A DNA stretch of 64,000 nucleotides. Source: Ianthella basta (taxonomy: Eukaryota > Porifera > Demospongiae > Verongiida > Ianthellidae). The stretch spans positions 7,280,092 to 7,344,091 of the forward strand of contig OZ025874.1 of the NCBI GenBank assembly GCA_964019415.1. Reading direction: 5' to 3'. The notes under the pieces were generated by a model. The model was not told where the DNA came from, ran no database searches, and saw only the letters and a program-made list of their open reading frames with translations. Each line of letters starts with the position of its first letter. The first letter of the stretch is position 1. The position numbers were made by a program, and so were the translations under genes. Of the stretch, positions 1 through 64,000 are shown in pieces.

Positions 1-110
1 GGCAGTCAGACTGGGATGGTCAGGTAGACCTGAAGGAGAACAGTGGCCAGATGAAACGTGAACATCACTGTCGATTCATTTCCATCATCCCTTATGATGC
101 CAATCATTAA
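1..110 (+). CDS. Possible 3' end of a gene cut by the window edge
   Basis: From base 3 the + strand stays open for 35 codons and ends at a TAA at 108-110. The translation is charged and protein-like (it contains WDGQVDLKENSGQ and ends in IPYDANH). It could be the last coding exon of a gene to the left. I do not recognise the family. The open frame is short, so chance is possible. Confidence 0.35.
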   Translation, partial: QSDWDGQVDLKENSGQMKREHHCRFISIIPYDANH

Positions 111-497
111 TTGTCACGGTGGTTCTGTACCTAGGATTTGGTCACGCAGTCATCCTTGCCAACTTGTTACAATCATTTCTGTCATTAATACATCACTATC
201 AGTATCACAATTGCACAGTACTTGTCTTGATCACCTTCAAATGGTATTTAATATCAACACTCGCCTTAAGCTTCTTGGTGCAATAATTGTCTGTATATAT
301 TATGCATGGCATTCTGCACATGAATTAATGCATACTAATTAAGGGGTTTATATTATGTGTACAGCAATGTGTTCAGTGACACGTACCCATGTGCATTGGA
401 GGCATGTATGTAATCGTGGATGTAAGCATAATTATGCATGTTTCATCTTTAATTGCCCCTGACCTTTAACTTATGCTAGTTATATTATGACATTGGG

Positions 498-735
498 AAG
501 CTTGTGCTGGTGCTTATATATGACATTGTGTAGCTATAGCTAGCTGGTGCTTATATATGATATTGTGTAGCTATAGCTAACTGGTGCTTATATATGACAT
601 TGTGTAGCTATAGCTAGTTGGTGCTTATATGACATTGTGTAGCTATAGCTAGCTGGTGCTTTTATGACATTGTGTAGCTATAGCTAGCTGCATGGTGCTT
701 ATATGACATTGTGTAGCTATAGCTAGCTGGTGCTT
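498..735. repeat. 37-bp tandem repeat, about 6 copies
   Basis: The unit contains GTGTAGCTATAGCTA followed by GCTGGTGCTTATAT and GACATT. Copies differ by a few bases and small indels. It lies between the left-edge fragment and the FMC1 3' end. I see no coding potential in 111-907. Confidence 0.85.
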
Positions 736-907
736 ATAATTAAGATTAAGCAGCAATGCAATTTTACATGACAAAATACACAATGTCATAATGAAGCCAA
801 AAACTTGACCAGTTGCATGGTTGCATGATGTTGATACTGTACTCTGTGTACACCATAAATAGCATGAACCATTCTGTTGTTGTTTGTGTATATGCTGGTT
901 GCCATGA

Positions 908-2301
908 TCAACTGCCGCCTGACTTGGGCAGTTTGAGTCCAACCAAATGTGCTGCTTCCTCAAGTGGTCTTTCCCCTTTTCCCCTGAACTGCATGACCAA
1001 ATCCTGTAAACAGCCGGAGGACATGCAATAATAAAGTACGCATGTCCTGCAAGATCGTGATACATTGTGACAGACAAGTCACTCAACACAAACTCCTACG
1101 TAACTTAATCAATGATTATCAGTTACTCCATGTTTCAGCTAGCACACTGCATGATTGATTACTGTGTACTGTACACATACTCAGTTACCATTATAGTTCT
1201 ATTACTTTCACACGCCCGGCGGAACAGCCCACGCTGCAGCTGCCCAGGCCATGGCCTGACCAGATTTTTAGGCCTGGCCATTCTTTTGTATAGCAAAGAT
1301 ACTTGCTGGCCTGTGCAAGTGGCCATCTAGGTAAGATTGTCTTGATGTGGCCTGATCATCTTTAAAGTGCTTCCTCCAAGCCTGTTTCAAATCATGCACC
1401 ATCCAATCCAGATACTGCCAATACTGTGCATGCTACAATCTGCACAAATTAACATTTCACAAAATGGCCACTTGGAGGGCATTTTCTGCTTAAGTAAATT
1501 AGTATTTGTGAGACTTTAGACTGATATTCAAAATTTCAGAAAATAAACCCCTGCACAATTGGCAAAAACTGCCGTGGAAGTTAAAGTGAGGACAGAAGAT
1601 ATTGTGCGTACTTTGTGTTTTGCTGAGCTCTGCAGGTAGGCCAAATAGCTGTGGAGAGTTGCTAGTTCCCTGTCAGTTCGTGCTGAGGTGCCTTCAGCCT
1701 TCACCTCTCTGGCCCTACGTGTGATATACTGCCATGCAGGACTCTGAAACTACCAACACAACAATACAAAACAATATTATCATATCTGTGCCACTGCAGC
1801 CATTTTACACCTGCTAGCAATACTTGTAGTAACTCCCAATCCACAAGGAGTGGGTCACACATATACACATTGATTAAAGGGTATTGTACCTATTGGGGCA
1901 TACGGTTACTGAAAACAAAATTTTAATGTAATCGAGAGTGTGACCCGTTAGTGCAGCTACTCCCCTATATAGCTACAGTATTTGCTGAAACTCAGTTGAA
2001 TTGACACTACACATAAATGAACCACAAAAGAGTAATTTTCACTTTACAAGGATATAGAAAAAAGTCAGGATTGGCATGATCCTATTTGCATCGCAGTACA
2101 CAGCATGGTAGCTAGCTACTCTATTAATATAGCAGGCGTGCACGAGTAAGACAGTAATTAGCAGAGCAGGTCATTAACGATACATGCAGGATTGGAATCA
2201 TATAAGGGACTGGATCCCTTCCAACGCACGGGATGCTTTTGGCGGTTCAACAGCCGACACAGCCGTCGCATCAGTGCGAATGTCGTCGTGGTAGTAGCCA
2301 T
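908..2301 (-). CDS. FMC1: FMC1 homolog, mitochondrial ATP synthase (complex V) assembly factor
   Basis: Three exons on the minus strand, 2301-2230, 1743-1612 and 1003-908, all in phase 0, give 99 aa (human FMC1 has 113). The start is the ATG at 2301-2299 with a Thr/Arg-rich N-terminus (ALMRRLCRLLNRQ) that suits a mitochondrial LYR-type protein. Exon 2 gives SPAWQYITRRAREV...ELATLHSYLAYLQ. Exon 3 gives FRGKGERPLEEAAHLVGLK, closely resembling the FMC1 C-terminal signature HGKGERSVEESAGLVGLKLP. FMC1 is known to help assemble the F1 part of ATP synthase in the mitochondrial matrix. The donor of exon 1 (GTGCGT after CAT CCC) was chosen for phase and fit to the family; a donor GTATCG further downstream would be out of phase. 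The gene is divergent from PCBP with 181 bp between starts. Confidence 0.82.
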
Positions 2302-2482
2302 TTGTCATCAGCTGACTGTAGTGCGCACGTCACGTGATCACAGAGCATGCTTTTGTTCCTACACCCACGTGAGTGGATAGCCATCCAAGTCTCGTGAAAG
2401 AAGGTCTGGAAGATTCCACTTTGGAATTGGTCGCCTTCAGGTGAGGCAGCCGAGTGTTTCTGTGATGTAACGTTTTACTCAC
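2302..2482. promoter_or_regulatory. Bidirectional promoter FMC1 / PCBP with two E-boxes
   Basis: The 181 bp between the two divergent start codons must hold both core promoters and 5' UTRs. It carries two CACGTG E-boxes, at 2331-2336 (inside the palindrome TCACGTGA) and 2366-2371. No TATA box is evident. The E-box is the known site for bHLH-zip factors (USF, MITF/TFE, MYC type); which factor acts here is unknown. Confidence 0.6.
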
Positions 2483-8671
<6,189 letters not shown>

Positions 8672-9816
8672 TAGCTGTCCTTGGAAGGGGTGTTCGCAAC
8701 GTTTTTACACTTCTTTTGTTTTCCTTTGCTTCCCTACCCTTTACGGACCACCGACTATGGATCCCATCTTTGATTGTTTGTTTGTCACATCTGGCCACTA
8801 TCATCTCCACTTCCCTCTCATATTACTCTCCATCACTCTTCAAATCCTTGTATTGTTGTTCAACTCCGAGCCCATACTTGCAAAATACCCACCTGCCTAC
8901 GTCAGAGGATGAGAACCATGTCTCAGCCCTTTTGTTCATCAACAGTCTACTCCCTATTCTTTAATACATAGTGCAACGTATTCTCATTTCTGGTCCTAAG
9001 ACATGCTGTACTGTAGTAACGTACCACTCTTTGATTACATGCCCCTGTGATTGCAATGACTCTGTGCGTTTTATGTACTCCATCCTTATATACATTCTGA
9101 CACGTATACTTATCCATGTACGTACTTGCTTACCACAACTGTTTTCTTCTTCCACTTCACATTTTGTTAAATTTCCAACTTTTTCTCCTTGCTGTATACA
9201 TTTCTAAGCATCCATTTTGAGGCAATGTCAGAGATTAATTTGAATGGTTCTGGAGTCGCTATGGTGATGTCCTTCAAGCATGCTTCCAATGTATTGTAGT
9301 GAACCGAGACAGCCACCCATGAGCCAGTTCTAACCAACAGAGACCTTTATAGAGAGGTGGCTGCATTACAGAGGCAGACTGCAATATAATGTTGTAGTGC
9401 TGTAACTGTATTAAGTGGCATATTAATGGGGCCAGGGAAGGTGGCTGCTCAATACAGTGACCATCTCCAACAGGTTCCACTGTATGTTATACATGTTAGA
9501 TATGCATGCAGCTACATGTGAACATGGTTAGGTGCAAATCTGTTCACTGGCCAAGACCAAATGAGTCATCCATGCACAGGTAGCATTTCATCGATCTGCT
9601 ACACACACAACTGCCATTAATGGCACATGCAAAAGCGATGTATTATAATACTGCACTAGCTCTAGCTCATTGTACGAGCCATGCAGTTGTTGAATACTGC
9701 TACTGATCATGCCTGCAACGTGCACACAGCACAGGACAGTTATTCACTTGTTGAAGTGTTACAGATGTATAAAAACAGTTTTAGAAGATGCTGAACATAA
9801 AACAAAACTGTACACA
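8672..9816. other. Convergent intergenic region, PCBP 3' to LOTUS-RRM-Tudor 3'
   Basis: No gene was found between the two convergent stop codons. It contains one copy of dispersed repeat A (9345-9490), with the shared blocks GGGGCCAGGGA and CAGTGACCATCT; the rest is unique-looking AT-rich sequence. Confidence 0.7.
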
Positions 9817-10534
9817 TCAGGTGAATAGTGTTGGAGGATCGAGCGTTGATTGCTGTGTGGTTTCAAGTGCAGATACAAATCTTCCAAATACACCCCTTTT
9901 TGCTTTCCCCTCAACACTGCCTCCTTGGCCAACACTACTTGGTGACAATGGTCGGTCTGACAGAACATCAGCATGCATTGGCTTCAGATCAGAGCCTCTT
10001 TTGGAAATACCTTCAGACGTAGGTAAACTGGTAGTGTAGCTATCTGTGGCCTCCTCCTCCTCCAGGCTCATCAGTGGGAAACTCCCTTCCCATTCCCCTT
10101 TCTGTGTTCCTTGGGAAAATTCTCTTTTCTCTTCCATGCTGATTACTACAGGGTAATCCCCTTTTTGTGGTGCAAAAGAGGGTTCTCCTTCTGATAAGAG
10201 AGCCACACAAGAGCCCTCAGTTACAAGCCTCTCAGCCACACTCTCTCTGCCACAGTTGTCCAAGAACAGCTCCACAGCAACACAAGCTGGAGGTCTTATG
10301 GGTCCATCATGGAACAGGGAAAATACCTATACACATGTGTGTGGTACACACATGCATACACAACATACACAGGAGAGAGGAATGTATACAGTACGTGGAC
10401 AGTGAAATAAGATAGTGGAATGGTCCAATATCACACCCATACAACTTCAGTGAGCAGGGAAATGTCATTATTAAAATTGTAAGTAAACAATGAAGTGAAG
10501 GCAATCGAAGAATTGTTTGGTATATCACATACTT

Positions 10535-10611
<77 letters not shown>

Positions 10612-10928
10612 ACACATGTACATAAACACAGAAAAGACTTTAACAAAAAGCTGGGACACAGCCAAGAATGCTCCAATACAAGAAGCAGTCTTGCGTGCAA
10701 GAGCTTACACTGTTACTACGTACTAACCTCGCAGTTGTTTGTCAGTTTCCATAGCAACTGGCAGTCAAGAGGCCACCAGCCTTGCAGGTGTGAAGAGCAG
10801 ACTCCATGGAGACAGCATGGAATGGCAAGAGGTGGCACAGAGGCCAACGAGTGGGGTGGAGGGAGGTGTCGCACGTCACACAGGGGCACCGTCAGGTTGC
10901 GGCCAGTGTCCACGTCCATCACACAAAT

Positions 10929-11014
<86 letters not shown>

Positions 11015-13611
11015 ACACACACACACATGTGCACATACAGGAACACACAAGTATAGGGAGTGATTAATGGAAACTTGCTACAGGCAGCCTACAGTGCTCC
11101 AGTCTACAGCGCTCCGGCCTATAGTGCTCCAGCCTACAGTGCTCCAGCCTACAGTGCTCCAGCCTACAGCGCTCCAGCCTACAGTGCTCCAGCCTACAGT
11201 GCTCCAGCCTACAGTGCTCCAACCTACAGCGCTCCAGCCTACAGCGCTCCAGCCTACAGCGCTCCAGCCTACAGCGCTCCAGCCTACAGTGCTCCAGCCT
11301 ACCTGATCAAGGACGTCGTGGAATGCTACCACAACAACTCTGATCCATCTCCCTTGGGCAAAAACACAGTATATGTCCCCTTCCCTGGGCTGAGGGGAAA
11401 GAATTAGACATGAGTGAATTTGAAATGCATGTCTTAGTACCAACCAGCTGTCTTGAACACACTTAGCTCAGGTATGTACAGAAGCGCTGTTACAAGACAA
11501 CCTCTCTACAGAGACCAGTCCCTCAACCTCCCCATAGTGCATTCCACTACACAAGAAGCACCTCTGCTACAAGACCACCTCTCTACAGAGACCAGTCCCT
11601 CAACCTCCCCATAGTGCATTCCACCACACATGAAGAAACTTTGCTACAAGACCACCTCTTTAAGGAGACCAGTCCCTCAGATCTCAACTGCACCCCTCCC
11701 CCCCCCCCCCACACACACTCAGTGCACCTACTTACCACTGCACCAATAAGAGGATGCAGCTCATTTTTAGCAATGGAACTCGACAGGTTTTCAAGGTCTC
11801 TCACAACTGTAGGAGACGTCTGCACATAAAATAGATCTGGAGACACAACCTGGATGGACAGAAGCAACAGAGCTTGTCTTTAATTATCACTCCATATCAG
11901 AATGAAGTAAAATGCTTCATATCTGCAGTTTGCAATAATATTATAATTGGTTATAATTTCAATGAGATGAACCACACACAATCTCAGTTCCCATGCAAAT
12001 AACTGAAAGTAGTCTGTTCTACACACATAATATACAATAGTATATACCTAATGTGACAATGTACTACATGTACGCATGGAACATGTTGGCTGAGAGAACA
12101 TGATCTGTATTTCTATGGCAGCATCACATACCCACCTCTGAGACACAGCATTGCTGCAATACAGTGGACACGCCTTCCCTCGTGATGACAGTTTCATCCT
12201 CAAGGAGGGAAGAGGTATCAGAACTAACAGTGCCATTGCATTGGTCCTCAAAATACGGGTCTTCCAATTCTTCATCAGATTCAGTGGGTCTTGGTAGAAA
12301 CATATCAGAGAATGTAGCAGGGGCAGGTCTTTCCCTTAACTTTATGGGGGATTCCGTGGGAGTATCCAATGCTGACAACGATAGTTGGTCCAAACACGCC
12401 TTAAGCTTGGCCATTGGGGATTTTCCCAAGTGCGTCTGAGTACCAACCAAGCTGTCTGGGTTGTCATGGCAATATTGGGAAGGTGGAGGATACCCTTGAC
12501 TATGTGGTGTTTGAGCAGTGTCCTTTAAACCTGGAAGGAGACCCACTGCACATTTAGCATGAGATGGGTTCATCGAGGTGCCTTTGAAGGAGCCAGTCTG
12601 TCCCTGACTGGGTTTGCTGACTTTTGGCGTGCCCCATCTGATAACAAGGGTTTTCCCCTTGTAGTGGGAGTAGTTAAAGTTGGTGAAAGCCTGTTGGGCT
12701 TCACCTAGGGTGCTGAAGTCAACAAACCTTTAAAAAGAACAACACAGGATGCCCGGTTAACACATTACACCGATACACAATAAATATCAGTTATAGCTTA
12801 CGCAAAGTGTCCTTTGCTTGTGACAAACACCCTTGTGATGGTACCAACTGAGCTGAACAGCTTCTTCAGTTGGTCTTGCTGCATGGGCACATGTACAAGG
12901 AGTCAACATTCACAGATAAATGAGGCATCGATCATCATCTTCATCATCATAATGATCATCGTTGACTTGCATGTGTGGTAGACGCACATTCTAATCACTA
13001 TAACTAAAGCATAGAGGTGCATAGTATGCTATCATATGTTGATGGGAGGGGGCGGGGCAGAGGGGGAGGGGGGACTTATTGATGGTATGGAGGGTCGGTT
13101 TTGTAATTACCTTCCAATGTTCCCTTTCCCATTGAAAGTCAGGCTCTGGTTTGTAGCGGACACACACAGTGACTGGCTGGATCCCAGACGCATCTTGCCC
13201 AACGTTTGTCTTGACACTATCACGTTTTGGCGTCTTCCGCTTCGACTTCTTTCGATGAGGCTGGACACGAGGTGACTTGTGCGGCACTCTCCCCGTCTCC
13301 TTCCCTTTTAGTAGGAGTTCCTCCTTCTTCTGGCTCCACTGCGCCTTTAGCAGTGGAATGCTGACATAGCTGTGACCCTCGGCGACTCCAAACGCCCTAT
13401 GGTCCTCCTCAACAGTGTCGTAAATCAACTGCGCACAAGTCGTCATTTCTTGTAGCATGGCAAGAGGAGACTGGTAGCCCAACGACTTCCATGGAAAATC
13501 GGAGCCAAATAAGGACTTGTAGTCTTTTGTAAAGTTCTTCAGCAACACTCCTTTCTTGCTTGAAAGCAGCACTGCCCTTGTGGCTTTGCACACCTCCTGG
13601 GGAATCGCCAT
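9817..13611 (-). CDS. LOTUS-RRM-Tudor protein (TDRD family, germ-granule type)
   Basis: Seven exons on the minus strand: 13611-13111, 12878-12802, 12727-12136, 11849-11736, 11389-11303, 10928-10728, 10326-9817. They join in phase to 693 aa. An N-terminal LOTUS/OST-HTH domain (about 5-75; LLSSKKGVLLKNFTKDY, GYQSPLAMLQEM) is followed by a basic linker and an RRM (about 147-230; RNP1-like KGHFAFVDF, then FNYSHYKGKTLVIRWG). After an acidic region comes an extended Tudor domain (about 391-570; DLFYVQ, GDIYCVFAQGRWIR, CDVRHLPP...IPCCLHGV). LOTUS domains of TDRD5/TDRD7/Oskar bind Vasa helicase or RNA, and Tudor domains bind methylated arginines of Piwi-type proteins, so a role in piRNA or germ-granule biology is likely. 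TDRD10 is the known RRM-Tudor protein, and TDRD5/7 have LOTUS plus Tudor; this one combines all three. The C-terminal 120 residues are low complexity. Confidence 0.85.
10534..10611. repeat. (CA)n microsatellite, intron 6 of the LOTUS-RRM-Tudor gene
   Basis: About 38 CA units between exons 6 and 7. Open frames of His/Thr or Cys/Val here are repeat translations. Confidence 0.95.
10931..11028. repeat. (CA)n microsatellite beside the exon 6 acceptor
   Basis: About 45 CA units, read as (GT)n on the gene strand, run directly into the acceptor of exon 6 (GTGTGTGCAG at 10931 and below). Confidence 0.95.
11089..11300. repeat. 15-bp minisatellite, about 14 copies
   Basis: The unit is CTACAGTGCTCCAGC with T/C variation at one position (AGTGC or AGCGC). 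It starts at the donor of exon 5 of the LOTUS-RRM-Tudor gene (minus-strand GTAGGCTGG), so it is intronic. The Tyr-Ser-Ala-Pro repeat reading on the plus strand is not a gene. Confidence 0.95.
11490..11680 (+). repeat. Repeat family B, tandem copies
   Basis: Two and a half copies of the roughly 72-bp unit (CTCTACAGAGACCAGTCCCT... CATTCCACCACACA) in intron 4 of the LOTUS-RRM-Tudor gene. Confidence 0.7.
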
Positions 13612-13885
13612 TTTTGGTCACGTGGTTATCAGCTGTCGGCGTGTGGTGGTGAGCTGAGGTTCTGTCCCCGATCTGATCGAACTAGACAAGTGAACTATTT
13701 GTTCTGTGAGTGGAGGCAATACAGGCAGTGTGCAATTCAATGTGTTCAAGCACAGATACTCTGAGCTAAGTTTAGAGTGTGTGCCAGGGTGGAGTGTATC
13801 AGCACCACATTGATTCGTTTTCATGGGGACATGATCTTCCTTCTTGTTGTAGTTGACATTGTGCATCTTTGCTGTAAGAAGAGCG
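13612..13885. promoter_or_regulatory. Bidirectional promoter LOTUS-RRM-Tudor / ABRACL with E-box
   Basis: There are 274 bp between divergent start codons. A CACGTG E-box at 13619-13624 lies 8 bp upstream of the minus-strand ATG, so it probably falls in or next to that gene's transcription start region. No TATA box was recognised. Confidence 0.55.
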
Positions 13886-14140
13886 ATGAATGTGGAGCAC
13901 GAAGTGAAGCTTCTGATCGAGGAGATCAAACGGCTTGGGTCACCAAATGAAGAGGGAAAGATCTCGGTCACATTTGGTGTTCTCTTCAATGATGAGAAGT
14001 GTGCAAATCTGTTTGAGGCTATGGTGGGCACCCTGCGTGCTGCAAAGAGGAAGAAGATCATCCAATACGAGGGAGAAATGCTGCTTCAAGGAGCTCATGA
14101 TGATGTCCCTATTGTGCTCCTGAAGGACTCAACTGAGTGA
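13886..14140 (+). CDS. ABRACL: Costars family protein (ABRACL)
   Basis: A single exon of 84 aa starts with ATG at 13886 and gives MNVEHEVKLLIEEIKRLG, later FGVLFNDEKCANLFEAMVG, LRAAKRKKIIQYEGEMLLQG and HDDVPIVLL. This matches the costars/ABRACL family along its whole length (human 81 aa). Costars proteins are small winged-helix-like proteins linked to actin dynamics and cell motility. A frame extension upstream has no ATG, so the start at 13886 is preferred. It lies head-to-head with the LOTUS-RRM-Tudor gene. Confidence 0.96.
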   Translation: MNVEHEVKLLIEEIKRLGSPNEEGKISVTFGVLFNDEKCANLFEAMVGTLRAAKRKKIIQYEGEMLLQGAHDDVPIVLLKDSTE

Positions 14141-14515
14141 AGTGATGACTATAGTGTGTGCCATGTTGGAGTTAATAGTACTGCGTTTTCTACAAATGTC
14201 CGTTAATTTATTAGCTCACAAGTATCACTTTGATGTGTAATTGAAGTGGCTTGTACATAATGTGTGTACATGTACAAGCTGCATTATTTGGTCCTTGCGC
14301 TAATCGGCTCACATGCATGCAAGCTGGATTGCAGTATGACACACAGAGCAATACGTACAAGGTGGCACTCCCCTTGCCCTAGGCTTTTTATTCTTTGTTC
14401 CTAGTAAAGATCACCTGTACTGCCGATTAACCTATATAGCAAGCTATATTACATTTCCTAGCCTGGCATGCTCCATGTTGACAGTCCTGGATTCTCCATT
14501 ACACCTTCCTTTTCC

Positions 14516-14521
14516 AATAAA
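14516..14521 (+). terminator. Candidate polyadenylation signal of ABRACL
   Basis: AATAAA, 376 bp after the ABRACL stop, followed by a T/G-rich stretch (CTCTTGTTGCATGTG). This implies a 3' UTR of about 0.4 kb. Confidence 0.5.
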
Positions 14522-15025
14522 TCTCTTGTTGCATGTGCAGTTTACCCCCGGTGGAAGAAGTCAGTCATTCTGCTGAACTATCTTGGTGCTTTGTGGTGTG
14601 CCAGATTTGGTGTGTGATTCATATACTGCTGCTTGAGAGAACAAAAAGAAACTCAGTGTTTCTTTTTCTCTGTCCTTGACATAATATATTGGACTATGTG
14701 TTAGCGCTACATTGGACCTTTATGTGTGTCCTAACACCTCATGGTGTGGTGCACTTCAATAATGATGATTGGTTGATATAATGTAGTGAGAAGACCTAAC
14801 TACGCTGACGTCTTATCACTTCTAATGCATGGATTTCTACAGCAAAATGTCAACAGAGTACTCTGGATACATACAGTCATGGAAGAGCTATGATTCAACT
14901 CCCAAATTTTGGGTTTGGATTTGAAAGGAGACTCGCGCGTCTCCCTAGTTTAAATGGCGCTTGCCTATACGGGCTACCCGGCGATTCTGAGACCACGTAG
15001 CGTTTGAAGGTCCACTTGTAGCGTG
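14522..15025. other. Intergenic region and TMUB 5' region
   Basis: No gene or repeat recognised. The last 100 bases are GC-richer and probably hold the TMUB promoter. Confidence 0.5.
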
Positions 15026-16096
15026 ATGTCGTTAGTTCAGGGAGTTGGAGACGAAGTCCTCGTATTCTTTGTGTTTATGTTCCTTTTGATAGCCGTACTG
15101 GTTGTCATCTTGCTGAGAGCATCACCATCTGGTGGGCCGAGACTCGCAGGCAGCAATGAGAGACGCGATGATGCGACGGAGAGCTCCAGTCTAGATTACA
15201 ATGGAGCAGGGCAGGCGTCTGACGACTCCGTTGGAACTACTGGGCGGGCGTTTGAAGACACAATGAGAACATCTGGTGAAGCAGAGAGGATGTCTGACGG
15301 GTCCAGGACAGGAAGAATGGATATGGGCGAGGACTATGAGCGTCTTCATGACACAGCAAGGACCCACACCGACCGTAATGCTGTGACATGTGCAAGCAGT
15401 GGTGACAGAGGGGAGCTGAGACGAAGGGTCCCCAGAGGTAAAGTTGCCTCTGCTCACACAGAGCCATCAAGACGTGAGGAAGAGGAGGCTAGTCTTGGTA
15501 ACATTTGGGAAGCTGCTGAAAGAGCGGACGGTGGACAAGAGCAGCAGTTGGCTTCCTCTGCCAATGGTGCCATCAGTCCACCCGAGGAGATGGAGGCACA
15601 TGAGACTGTTCCTGCTCCAGAACCACCAGAGGGGGAGACTTCTGATGTGTTGAGCATAATCTTAGTCCACTTCCAGCAAAGAAATCGGATCAACTGCAGT
15701 CCAGATGACACACTGGCACACCTTGCTGAGGTGCATTTTGCACATGAGCTGGGAGACAATGTTCGTGCCCGGTTTATATACTGTGGGCGCTTGCTTGAAG
15801 CCGAAGCTCCCATGAGGGAACACCACCTTCCACCTGAAGCTGGCATTCACATACACTTCAGTAGAGGTGGGGGCACACACCCAATGCAGGCCACAGGAGG
15901 GCCAGCTGAGCTTGATATCACCTTCCTTTTTCTGCCCCTGTTGGGTGTAGTTCTGTGTGCTGTTTGGGCTGTCCTGTTGTGGAAGCCAGTGTTGTTTACG
16001 CTTTTGACAAAGCTAATGCTTTACTTTCTCTCTTTTGGTTTCGTTTTAATGCTGTATGCACGATTTGGTCAACGAGCCACCGCTGCTCACCAGTAA
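15026..16096 (+). CDS. TMUB: Transmembrane and ubiquitin-like domain protein (TMUB1/TMUB2 type)
   Basis: A single exon of 356 aa with ATG at 15026. The order of parts is the TMUB architecture: an N-terminal membrane helix (about 11-31, VLVFFVFMFLLIAVLVVILL), a long polar acidic/Ser-rich linker (35-205), a ubiquitin-like domain (about 207-282; ARFIYCGRLLEAEAPM, LPPEAGIHIHFS) and two C-terminal membrane helices (about 299-320 and 322-347). TMUB1 (HOPS) is known at the ER membrane, where it takes part in ERAD and receptor recycling; TMUB2 is its paralog. The linker is longer than in vertebrate TMUB1 (246 aa) and closer to TMUB2 (321 aa). No intron interrupts the gene, unlike its neighbours. Confidence 0.88.
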   Translation: MSLVQGVGDEVLVFFVFMFLLIAVLVVILLRASPSGGPRLAGSNERRDDATESSSLDYNGAGQASDDSVGTTGRAFEDTMRTSGEAERMSDGSRTGRMDMGEDYERLHDTARTHTDRNAVTCASSGDRGELRRRVPRGKVASAHTEPSRREEEEASLGNIWEAAERADGGQEQQLASSANGAISPPEEMEAHETVPAPEPPEGETSDVLSIILVHFQQRNRINCSPDDTLAHLAEVHFAHELGDNVRARFIYCGRLLEAEAPMREHHLPPEAGIHIHFSRGGGTHPMQATGGPAELDITFLFLPLLGVVLCAVWAVLLWKPVLFTLLTKLMLYFLSFGFVLMLYARFGQRATAAHQ

Positions 16097-16462
16097 GTGT
16101 ATTCATGGGTTTCTCATTAATATTATTCATTGCATTGCGAACACGCCTGCGGTGAATAGAATGACCGGAAATTCAAGCTAACTTAGGAATTCCGGATGTT
16201 TGTTTAGCTATGCATAATTAGTCGGCCTGCCGACGCAATGCGCTATTGTTGCACAATGACCCGTCTTCCCCCTTTGTTCTTTGTGCCGAAAGTATGCAGG
16301 ACACTCTCCTGCTATTGCAGACTGTACAGAGGTAGCGGAGCAGCCATTTTTCGGCATAGCTGCGTAGTACAGTGTTCGTCCCAGGCACATCAGCTTACAG
16401 CTTGTTGGCCTAGGGTTGCCTCTGTAGCGTCGGTGGAGTCCGTTCCAAAGGAGTCTATCCAG

Positions 16463-16669
16463 GTAAGATTGTTATACAGTGCGCTGCTCCACACATAACG
16501 CGTTTAGTGCGTGACAAATGCAGCTTGTGGAGTGTGATACCTAGTCTTGCGTAGTGTGTGTTTCCAAGGACTACTGCAATGATAGGCTGTCACGGCCAAT
16601 CCAGTGGCACTAGGGCTTAGACAATGAGGATGTGGATGCGGATAACGGTTATCCATATCACGCATGCAG
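16463..16669 (+). other. Likely 5' UTR intron of the collagen gene
   Basis: A strong donor (CAG then GTAAGATT at 16463) and an acceptor (CATGCAG ending at 16669) lie just before the collagen ATG at 16684. If real, the intron removes the upstream in-frame ATG at 16624 and decides the start in favour of 16684. Confidence 0.5.
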
Positions 16670-16683
16670 GCGGCGCAGCGAAG

Positions 16684-19600
16684 ATGAGGCTGCTAATTCT
16701 CGCCGCGCTGGCGACCCTGTTCGTGCTTACTTTGGGTCAGGGTCCACCAGGCCCAATAGGACCTCCTGGAGACCCAGGAGTTTGCATTGGCTGTCCAGAT
16801 GTAGTAAGTGACCAGGGCACCTGCTGGTGATACGTACTTGCTTGGCCACTGCATGCATGGACTTAATTAACTTGCGCATGTATAAGTTACTGCTTCACAT
16901 CCGACTTATTACCTGCTTTTCTATTACTCCTTTGTAGAGCCAAGGATTGCCAGGCCCACCAGTAAGTTTCACAGTGTTCACTGCTGCACTCGGCTGCTTA
17001 TTTATGTGAAAATGACTGCATCCTGGTGCTGATCTCTCTGTAGGGCCCCCCTGGTTCAGTGGGCAGTCCTGGACCTCCAGGTGCGCCAGGACCACGAGGT
17101 CCTGATGGCCCCCAGGGCCCTTCTGGGAATGCTGGTAACCCTGGTCCCTCGGGGAGGCCTGGACCTGCTGGTCTGAAGGGATTGAGAGGAAATGATGTGA
17201 GCACTGTGTACATGTAGTACAGCAGTATGGTGTAGTTCCTGTCCTAGCATTCATGTTGATTTGACAGTGTAAGCTGAAATATGCCTGCCAGTGCCCGCTG
17301 CAACTAGTGTTAAAGTAAGGGAGATTCTCATGAGAGTAGACATTGGTGTGTTCACTTATGGGGTTGCTTTTGTGTGTGTGTGCAGGCCACTCCTGGTGCA
17401 GCTGGTCGTCCAGGGGAGGATGGTAAACCTGGTCTTCCTGGTCGCCAAGGTTCTGCCGGGCTGCAGGGGCAGAGAGGAGAAAAGGGTCCTGCTGTAAGTG
17501 GATCGTGTTTGTGTGGTACCGGTGTGCTTGGCAAATGTGGAGAGATGTGGACTGCATAGGTGGGAAATGCATGCTTACTCTCTTGTATATTGTTGTAGGG
17601 TGATCCTGGAGATACTGGGAAGGATGGCCCCCATGGTAATCCTGGGGAATCTGGACCACAAGGGGATGTAGGTCCCTCAGGCCCGATTGGAGACCCAGTG
17701 AGTGCGCCGGGCCCCTTGACTCCTGTGTCCTGTCCTAACCTAGTGTAATGTTCATGAACACTATACTTCAAGGTGGTGATGGGTGGGTGCAAGAGGATTG
17801 CTGGCATTGCCTTGCACCACATCATCATGTGTAGTATTCTATTGTCATGTGCAGCCAATAGTTAGAAACACCCGGGGCAAAACATTAGTGAATTGGTATT
17901 TGCTGTGGTAGGAATGTCTAGCAATAGATTGGTGCTCAACATATATTAGTCTATACTCTGAAATAGGTACATAGGTATTCACCGCCCATACAATGTGTAA
18001 ATATTGTTATGCCAAATGGTTGAATTCCTATGCATATACACACCTTTAGTGCATCCATGATCACAAGAGATTTGGCAATCGTTCATGTGTGTGACGTAAT
18101 CAATCCATTGCACCGCAGGGCCCAATTGGAGGACAGGGTGCGCCTGGCTTGACTGGAAGCAGAGGACAAGATGGACGCGATGGAAGGCCAGGTAATGCAG
18201 CAAGCTCAAATACTGTACTTGTTTGTGGTACTCTGATTGACTGTGTGAATGCAAGTCTGTTTGAAAGACTGAAATAGTATGTTTTCTTGGGGCTGCAAAG
18301 TGCATTGTACTCATCAATCTCCACCTCCTTCTTTGCAGGTGAAAGAGGGCTACCTGGAGAAATTGGACCACCTGGTAAGGATGGTGTTCCAGGACAGCCT
18401 GGTAGCGTAGGCCCTCCTGGTGAGCCGGGCGATGCAGGTCGCGCTGGTAGTACAGGACAGACTGGTGACCGGGGTCCACCTGGAACCTCAGGGCTCAGTG
18501 GACAGGGCGGAGCTCAGGTACGTAAGGACAAAGCAGCAAAGTGAACGCTGGATATTTACAAATGTGTCTCAAAACTGTCATAGGGTCAATCTGGACCATC
18601 AGGACTTGGTGGCATCAAAGGAAGCCAGGTATGTTGTAGCTTACCAGAATCTGTGCATACTGCTTGTGTGCCTGTGTAGATGTGTTGGTGTGTAGATGTG
18701 TGTGTGTATGTGTGACAGAGGGCATTGAGACGGAGCAAAGAGTAGACGAAATATCCTTCTGACTATGTATTTGTAACTTTTACAGCTCTCCACTCCTCTC
18801 TCCCTTCTACCTTCACCACATTTCTCATTTCCAGGGTGACCAGGGACCTCCTGGCACCCAGGGAGAACCAGGCTCTCCAGGTGTCCCTGGCACTGATGGC
18901 CCTCCAGGTGCTGCTGGACCTCCTGGCAACAGGGGACCAGAAGGTAGACAAGGAGAGCCTGGAAGGGATGGTTCCTCTGGATCTCCAGGTACATAATTCC
19001 TAGGGTAACCATACACTCTTCCTATTAAGTGGAGCCTTTCTTGTGCGTGTAGGTGACCACCAAACCAGGCCTTCAACCTCCCCATACTGCAGTGTATTTA
19101 GCAGACATGACCCTGTTTTACAAGACACCTGTTCCTTTCACCCTCCCTCCCCCCCCCAACACTGTAATGTACCCTGTACCAATCATCATTGTACCTACAT
19201 ATTTTGTTCCTCATACAGGCAATAATGGTCTCCCAGGATTAGATGGTGCTCCAGGAAGGCCCGGGAACAGGGGCAAGGATGGACAAAAGGGAGAGCAAGG
19301 TCCTATCGGTGCCGCTGGATCCAGAGTAAGTGGCAGCACTGAGAAAGCATCTTCCATAGCCCATATCTCAAATTAATGGGCAAACAAGGAAGAATACTGC
19401 CGTTTGGATTCTCTCTCTCACACACATTCACTCCGTCTTGCTTCTCTGTACTTCTCGACCAATAGGGCATAGTTGGTCTTGTTGGTTTGACTGGAGCCCA
19501 GGGCAATCCAGGAATTGGCGGCAAGCAAGGAGAACGAGGAAATCAAGGTCTTCGTGGTGCCCCTGGACATTCGGTAATAACTGATTACGCATTCACAGGC

Positions 19601-21526
19601 ACTCGCAGAACTGCTTTTGATATTGTATAGACCTGTGGCTGCATGCAGGAATACTGGTGGGTGGGTGTTCTAGCTTTCAAGTGGGGTAACATGGCAACTG
19701 GATGAAGGAAGTGATGAGCTCCAGTTGCTTCGATACCCTACCCCACTTGAATGCCAGCACCCCCGTTGGTACTGCTGCTATTCTTCATCATAGAATAGGC
19801 CCTTGAATGTCTCTTACATGATTCATTTATATGTTTTACACCTGTATTGATTGTATTTTAGCCACTCTAGCTGCCACTATGTATTGTATTAACAAGGATG
19901 GGGAGGACTGATGGAGGGTTTAACATGAATTTCTGTATGACCATTTCTACGCATATACTGTATTACAGAGGTTACAGACGAATTGTGTAGATACAGATGT
20001 TATACAGTCCATCCCTTCCCTTACTGCACAGGGTGGTGCTGGCTCCCCTGGACAGCCTGGAGCCATAGGTCAACCGGGAGCACCTGGCTTGGCGGGTGAA
20101 AATGGCATCAATGGAAAGGATGGCGTAAAGGGCCCTTCAGGCTATGATGGACAACCAGGGTCTACCGGAGCCCCGGTGAGTATACCCATCCTGTTCTAAC
20201 TCTTACTGCAACTACAGCAGAGTTTGAGTGTGCATGCCGTGATGCTGTAGAGACTCACTGATACATAGGGTCAACAAAGGGGGGGTCTTTGGAACGAGGA
20301 ACACAGCAGACAATGAATCAAAAATAAGATGTTTCAGCAACGTCGAAACATTGTTTTCCTCATTCTGTGCTTCGAAGCTTCCTCTCCTCTTTAACTATGC
20401 TATGTTACATTTTGTACTCTCTTGCCTGTGTTTTCAACCTGCCTTCTCGCTCTGTGCTGCACAGGGCTCAGCTGGCATACGTGGACCCCCAGGGCCACCT
20501 GGTCCTAATGGAGCCAAGGGAGATGCTGGTGCAAGGGGTGACCAAGGTGCTCGTGGCATAATTGGAGATCAGGTGTGTGTGTGTGTGTGAAGCTGAACTG
20601 CATGTATGACAGATGACAGATTAATCATTAGTTATTTTGCCATTCATAAATTAAGATAGCGTCAGTGTAGCTTGGGTGTATGACTGTAGACTGGGGTGCT
20701 GTATTGGGTGTATGCAGTAGACTAGTTAGCTGTATTAATTGGATCAAACTTTTGACATCACAATCTGAAGACTGATGTGTGTGCATGTAAAAAACTCTCT
20801 GTCCTTACAGGGGCTACCAGGAGAATCAGGTGATGATGGAACCGACGGTGCCTCTGGCCCCGGTGTAAGCTCACACTGTCATTTATTGCTCCTGAATTGT
20901 ATCGCCAGGTTGCTTTTCTTTTTAAATTTACACAGGGTCCCAAAGGTGTCGCAGGTATAGACGGTTCTCCTGGTCCACGCGGAGTTGCTGTAAGTTCCTC
21001 TCCTTGTGTTTCATGTGTGTCTGCATACACGTACGCACATGCATGGTGCTGGATGTGTGTCTGCATACACGTACGCACATGCATGGTCCTGGATGTGCGT
21101 CTGCATACACGTACACACATGCATGGTGCTGGATGTGTCTTTGCTGTGCAACTCTTTGTGTTGGCAGTTGACCAGCTACCCATAGCAAGGTTTGTACATA
21201 CGTATCTCTGCAACTGCATGCACATCATCCTGGTTTGAAACCCGTTTCTTAATCCAGATTAACATGTCAATGTGAAAGGGTTATAGATGCTTAATCCTCA
21301 GTCAAACAGAACAAAAGGGGAATTTCCAGCCCTCATCCAGTCTCTATTGTTGCAGTGAATTAACAGCTTCCTCTTTAGTGGCAAGCTTTATTCATCCGTT
21401 TATTCAATGCTGCACCTCTATACTGTGCAGCCTAATTTGATTTTTGCTAGCCACTTGAGTTTCTCAGAAATCTGGAGATAATAATTGATTTGCAAAGGAT
21501 GTGCTGGTGTGAAGCAGACTATTAAT

Positions 21527-21557
<31 letters not shown>

Positions 21558-24500
21558 GGTAGCTACATACCATACATGACCCGTACAAAATTATGCTGGA
21601 TGTTATTTTTGTGACTTTTGCAAGTTACAGCAGTAGACATTAGCGAGAATAGAACTGCACAAATCTCCCTACTAAATATGCAATATTGTTAGACATTATT
21701 ATGGAGATATAAGAGCTTCGCAAAAATATAACACAAAAATCCTCAAGCAAGGGCATCCAAATAATATACATCCCTCACAAATTTGTCCTCATTTGGTGCA
21801 TCACTGTATGAACATGCAGAAAAGTCAGAGTGCAGTCATTCCATTGCAATGTTACTGCCTGCTTCTCTCGTGTGTGTGTGTGACGATTCCCTAGGGTGTG
21901 AAAGGACAGCAAGGTGATCGTGGTCCTCCCGGTCCCAACGGTAACCCAGGAACATCTGGTGATGATGGTGCTACTGGGACCGATGGGGATGCTGGAGCTA
22001 CTGGATCACCTGGACCCACTGGCCCTCAGGGTCGTCCTGGCGTGAAGGGAGAGGTGGGCATTGGTGGCAACCCTGGAAAGGATGGAGCCCAGGTGAGCAC
22101 AAATTGCAGTGATGACAGAACTTTGAATGAATGTGTCATTGTGAGTCCTGTGTTCTGTTTATCATTAGAAGCATCAGATTTGCTTAGTTGTTAAGATCCT
22201 TGGAGGGGGGATGGCTCCAAGCCTTGACTGACTTTTCATTATTGATTAGCTTGTTTTAATTTGATAATTGTTACATTTAATACAATTTACATTTCTAATT
22301 TCCTTCATTATGTAGGGGGCTGCTGGCCCTGGAGGTCCTGCAGGGAGAATTGGAGAGAATGGAGTGTCGGTAATTGACAGAACAATGCAATGTTCTATGT
22401 TTCTTTGTTGTCATGTGTGTCTGTCTGTGTGTGTGAGAGTGTGTGTGTGTATGTGTGTGTGTGTGTGTGCGTGTTGTATGTGTGTGTGTGTGTGTGTGTG
22501 AACAAATGCTTGCAAAACTGTACCCGCATGATGTACGTACACACACAATGTGTCCTACCTGCCGTGTTACCGTGGTAATAGCTAAGTCCATCTTCCTGTG
22601 TGGTAAATGGTTATGGCATTGCTTTGGTTCCACTTCATCTACTGTACCTTATATGCTTTGATGTACAACGTTAATGAAGCTGCTTGCATTCTGCTCAACT
22701 GGGCCTGTCATTTCTGCCTTACGCAGGGTCTCCCCGGGCCCCAGGGTGGTGTTGGACAACCTGGCAATCGTGGTCTTCCAGGTGTTCCAGGTGTTGCGGG
22801 GCCGCGTGGTAACCCTGGCGACAGGGGGGATGTTGGTCCCGAAGGTCCAATCGGTGCTATCGGCAGTTCAGGTCCAGGTGGTAACAAAGGTGATCTTGGA
22901 CAAGTTGGTGATCGTGGTCCAAAGGGAGCGACTGGGGAAGATGGAGAAAATGGGCCAGTTGGCAATCCTGGTCTTCCCGGCATTTCTGGTAGTGTGGTGA
23001 GTGAAATCTGCAATAACATTAGAGACCTACACTTCAGGGTGGCAACTGCTAACTGGAGGCTCTGCATACCTTGTATAATACACTCTATTCCTTACTTCAA
23101 AATGGGAACTTCATTAGCCAGGGCGATGGTTAGATGTATCACTTAAATTGACAACTGACACCCGTCTATATCCCCCATAACTAGTGAAGCTCCCATTTTC
23201 AAATAATTATGTGCACACCTAGATAACCACTCAGAAGATTTAGAGTCATACTCTGTTCTTTGCCTCCTTGTACTGTAAGTCTTAGGCCAACATGCAATTT
23301 GGTCAGACTATTATTACATCTGATGTATTGGTCACATCTAGTTGAGTGTGGGGCAGCACTACTGTGTTTTCTGACTGTGTGTGAGGGTATTCGCCATATT
23401 TTTAAGTCATTGGTTTGTTGATGTGATTGGTGTTGTCATTTTATTATCTGAATTACTTTCTCCTACCATTTTTTGTAGGGTCCACGTGGTCTCCGTGGCA
23501 ACCAAGGTGGCCCGGGTGCCCCAGGCCAGGACGGCGTCAATGGCACAACTGGGGGAGCTGGTCCGCCTGGAGTACAAGGGCAGAGGGTGAGTGCTCACCG
23601 ATTCCCCCTCTCAGCTTGATCTCAAAAATGTGTGCCTGTGACTGTTAGTCTTGTTAAGTGTGTCCCAATGTGAAGAAGGACATTTTTGGGATGCCTGCAG
23701 AACAACGTTGTTTATCTTAAGTACTTTTACTTTGAAGTTTTTGTTATCACTCAGTATTTATTCCGTGGGCTTCAGCAGGAATTCTAATTGCTGAGATTCA
23801 GTCATTTTCTATCAGTGATTTGTGGTGAATGTACTGTATACAATAATTTTCTGCTGATACAGAAGTCTCAAGGACATTTTGCAGAAACTCTCGCCCCATA
23901 ATGTTTGCCCTGTAGAATAGCTTGTGGTAGTGCTTCAGCCACTTCTATATGTGTGTAGATCCTGTTCTGATGCAGAGTGGTGGGGATGGTGCCAACATTG
24001 TGGAATTTGTGATGCTTTGATATCTGGCTGTCTTCTCTGTGTATAGGGAGACCAAGGACTTACGGGAGGCACATCTGGTGATGGACTACCGGGACAAAAG
24101 GTAGGGATTTAACTCTGCCAGCTGGAGTGCATGCAGTAGGATACACACGTATGTATTAAATTCAGTCAGGAGTGCAAGGAAGATATTGACACCATCTCAT
24201 TGTAGTGGAGCTAGGCCAATTCTTTGTTTGCACTAATCTCAGAAGACAACCGAAGGATTCACAGTGTATGCAGTCCACATTTTAATGCGCTATCTGGAGG
24301 GTGTCCTCGGCAGGGGTTTTCAGTGAAGGCTTACAAAATGAAAGTTTTCTGACGTTTTGTCATACATAACTATGGGATGCGTTCTTTGTTTTACGGAGGA
24401 ATACAAACTTGATTACTGAATTTTGCAGTGTGATAATTATGACGCGATACTTGTTGCTTATCTATTTACTCGAGTGTGAAGGTACATACATATTTGTTGA

Positions 24501-27500
24501 TTTTCCTTTTAGGGTGGTCCGGGAGGTCCTGGTTTGAGAGGAACTGCAGGAGGCCCTGGATTTGCAGTGAGCTGAGCGCACTGCATGCATTTCAATTGTA
24601 GAATCACCCAAATGATCATGGTTCATCACAATACTTGCATACTACGCTACAAATTGAACGGTATCTGAGAGAATGCACTTGGTCTATTCTCTCCACTCCA
24701 CCCCACCGCGCCACCCCCACCCCAGGGCCCTAGGGGACCTCAAGGAGCTGATGGCAACGATGGCCCACCAGGCAGTAATGGTGCACGAGGCCCAGCTGGG
24801 GAGCCAGGCCCCGATGGACTACCAGGGCAAGATGGTCCTGATGGACCGCCAGGATCACCTGGTGCACGTGGTCAATTTGGTGATCCTGGAGATGATGGCA
24901 CTCCAGGGCCACAGGGCCAGGCAGGACAACCTGGAAACCCAGTACGTTATTAATAAGAGGGGGACAGTTGCTTGCAGTTAGCCATTACAGAGGGAAATAG
25001 GTCCATGTAATAGAAGGGACAGTTGGGAAGGCAGGGTTGTACCCATATAATCTCCTCTCTGTTATGCTCTGCTACCTTCTTCACTAGGGTGGCTTTGGCA
25101 TACCAGGTGCAAAGGGAACTCCTGGTATCGCCGGACCTCGTGGACCGAACGGTGTCAATGGCCGTGAGGGACTTATTGGAGACAAAGGACCAGCTGTGAG
25201 TGTGTACAATGATGGGATGGGAAACTGCCTATGTAAATGTATTGAGCTTGAGGTACAATACAAGTTAAAAAAGAATGACAGTGGAGCTGTTCTGTGTGCG
25301 GTGATCAGCCTTTCAACCTTCCTGTGGTGTCTCACCACTCGAGAAGCACCTCTGCTACTAGGCCCATGTCTCTTGGGCATACACGTACTGGGCTGCAGAC
25401 CATTCCATTGAATTTCTATATTGTACTACATATACATGTATGTGTACAGCACTACATGAACCGCACGTAGGATTGCTGCTGTACAGAGATCAGTGTATTA
25501 ATGCACCTCCTCCACTTTGTGCAGGGTCAAATAGGGTTCCCAGGCATTCAAGGACCAAGAGGCCAAAAGGGAAAAAGGGTACGGTGCTCTGCAAGCCACA
25601 CATTCGTACTTAAAGCATTACATAATTATGTCATTCATACGATGACTGGCAAATTTCTCTGAATTTATGTACTTGCTGCATCCTAGGGATCCTCTGGGCT
25701 CAACGGAAATGAGGGCAGACCTGGCAACGTCGGAGCAGCTGTGAGTGATATGAGAAAATGATAGCAACGTACTGTTTGAATGGTATTTTGAGTGATAAGT
25801 GGTACTTCTGAGTGCAATGGTATCGATTTTTCCTGTGTTCTCTAATTTTAGGGTCGTATTGGCCCAGCTGGTCCCCCCGGCCCACCTGGACCTATTGGGA
25901 AGCCTGTAAGTTGAGAATGAATGTAACAGAGAAGTTGAGAGGGAAGGAATGATGATGATGGGGAAGGAGAGAGGGGGAGAGGAATGGAAAGAGGGTGGGA
26001 GAAGGATCAAGGATGAGTGGGAAGGAGAAAGGATGAGTGGGAAGGAGAAAGAATGGGTAGGAAGGAGAGAGGGTGAGGGGAAAGGAGTGAGGAGGGAAGG
26101 AGTGAGGTGGCAGTATTTGTAGTGAGGACTGAGAGAGGAATTGTGAGTTTAGCTGGTACCTCTTTCTACAGGGTGCCCCCGGCGCAGGTGGTCCTTCTGG
26201 TGCCAAGGGAGCAAGTGGAAGCGGTGGAGTTGGTGGACAGACAGGTAAATTTAGAAGCAGACAGAACCTACTACACTTTCTACTTGCAATATCAACTTGC
26301 AGCTGAAACTGGACCACAGTAGCTCAATCAATTTGAATGTTACCTTCCTACAGGTACTGAAGGTGATATTGGGATCAAGGGCCAGCGTGGTGACGCAGGG
26401 CCAGGAGGGCCTGCGGGGGCTAACGGAGATCAAGGTACGTAGGTGCATGACATTGTCTGAATGGCAGTCTCTTTGACAGCTGGAACATGCATGTTTGAAC
26501 TGTTATCATCTCAATGTCTTTTATCCCTCACTACTTTATTATGAAACCCCTGACCTCCTTGTTTCCCTTGCAGGTCAAAAGGGAGATAGAGGGTTCCGAG
26601 GTCTAGCTGGTTCTCCTGGTGATCGAGGTTCACAGGGAGCACCTGGGTTGCCAGGTATCGTAGGAAGTGATGGTGGTAGGGGCGTGCGTGGTCCACCTGG
26701 CCGCCCTGGTGCAGCTGGTGATCCTGGAGACACTGGACTGCCTGTGAGTAGTGGGGTCACAGAAATAGTCCAATGACCGTTGTGTTGTCATGGGAGGGGG
26801 GTGACTGTCATGGAGAAAGGGTGGTTGGTTGTCATGGTGATTCAGTGGTTGTCATGACAATGACAAATGTTATGTGCCACATAACACCAATGTACAATAC
26901 CTGTTTGCAAGGGCCATGCAGATGCCTATAGATACGTATACTAACTTGTACTACACTCCTCTCTGCAGGGATTTGCTGGTAATCCCGGCCCTAGTGGTCC
27001 TGGTGGTCGTGATGGTGACAAGGGAGACACTGGTGATCAAGGCATCGTTGGCAAACCTGGTCCCCCAGGACTGTGTATGGGCTGTAATGCCCTCATTCAG
27101 CCGGTCAAGGTCCACCCGTACAGTGGTGGAGCCAGCAAGGAGCCCCAATACTATGAGCCAGAAGAGATCTGTGAAGGAACACGTGACTCTCCATGCTTTA
27201 ACTGCAAGGAGATCTTCCAGCACCACTCTTCAGATAGCTTCAAGACAAGTGAGTGTGTCAATATGTGAGGTGTTGTGTCCTGTTTTTGTGTGTGTGTGTG
27301 TGTGTGCGTGTGTGTGTGCATGTATTGCCTTCAATATGTGAATGACAACTCGCATGTAGGCACGTACTGGATTGATCCAAATTATGGTTCCAAGGAAGAT
27401 GCCTTTGAAGTGAAGTGCACTGAAGATCACATTGGCATTGGCACATGCATCAAAGCTGCCATCACTGAACGGGTGAGTTGTTCATTAAAAATAGGGACGA

Positions 27501-27672
27501 GGCTACACCATGTTGGACTTGTCATGTTGTGAAAGATATCTATTATTATAAGAGATTAGCCTGCTTATTAGAATGTGTGGTATTTTGCAGTGCTTCCAGA
27601 TGGTTAATGAATCTTGTGACGCAAACAAGACTTTCATGGAATGTTACATGAACACATATGAGGTGAGTGGAA

Positions 27673-27724
<52 letters not shown>

Positions 27725-28426
27725 GTGTGTGTGCAGGTGTGTGTAAGTCCATGTACATGTGTGGGAGCATTCATTCGTGTGTGGGCTACACAAGGCATCA
27801 CAGCCATGCTCTTCCTTCTGCTTCTTTAGGAAATAAAGTACCAAGTTCCCCACGAGTCTCAACTGTGGACCCTAGGCTTTACCAGTGAGCAGGCAACACA
27901 GAAAATCATTGCTTCTCGGACCCTCCTCTTGTCATTTGTAGACAATGAGCGAAACGATGTCAATTCTACAACTGTCGACAATTGCAAGGAGGTTTGTTTA
28001 CATCATGATGTGATCAGGAGGGGGGGGGTGGGATTAAGGTCATTTGTGGTTCGTCTCTGACAATTTGCTAGAATCTGCTTCACTTAGTATCATGTCATAT
28101 GACAGTAACACACTAGCCTCATGTCATGTGACAGTGACACACTAGCCTCATGTCATGTGACAGTGACACACTAGCCTCATGTCATGTGACAGTGACACAT
28201 AACTCTGGTGTCACATGACATTGACACGCTAGTACAGTGACAGTGACTGACTGTAGACATCACTTCACAGTGACACACTTGAATACCACACTCTTCCCTT
28301 CCCGCTCTGTAGGAGAAGAATATCTACAAATTTGACACTCCTGTAGCACACACATTGCCCATCAGGGATGTCAAGGGCACAGTGCCACTGGGCGCAGTAC
28401 GTGTTGGAGAGGTCTGCTATTACTAG
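16684..28426 (+). CDS. Fibrillar collagen alpha chain, 34 coding exons
   Basis: Exons: 16684-16803, 16938-16961, 17044-17196, 17386-17493, 17599-17697, 18119-18191, 18339-18517, 18584-18628, 18835-18988, 19219-19325, 19466-19573, 20032-20175, 20465-20572, 20811-20864, 20936-20989, 21895-22092, 22316-22369, 22727-22996, 23479-23586, 24047-24100, 24513-24566, 24726-24941, 25088-25195, 25525-25578, 25687-25740, 25852-25905, 26172-26244, 26354-26434, 26574-26743, 26969-27248, 27360-27472, 27591-27662, 27830-27991, 28313-28426. They join to 1,272 aa. A signal peptide (1-18, [17 protein letters not shown]) is followed by a short Gly-X-Y stretch, a VCIGCPD interruption and a main helix (43-1062) of about 340 triplets with two imperfections (Ala at 100, Ser at 730). 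A COLFI-type C-propeptide closes the protein: it has [23 protein letters not shown] and terminal VGEVCYY, matching the known EYWIDPNQG and DIGPVCF signatures. No N-propeptide domain is present. Helix exons are multiples of 9 bp, many 54 or 108, as in fibrillar collagen genes. Such chains form trimeric extracellular fibrils. Confidence 0.95.
19055..19160 (+). repeat. Repeat family B fragment in collagen intron 9
   Basis: Shares CTTCAACCTCCCCATACTGC and TTTTACAAGACACCTGTTCC with the family B consensus. Confidence 0.5.
19666..19763. repeat. Fold-back (inverted) repeat in collagen intron 11
   Basis: The left arm (CTTTCAAGTGGGGTA...CAACTGGA, to about 19702) and right arm (TCCAGTTG...TACCCCACTTGAATG, from about 19720) are imperfect reverse complements around a loop of about 18 bp. 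This looks like a small fold-back or MITE-type insertion. Confidence 0.6.
21013..21135. repeat. 38-bp tandem repeat, about 3 copies, collagen intron 15
   Basis: The unit contains TGTGTCTGCATACACGTACG followed by CACATGCATGGTGCTGGA. Confidence 0.85.
21527..21559. repeat. (GT)n followed by a run of 19 G, collagen intron 15
   Basis: A short GT array runs straight into an uninterrupted G19 tract (21541-21559). The surrounding intron (20990-21894) holds the 38-bp repeat and nothing else I recognise. Confidence 0.9.
28085..28205. repeat. 29-bp tandem repeat, about 4 copies, collagen intron 33
   Basis: The unit contains GTGACAGTGACACACTAGCC and CTCATGTCAT. Confidence 0.85.
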
Positions 28427-28461
28427 GCCAATATGAGAACAGTTTGTCCACTGAAACTCCT

Positions 28462-28467
28462 AATAAA
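28462..28467 (+). terminator. Polyadenylation signal of the collagen gene
   Basis: AATAAA 36 bp after the TAG stop, in an AT-rich context. It gives a very short 3' UTR. Confidence 0.7.
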
Positions 28468-28727
28468 TTTCTTTTCACTATAAAGTAACGCAACATCACA
28501 TTGTTTCTCATATATATACATCTTGCAACACACTCTCGCCTGTGAAATTCTTAGAACTTTGTGGATGTGTTCTAATGTCTGCTAGTGCACACATGTTATT
28601 GATATTAGTACTGGTACATAAAAATTAACACTTACACGCAGGATATTGCGCAATAGTACGTACGTGTATACGTGTATGCAAGTTACTATCGAGATTCCTG
28701 CGGGATGAAGTAATGTCACGTGATGCA

Positions 28728-28733
28728 CCCCTT
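28728..28733. repeat. Left 6-bp target-site duplication (CCCCTT)
   Basis: CCCCTT directly precedes the left end of the 7.7-kb transposon and recurs directly after its right end at 36469-36474. Confidence 0.85.
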
Positions 28734-28974
28734 TATGGGGTGCCGTTTGTGTCAAAACTCGAACTCGAGGAGACGATTTTATGACGTCACCGATTCCAAC
28801 AATGGCTACGATTCTGGATGCAGCCGCAAATATGCGGCGACGATTCCGCACAGCAACCTCCATTCCGTGGCGACGAATTTACCGAAGCGACGAATCTCTC
28901 TGTATGGCGTCGATTTTACCGAAGCGACGAATTTCTCTGTATGGCGACGATTTTACTGGAGCGACGAATTTCTC
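28734..28974 (+). repeat. Left terminal inverted repeat with 37-bp subrepeats
   Basis: Outer part unique (TATGGGGTGCCGTTTGTG...), inner part built of about two 37-bp units containing CGACGATTTTACCGAAGCGA followed by CGAATTTCTCTGTATGG. It pairs with 36228-36468. Confidence 0.9.
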
Positions 28975-29411
28975 TCTAGCAAGCCGACTATGCATAAGAT
29001 CGTATGATGTCCCAGAAAAAGATTCAATTGCAATTAAAACGACACGTGGGGGTTTCGTAAAACGGCCATTTCGCAGCCATTTTGTTTGCCCTCGCTAGCG
29101 CACGTATATACGAGCGCATTTTAATCACGTGATGATGCTATCTCGACCACGTGGTGTTTGCTGCGGCTTTGCCATTGTGTTTGCGCATCCTATGCCCTCT
29201 AATGGAATTTCCCACTGCAATAGTGAGTGACTGGGCACCCTCATTGCTAACCCAAATATCTTCTATATCGCATCACACATGGTAGTCACCCTGAAATTCT
29301 CAACCATAATTATACAGAACCATGGCAATAACAAGATGCAAAGTCAGCAGCGTATAGCTATAGCACTAACCAGCAGATACACACAGAGAGACAATGTTGC
29401 ATGCAGCTATC

Positions 29412-32400
29412 CTACACTACTCCAAACCCCCCATGTCCTTTCATGGCTGTAATCATAGCTGCCCTGAAGCTGCGGTATTCATCGTGCCTCGTTGGCAGCC
29501 GCAACTCCAGTGTGCAAGTGGAGGCAGTGGGGAAGATATCAGTTGGACTGTGGAGGAAAACCAGAGTTGGTTGCCTGATGAAGCCCAGTGGAGGTATCCT
29601 GTCTGCTCCTGTGAAGAAGATTAGCATGTCTGTAAGTGCTACAGGGCATTTGTCCTCAGTTTCCAGGGTGCCATCTGCATGTGAATGATCATTGAAGGCA
29701 ATAACTAGCTACATTACTACGGATTGCAATTCTACTGTAATCTATGGCAGATCATTCAGAGACTTATGATTGCACTGCACCAGTCTTGTGCAGAACGTAC
29801 CTTCACATTCATCTAGGAAATCTACAAAATGGATGAAACACGCTTCTTCTTTCTCTCTCTCCTGGGTACCACTGTTGCTGAACCCAGCCTTTAACATGGC
29901 TATGAAATATTCTGTATTATTATATAAGCACATTATGTGAAGATGAGAAAATGCTATATATTCAGCAGTTAGATAGAATTTATATACATACTGCACACAC
30001 TAGTTAATGATACACATGCAAATACCTTTGGTCAGTTGGATTTCCTGCTGTGACACAAGTAGTGGTTTCATCAATTCCGGTTGAGCACGCATCATGTCAA
30101 GTAGCTGATAAGCATTTAGCCCATCAATGAATTGGTCCATTTCCACTTGCCCCTTTATGATGGTATGATACTGACGAAGGGTCAGGATCAGCTCTACTCT
30201 GTCATCCAGGTTGATCATGGATAAGGGCTTACGGTAGCCAGTTTCGAAAACTAGACTGCTGAAGTCATCATCCATGAATACCTCCCTCAATGCCTGGTCA
30301 CTTTGAGCTCTATGTATCTATACATCAGATATATATATACAGTCATTATCGTATAATTGTAACCCTAAGTGCATGAGCACTATTATATATTATACTTCAT
30401 ATGGTCATGCATGATTTTCAGCATTTAACACACTGAAACAATTCAATCCTATCCATGAAGTTTTGTCATATGATTCATGAAAATGCCACCTTTTCAACAT
30501 TATATACCTATATAATTTTAATAGTTAATTTATGCCAACATACCTCTGCTAGGAGACTCCGTACTTGATGGTCAGGGACATCTGAATCTGTTAGGTCCAG
30601 GGTATGATATTGCCCCGTTGTAATGTAATCATAGGCCGCAGGTAGAAGCACAGGGAAGCCCGGTCCTCCCTGCATTGCGGACATTGAAACTAGATTGCCC
30701 AGCATCTTGAACTCTGAACCCTGTGGAATAGGCCATGAAAGTGCATGCATTTGTTGGTATACTCATCAATGCAACTAATGCTTTACCAGAACTGACTTTG
30801 CCAGGAAAACTGAATAATTTTACCTGTAGAGCAGGTGTATTTCTGTCAAACACCATCTTGCCTTCTTCCCCACGGCAATACTTTGCCATCATTGCATTCA
30901 TAGTGAGCCTCCAAAATTCTCGGCTCGGTCCACCGGTGTCTACTGCTTCTTCCCCAACAAAGGACACCTACAATTCAGAATAGTTCACACTAGATTCTCT
31001 GCACCAGCAAAATTGGCACAATTATCAACCTTGTACCTCTAGCAGTTTATTGTAGGTGAACCGGGGCTTCCGCATTTCGCGGAAGGTATCCGCAAGGACG
31101 AATGAACGGCGCACATCAATCCGGACTCGTGGTGCATCCAACCATTCCATTTCTGTTTTCGGTGCTGGTAAGCTTGCCTTTTGCTGCAGTGCCACAATGC
31201 AGCTGGCCAGGCTCGTGGGCTGGTTCACTCTACAACATGCAGGTGGTATATTATCATACCCCAGTGATCGAAGTGCAACAAGACAAAAGTTTAATGGATA
31301 CATAAATATTATAATAATAATATAATTAGGCAACAAGCCTGAAGTGTAGTGGATGACACAGAGGCAAAGTGCACTATAAAAATGGTGGACTGGTATAGTT
31401 TCAAATCACCACTTAGAGACAAATGGTGCATGCATGGTCTCAAACCACCATTCAATCACCATTTGTTCATGACAACCCACCATAGTTTTACAGTGTCAAC
31501 CAAGATATACCATACCTTAGGCAAAAGCCTTGCATTAATGCATTTTACAGTCATTCAAAGTATATGGCATAGCGTAAACCTTATTACTTGCTTTCTCTAA
31601 CCTTTCCCCTTCGGTCAAGCTCTCTTCAATGGCTCTAGCGAACAATTTCTCCTCCATATCAATCAAATCAACAATTTTAACCTCTTGTTCAACCTATATA
31701 TATAAGATCAGTATGAATTCATGTCATCAGCATATGTAGTTGCAAAGAAAGCACATTAACACTCACCTGTTGCACAGAGGACTCATCAGGTATTTGCACA
31801 TGAGGAGTAATTGGTGAGTAAGGAGGGCTGTGTAATGGTGATGCATTTAGAGACCCAACTGGTGAGAGCTCTTCTAATGACATACGAGCATCATTGCTGT
31901 TCGTAACCTGTATATATAGTGGACCAATGAATTGCTTATATAAATGAAGTTAAGTCAATAAATCAAAATCTTATATCATATCAGTAGCTTCCATTCTAAA
32001 CACCTGTGCATTAGTCAAGCTCCATTCGTCATCAGCATCATTTCTCTTCTCATCACCTTCACTTTGAAATGGCACAACGAGCTACAAAGTGAAATGTACA
32101 AAGTTCCACTAATCCTTCTGAGCATGCATAGCTATACACATGCATATGCATGTACTAGCTAATATCATTCTGCTATTTCTCAAACAATGCATACATGTAC
32201 ATTGTATATTTCTATAGCTAGCTCCATTCTAAACTGGTGGGCTGTTCAAAGTGTTAGGCAATGTATGATTCTCATACAGATGCAAGCCTCTCTATATCAT
32301 CCTTATCTTAACACATGCATGTATGGAGCATGGGAATACAATTATGGATCCCTGTGGCTTTGTGTAGCCAGGGTAACATAATTGATTCTCACATGCAGCA

Positions 32401-33351
32401 AAGGTCATGCAGCACAGGAAATGACTGACATCAAAGAAACAGTCAGAAGCAATTGAAATGAAAACAAGCAGCAGCACATGCGCAGTACTGAAATATATAT
32501 CTGAACACAACAAGACCATGCATTATGCACATATATAGCATACCTGCAGTTCATCCTCTGCGAGAATGTATATAGGAGTCTTGGCATTTCTGCCAGCTAA
32601 TGAGCTGGCAGTCCAGTGATATGAATGCAACAGTTCAGGCACCATGAGGGTCCTGCTGTCTCCTCCGGATGGCTGGAGTATAGAGAATTGAAATGATCTG
32701 TCTTCGTCCATTGGACCAAGAAACACCGAACGGATTTCTTGAAACATTTCCTGTTCATCCATGTTCGACTTCAGCTGTATTTTGCCCACAAGTTTGTTCA
32801 CTGCAAGGAACTGCCTAACTTCCCTCTTCCGAGGGATAGGGATGAGCTCACCTTCTTTTTTTGCAAACGACTTAGGTAGGCATACAATATCTCTCTCGTA
32901 CGTATACAGTCTGCCCTTCCCCTTGTTATGCTTTGGTGGACAGCTCAGTGCCTTGCTGGCATGACGTTGCAGGAAAGCTGAGGGAAATGTTGTTTTCCTC
33001 CTAAGGGAATATTTAATGGGACTGAAAACAATTTACTGGCACCTACTGCTGTGTCAGTCTGTATATACTTAGTGGACAACAATTATGTATGTAATTTTGT
33101 GAGTGTGTACTAAAGCAGATGTGGTAGCTTGCTTACTTGCTTATTTTCGGCTGTTTGGGGACGGATGCAGCATGCTGTACCCTGTCGTCATCGGAAGAAG
33201 CCTCTGACTGTGGTAGAGGCTGAACAGCATCTGAACGGCGCTTCCTTCCACTAGCTGAAGGCTTGTCTTTAAACTGCGATAGCACCTTCGAGACGGCACC
33301 TGTGAGAACGCGCTCAACTGCTCTGTACCTGCTCTCCTCAGCGTCCAACAT
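29412..33351 (-). CDS. HECT-domain E3 ubiquitin ligase carried by the transposon
   Basis: Eleven minus-strand exons: 33351-33137, 33000-32544, 32081-32004, 31907-31767, 31693-31602, 31229-31037, 30967-30824, 30720-30544, 30317-30026, 29899-29801, 29674-29412. They join in phase to 716 aa. The first in-frame ATG is at 33351; upstream in-frame sequence back to 33417 has no ATG. The N-terminal half (1-340) is charged, with a basic patch (GRKRRSD) and no domain I can name. Residues about 350-716 form a HECT domain: VGEEAVDTGGPSREFW, the C-lobe FFTGADRIPPLGF, and catalytic Cys683 in TASTCTLELRLP. HECT ligases take ubiquitin from an E2 onto this cysteine and pass it to substrates. It resembles the multicopy 'G2/M-phase E3 ligase-like' proteins annotated in fish and cnidarian genomes. 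Lying wholly inside the TIRs, it belongs to the element. Its substrate is unknown. Confidence 0.85.
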
Positions 33352-33474
33352 TCTACTGTCGTCGTCAGTAAAGTCGATATGATTCGCCGCTTTCTTGGTC
33401 ACATGACATGACGTCACGTTATGTCACCTCCTATGCGAGTCCATCGCACGATTTTTTAATCCTGACAGAAGGAC

Positions 33475-33793
33475 CAGTGGCAGATCTAGCCCAACCCTAG
33501 AGGGGGCCCAGCGCCTATATTAGTTATTGCGCAATCAAATTATGACCTAATAAAATGGCTGCCGGCGACCAGAAGTGAATAAGAGCTCATTTTAGATCCC
33601 CTATGCAGTCACACCAAGCTCTAGTAAGGTGATACTGGCTCCTCTAATGTTATTAACATGATTTTGGCCATTTAGTACTTTTGGATGTATACTTACAAGC
33701 AATTTGCTATTAAAACATATTCCAGGTCTGGCCCAAGAGGGGGGGGGGCAGGCCCCCAAGCCCCCCCCCCCCCCCCCCTGGATCTGCCCCTGC
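33475..33793. mobile_element. Nested short TIR element (MITE-like)
   Basis: The left end CAGTGGCAGATCTAG and the right end (read inward GCAGGGGCAGATCCAGG) are imperfect inverted repeats. Both flanks carry AGGAC (33470-33474, 33794-33798), a likely 5-bp target duplication. It contains an 18-C run and no coding frame. It is related at its ends to the element at 44495-45045. It lies between the two genes of the 7.7-kb transposon, so it inserted later. Confidence 0.65.
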
Positions 33794-34064
33794 AGGACTG
33801 TGAAAAGTGTCAGTATAAGTTGAATCAGAGTTTGACTAAATGATTCACCTACAACCGAACAATCAAAGTACAGCATCGGCTAGTAATATTATATGGAATT
33901 GCTACATTGAACCTTGTGCTATTAATTGCATGCTTAAGTAAATTATCCACAAATGCATGCAAAGATTCTACAGAATAGCACACAAAGTAAGTACAATGTC
34001 ACAAAACATGCAAATTAAAGGATATAAGGATATATAATGCATTGATCAAGTGAAAATCCTGTAA

Positions 34065-36133
34065 TTAACTGCAGTTATGGCACTGCTGAAGATGCCGTCC
34101 AACTGTGCGACACACTTTGCGATACACAGAATAACCAAAGTCATCTGTCACTCTAAGCATATCTAATTGTCTGAGTTCCTGCTGGAGGAGGTTGCAAGGA
34201 GTAAATGTGGACCTAGGAACAGCTACTGCCTCATGAGGGGATGGAGCCTGAATGCTACTTGGGGCATGAGTAGGAGTGTGCAGTGTTGGGGCCATATTTC
34301 GGCTGATTGCACCTTGGATGAACAACTGGTTTGGTGTTTGGTTGTGTGAAGTAGACAGTGGATGATTATTCCAAGACTCCACAAATGAATCCAGAGCACT
34401 GTTGATCCTTGGAAGGAATACTGCATGTAGACAGAACATGTCCACCTCATTCAAGCAGCTCAGTTTACCATCACTCTCCATTTCTCTGAAGAGGTCAGCA
34501 TACAATACAGCAACACATCTATGTACGTCTCTCCACAGCCGTTCAATCCTTTCATTATGGGTTGATGACCCAACCACAACAGCAGATTCTGACAGTTGCT
34601 GCTCAAACATGTACCTCCACACATCTACATTCTCTTCACCAAGATCTGACCTAACTTTGTCAGGCACACCAAACATGCTGACTGCATCAGAAAATGAAGC
34701 CATCACAGTGGAAGCCAGATTGTTAGTTGAACAACGGAGGTACACTATGGTTCTAGAATAGCCGTCAATCCCTCCATGTATTACAAATCGCCACTTAATC
34801 AGTTTATGATGGCCATCTATGTGCCAAACTGAATTAGGTCCATCCACACAGTATACACGTCTGCGAACAGCAGTACTCCTTCTAATGGCAGTGTTGATGG
34901 GATCTACACGATGAATAGATGCCCTCACTTTGGCTCGGGGAACAAGTATCCCACAACGATGAAGGTGACCAATTATCAATCTTTCACCATCATTTGGGTG
35001 CGTTTGTTTGATTGACTCCACCATTCTGTCAAGATCGTCTGTGGATATGTCTGAATATGTACTAGTGGTATCAATGCCTTCCTCTTCCAAGCGGCGATAT
35101 AAAGTAGATCTACTGATCCCCAGTAGTTCTGCTATTTTTGTCCATGTAAATCGCAACCCACGAAGGTATTCTATCTCCTCAATGGTAGCATGGAGCTTTG
35201 GACGCCCAGGTAACCTAGCAGCAAAAAAGTACAATACATGCAGGAAAGATGCCAGCATGCAGCATCTGAGGCACACATATAATTTATACTATTATATGCA
35301 TATAAACTTTAGCTTGCCCAATCTGGAAGGAGCAGCAGGCAAATATCATTATCTGCATATATACCACAATTGCACGAACTGTGAATTGTTAGCCATCATT
35401 ACATGTATGTGGCATGCAAGATTCGCTATCCCTATATATTCTATGTGTTTTAATTCTTCTTTTACTTAGATGTAAGTGCTACATGGGGCCAGTCTGTGCC
35501 CTAGTGCCATTGGGCACAGTGCACTCAATTATTGATTGATTGATTGCTATACCTTTTGCTTAACTTTAACTATTGTATAGTACTACCAACAGGCAAGTAG
35601 CTACAAAATTGAGGAGTCACATTTCTGATGCAGTGCCTGTTGTCTACACCTGCCTATAAAATATTAAGCTTAAGGCTTGCTTAATACACTGCTAGCACAG
35701 ATTATCTGTGATATACAGTCGTGGTAGTCAAAGGCAATAAGCTTTAAGCACTGAGGTGTCTGCTAAGATTTGCCACAGCCTCTCTTAAGACTTAGGACTA
35801 ATACATATATACATGTATTCATGCATTATGCACACACACACACGTGCATGCACTGGCATAGCAGGGGAATAGTAGCTACACTGCTGAGTCAGCAAAAACT
35901 GTCGCCATTGTTAACAAGACAATTATTATAGAGAACTTTTATTGTCTAGACACCCTCCCACAAAAGGCGAAAGCGAGGGGTGTACATCTTTAGTTAATGG
36001 TGTGCCCCCCATAGCAAGGTGTTGGCCAGATAACAGCTCACCTCTCTTCACCAGTACTCAGCCCACTTGAACTCAGTGCTCGTTGTAGGTCCGACGACAA
36101 CTGCCTCTCCAATTCATCAAGGCTGGTAGCCAT
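34065..36133 (-). CDS. rve-fold DDE transposase (IS3-like / IS3EU-type)
   Basis: Two exons, 36133-36042 and 35214-34065, join in phase to 413 aa. Exon 1 gives MATSLDELERQLSSDLQRAL. An N-terminal helix-turn-helix (about 42-75, FTWTKIAELLGISRSTLYRR) precedes an IS3-like second HTH (about 102-135, RLIIGHLHRCGILVPRAKV) and an rve integrase core. The catalytic triad is present: D164 (VWHIDGHH), D221 (VRSDLGEEN) and E255 (HNERIERLW). The core is followed by about 150 residues ending in a proline-rich stretch and a C-terminal tail with Cys and His. Such enzymes cut and join the transposon ends. Intact motifs and an open frame suggest it may still be functional. The intron (35215-36041) is unusually long for a transposase gene. 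Confidence 0.85.
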
Positions 36134-36227
36134 GCTCGACAATCACTATAAGGCAGATATCTAGGAACAGAGTGTATAGCACGTGCTCACCAACAGGTTC
36201 GTGGCTCCATTAAATCGTCGCCATACA

Positions 36228-36468
36228 GAGAGATTCGTCGCTTCGGTAAAATCGTCGCCATACAGAGAAATTCGTCGCTTCGGTAAAATCGTCGCCATAC
36301 AGAGAGATTCGTCGCTTCGGTAAATTCGTCGCTACGGAATGGAGGTTGCTGTGTGGAATCGTCGCCGCATATTTGCGGCTGCATCCAGAATCGTCGCCAT
36401 TGTTGGAATCGGTGACGTCATAAAATCGTCTCCTCGAGTTCGAGTTTTGACACAAACGGCACCCCATA
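36228..36468 (-). repeat. Right terminal inverted repeat with 37-bp subrepeats
   Basis: Reverse complement of the left repeat with few mismatches. It has one more 37-bp unit on its inner side (to about 36207). CCCCTT follows at 36469-36474. Confidence 0.9.
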
Positions 36469-36541
36469 CCCCTTATATATATATGCATGAGTACAGCTCG
36501 GCTTACATTTAGCACTTTTTTAGCATTTGGTTGACCGCGGC

Positions 36542-36966
36542 ATGTGGGTCTTGGTCCTCGTCTGCTGTTTTGCAGTGTTCGGCGCGCCCGCCTCCGTGCC
36601 TCATACTAGTACGGAGGTGTGGAGGGAAGCGTTGCGGTCGCGTTTCGTCAGAGAGGCTGTGGACAACCATGCCCATGAAGATGATCACCACGGGGAATCA
36701 GGCGGAGTCACTGACGGGACAACAGTGAGGAGGGGTGTTCTGCGTCTTTGTTGACCAATCATATGACGCGTGTCTGTTGGGCGGGCGGGAAGGAGAAGCA
36801 GGAGTGGCTGTGTTGTTTATGCTCATATTTCTCGATTAATTGTGAATCAGGCACACATGCGCACTGCCTGTGATCATTGATATTCGTAGTGTAGAATATC
36901 TATGCTGTGATACAATACATGCATGAATGGAGTGACTATATTATACTCGTGTACCTTTCCTATGAC

Positions 36967-37006
<40 letters not shown>

Positions 37007-40000
37007 CGTATTGACAGGTTCCCTGCCATCATGAAGATGAAGTGCTGGAGGTCTTCAATAATCTCACGGTTGAGTGGAATGTGACCGATCATGCAGGAGA
37101 GCCTTGCCATGTTGAAGAGGAACGCATCCACGAACTCCTAGGGGTGGACAACCAATCAGCTGTCTTGACGTCCAATTTGTCATCTGTAGATGTCATTAGG
37201 GAAAGGAGTAACTTTTGCGAAGGTTTGTACCTTTTGATGAGAGTGTTACTACTGCATCTTAACTACACAGAAGAGTCATGTCTGATAAATGGCACCCATG
37301 GAGATGTTGACGGTGAACAAACTGACGTTCCATCAAGACTTGACTATGCAACAGGTACACACATACACTCCTGTAGCTACAGTAGTTAGTGTTACAAGCA
37401 TACACTTCTGTAGCTACAGTAGTTAGTGTTACAAGCATACACTCCTGTAACTACAGTAGTTAGTGTTACAAGCATACACTCCTGTAGCTACAGTAGTTAG
37501 TGTTACAAGCATACACTCCTATAGCTACAGTAGTTAGTGTTACAAGCATACACTCCTATAGCTACAGTAGTTAGTGTTGTGTGATTAGCTGTTTGTAGTT
37601 GAGTGCTAGTACTAGCAAGGGAGGTGAGAGCTTTGGAGTGTAGTGACCGCTGTAAGCTGTTTGACATAGAGGTATATTGCCACTGTCATGTAGTTTTCAG
37701 TGTTTTTTTACTATTATCTGTGCAGTTTGGAGTAACAGTTACTTTTTCCTGAGCATTGTTTTTTTGACATTCTTCGTTTAGTTAGCATTGTGTGTAGCTA
37801 CATAATGTGTTTTTTGGGGGGAATTTTGTGGGGGTCACTAGCCAGTGAACTCCATTTCACCAAATGTTTCGGCAGCTGCACAAGCAGAAATTGACAGTTT
37901 AAGTATAGAATGCTCTAGTTTCCCTGTGCTACTGTATGGCTATGGTACGGGAGGACTGGTTGCTCTACGGACTGAGAGATCGTGGATGTATGATGTGCGT
38001 GTACATGCACAAACGTATTTACTATCTGGAGTAGCCTCATATAGCCAGGTTACTTAATATTCCCATGTCAACCAATGCAAGTGACACAGGAACTCAATGT
38101 ACGTCAGGGTCAAGAGCTATACCGTTGTGCAGCCTGCGCTGTATTCCGGCTACAGTTACAATATGTGGAAGGGTAGCTCATTAGCAGCCACCTTCAGTAG
38201 TCTTGCCATATTTAGCACAGCAGGAAGAGTGCCGGGTAGTGTTGTAATGGATTAATTGACATGTGTCGTTAGCAGAAATTTCACTTGTGTCTTGTGTGTG
38301 GGCGTGGGGTGACAATGCAGTGAGTCACATGGAAATAACGCATTTGCTAATCACCAGTGACAGATCAATGAACAATAGCCAAATGAATAACTGCGTAAGT
38401 GCTAAACAGTCCCCAAGCATTGCTGCAATATTCAGAGCGGCAGCTTCATTCACAGCACATTTCAAACAGGTCTGATAAGGCACTGGTGTTCCATACTGTG
38501 GGCTAGGTGTCAGCCAAACGTCCTATCTTCAACATAAATATAGCACCTGTGTTCTTCAAGTTAGGAGACAACTTGACATTTCCTGCAATAGAGACATGCT
38601 ATGCCTTGTGCTTTCAGGTTGTCGATTTTGCACTATTCTCTGGTGTATGTAGCCGAAACGTCCTCAGTACGTTTGATCCCTTCTGCTGTGTGAGAATGAA
38701 TTTGACAGCTTCAACTGTGGTGTTCCTGGACATAGTGATATGTCTCTGTGCTATTTAGTTAGAACACAGCCGTAGCAGTCGCTGTGCTGTAATATTTGGG
38801 ATTTCCTTAATTCATCCATTTTACATAATGACAATTCTGTAATACTTTTAATACAGTGAATTCCTAACTTGATTGTGCCCAAAATAGCAGCTGCATTACC
38901 TGTCTGTGTTCTTAATTGGGTAATATATTAATGATGAATGCTCAAGATTGAGGGATACGTCCCTCCATCACACATTGTGCGATTGACGCTGGGCAGTCAA
39001 TATCACTGTGAGAGCGGAGAGATCTGCATCCTCGCTGGCACATGTCGATGATTTGTCCCCTTAGTTTGGTAATTATTGCTATTTAGTGGTGGCAGTACCT
39101 CCGGCATAGCGGTGGGTACGTACATTGGTTAGAAGGGCTGTAAGCTATGATGGGACTTTCCAAAGTCAATTTGCATGTTGCAGTCATTGTGTTTGCTCTC
39201 GTCTGTTGGAGAGGGATGTTTGAAGGATGGTAAAAGGAACCTCTGTTGCTGAAGAAGATTGAAGGGTATTAAGGGGAGGATGTGACCTGTGCTGTTTTGA
39301 AGCTATTGAACGTAGGTGTGTGGAGCAACAGGTTCATGTCCCCAGTGGGAGACTAACAGGCTGTGTCATTGAGGCCAGTAGCGATGTAAGCAAAACAGAC
39401 AGTAGCAATGTAATCAAAACAGAAGGCTTTATGGAGCATTTTCACATTCATACATAGAGACCGGTAAAGAGTCTCCTCCTGAGAGATGAACATTCCGCAA
39501 GACAGGTTTGACCAGGTTGTCGATGTGAAATGATGCCAGTGTAGATAGTGGTCAAGAAGCACTACTGTTGGCTCCTTTAAGATGTAGTGTGCTCATAATT
39601 AGCTGGTATTTTATGTGTTTCTCGTGTGTCCAACTTAGTTCGTATTTCAGAAAAAAATTAATGGTGTCCACTTCCTTATGCCGGCCATGTGTGTATAATT
39701 CATACAATACCTAAACAATGTAATACTATACATATTATATAATACCATGTGACAAAGTGCATGCAGTACATTTAGAATACTGTACAATGCCATACTAGTG
39801 CAGTATATTCCTATCCCTCTCCCATCTCCTCTCCAGCATACGGTGTTGGTTTCGCTGCCATTCTGGTTATCAGCTTGCTGTCCTTGCTTGGAGTCTGCCT
39901 AGTCCCACTGATGGGAAAGAGTTTCATGCGGTACCTCACCTCCTTCCTCGTTGCCATGGGAGTGGCGGCTCTTGTCTGTGATGCTGTTCTTCACCTGATA

Positions 40001-42494
40001 CCTCATGTGAGACCATACGTACATCACTGTGAAAAAATCACACGGTGCTGTGTATGTATGCTATTTATAGCATTTTGAAAGTGTACATTTGTACTGTTTC
40101 TGTGTGTGGTAATGTTTTTGAGAATGCCTGTTGTAAAATCTGTTTTTTCATGCTATGAGTAAAAATTCTCTCCTTCTCCCCTCCCCTCTCCTCCCCTCCC
40201 CTTCCCTCTCCTCACCTCTCCTCCCCTCTCCTGTCCTCCTGTAACAATGCTAATCCTCCTCTAATACAGTCATTTCTTAGCAACGGGGGGCACTCACACG
40301 ATCACTCCGGTGCTACTAGCTCGGAGGAGCGTTTGGTCTTGTGGAAGGGCAGCGTACTGCTCGCTGCACTTCTCCTGTTCTACATATTTGAGTTCTTCAT
40401 GAAGTACTGGCAGGACAGAGCAAAGGTAACTGTCTGCTTTGACACCAGTGTGTGGCAATTTGTTTGTGTATGACTGGCTGTGTGTGTGACACACTGTGTA
40501 CAATGGAGAAGGCTGACTGTGGTACTTCCTTCAGTTTGTTGCTCTGTGTCAACTACCTGTAGAGAAAGTTAAAGAAGAAGAGAGATGCGGGCAAGGATAG
40601 TGACACAGGCGAAGAGTCTGCACTGGAGCTGAAGGACTGCAGTGAGGGCACATCAGTAACACGCTGCAGTGTGAAGAACTGCAGGAATTCACAGGAAGAA
40701 AAGGAATCCGATCCTGAGGCAAGTGTGAAGGATGAGTCAGGCAGTGAGACTGCCCCTGTGAAGGTCTGCAAGCACCAGGCCATGCTGCAAGAGGAGGAAG
40801 AGCGACCACACTACAACCCACATCAAGGTGAGCATTTCTTCCATGTACACGCACACATGCAAACACACAGTCAAGGCATTGGAATAGTGGCAGTGTTCTC
40901 ATCAGAAAATGGTAAGAATGGTGTGCTGGACTGCTAGTCATGTGGGGACTGGCTAGTGGAAGGTGCAGTGTGGCAGAGGGTGTCAGCTTCCTTTGCACAG
41001 CACAGTAGGGAGAATGCATGGAGAGCCTTGTGACACAGAATGTAATGCATACAAGCCTATGCCGCATGACATGGGACACCAATGTATCGACGGCTTTGAT
41101 CCACGCCCCCCCCCCCCCCCCCCCCCCCCATGGTTGCCAGTCCCTATTTCCTTCCCGAGTGAAAGTTGGGGTGGAAGTAGGGACTGGGTACACGAGGCTA
41201 AAGGGGACTGGGGAGACAGGTAGGTGGGACCATGGGGGGACAGGAGGAATAGGGGACAGGTGGGTGGGGCAAGTTGGGACAGGGGGTGGACAGGGGGACA
41301 GGGGGATGAGACCGTGGGGGGGGGGGGGGACAGGAGGGACAGGGAGGGATAGGGGGCAGGGGGACAAATGAGGGTAACGAGGGAGGGGGAGGGATGGACA
41401 CTTTAACAGTCTTCCACAATTGCATAGAGCTAGCATGTTACTAGAATCACACTCCCCCAAGGCAGTATATTTCTAGAGGTTTTATGTAACCGTGAAACAT
41501 TTCTCTCATTTTCTTCCTTCTTCCAAACTGTTGCAGGATTCTGTCATGGGATTGTCCCTGTTGCTTGGATCATCATCATTGGCGATGCCATACACAACTT
41601 TGCTGATGGGTTGGCTGTTGGAGCGGCCTTCTCTGCCAGCCTCGGTGGAGGACTGAGTACCTCCATTGCAGTGTTGTTTCATGAGTTGCCTCATGAGCTA
41701 GGTGGGGCCGCCTGGCTGTGCGTGTGTGTGTGTGTGTGTGTTTGTGTGTCACTGTGTGTTTCTGGGTGCCTCTATTTGTGTACAGTACTCCTTTGGAATT
41801 GGGTTTGGTGTAGATGAATTTGATGGTGTCTAGTGAGTTAGGACTACTCCTTCACATATGCAGTAAACACCTCTGCTGAAGACATCTCTCTACAGAGACC
41901 AGTCCCCCAACCTCCCCATAGTGTATTCCACCACACATGAAGCACCTCGATCTGCTACAAGAACACCTGTTTCTGAGAACAGTCACCAACACAAAACTTG
42001 ACTGTGCTGATGCTATTCCTGTTACTCTTGATTCTCTGTAGGTGACTATGCGATCCTTCTCTCTACTGGGATGAAGTGGCACACAGCTGCTTTCTACAAC
42101 TTCATCTCTGCATTAACTGCCTTCATCGGTATGTTCATTGGAGTAGCGGTGGGCAACACCTCGCTGGTTGCTCTGGACTGGATCCTAGTGGCAGTGGCAG
42201 GCATTTTCCTCTACGTGGCTCTGGTTGATATGGTGAGTGTCTGTCAGCACTTGTTTAGTTACATGTGTGTGCTGTGGCATATCAACTGTGTTGGGGGAGG
42301 AGGGGGGGTGGTCTGTCTATGAATTGATTGGTGGTGCAAATGAATGACTTTCAAAGCTTGCTAGCTCAACATGTCATTAGCACAAGAAGTGGTTAATGTA
42401 CTGGTTCTGATGTGTACAATGTTTTAATGCAGAGCTTTGAAAAAATAGTTGGCCCTCTCGATCTTGCAAACAGGGTTTAACTATAGTTACTGGA

Positions 42495-42593
<99 letters not shown>

Positions 42594-43308
42594 ATCTTTG
42601 TTCACCCACCCACTGCCCACTCACATGACATGTCTTCATTGGAATAGCGCTTCTCTATTTGGTCCCTACTGAATCGGACAAAGGCATCATAATTATTGCT
42701 CTGAAAGGGCGGGGAGGGAAGGGAGGGGAGAGGAGGGGAGAGGAGGGGAGGGGAGGGGAGGGGGAGGGGAGGGGAGGGGGGAGGGGAGGGGAGAGGAGGT
42801 TCGTACAGTAGTGTCACTTGATTCACATACAAACAAAGGAACTGAATTGATACCAGAGATTCCTAATTGTTTGTTGGAAGCTCAAGCAATGGGTGCGTTC
42901 AACCATAGACTCCTGGGCTGAAACCCTTCCACATTAAATAAGATTTTCTACCTATTCCTATTATTCTACAAGGTACACAATAATTGCAGGTGATTAGCAC
43001 ATAAAACTCCCTACAGCAGATACAAGAACCAGACTCCATCCACTCTGATGTGGTCATCCCCAGCTGTGCCAATGGGAGGAAGAATTGACCATATTAGTCA
43101 CCCTCTCTCTCCTTGTGTGCCGGATAGTGAAAGTGAGGTAGGAGGCCATTCACTGCTCTCCAGTGAAAGGTCCCTCCACCTATCTCATCTCAACAGTGCT
43201 ACACAGACCACTGCGCAATAATAGAACTGTCCATCCAAGATAAACTTCAGTTTTAAGGAAGGTCTATTGAGATGCTCTGTGCTGTCGGCTGTAGGGGTTG
43301 ACTTCAAA

Positions 43309-43406
<98 letters not shown>

Positions 43407-43762
43407 TGTGTGTGTGTGTGTGTGCAGGCTGATTGTGTGGGATGATCTGTGGGTGAGAGGGTGATGTCCGAGTGAGTAACAAGTGGGTGGGTGATGCGTA
43501 GCAATACATAAATTTGAGTGCTGTATTGAGACCTGCTATCCATCTGCTTGCACTGTATATACCACTGAACCTATGACTGTACCCTTCCTCCCATTTCATC
43601 CCCTCCCCTCAGCTTCCTGGACTGTATCAGACGCACTACAAAGGGATGTCCCGCTGGTTTCATCTTGGTCTTCAGCTCATAGCCTTTCTTCTCACGTACG
43701 CTGCACTGCTGACCCTGGCCTACTACGAACATGACCTGGAGAACCTTATTAGTGGCATATAG
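36542..43762 (+). CDS. ZIP zinc transporter, LIV-1 subfamily (SLC39)
   Basis: Eight exons: 36542-36724, 37018-37354, 39837-40006, 40270-40425, 40563-40827, 41537-41701, 42042-42232, 43613-43762. They join to 538 aa. A signal peptide ([14 protein letters not shown]) is followed by an extracellular region of about 155 residues with His-rich patches ([10 protein letters not shown]) and several N-glycosylation sites. Membrane helices begin in exon 3 ([20 protein letters not shown]). A His-containing loop ([10 protein letters not shown]) and a charged cytosolic loop in exon 5 precede the metal-binding helices: [13 protein letters not shown] (helix 4, exon 6) and HELPHELGD (helix 5, exons 6-7), the LIV-1 HEXPHEXGD signature. 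LIV-1 ZIPs import Zn2+ (some Fe/Mn) into the cytosol. HELPHELGD fits the ZIP4/5/6/10/12 type better than ZIP8/14, which start with E. The start codon lies 73 bp from a transposon end. Confidence 0.95.
37366..37577. repeat. 37-bp tandem repeat, about 5.5 copies, ZIP intron 2
   Basis: The unit contains ATACACTCCTGTAGCTACAG followed by TAGTTAGTGTTACAAGC. The rest of this 2.5-kb intron (to 39836) shows nothing I recognise. Confidence 0.9.
41106..41201. mobile_element. C24 run and short fold-back element related to 4628-5385, ZIP intron 5
   Basis: A run of 24 C (41106-41129) is followed by a small inverted-end element. CAGTCCCTATTTCC and, inverted, GTAGGGACTGGGTAC with ACGAGGCT match the ends of the element in PCBP intron 1. 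G-rich imperfect repeats (GGGACAGG) follow to about 41400. Confidence 0.55.
41865..41985 (+). repeat. Repeat family B fragment, ZIP intron 6
   Basis: Contains CTCTACAGAGACCAGTCCCC and CATAGTGTATTCCACCACAC, as in the copies at 11490-11680. Confidence 0.65.
42495..42591. repeat. (TC)n(GT)n compound microsatellite, ZIP intron 7
   Basis: About 10 TC units then about 38 GT units. A G/A-rich tract with repeats of GGGGA follows at 42710-42800. Confidence 0.95.
43312..43424. repeat. (GT)n microsatellite of about 112 bp, ZIP intron 7
   Basis: Almost pure GT array with one GA interruption near 43405. Confidence 0.95.
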
Positions 43763-44266
43763 TTAGGCTGCTACTTTTGAAAGAGTGCTGAGGCACCAGC
43801 TATACTTTGTATGGTGCTATAAGTTTTGTTTTGCAACCCATATATCTTCTTTGTAGCTTAGTGCATGTGCAATTTTTGTAACTTGCAGTAATTGCAACTT
43901 CTTGATACATATTACGTGTGTGTACATATTATGTACATGTTGATCATGAGCATGCAATTAATGGACTTGGTGAATTAACTAGATCAATATACATATACTG
44001 ATCAATCTTGTTTTCTCTACACAAACACATCTGCATGCTTACACTCATTGACATAATACATAGATATCTAAATTTCATACATAATAATTGCAGTTGCAAC
44101 TATACACTCCCTATAAATGCAAAATTTTGGCATGCCTGCTGCATCTATATAAAATGTTAAAGCTGTAACTGCATTGTGCATGGGAGACACACATGCGCAT
44201 GCATGATAATTATTTGAGAGACAAGTTACTAAGTTCCGTGCTAGTTGCAATTGGCTGTTGCTATGG
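43763..44266. other. Convergent intergenic region ZIP 3' / CCT5 3'
   Basis: AT-rich sequence with no gene, and no polyadenylation signal I could assign with confidence. Confidence 0.5.
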
Positions 44267-45836
44267 TTACTCCCCAGGAGTGCGGATGTCATCAATCTTT
44301 AGGATCATCCGGACCAGCTGTGTTGCCAGTGTCAGCTGCTGCTTCTTCCCAATCAGGGTCTCGATGACATGCTGGACCTTCATGTCTGAGATAGAGAAGG
44401 AAACAGCAACCTTTGTAAACAATGAAAATATGATGTGATGCCACATTAATACCAAATTCCAACATGAAGCAGGCAACCCACTCGTCACCCATCTCAGTGG
44501 CGGATCCAGGGGGGGGGCACTGGGGGCAATTGCCCCCCCCTTTTAGTCCCCTCCATCATAATTTCTATTTCCTTGAATACTCATCCAATAGTTGAGTTAG
44601 CTCAGGAATCATTCAGAACACTTTTATTTAGTAGTTTACTGCTTTTATAGCTTATTTTCAATTGACACAGCAATTATTTAAGCCAAAACAACATCTCGCG
44701 AGCGTTAAGACGGCCATATTATTCAATCTGTGATGTCATAAAAATGGCCGCTTGATGCATAAAATTCTGTTTCATCCATTGCTATTGCTTCTTTTGCTAC
44801 TGTAGTGGTACTGCAGTAACAGAAGTTACACATTTAGGTGTATATTTAGTCTAAGGGAAGGATCAGATAATGAATTGACAGAAAAATGACAGTTGCCAGG
44901 CTTAGCAAAGAGCCTGGAACTGTAGCTACTAAGAGTCTAAAAACCCATGTAAAATGCCCCTATTTTCAAAATTTCTCCGGGGGTGGATGCCCCCGGACCC
45001 CCCTACAGGCTGCCCCCCCTTTACAAATTCCTAGATCCGCCACTGCATCTACTAGCCGCCTATCCATTTATCACCTAACCACACATCAACCACCATCTCA
45101 TCACAAACTCACTCATTGCCCACCCACTCACACACCCCACTTGTCACCTACCCACTCACACCCCCCCCACTTGTCACCTACCCACTCACACACCCCCACT
45201 TGTCACCCACCCACTCACAGACCCCACTTTGTCACCCAACCGCTCACACCCCCCACTTTTCACCCACCCACTCACAGCCCCCACTTTGTCACCCAACCGC
45301 TCACACCCCCCACTTTTCACCCACCCACTCACAGCCCCCACTTTGTCACCCAACCGCTCACACCCCCCACTTTTCACCCACCCACTCACAGCCCCCACTT
45401 GTCACCACCCACTCATCATCCACCCACTTGTCACCCACCCACTCATCATCCACCCACTTGTCACCCACCCACTCATCATCCACCCACTTGTCACCCACCC
45501 ACTCATCATCCACCCACTTGTTACCCTCATCCACCCACTTGTCACCCACCCACTCATCATCCACCCACTTGTCACCCACCCACTCATCATCCTCTTCACA
45601 ACCACAGCTATCATACTGCAGCTCACCACTGTTCCCTTTCTGCATGCAGTCAATGCCAAGGCGTGGGTTCTTCTCTGCAATCTGTCTTGACTTCACTTGA
45701 GATAGATAGTAGATGGGGTTGAGTCCCGCATTGTCCGCTAGGGCCAGTGGAATACTCTCCAGAGCATCCGAGTAGGACCGCATTGCGTATTGCTCCAAGG
45801 AGGACACCTGGGGGGATGTAGATACATGAGTTGTGT

Positions 45837-45916
<80 letters not shown>

Positions 45917-48584
45917 GTCAGAGTAGAGTAGAGTAGTCTACTCTGACCTTGACTGTGTGATGAACAATGGGAGTGGACTGGTAATGGTGATGGGAGACTT
46001 CAATGCATCGGTGAGTGAAGGGGTGAAGGGAGTGGTTGGACCCTACGGGTTGGGGAATCGTACCAGTGACAACGGTGAGAGGCTTGTGTCTTTTGCCAGT
46101 ACACATGGATTGTGCATTGCTAACACCCTTTTCCCACACAAGCACATCCACACAGCATCATGGTACCCCCCTGACCCAAGGTCCCGGCCAAGCCTTAAGG
46201 ACTATGTGCTTGTCAAGCATCGGATGAGGTCATCAATCCTGGACACAAGAGTTCACAGGGGAGCGGATATGGACAGTGACCACCGTCTGGTGATCACCTC
46301 CATACGGCTGAAGCTGCTGAAGAAGGCAAGGAACCAGAGAAGACGGCAGTGCTTCAATGTAGAACTTTTGCTACAGGATCAAAGGCGGAGTGATTTTATG
46401 AAAGCCATTGGAGAATGTTTTGGTGCTAGGAAAAGACAGGGAGATGTAGAGGAGCGATGGGATGAACTGAAGAAATCAATACTGGGATCGGCAGAAGAAC
46501 ACCTACGAGGCAAATGGAAGAGGCAAAGCAGATGGATGACACAAGACACGAGTGAAATCATAGAGGCGAAGCGAATGGCTTTTCTGAGATGGCAAGAACA
46601 ACGAGAAGATGCCAGGAGGCATAAGGAGTACAGAGACCTTTGTAAGAGAGTGAGGAGAGCAGTGAAGGAGGACAAAGAGAAATGGTTGGATGATGTAATG
46701 AAGGGACTAGAGGATGACATGAAACGCCATCGGCAGGGAAGCTTTTACAAAAGAATGAGACAACTAACTGCAACCAGAGCGATACCTATGAACACCATCA
46801 TGGATGAGAGTGGACAGCCTCTGCAGAAGAGTGAGGAGAAGTTGGCACGGTGGAAAAGACATTTTGAGAAAGTATTGAATGTACAGAGTGTGGTAGCAGG
46901 GAATGTGATTGAAGAGCTTGAGGACCGTTCCGAGGTAGAAACAACACAAGTGACCAGGGAAGAAGTTGAACAGGCAGTGAGGAAGCTCCAGAATTGCAAG
47001 GCAGCAGGAGAGGATGAAATTGTAGCAGAGTTATTGAAGAATGGAGGGAATGCAATGATTGACTGGTTGTTAGAGATATTGCAAGAAGTGTGGAAGACCA
47101 AGCATGTGCCAAGTGAATGGAAGAAGGCTGTTCTGGTGCCTCTGCACAAGAAGAAAGACCGAAAGATATGCGACAACTACCGCGGCATATCCCTGCTGAG
47201 TGTTCCAGGAAAGGTGCTCTCCCTTGTGCTGCTGGACAGACTGGAGACCATCATTGACCCCCAACTCATGGAGTCGCAGTGTGGCTTCAGGAAGGGACGG
47301 GGTACAGTTGATCAAATCTGGGTAGCACGTCAGATCATAGAGAGAGCAACTGAGTACCAGACCCCTGTACACCTTGGCTTTGTGGATCTCACTAAAGCCT
47401 ATGACTCGGTGGACCGCTCTGCCCTGTTTGCCATGCTGAGGCACTACAGGGTTCCCCAACAGCTGATTGACATCATTAAGGAGCTATACACCGGGACATG
47501 GTGCTGTGTGAGAACCACAGACGGGACATCAGAGGACTTTGAGGTGAAGACTGGAGTAAGACAAGGCTGTGTGCTGTCCCCTCTCCTGTTCAACTGCTTC
47601 ATGGACAGGATCTTGAGGGAAGCCATGGAGATGACTGGAGGAGGCCTGCAGATTGAATACACCACCAGTGGGGGGTTGTTCTTATCATACAGGGACAAAA
47701 CCCCACTTACCACCTGCATCCAGAACATCCAGTATGCAGATGATCTGACCCTCATTGCAGAGACCAGAGGGGAACTGCAGCGTATGGTAGATGTGTTGGA
47801 CAGAGCCTGCACTCGATGGGGGATGAAGATCAATGGAGACAAGACCAAGGTGCTCAACATCGGCGAACTGACAGGGGACCATCCGGCCATCACACTTAAT
47901 GGTCACACACTTGAGGAAGTCGACTCCTTCTCCTACCTTGGATGTGAGGTGGAACAGACTGCCAGGGTGGAGAGAGATGTTCGAATCAGACTGGAAAAGG
48001 CAGCAACTGTTTATCGAATGTGGAGATGGAAGGTGTTCAAGAGTCGAAACCTCAGCAAGACAACCAAAGTGCGTGTGTTTCGATCAATGGTCATGTCAGT
48101 CCTCCTCTACGGTGCAGAGACCTGGCCAGTAACCCAGCACGACATCAGAAGACTGAAGACATTCCAGATGAGATGCCTCCGGGACATTGTAGGAGTGACT
48201 CTGTGGGACAAACGACGCAATGACGACATATTGGAGGAGACTGGGGAACTACCAGTAGAAGAACAACTAAGGTTGAAGAGGCTCCAGTGGTTTGGACACC
48301 TACAGAGAATGCCAGACCATCGGCCACAGAAGCAGCTCCTGAGATGCAGACCAACAGGAAAGAAGAGGAGACCAGGAGGGACATCTCTGCGGTGGGTAGA
48401 TGTGATCAGCAGAGATCTAACCAGAATCGCTAACTGGCAAGAAGTGGTGATGGACAGAAGTGAATGGAGAGCTGCAATACACCAACCCAAGTCAGCCCTA
48501 TCCCAATCTGTGATGAGGTAGAGCAAATGGATTCTGCCCGACGTCCATGATGGACAAGGAGTAAAGAAGAAGAAGAAGAAGAAG

Positions 48585-48632
<48 letters not shown>

Positions 48633-51600
48633 AAGTGTATGCACAAACACTGTATAGTGTGAGTATATGAAGCACTGCAGATAATTAGTGTCATAAGCGT
48701 AGGAACCATGGGGGCCGTGGGGGCCATGGCCCCCCCAGATTTCACAAGGGGGGGACCAGGCCCCCATAGATGTTTAGCCCTGTCTCACCTCTGCAATCTT
48801 TGATTAGTAAATGCTAGTAAATGCTCAGGCCATCTCACCAAAGTATACAGAAAGAGTCCGCAGCATTTTCGTTCGGATCTATATCCAACAAAACCTGTTG
48901 TTCAAAATTCTGGTTTAGTGGCTTGCTTGGAAGCCATTTTATTGATTGCGCAATTGACACATTACCTGAATCTAATATATAGAGCCGACCGTGTCTGTGT
49001 GTGTGTGTGTGTTCGCGATACGCGCGCGCGTTTCTTGCTCCGTCGCCCTCAAACTCGCTGTGGTTTCTGGGGGCATCGGGGGTCAGGTTATAGCGGGGTT
49101 GACGTCGCTCGTCTTGCGGTTGACAGAGAGTTATCCGTCCATTTCCGCTTTTTCCTTCGCGGACGACGGCCATTTTCTAATTATTGTTACCGATTTCTGG
49201 TTTTTACCAGTTGATTCGCTGTCGTCCTACGTTCGAATTTAAACCGATAATCATTATTTTTTAGCTGTAGCAGTAACATGGTTGCTGAGAGCATCGGGGT
49301 ACAGGCATTGGATGCCGTAGCTCGCCGATGGCGGGCCACTCTGCTAGTATGAATATAATATCCTACCGCGCTACAATATTTGTTTGTCTCAGCAATCTCT
49401 CCTAAGTTTTCTGGAAAAGCCAGCAAAGAGAAGAAAAAGCAATGCAACCAACAGGTGGCATTGCTTTTGGCATCATAGCTGTTAATGAAATGTAAATTAC
49501 TATATAATAGAGGAGTATGCAGATCTATAACTGAGCTCGTGAGGTTCGCACTCTCATTTCCCTACTAAATTTAATTAGCCTCAAAATTTTTTTCACTCGC
49601 TCCGCTCGCGAATCTACCTCTGGTGTACCTGCTATCTTCGGCCCCCCTAGTTTTGAAAGTGTTCCTACACCCCTGAGTGTGGTCAATGTAGTAATACCAC
49701 ATGTATCAGCTATCACACCCACTCACCACCCTGCCACCTATCACTGTCTGCAAGTGGCCCCGCCCCCAACCAGTGATGTGACTTCACAGTACTACAAACA
49801 TACTGTACGTACCTTGTCGGCCTTCTCAGCCACGGCCAGTGAGCACGCCACCTCACACGAACCACCGCCATAAACAATACGATTGTCTTTGACCAAGTTG
49901 CGGATCACACACAGGGCATCATGCAGAGACCTCTTAGCTTCCTCAATTATCTATGACCAAGAAGGATTGAATGGCAAATAGCATCCCTACAAGTGATGCT
50001 AATCTGCTCCACCCCTGCCCTGCCCTTGGCCAAGCCCAAATCAACCCGACACAGTTACCAATTAATCCACCCTACGCTCAAGGTCAGCCACACCCCATGC
50101 CCTCCACATGCCATGTCCTGAAACTCCTGCCGTACACCTTCATTCCCTACCCCTTTCCTTTCCTTCCTAATCTCTCTTACACTTCCACCCTCTCAGTACT
50201 AACCATCTTGTTGCCTCCTCGAATGAATATCGTAACTGCACGGGAATTCTGACACTCTTCAATCACAACCATGTGATCTGAAGTTGTGCCAAAAGACAAC
50301 TCGCGCACAATACCAGCTTTACCCAACTTCTCTGCCTTCAACTCTGAAAAACGAGGCACAATCCGGCCTCCAGTTGCTATGGCAACCAACTCCATTTCAG
50401 GCCCACCCACCCAGCGGATGGCTGGCAACTCATTGACCAGTAGTAGGTGGTTTGCCTCGTCATCGAATCCCCATTGACACAGAACAAGATTAGCTCCAGT
50501 GTCCTTCACCTACAGGGAGAGTGGCATTGTGCGAAGTAACCATGGTAGCATGAACAAAATGGCTGACAGAAGCGACAATAATCAAAAGTGTGCGCCTTCA
50601 TGTAGTAGCAGGACGGACCCGCAATACCAGGAACAGAATAAAAAACATTATCACGCTACCCTTCATGAACACTTCATCACACAAAAACATCATCATGCTA
50701 CCCTTCACGAACACTTGACATCCCACAAAAACATCATCATGCTACCATTCACGAACACTTCACTTAAAAACATCATCATGCTACCTTTCACAAAAGCTTC
50801 ATCACTTAAAAACATCATCACGCTACCCTTCATGAACACTTCATCACACAAAAACATCATCATGCTACCATTCACAAACACTTCATCATCATATGTTCCA
50901 TCACATGCTGGAACAGTGTAGCAACTTCCACACCTCACCCTACTAACACTACAAATACAAAAAGTCCTCATCACATTCACTATTAGAAGCAGGAAGTGGG
51001 TCCTATTGGCTCAGCATACTTCAATTTTCAGGCATAATATGCCCTTGCACCTATGTACACACATAGGCAATTACAGTAAGTTCCTATCCAAATATGGCTG
51101 CAAAGGGGTATCAAGGCACTACGGTATCTTGAGTGTGAGGCATGGAAGCTGTTGTGTTACTGACGAAGACCCTGGAGGTCAAAACGATTCACTAAAATGT
51201 CCTTCTTTGCTGAGTGATTGCTTAGCAACAAACCCATTCTTAAAGTTTCCCTCTTGGCAGCCACCAAAAAGGATGACCCCACAAGTGTCCTACCTGCTTA
51301 ATCATCTCCGTAAACTTGTCCTTTTCATACTGCTGCAGTTTCTTGAAGTCTTCCACGCTGGCCACCTGATAGTCGTACTTGATCTTTGGTTTGGGTGGTT
51401 CAAACGCACAGGTGAGGATCGCCATTCGAGCATCCTTGACCACCTGAAAGAAAAAGGAGACTGCATAGTACACAAACAGTCCTATAACATTGAAATACAT
51501 TGGGCAATTTACTGGCACAAGTGCATACATACTGGCATGTGCATTATTTCTACTCCAGTCACATACATTCCATAGGGTTTGATTACATATTAAATCTCTA

Positions 51601-54600
51601 GGTGATCATTAATAGTGTCTGCATATGAAGAATGCAATCGACAAGCTACGTACATTGCAGCATTTGTCACAATCTGAAGCACGACGAGACACAATGGGAT
51701 ACAGTGAACGACCACATCACTTTGACAATACAACTATGAACCCGTGAATTGAAGTTCCGACAACGAACTTAGTCGTGATTCACTGACACACCTACCTTGG
51801 GCATCTGTGGGTGGCTGAAGTCCTTGTCTATAACAACGCCCTTCACGAGCATGGTGTCATTCAGCTCCCCGCCCACTTTTCCATCCACTTTGATCAGTTC
51901 AAAGTCTACATCTCGTCTCTCCAAGTCTGCAACAGACAATACTGCCTCCACAGCAATGTCTGCTAGCTTTCGTCCACAGCGATTCACTCTGTTGGAGAGA
52001 GAGAGATAACATAGAGAGAGGTAATACCAGGAACATGAAGGAAATACCGCCACTTAACACAAGGACACGGTACTGCCTGTCTGTCCAAGGCATTCATACC
52101 CAAACTAGAATGAAGCAACACTGCACCGTTGAATGAAGAAACCCCGGAACAGCTGCATTAGATGCTTGCCAGCTGTTGAAAGAGGTCCAAATTCAGGGAC
52201 GCATTGGTGAAGGACATCCGCTTCTTCTCACACACGCGAAAATGCCCCAACATGTGGGGCACCAGGCAACAAAAGACAGATGTCTGACTTTAGATGACAG
52301 GCAGAAGTGGCTTCTGCATCCATTCTTCAATTCGACTATACCATCTACTCAGTGTATCACCATGAATACTAATAATTGGGGACAAATGGGGCTACTATTG
52401 GCAGTAGAATGTGTGCACATGGCACCTATTCTATCAATATGCCTCTGCAGTGGCTTACTGCAAGTAACCCCCCCCCCCCCCCCCCCCACCCTCATCATTA
52501 ATGATGTGTGGGCACAGCCCAAACTCCCAGCCACACCCTTCTGAATAATTAAGCCAGAGACTCCACAACAGAAAATGGAAAGTGAGACCAGCTCACTGGT
52601 GTCTTCAATATGTCTCACAACATCAGTTCATTCACTCTTGGTGACAAAGAGTGAGCGATAGTTTGGTTGTGACGGAAGCACTGTAGCAGAGCGTCTGGCC
52701 CAGGGAACACCATGTAACAGTTCCATGGGAATTTGGCAATGCACTTCATCCGGACATTCAATGGAAACTGAACAGCCCACGCTAGTAAACTGAACAGCAC
52801 ACACTAGTAAATTAAACAGCACACACTAGTAAAGCAAACAGCACATGCTAGTAAAGCGAACAGCACACACTAGTAAAGGGAACAGCACACACTAGTAAAG
52901 GGAACAGCACACACTAGTAAAGCAAACAGCACACACTAGTAAAGGGAACAGCACACACTAGTAAAGGGAACAGCACACACTAGTACAGTGAACAGCACAC
53001 GCTAGTAAACTGAACAGCACGCGCTAGTAAACTGAACAGCACGCGCTAGTAAACTGAACAGCACGCGCTAGTAAACTGAACAGCACGCGCTAGTAAACTG
53101 AACAGCACGCGCTAGTAAACTGAACAGGACGCGCTAGTAAACTGAACAGCACGCGCTAGTAAACTGAACAGCACGCGCTAGTAAACTGAACAGCACACGC
53201 TAGTAAACTGAACAGCACACGCTAGTAAACTGAACAGCACACGCTAGTAAACTGAACAGCACACACTAGTAAACTGAACAGCACACGCTAGTAAACTGAA
53301 CAGCACACGCTAGTAAACTGAACAGCACACGCTAGTAAACTGAACAGCACACGCTAGTAAATTGAACAGCACACGCTAGTAATCCCAACAGAGGGTGCAG
53401 GTGATCTGGAGCTGAAGCACATGATTCAAGATGGGATGTTTCCAGTTCAAGCTCAAGCCCAGGCCATGACAGAGAAGTTTTCAGTGGCAGCACCCCCTGA
53501 CAACAAGCAGCCCCACTGAACAAATAACAAACTGATCTTACTGTATGTGTGTCTATGTTGTTTGTACTATGTATGTGTTGTGGGTGCCTGGAAGAGTAGC
53601 CTTCTGGCTAAAGGTTCCCCACATTAAATAAGATCAATTATTATTATTATAATTATAACAGAATACTGAAATAGTCACTAGCAACTTTTAAGTTATTTGC
53701 CCAGTGAATGGCTTCGTAAGGAGTCATTTAGGCTCTGCATGACAAGACACGTAGCTGACTGTACTGCTAGCAGGCTCTGAGGACAACTTGTGTACATAAT
53801 GGTACTGCAGCTGCAACTCGTACAGTTTCCTTTGTCTTGGTGTACAGCTGATAAGCAATATATAGATGTGATACACAGCTCTACAAAATGGCCGCTGCTC
53901 GCAGCTCCTACAAAATGGCCGCCACTCATGGATGGTTGCCTGAGAAATTATCAGAAAGGCAGCCATTCTAGCAGACAGATTTGGACAGATTTCAATTACA
54001 CGCTACTCTGGGACAATGTTGACTATTCTGAGGTAGTATAATACATAAGTAATGCGTAATGCACAGTCTACCAAATAGCAGGACCCTTTCAAAGGTTTCA
54101 TTATTTGTGAGTTTTGGATTCAGCCAAAATTGCAAAATTACTTACTCAAAATGTTTGTTTGTAAACTCGTTAAGCACTTGGCTTCTCATTGGCAGGTGGT
54201 AGTGTTGAGTGGATGTGAAAGGACAGTCTAACCATAGCTACTGTGCTTGATTGACCAAAGGAAATTGACTCAACAATCAACTATATAAGCATGAATACAA
54301 AATTACCACCACTTTCGAACTCTCTCCATGCGGCTGTCACACATGTCGCCATGGTAACAAAAACAAACACCACCTCAATAGCTGCCAGTGAACAATCAGT
54401 GCCTGCAAGCCGATTGGTTGGTGAAGTGTGGCATTTACGTACGTACATTAACAGCTTAACCTTATTTCCTTGTCTGCACACTGCCTGTAGACAGGAGAGG
54501 GGCCATATCAAGCCAGACTAATGTTGGGAACGAGTGGGAGTTGCTATTGCCATGGTACCCAGCAGGCGTAAGTACGTGACTCTTCAAAATCACTTTTGCC

Positions 54601-55762
54601 AAATAGGCAGTGTTTGAGAATAGGGTGCACTTTGGTACAAAGGAAATGATTCCATACAGTCAATTAGTTACAAACCGCAAAGCCTTGATGACAAGGCTTG
54701 TTGTAAGTAGTCATGGCAACAGCATGATGGAAGACATGCAAACCCACGCCTATTCACCGACCTAAGCCCTGCACACACACACACACACACATTCCAATCC
54801 AGTAAAACGCTTCTACAATTACGTCTGTCACACGGATTGCAGTCACAAAACACACACAGAGGCCAGACTAGTCCACCGGAATCATGAGGCGCGTGGGTGA
54901 AAGCAATATGATTCAATTACAGGACTTCTTCTCTCATGCGTGAGAAAGGGGTAATAGGCATGATTGCTGTATGCACGTAGGTGGAGTGGGTGATCTTTCT
55001 CACGCGCCAGCAATGTAGAGGCAAGGCGTGGCTACTGAATGTGCGTAGGTGGAGGGGGCGATGAACACTTTTGGCCCTTTGATTATGGGCCAAATGGAGT
55101 TAACCTCACCGCCATCAGACGTTCTGGCAGCTGTGTTACGCTATGTTATGGGTACGTATGCTGGTTATGTATGTACACACATAGCTTGCCCAGCTACACC
55201 TGGCAGCCTCGAAGAAGGTAGCTGAACTGCTACCAACAAATGCAGTACAAATTTTGAAAATTCTGCTAGAATGCAATGACAGAAGATACCACCCAAAGAA
55301 GAGCTATTTTGGAGTGGTAGTCTACATTTACAGCTTTGGATAAGTTGATGAAGCACAATTGAGGGTAGAACTTGGAGCTTGAGCACAATGCACTTTTGGT
55401 GTTGAGATGTACATACTCACATTTTTGACCCAAGGGTGGTCATTGCAGTTTCAACAAGTGGCTCTGTGTTGTCTCTGGAGACGGGAAAGGCCTCGGCAAT
55501 CTCATCCAAGCGGTCGAGGGCAACTTTCAAAGCCATGTCGTAGCCATCTGCAATGCGTATGGGATGGATTCCTTTGTCCAACAGGTCCTCAGCCTGCTCT
55601 AACAGAGCTCCGGCTAGAACTGCGGTAGGTGGGGTGGGGGAGGATGGTAAGTAACACAAAAGGACAGCGCATCAGTCGAGGCACAAGCCGCACCCCATCA
55701 CATAATATACCTACCTCCTTCAATCATAGCGAATACATGCAGAAACATATGGAAGCGCATGT

Positions 55763-55839
<77 letters not shown>

Positions 55840-58800
55840 CATTTGTGTGTGTGTGTGCGTGGTGTGTGTGTGTGTGTCTGTGTGTGGGGGGAGCACATGC
55901 CAGTACACACAAATACATGAGTGTGTGCATTTACACACGCTAATAACGTTAACACCAACTAGTATTATTGGGTTCTAGGCCTGGCAGACATAACAATTAT
56001 TACATTCAATAAATGCCGCACAAGTGACAGCCCAGAAATGTCCTGAAAGGGAGGAAACCCAAATTGCAGTGACACATCTCCATCCTGGACATCTCTGGGA
56101 CAATTTGGACAGGCCCAAGTGTCCCAAATAGGGAGGTATCCATATTTCACGGCTGTTTCATATGTATCCCACATGTACAACTTAGCAATTCTTGTGCAAT
56201 ACTAAAATGGCGCCCATTTCCCTATGCTGGCCATGGATAAGGATATCATTCCTTCAGGATTTCCTAGAGAAATGATGCACAGCATTTGATCGCTGGTATT
56301 ATTTTAGTTGCTTTGGTGTACATAGTTCTGATCCTACTCCTTTTCCTGCAGGTTTCCAAGACCCGAATGTTTTATATTGTAAACATGTGTATACCTTAAT
56401 ACTAAACGTTCATTATGTACATACATTCCTTAAAACTGCAAGAAAAAAGGAGTAAGACTAGACCAAACCGAAATATCTAAAAAATTAGCAGCAATCAAAT
56501 ACACCAAGCCCTTTCTTCTGAAAAACCTGGAGGAATGATATCTGTTATACACTGCTAGCATAGGGGAAAAGACCCATTCTTTGGGTGCAAAAATGTTGCA
56601 TAATAACAAAGTTACCCCAGCGAAACAGCCGTGATTTCAGAGGTACTTTGTACCGATCTTGTTGTAGCTGTGACAGTAGATGTTGGAAAAGTGTCCAAAA
56701 TTCACCTTATAAGGGGTTCCATCATAGCATACTACCATAATATACCAAATGTGTGCAACTTTTGTGGAACATAATAATATCTTGGATGTCCTTGCCTGAG
56801 GATTTTTGCGCTTTTTTCGCAAAGCCCCAGTATCCCCTTAAAGTCTAATGACAAAGAGAGGGGGGTTCGCAGCTTCATTTTCGCAAATGTCAGCTAATTC
56901 ACATCTCAAAATTTGCAAAATAACATTCTGCGAAGATTCATACACATGTGCTATCATTTCAGCCATTTTAAAAAGCCGGTCAGAAGAGTTTCTAGCACAG
57001 TAAGGTGCAGCTCAGTTATACTAACAATGACTCTAGCAGTTAATTCAACAATTAGTGTGAGCAGATACTTGACAATAGTTGACAGCTTTGTGGACCCATT
57101 GGCGACGATAATCAATGAAATAGCTTGAAATATGACAGAATATGTAAATGTGATTGTCAAATAGTATATGATGTAATCAACATGCCAGGGTCACAATCAA
57201 TTACAATATTGATCTTCCTTACAGCACCATCACAGCAACTCACTGACCTACAACGCCCGTAGTTCCATCTCCGATCTCATCATCTTGTGATTTTGAAAGT
57301 TCCACCATCAATTTTGCAATCTCATGATCCAAATCCATCATCTTCATGATGGTGGCCCCATCATTGGTCACTGTCACTTCTCCGTCTGAATCAACCATGA
57401 TCTAAACACAACACCCGTAAAATGTAAACAAGGGTAAAAATTGCCATGAAACACAAGCCATGCACTGTAATAAAGTTGAAACAACTGCTAATCTACAATT
57501 TCAAGCAAAAAGCTTTAAATGCTTCATCCGTGTACAACCATGCATATAGTATGATAAGTGTGATATCACTCAAATAATAATTTCAGTATGTGCTATCAAT
57601 ATCTGCCTTGCGGATAGGTAAATTTAAACTTGCACTCAGAATCCCATTGTGAAGGGTTAGGGATGCAGTGAGAAGCAAACAAAGCAAAGCAAGAACAATA
57701 ATTTAGTAAAAGTTATGTCATTGCCATAGAAAACGCCATAACAAGAACAGAAACAAAGCTTTCGATGGAAAACACAGCTTCAAGGTTTTTAGGACAATTT
57801 GAGTAGCTGTAAAGCTTTGAAGATTCATTCCAGGCCTAACACATATACACGCATACCAAGATAGGATAATGGAGGGTAATGGGGGCCTGGAAGCAAAGGT
57901 CCAGGTCCAAGTGTACCAGTGATAAAGGATGCCATTGTATCAAACCCAAGCCACATGGCAGCCAGCCTCCCTGGCCCCAAATAGCACTAACACAGCACTA
58001 AACACTACAGTCCAGCTCTGTAAAGCAGTCATTTCTTTGTAACACCCAATTTTAACCAACACACAACTTGCAGCTGCCTTGGACAGGTTTAAATCACTGA
58101 ACATCACTCAGAATTATTGCACCAATTTTATCCATTACATTTCTCCCCAGGGAGTTTTATTGAATATGGCACAGTCTGTATCACCAGTCAACATGGTAAA
58201 CATGGTAAACACAACACACCTTGTCCATTCCTTTAGGTCCTAAGGACGACTTCAGAATGCTGGAAACTGCCTTAGCTGCCAGAATGTGGGACTGAAATGA
58301 AGAACAATTCAAACAAGATAAACAATTCTACTGATCAAAAAATGAATGAATAAATAATACCAATCAAACAAACAATGTTCAAAGTCAAAATGCAAGTCAA
58401 TACCCATCCCCTCCCGAGTCCATGGGTCCCTTGAGGGTATTCTACTACATTAGCCCTTCTTAAAATCCCTCAAGTACACCAAAATATTTAGCTTCTGCAT
58501 CCCCTCTCCCCCCCCCAAAATAACAATTTTCGAAATGCAGCACTGTCTGATGTATGCACAGTTGCATATTAATGTGTATTCAATAACTACAAGTACTGTG
58601 TAGGTACCGTGGACCACAATATTGATTTGTACTGCTGACATACCTGTACACCATAATACTGACAGTACAAGCAGTATTAGCATGTACACAATAACACTGG
58701 TATGTTCTGATGCACTATAGCTATAATTTTTGTGCACAACATACGTATACTTATTCACACTAGCATGCACTGCAGACAAGGAATTCATGTAAACTGACTA

Positions 58801-59171
58801 GTTAGTCGTTATGAGGCTATTTTAACCGTTCACTGATACCAGCTACAACACACGGAATGGTTCACACAAGAAGCAGTTAACGAAGCTACACAGTGCGACG
58901 CATACAACAAGAGGTTATAGCGCCTTTGACGGAATTCAGAGAGAGTAAGGATCATGCAATGGGAGCTAGGGGCTTCGCAGCACATGGCACAACACAACAC
59001 AACACAGCACAGCATAGTCAATTCGCCCTCTCTATTCTTCAACATGAAGAAGCTCGCTACCTTTTGCGCCTCCAGGCCAGCCAGCCGCTTCTTGATGGAC
59101 TGGTCTCTTAGAATGACGAATGGGCGCCCAAATTCGTCGAAGGCAATCATGGGTTGCGTGCTGACATTCAT
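44267..59171 (-). CDS. CCT5: T-complex protein 1 subunit epsilon (CCT5)
   Basis: Ten minus-strand exons: 59171-59061, 58291-58220, 57401-57248, 55619-55421, 51988-51796, 51443-51294, 50509-50204, 49950-49813, 45807-45627, 44385-44267. They join in phase to 540 aa (human CCT5: 541). The protein starts [20 protein letters not shown]. It has the group II chaperonin ATP-site motifs NDGAT (74-78) and GDGTTG (105-110), CCT5-type stretches [15 protein letters not shown] and [19 protein letters not shown] in the second ATP motif, and the end [12 protein letters not shown]...[15 protein letters not shown]5 is one of eight subunits of the cytosolic TRiC ring that folds actin, tubulin and other proteins. 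Introns are large because of inserted repeats: intron 8 (4.0 kb) holds a LINE, intron 4 (3.4 kb) a minisatellite. Introns 1-3 show little beyond AT-rich sequence, GT arrays and a repeat A copy. Confidence 0.98.
44495..45045. mobile_element. 551-bp TIR element in CCT5 intron 9
   Basis: It begins CAGTGGCGGATCCAGG and ends with the inverted CCTAGATCCGCCACTG. The flanks carry CATCT on both sides (44490-44494, 45046-45050), a 5-bp target duplication. There are runs of G and C just inside each end and no convincing coding frame, so it is non-autonomous. Ends resemble the nested element at 33475-33793. Confidence 0.8.
45070..45600. repeat. Two-phase minisatellite, CCT5 intron 9
   Basis: The first part has units of about 57-60 bp (CCCCCCACTTTTCACCCACC, then CACTTTGTCACCCAACCGCT). 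The second part has a 30-bp unit (CACTTGTCACCCACCCACTC, ATCATCCACC). It runs up to just before exon 9. Open frames here are repeat translations. Confidence 0.95.
45841..45914. repeat. (GT)n array at the 5' side of the LINE
   Basis: About 37 pure GT units end exactly where the LINE sequence begins. A second GT array begins right after the LINE tail (48588-48631). Confidence 0.95.
45915..48587 (+). mobile_element. 5'-truncated non-LTR retrotransposon (RTE-like LINE) in CCT5 intron 8
   Basis: The insertion is antisense to CCT5. It consists of a 13-bp inverted repeat hairpin, a long open frame and a short 3' UTR ending in about 8 AAG units (48564-48587). It is embedded in a GT microsatellite, so a target duplication cannot be told from the repeat. 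Most of the endonuclease N-terminal half is missing. The absence of stops suggests a recent insertion. Confidence 0.88.
45957..48521 (+). CDS. LINE ORF: partial APE endonuclease plus reverse transcriptase
   Basis: 854 codons, open throughout. Residues 1-115 are the C-terminal part of an APE endonuclease ([21 protein letters not shown]). The reverse transcriptase spans about 370-680 ([47 protein letters not shown], catalytic [13 protein letters not shown]). The C-terminal region has VLLYGAETW and [13 protein letters not shown], typical of RTE/BovB-type and related LINE proteins. The first Met is only the first ATG after the truncation; the native start is lost. It copies LINE RNA into DNA at nicked targets; with most of the endonuclease missing, this copy is unlikely to be autonomous. 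Confidence 0.92.
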   Translation: MMNNGSGLVMVMGDFNASVSEGVKGVVGPYGLGNRTSDNGERLVSFASTHGLCIANTLFPHKHIHTASWYPPDPRSRPSLKDYVLVKHRMRSSILDTRVHRGADMDSDHRLVITSIRLKLLKKARNQRRRQCFNVELLLQDQRRSDFMKAIGECFGARKRQGDVEERWDELKKSILGSAEEHLRGKWKRQSRWMTQDTSEIIEAKRMAFLRWQEQREDARRHKEYRDLCKRVRRAVKEDKEKWLDDVMKGLEDDMKRHRQGSFYKRMRQLTATRAIPMNTIMDESGQPLQKSEEKLARWKRHFEKVLNVQSVVAGNVIEELEDRSEVETTQVTREEVEQAVRKLQNCKAAGEDEIVAELLKNGGNAMIDWLLEILQEVWKTKHVPSEWKKAVLVPLHKKKDRKICDNYRGISLLSVPGKVLSLVLLDRLETIIDPQLMESQCGFRKGRGTVDQIWVARQIIERATEYQTPVHLGFVDLTKAYDSVDRSALFAMLRHYRVPQQLIDIIKELYTGTWCCVRTTDGTSEDFEVKTGVRQGCVLSPLLFNCFMDRILREAMEMTGGGLQIEYTTSGGLFLSYRDKTPLTTCIQNIQYADDLTLIAETRGELQRMVDVLDRACTRWGMKINGDKTKVLNIGELTGDHPAITLNGHTLEEVDSFSYLGCEVEQTARVERDVRIRLEKAATVYRMWRWKVFKSRNLSKTTKVRVFRSMVMSVLLYGAETWPVTQHDIRRLKTFQMRCLRDIVGVTLWDKRRNDDILEETGELPVEEQLRLKRLQWFGHLQRMPDHRPQKQLLRCRPTGKKRRPGGTSLRWVDVISRDLTRIANWQEVVMDRSEWRAAIHQPKSALSQSVMR
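48692..49673. mobile_element. Putative inverted-end element in CCT5 intron 8
   Basis: GTAGGAACCATGGGGGCC near 48696 and, inverted, GGCCCCCC...GTTCCTACA near 49665 form short imperfect ends about 980 bp apart. The interior has no convincing coding frame. No target duplication was found, so the boundaries are uncertain. Confidence 0.4.
50644..50890. repeat. About 43-bp tandem repeat, about 6 copies, CCT5 intron 6
   Basis: The unit contains AAAAACATCATCATGCTACC and CTTCA(C/T)(G/A)AACACTTCA. The open frame on the + strand is a repeat translation. Confidence 0.85.
52763..53382. repeat. 22-bp minisatellite, about 28 copies, CCT5 intron 4
   Basis: The unit is CTAGTAAACTGAACAGCACG plus CG or AC. 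Variants are grouped: AAAGGGAACAGCACACA units at 52860-52980, CACGCG units at 53020-53180 and CACACG units at 53200-53380. No unique spacers separate the units, so it is not a CRISPR. Confidence 0.95.
53385..53660 (+). mobile_element. Possible LINE 3' end remnant, CCT5 intron 4
   Basis: The segment ends GGTTCCCCACATTAAATAAG followed by ATCAATTATTATTATT, a short-repeat A/T tail of LINE 3' UTR type. A related end (CTTCCACATTAAATAAGAT) occurs at 42927-42946. No reverse transcriptase is present. Confidence 0.4.
55763..55880. repeat. (GT)n microsatellite, CCT5 intron 3
   Basis: Imperfect GT array with a few C and A interruptions. Confidence 0.95.
57895..58080 (-). repeat. Dispersed repeat family A, copy 3 (inverted), CCT5 intron 2
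   Basis: On the minus strand it reads TAGTGCTATTTGGGGCCAGG then GAGGCTGGCTG, the same blocks as at 5730-5765. Confidence 0.65.
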
Positions 59172-59342
59172 CTTGGTCGAACCTTCCAGACACTTGCTAC
59201 GAACACGTGGTCGTAATGCTTATCATTTATACACATAACAACGTTAGGCTACACAATACTATAGAAATAAAACGTGCATATTATATATAAATATATTGTT
59301 AAATATACAATAGCTACACATACAACTAAACAAAATTCGCTT
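59172..59342. promoter_or_regulatory. CCT5 promoter / UBE3D 3' spacer with E-box
   Basis: Only 171 bp separate the UBE3D stop from the CCT5 ATG on the same strand. It contains CACGTG at 59204-59209, 33 bp upstream of the CCT5 ATG, and an AT-rich stretch (59276-59310) that may serve UBE3D 3'-end formation. Confidence 0.5.
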
Positions 59343-60902
59343 CTATGAAGTATTACATTTGAAATACGCAATGTTGAATGTGTTAGCAACTCGCATGGTA
59401 GGGGGGAGGGAGAGGTTATTCTCCTCCAACACTAGCAGCACCTGCAAACAGTCCATCAAAGGGAGTACCATGTCTGTCACAGAGCCATCCAGCTCCCAGC
59501 TGGCAGCCGTGGATATACCACTCCCTTCTGCATCCTTTAGACAGCTCTTGTAAAGCAACTTCATTGCTCTAAAACACTCAACGTTAAGAGTGCCACCTGC
59601 CACTTTATTAACACCCACACATGGTGTATCAGATCCTTGTCTACCAACATGTACAGCCTGACTAGAATAGCATTCAAATGCAGGCCTACCTGTGGACAAG
59701 GCATTGGTTGCTATGTGCACATTTGAATTGATGTGCCAAATGCACGCATACACATGCCCAGCGGGGTCCTTTAGCAAGAACCGATACATCCCCGAGCTCC
59801 CTGCCAAAGCAGTGAGCGTGTGCGCAAAGTATGTCTCCAACTCTGCTCTCTCTAGAACAGGACACACCTCCCCACCAATTGGATGGAACCCTTTCGTCTG
59901 CAAGGTAACATTTTCCCACTTGAACGTGATACTGGTCACTGGTTCCTTCAGAGTGACGTCAGTGGGATTAAAGGTTTTGCCTTGACCAAGGTGGCTGAAA
60001 CATCGCTTGCACCTCACTTGGCACTTGTGACTGGAGTGGGTGGAATTAGGTGAAGCACTTGGGGGATCTGGAGGGGGTTCCTTGTCGGTGCTCGGGGTGT
60101 CTGGAGGGGTACCTGGACTCTCAGGAGGGGAGTCTCTCTCCACACTGTGGGCGCCTTTAGGTTCAACTAGATCTGAAGGAGAACCCATGTCAGCATTGGC
60201 GGTGTCTTGAACATTTACTGGGGTGTGTGAAAGGGTATCCTTGTTGGTTTGGGGGTTATTCCTGGGACAATCTTGTGTGCCTGCTACAGGGGTATTGGTG
60301 TGCTGAACATCCTCCTCCAGTAGTAGGCTTTCTTGCAGCAAAGAGCTCAGTCTGAAAACAATAGAGGACTCACTGAGTAGGCACTCTTCCTCACGCGGAA
60401 CAAGCTCTTCTGCCATGAATCGCTGAGCTGCGCTTGACTTTCCATGACAGAAGAGTTCTGGCACCATCCCTCTGAACTCTTCACTTGGCAAAGGGAACGC
60501 TCTCTGGACCTTGCTGTGCTCTCTACTTAATGTTTTCTGGCAAAATGCACATTGCAGCGTGTAAGGAAAGGCCTCCTTCGCAGCAGCCCATGACACAAAC
60601 TCCTTTCTACCCGAATGCCCTCGGCCTGCTCCACAACTGAGGGGCAAGGCTGCAACAGTCTGTCTTGGGAAGTGAACACTAACCATTCCTTGCCCTACGT
60701 CCTTCGCTGATGGCTTCTGCGCATTGCAGTCTACAGAGAATGGTAAGGATGCCTGTATGGGCTCCCCTGCTATCACGCTCAAGGGGCATACTGAAGATTC
60801 TCTTACAGAAAAACCAGTAGACCCTCGTGTAGCCACTGGCGAGATGTCACAAACGAGTTCGGCCGTGCCGATTCCTTCGCGATATTCTGCATAATACAGC
60901 AT
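59343..60902 (-). CDS. UBE3D: E3 ubiquitin-protein ligase E3D (UBE3D)
   Basis: A single exon of 519 aa starts at the ATG at 60902-60900. Two paired-cysteine motifs (LQCAFCQKTL at about 116-125; VRCKRCFSHLG at about 292-302) and a Cys-His pair (ELFCHGK) are characteristic of the UBE3D/HECT-like E2-binding family. The C-terminal third, with VYACIWHINSNVHIATN and the end LPPTMRVANTFNIAYF, also fits the family. UBE3D binds the E2 UBE2C/UbcH10 and has been linked to cyclin B ubiquitination. A Pro/Asp-rich insert (about 225-290) is specific to this protein and probably disordered; vertebrate UBE3D is shorter (389 aa). It is followed on the same strand by CCT5. Confidence 0.82.
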   Translation of the reverse strand: MLYYAEYREGIGTAELVCDISPVATRGSTGFSVRESSVCPLSVIAGEPIQASLPFSVDCNAQKPSAKDVGQGMVSVHFPRQTVAALPLSCGAGRGHSGRKEFVSWAAAKEAFPYTLQCAFCQKTLSREHSKVQRAFPLPSEEFRGMVPELFCHGKSSAAQRFMAEELVPREEECLLSESSIVFRLSSLLQESLLLEEDVQHTNTPVAGTQDCPRNNPQTNKDTLSHTPVNVQDTANADMGSPSDLVEPKGAHSVERDSPPESPGTPPDTPSTDKEPPPDPPSASPNSTHSSHKCQVRCKRCFSHLGQGKTFNPTDVTLKEPVTSITFKWENVTLQTKGFHPIGGEVCPVLERAELETYFAHTLTALAGSSGMYRFLLKDPAGHVYACIWHINSNVHIATNALSTGRPAFECYSSQAVHVGRQGSDTPCVGVNKVAGGTLNVECFRAMKLLYKSCLKDAEGSGISTAASWELDGSVTDMVLPLMDCLQVLLVLEENNLSLPPTMRVANTFNIAYFKCNTS

Positions 60903-61208
60903 GCCTCATCCATGCAGCAGTACTAGTAGCAGTGAGTCTGCCACTACGGCTTTAACTAACAGTAACGCAAACGTAACTTAACGCTCGTGCGCGTTTAGTA
61001 TGCGCCTTCATGTAAACAAACACTGCCTGCAATCCCGACCGACTCAGATAGTTCATGAATTGAGAGTGCACAAGCTACAAGGATCACTAAAACACGGGTG
61101 AGTGACTAATAAAGATGTGGTTTACCGACTTAAGCTGTCGGCAGTGGATTGAAAAGGTGTAGATAGCTATACATACATAGCTACATGCATACAGTAATCT
61201 TAAAGTTA

Positions 61209-63236
61209 TCAATCGCCCACAGGCGTACCAGTCATAATAATCCCATTGCAATAGTTAATATTGCAAGTGCACGAGTATATGCTGATGTTGGATATCATTG
61301 TGACCTCAGCATTGCACACAGGTTCATCACGGTTGACGTCAATAAGGGACGCCACATCCGCTGCGTAGAGCGAGGGAGCCCCTTCAAGTAGTACCAACGT
61401 TACAACCATTTGGCAACGTTCCTGGCTTGTCACCTCCACTACTTCACAGGCATCCCGTTCTTCCTTGGGGATTTGGCAAAATGGCTGTTGGTCTGGTCTG
61501 CAGGCGAACTGACTGTTCAAACATCTGTAGCACTTCAGGCGGGTGTCATTTGTGGGTTGCAAACCTATCCAATATACAGATGGAATGGAGAGATGGCTGT
61601 TGCAAGCACTTTTTGTGTTCTGTCTGCATCTACCAATGAAAGTGGCCCTATCTGAGGTGTTCAGGCGAGCTTCATATGCAAGGCTATTCTCTTGTGGGAT
61701 GGGCTCGGTGTCTGCTTGAAATTCAATGTTCTCTAATGCCAGGTTGTCAACGTCTACATCAAGAGTGACAATGCACTGGGTTTCGGTGGAATTTACATAC
61801 ACTTCACTGCAGTTTGAGTCTTCAGGTGCTGTGCACAATATGTCTTGGTTGGGGAGTTGACGGCATTGTGCTGTTCCTTCACACACTAGGCATTTTAGAT
61901 TGTCACTTACTGGTGAAGGTGAAGGTGAGGGTGAGAGGGAGGGGGAGGGTGAGAGGGAGGGAGAGGGTGAGAGGGAGGGAGAGGGTGAGAGGGAGGGGGA
62001 AAGTGAGAGGGAGGGGGAGGGTGAGAGTGAAGGGGAGGGTAAGAGTAAAGGGGAGGGTGAGAGGGAGAGGGAGGGGAAAGGTGAAGGAGAGGAGGAAGGA
62101 GCAATTTTGTTTACTCTGATGGCGATGAGTTCCCTGGTCCAATAAGCTCTGTATAAGCACCGTGGCGAGATGCATAAGCAGTCCAGGAGTGTAGACGGAG
62201 TGGTATGCAAGCTACTTGGGACCTCTTTTGCCAAGCAGAGCTTCTTGAGCGATTTGTATATCTTCTTGTCCTCCACAATCATGCATCCGGGGTGATGTTC
62301 CACATAGTTGCTGAACAGTTCACGGTTGCTAGGAAGTTTGCAGTTTAGGGCTATGTTGTATGGACCAAATTTAGAGCATTGTACTTTGTCTTTCGGACTG
62401 TAGCATGGCACAAGGTTGGAGCCTGCTGTGAACTCATAGGTGGTGGCAATCAGCAACAGGAGGAGAACTGCAGTAAGAGTCAGTAAAAACGAACATTAAT
62501 ACAGACTGAACCTTAATGTTACCAATAATAAATGCATTTTATATACATACATTTATACATTATGCAGAGCACACTATACCTACAGCATAACCGAATGTAC
62601 TGTGGTTGTATGCGTCCTCAACGTACTAATTGTCAGTATAGACCTGTTAGGTGTGTAGGTTCTAGTATACACTATACTGTTGCTGTGTATGCTGTACAAG
62701 GCAGGGTGTGCTTAGAGGTTGTCATGGCAATGTTTTTATCAGTAGCCACTATCCACTCAAATGTGTTATATTCGTACCATGCCAGTATTATTGCACAACA
62801 TTTTATATGTAGATACTGTATATTGGAATGGGATTTGATTTTACACCTTGTCCAACTGGAGGATGGAGGGCAGTATGTGTATATCGTGCAGTCTTTTGAG
62901 CTGTACCTCTGACATAGTGGTACCAGCCTGTAGGGTTACTGCACAAAACAGGCATTTGTGTACGTAACACTTGCAGCTACTCTCCCTGGTCCTAATAAGT
63001 GTTATAAGCCCATGCACATTGTATTATACATCTTTGATGAAGCCACTTAGGCTGTTCCTGGATCAGCTAGGTTAGGAGGTCCAGTAGGTGGACCGAGTTA
63101 GACCAAGAGTGCCCTAGAGTACTCTTGGTTAGATTGCTTCCACTGGGCAGCAGTCAAGTGGTGTTGATACAAGCAAATGTGCTGATTCAAGCGTTAATGA
63201 CTCACCTAAACACCCTCCAGTGCCTTCGGTCTTCAT
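61209..63236 (-). CDS. Secreted cysteine-rich protein with three-finger (Ly6/uPAR-like) modules and a Ser-Pro linker
   Basis: Two exons, 63236-63206 and 62467-61209, join in phase 1 to 429 aa. The junction creates a signal peptide (MKTEGTGGCLVLLLLLIATT) that neither exon holds alone, which supports the model. Three cysteine-rich segments follow: about 32-110, 200-295 and 325-420. The last contains LKCYRCLNSQFAC and ends in CTCNINYCNG, close to the CCxxDxCN close of Ly6/uPAR and receptor ectodomain three-finger folds. A Ser-Pro-Leu-rich linker (about 130-195) separates the first and second segments. Several NxS/T sites are present. No transmembrane helix or clear GPI signal is visible at the C-terminus, so it is probably secreted. 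I cannot assign a family member. Confidence 0.7.
61905..62100. repeat. In-frame purine-rich minisatellite coding for the Ser-Pro linker
   Basis: GAGGGTGAGAGGGAGGGAGA-like 6- to 18-bp units. Read on the minus strand they give repeated SPSLSPSP. It is one of the few tandem repeats in the window that lies in coding sequence. Confidence 0.85.
62468..63205. other. Intron of the three-finger-like gene
   Basis: 738 bp with donor GTGAGT (minus strand, 63205-63200) and acceptor CTGCAG. No repeat or gene recognised inside. Confidence 0.6.
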
Positions 63237-64000
63237 CTCTTTGAGCTGCACTAGCGGTGTTCTCTTCAGAGTCTGTTGACAGCGTTAGGCTCCCATTCAT
63301 TATAAATAGTAGCGTGGTAGGCGTGGCACCTGTGATAGGGCATCACGGGTATCCTGTTGTTGCTATGCACTAAGTGGCTTCCTCTAAGGGCAAAGGTCTT
63401 GTTATGTAACAGGAGCCTATAATGGACTTGGTATGTAACTTTTCATGCCTGTGGCAGGCGTTGCTAGGTGCATGGTTGCCAAGCACCATAACTTTATTGC
63501 ACCTTTGAGGGTATAATATTTCCAATGTCAGGTGTGAAGATAAACACACACTTGTATGGTGGCCTTGCTGGGAGGTTTGCTAATATAAGTAGAAGTGGCA
63601 TTTTGCCAGAATGGAAAAGTGTGCGCTTTCATACATGGCACGCACCATATCCCCTCTCCAATGATGGTGTGTGTGTCTGCTGCGTTTCATATGGTGCTTA
63701 GCTACATGGATGGAGAATTTCTGTTATCAGTGGATGATAAAGGAATATAAGCTGCTAAGAATTGAAACCAGCAACTGTATGAATTGATAAGTGATTAGGA
63801 CTGTTGCCACTCACAGTGGGAGAGATATGGTTTGTTTGATTGTTGAGTGTAACTCCAGTGGTGGCTATACATTCCAAATGATTGTACATAACTTGTGTGC
63901 ATGCATATGTTGTAGTCGTATATTCACATGCACGTACGCATGCACATACGCACACGCACATACGCACTATCTTGTGGGTTAGTTGCAACAGTTCCGGTTA
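63237..64000. other. Right-edge region without recognised gene
   Basis: AT-rich with short CA-like alternations near 63930-63965. I see no exon I can support. It probably contains the promoter of the three-finger-like gene. Confidence 0.5.

Follow-up and report, generated by a model that had tools for sequence, protein, structure and literature searches.

Several described mobile elements resemble the locus presented here, and the comparisons refer to the cited passages of the respective papers. The IS3EU superfamily is defined by TA..TA termini and 6-bp duplications (PMC10045372), the termini being specified further as TAYGG..CCRTA (PMC12730594). Accessory enzymes are known from IS3EU elements of fungi that carry alpha-kinase and TET/JBP genes; the order of the genes is in part conserved there, and lineages have exchanged accessory genes (PMC12730594). 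Enzymes that remove ubiquitin are already known in transposons, namely the VTD or OTU deubiquitinases of Helitrons, the proposed targets of which are proteins needed for transposition or for its limitation (PMC9741609). In the RAG1-RAG2 Transib system, the ends enclose, along with the transposase, a second protein that moves with it (PMC4411706). In Cottus fish, an unclassified copy-number-variable repeat has a blastx match to G2E3 (PMC5638112).

The window, i.e. the whole analysed stretch of 64,000 nucleotides from the sponge Ianthella basta, contained at 28734-36468 a complete DNA transposon of 7.7 kb with matched ends, a target-site duplication and two same-strand genes. It is very probably a recently mobile cut-and-paste transposon of the IS3EU type, the lineage of which carries a long-standing HECT-type E3 gene with its own N-terminal domain. 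A first-pass annotation had described a whole transposon with CCCCTT duplications and both genes on one strand inside the ends, and this was borne out by the sequence and the gene models. The inverted ends were matched as claimed, although their length was 245 bp and not 240 bp. The features were the following:

28728-28733, no strand: left 6-bp target-site duplication CCCCTT (sequence)
28734-28978, plus: left terminal inverted repeat of 245 nt, starting with TATGGGGTGCCGTTTGTGTC, with 97% complementarity to the right arm
28868-28978, no strand: tandem array of three 37-bp units within the left arm (repeat analysis)
29412-29674, minus: HECT exon 11, with the catalytic Cys690 codon at 29514-29516 placed by hand (gene model, alignment)
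29801-29899, minus: HECT exon 10 (gene model)
30026-30317, minus: HECT exon 9 (gene model)
30544-30720, minus: HECT exon 8 (gene model)
30824-30967, minus: HECT exon 7 (gene model)
31037-31229, minus: HECT exon 6 (gene model)
31602-31693, minus: HECT exon 5 (gene model), with what we take to be a UIM-like stretch
31767-31907, minus: HECT exon 4 (gene model)
32004-32081, minus: HECT exon 3 (gene model)
32544-33021, minus: HECT exon 2, conserved N-terminal domain (..IVCLP..) without a Pfam match (gene model, Pfam)
33137-33351, minus: HECT exon 1 (gene model); a basic stretch, GRKRR, resembles an NLS by eye
34065-35214, minus: transposase exon 2, encoding the HTH and the rva_4 integrase core (gene model, Pfam, alignment)
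34815-34817 (D164), 34644-34646 (D221) and 34542-34544 (E255), minus: triad codons, placed by hand on the gene model
36042-36133, minus: transposase exon 1 (gene model)
36212-36332, no strand: three units at 37-bp spacing within the right arm (repeat analysis)
36224-36468, minus: right terminal inverted repeat, ending with ..CCCCATA, 245 nt, 97% complementary to the left arm
36469-36474, no strand: right 6-bp target-site duplication CCCCTT (sequence)

The termini TATGG..CCATA of the window copy were found likewise in L009, L010, L011, L012, L028, L033, L046 and L047. By its termini, the 6-bp duplication and the predicted HHCC-free integrase-like DDE core, the element fits the IS3EU superfamily. 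The 37-bp tandem units of the arms are possible transposase binding sites. Apart from the exons of both genes, the frames of at least 120 aa inside the element either fell within the end repeats or ran antisense to the transposase gene. Ginger1 and Ginger2 were rejected, as duplications of 4 to 5 bp are expected for them and 6 bp were found here. Polinton/Maverick elements are 15-20 kb long and carry protein-primed DNA polymerase and capsid genes; this assignment was also rejected for the 7.7-kb element. The IS3EU/GingerRoot elements are alike in TA..TA termini, 6-bp duplications and an integrase-like DDE transposase, to which the window element adds the HECT E3 gene (PMC10045372). Among the papers listed by the literature searches, made in a collection without Repbase reports and most subscription journals, none dealt with a HECT-bearing IS3EU element, and no paper of this collection contained both IS3EU and HECT. 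Unlike in the fungal IS3EU elements, a ubiquitin ligase serves here as the accessory enzyme, in an animal host, and the exchange was seemingly of one domain (PMC12730594). Helitrons likewise encode ubiquitin-system enzymes but are rolling-circle elements, with ubiquitin removed rather than attached and the domain placed inside the Helitron reading frame (PMC9741609). In the RAG1-RAG2 Transib, RAG1 carries a RING E3 domain of its own. This element belongs to another transposase superfamily, and RAG2 is not a ligase (PMC4411706).

The transposase, 413 aa long, was encoded by an open frame of two exons on the minus strand. Its rva_4 integrase core (PF24764) scored 247 bits in Pfam with a cut-off of 26, and no zinc-binding integrase (HHCC) domain was detected by Pfam at E values up to 1. 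The N-terminus was of the HTH type, which fits the HTH-like N-terminal region suggested for IS481EU (PMC10045372). The previously claimed DDE triad was present as D164/D221/E255, but its intactness has to be qualified for the window copy: Glu stands three residues past the second catalytic Asp, where the other 8 rows of alignment A3 have Gly, and because of this substitution the transposase of the window copy may be impaired.

The HECT gene (33351-29412, minus strand) encoded 723 aa, and its 11 exons and catalytic Cys were confirmed, with GT-AG at 10/10 introns. The Pfam HECT domain (PF00632, 46.6 bits, cut-off 23.9) covered residues 431-722, including the C-lobe. Cys690 was located in PTASTC, an L..A.TC motif near the C-terminus which aligned with PTAHTC of 6jx5, and it was invariant in lineages A, B and C. 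Among solved structures, the HECT profile matched AREL1 6jx5 best (9e-18), and Rsp5 and E6AP chains were matched as well. Judged by the domain and the catalytic Cys, the protein is predicted to be a HECT E3 ligase. The earlier label of a G2/M-phase E3-like protein was not supported in that form, as true G2E3 is described as PHD/RING plus HECT (PMC11394658), whereas the window protein shares the HECT catalytic domain and has another N-terminal domain. In Pfam scans HECT was the sole domain found, with no PHD/RING fingers ahead of it. Two N-terminal domains scanned alone had no Pfam match. The structure model of this domain, built from four sequences, was moderate (pTM 0.63), and its best Foldseek match, the UBL region of USP7 (E 0.018, TM 0.40), was too weak for a ubiquitin-like fold to be claimed. 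The Cottus repeat resembles a HECT ligase and is possibly the same kind of element; its structure is not given in the passage (PMC5638112).

The search for full copies in the same genome yielded five more, and both genes were present together in 6/6 copies, the window included. Three of the further copies were uninterrupted and 98.8-99.9% identical. The transposase frame was open in all six and the HECT frame in 5/6, two stops being located in L011; none of the copies had lost a splice site. Exact 6-bp duplications were determined for the window (CCCCTT), L009 (TGAGAT) and L010 (TTTGTA); the flanks of L012 matched at 5/6 positions, those of L011 were ambiguous in a GTGCT repeat and those of the C3 copy were unmatched. 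Among the recent copies, 7/30 HECT and 5/18 transposase substitutions were synonymous with a neutral expectation of about 25%, so that these near-neutral changes gave no sign of selection after insertion.

Throughout the genome, 19 of the 23 loci matching the window HECT protein adjoined a related transposase within 6.5 kb, while this was the case for 2/31 of the other, Pfam-only HECT loci, and the chance expectation was about 0.4% per locus. Beyond the window family, the proportion was 13/17. The two genes were convergent at all 13 of these loci and co-directed in the window family. The five further full-length copies with both genes, together with the genome-wide linkage, exclude a chance pairing in the window, and the proposal that HECT genes are transposon cargo was upheld by the same counts. 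The loci C14:1833194 and C9:2477098, counted as Pfam-only though both are near transposases, may be diverged transposon HECT genes. The transposase loci of the linkage count came from a single search; ten weak rva_4 rows (E 1e-4 to 9e-4) that appeared in another search only, none of them near a HECT locus, were left out, and the HECT remains of L037, found by local search only, are not among the 23 loci. The matching loci without a transposase within 6.5 kb were C2:4411214, C2:6308939, C6:4108448 and C7:3559642; at three of them, the 5-6 kb read showed no transposase. Of the 67 transposase clusters, most lacked a HECT match in these searches, many clusters being fragments.

At least five diverged lineages of the genome carry both genes. 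Further whole elements with both genes had exact 6-bp duplications in L028 (GTGCTG), L033 (GTAAAC), L046 (ACAATG) and L047 (TAATAT) and a 7-bp duplication in L038 (CTTGTAT); whole copies of three further lineages had matching duplications of 6, 6 and 7 bp. No matching 6-bp flanks were found at the full B copies L027 and L045. L034, L035 and L036 are B-lineage derivatives which have a transposase and exact 6-bp duplications with the HECT gene truncated or missing, and their existence implies that HECT is not needed in cis. The first-pass annotation had named ends lacking HECT as evidence against its reading, and these were seen in part, namely in the three transposase-only derivatives of a related lineage and in short copies whose ends have diverged and which match neither gene. 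Because related elements carry HECT too, the gene looks like a working part of such transposons and not an accident.

The HECT domains were 32-47% identical across lineages and 62% between A and A2. Five intron positions of the domain were common to A and B, four of which were also found in D and D2, the domains with these common positions being 35-47% identical. Between lineages, synonymous change was saturated and amino-acid change limited, the dN/dS ratios being indicative only due to this saturation; the HECT domains look conserved by selection. Outside the window family damaged copies were common: L029, L032 and L037 contained stops, and neither HECT gene of the C copies read was wholly open (an apparent frameshift in L028, a stop in the N-terminal domain of L033). 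In L030 the N-terminal domain was kept and the HECT domain absent.

The transposase and the HECT N-terminal domain of the window element were placed in one clade and its catalytic domain in another, with L029/L038. The AU tests of this conflict resulted in p values of 1.7e-4 and 1.4e-4, and the grouping of the N-terminal domain with the transposase clades was supported by 99/98 in trees of only 6-8 rows with long branches. The conflict is best explained by lineages having exchanged the catalytic domain, which would make the window element a mosaic. Congruence of the transposase and HECT trees was rejected as a proof of co-inheritance due to the conflicting window row; with this row omitted, no strongly supported conflict was observed, the HECT tree being weakly resolved. 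The HECT tree did not include L030, which has no HECT domain, and L030 was also absent from the seven-row transposase tree; L033, L034, L035, L036 and L045-L047 were not tree rows.

A one-off capture or nested insertion, in which a host HECT gene by chance came to lie within the ends of a single element and was then multiplied along with it to no benefit, could draw on the ordinary host HECT genes (29/54 loci are neither matched by the window protein nor near a transposase), on the neutral decay of recent copies and on the transposase-only relatives. It is nevertheless very unlikely and largely refuted by the pair in at least five lineages, with such diverged HECT domains, common intron positions and saturated synonymous sites, and by the convergent pairs at 13 of the 17 further loci. 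Independent capture of members of one expanded host HECT family by several IS3EU lineages would account for the catalytic domain of the window grouping with L029/L038 while its transposase does not, and for the differing gene orientation. This is unlikely, as the genome showed no such expansion of a host family, just 4/23 matching loci being without a nearby transposase. The common intron positions, the N-terminal domain going with the transposase clades and the lack of strongly supported conflict without the window row, in a weakly resolved HECT tree, also speak against it, and exchange between elements explains the single conflict with fewer events. The loci L039, L040 and L041, with no transposase in the stretch read, are what would be expected if the HECT genes were a domesticated, functional host family with transposases hitchhiking or decaying around them. 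In several families, however, both genes are enclosed by matched ends with duplications, and copies of the window family, almost identical to each other, show neutral decay following insertion, which makes this reading extremely improbable.

The transposase would bind the element ends, the 37-bp units being the likely sites, and make its insertions with a 6-bp stagger. The HECT protein would act in the nucleus, as the NLS-like basic stretch suggests, and raise the success of the element. Its N-terminal domain may be an element-specific adaptor, because it stayed with the transposase clade in the mosaic and outlived the HECT domain in L030. For ubiquitylation by the E3, the most likely substrates are proteins at or close to the transposase-DNA complex. 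The target of the E3 could be the transposase or the turnover of the complex, or equally a host factor restraining transposition, each being plausible at somewhat less than even chance, and an activity unrelated to transposition is rather improbable. Tentatively, and with nearly even chances, the HECT E3 could be a second gene that animal IS3EU transposons have carried ancestrally and under selection, with the N-terminal adaptor tied to the transposase and the catalytic module swappable between elements. Many multicopy G2E3-like HECT genes of fish, cnidarians and sponges would then be transposon genes, and the ligase a tool of the transposon to tune transposition or remove host restriction.

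If so, HECT genes taken for expanded host families may in fact belong to mobile DNA, and gene annotation and claims of gene family expansion in animal genomes would be affected. The ubiquitin-removing enzymes of Helitrons (PMC9741609) would have their counterpart in a lineage that has retained, across deep divergence, an enzyme attaching ubiquitin, and the two-gene element would be a small system making ubiquitin control of transposition testable.

Scans with the N-terminal domain, transposase and HECT alignments found no relatives in viral contigs. Among prokaryote genome contigs, the transposase scan resulted in three short contigs (just 3.4-4.2 kb) of a sponge-symbiont MAG (Cycloclasticus, host Poecilosclerida sp. 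M), with a HECT match on 0/3. Their transposases were 42-47% identical to the query in the best segment, and the three contigs are probably host DNA.

The transposon of the window was resolved into the following features:

28734-36468, whole element of 7735 bp, with inverted ends and flanking duplications
minus strand, transposase gene, two exons, 413 aa
minus strand, downstream of the transposase gene, HECT gene, 11 exons, 723 aa

The inverted ends, 245 nt each with three 37-bp units per end, were 97% complementary, and CCCCTT flanks the element on both sides. In the HECT gene model all 10 introns are GT-AG, and the joined frame contains no stop. With Pfam, the transposase matched rva_4 (integrase core, 247 bits) and HTH profiles, and the 723-aa protein matched HECT with 46.6 bits against a cut-off of 23.9. 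Solved HECT chains were also matched by the HECT profile (AREL1 6jx5, E 9e-18), and the Cys of PTASTC in the window HECT corresponds in the profile alignment to the Cys of PTAHTC in 6jx5, the known catalytic position. When nine transposases were aligned, the triad was invariant at its first Asp and its Glu (9/9), and the second Asp was present in eight; L037, one of the loci fetched from the same genome (L-numbers, with coordinates counted within each locus), has Glu there. HECT exon 5 (31602-31693, minus strand) encodes EEKLFARAIEESLTE, which we take to resemble the ubiquitin-interacting motif consensus; Pfam reported no such motif.

The left end used as query gave 35 matches among the scored candidates of the 209-Mb assembly containing the window. 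Full-length copies were found at five further places (L009, L010, L011, L012 and L013/L014). L009 was 99.9% identical to the window element across 7737 aligned bp, L010 99.1% and L012 98.8%; L011 and L013/L014 are interrupted by insertions, with most pieces 98-99% identical and one 762-bp piece of L011 95% identical. Both genes were present in all five, with 11/11 HECT and 2/2 transposase exons and intact splice sites. The transposase frame was open in all five and the HECT frame in four, L011 having two stops. Exact duplications were determined for the window (CCCCTT), L009 (TGAGAT) and L010 (TTTGTA); that of L012 agrees at 5/6 positions, that of L011 is ambiguous within a GTGCT repeat, and the compared flanks of the family copy designated C3 did not match. 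Among distinct codon variants of the family, 7/30 in HECT and 5/18 in transposase were synonymous. Since these shares in recent copies are near the approximately 25% expected without selection, both genes drift after insertion, which is the behaviour of transposon genes.

Several shorter loci whose ends have diverged were fetched as well, and in the four where both ends were placed these lie 0.6 to 3.5 kb apart. One of them, L015, has the exact duplication GTGAAC. Neither gene was matched in these short loci. The first-pass annotation had linked ends without a HECT gene to a one-off capture or chance insertion; such ends do occur among the short diverged loci, whereas every full-length copy of the window family has the HECT gene.

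In the related loci L016, L017, L018, L025 and L026, parts of the ends were kept together with some 110-170 bp surrounding transposase exon 1 (window 36023-36134), 75-85% identical. This suggests a conserved promoter or signal.

In the genome-wide searches, where all match counts are lower bounds, at least 102 matches were obtained with the transposase, at least 91 exon-level matches with the HECT protein, and at least 89 HECT and 102 rva_4 matches with Pfam profiles. After clustering, these resulted in at least 54 HECT loci (protein and Pfam searches) and at least 67 transposase loci (transposase search). Among the matches listed, the window HECT protein matched 23 HECT loci, 19 of which had a transposase locus within 6.5 kb, as did 2 of the 31 found by the Pfam profile only; the chance expectation is about 0.4% per HECT locus. 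In the six copies of the window family the HECT gene follows the transposase gene on the same strand, and the remaining 13 linked loci have the two genes in convergent orientation. The reverse direction was weaker, with no HECT match at most of the at least 67 transposase loci, many being fragments.

The transposase and HECT sequences served to assign lineage labels: A (window), A2 (L029/L038), B (L027, L045), C (L028, L033), D (L031, L046, L047), D2 (L032), E (L030) and F (L037). The ends of the following elements were placed:

L028 804-6648, whole element of lineage C, duplication GTGCTG
L033 644-7459, whole element of lineage C, duplication GTAAAC
L046 1530-7008, whole element of lineage D, duplication ACAATG
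L047 1406-6944, whole element of lineage D, duplication TAATAT
L038 around 1604-9157, inverted ends of lineage A2, 7-bp flank CTTGTAT on both sides

The two full lineage-B copies have matched ends, yet the flanks compared do not match. Four transposase loci without a HECT match were fetched, and L037 contained HECT remains. The others, L034, L035 and L036, retain a B-type transposase, 96-98% identical to B (its first part in another frame in L036), and have the duplications GTACTC, TTTAAG and TAAAAG, respectively; the HECT gene is truncated in L034 and absent from L035 and L036. Thus, HECT can be lost in elements that still have duplications, and such derivatives were perhaps moved by proteins of other copies.

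Damage was common outside the window family: an apparent frameshift in the HECT gene of L028, a stop within the N-domain (the conserved N-terminal domain of the HECT protein, without a Pfam match) in L033, and stops in L029, L032 and L037. Between the HECT pieces of L037 lies a reverse-transcriptase-like sequence (3347-4774, by eye), as if inserted there. L030 has an open transposase frame and the N-domain; no HECT domain was matched and its flanks do not match. There (2775-3479 and 3803-5023) the N-domain occupies a 235-aa open frame beside the transposase frame, a possible HECT-less regulator.

HECT domain identity between lineages A, A2, B, C, D and D2 was 32-47%, with 62% for A and A2. Synonymous sites were saturated across the six (pS 0.71-0.81), with pN of 0.23-0.50. 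The window HECT-domain introns follow residues 399, 447, 506, 603 and 636. All five occur at the same alignment places in lineage B; four agree cleanly in D, where the 603 intron needs a shifted acceptor to fit GT-AG; all four compared, without 603, agree in D2, and two of five are kept in C, these places being our own joins, several of which allow more than one GT-AG choice within a few codons. The shared intron places, together with saturated synonymous sites against lower pN, point to a single ancestral HECT gene with introns, maintained in these transposons by selection.

The window element appears to be a mosaic. Its HECT domain groups with A2 (100/100), and its transposase joins those of B, C and F (100/100), the A2 transposase grouping with D and D2 (100/100). 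Forcing together the window and A2 transposases (p-AU 1.7e-4) or the HECT domains of A2, D and D2 (p-AU 1.4e-4) was rejected, in small trees with long branches and for groups picked after the trees were seen. The window N-domain shared 40-43% identity with its B, C and E counterparts, BLAST gave no significant match between it and the D and A2 domains, and the N-domain tree splits as the transposase tree does (99/98). In the simplest reading of these sequences, the catalytic domain would have been replaced from an A2-like element, the transposase and N-domain staying in their own clade, and the HECT gene of the window family would have been inverted at some time.

The ends and duplications match the IS3EU descriptions in PMC10045372 and PMC12730594. 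According to PMC12730594, fungal IS3EU elements carry alpha-kinase and TET/JBP genes, the latter passing between transposon families; PMC9741609 describes deubiquitinases carried by Helitrons, and PMC5638112 an unclassified fish repeat matching G2E3. Among the papers searched, none had both 'IS3EU' and 'HECT', and none on the subject was among the matches listed. The HECT-carrying form of IS3EU would therefore be new, IS3EU with accessory enzymes being already known; the analysis covered one genome, small trees and DNA sequence.

The transposase would act by cut-and-paste, as do relatives of retroviral integrases. A basic stretch preceding the N-domain in A, B, C and E (by eye) suggests a nuclear HECT protein. 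The N-domain, the model of which weakly resembles ubiquitin-like modules, is a likely binder of the ligase's substrate or partner, and its staying with the transposase clade suggests a fit to the transposase complex of its own element. The ligase might direct turnover of the transposase or its complex, or else remove a host restraint.

Elsewhere in the window, an apparently intact 864-aa open frame at 45927-48521 (plus strand) has the look of a LINE-type endonuclease/reverse transcriptase, and a 362-aa open frame at 15008-16096 (plus strand) that of a TMUB-type membrane-bound ubiquitin-like protein, both by eye. Left of the transposon lies a tandem repeat of about five 29-bp units (28085-28229). 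Three contigs assigned to the MAG of a bacterial sponge symbiont (L042, L043 and L044) contain IS3EU-type transposases and, in L043, a retrotransposon-like polyprotein (by eye), and are therefore probably host contamination.
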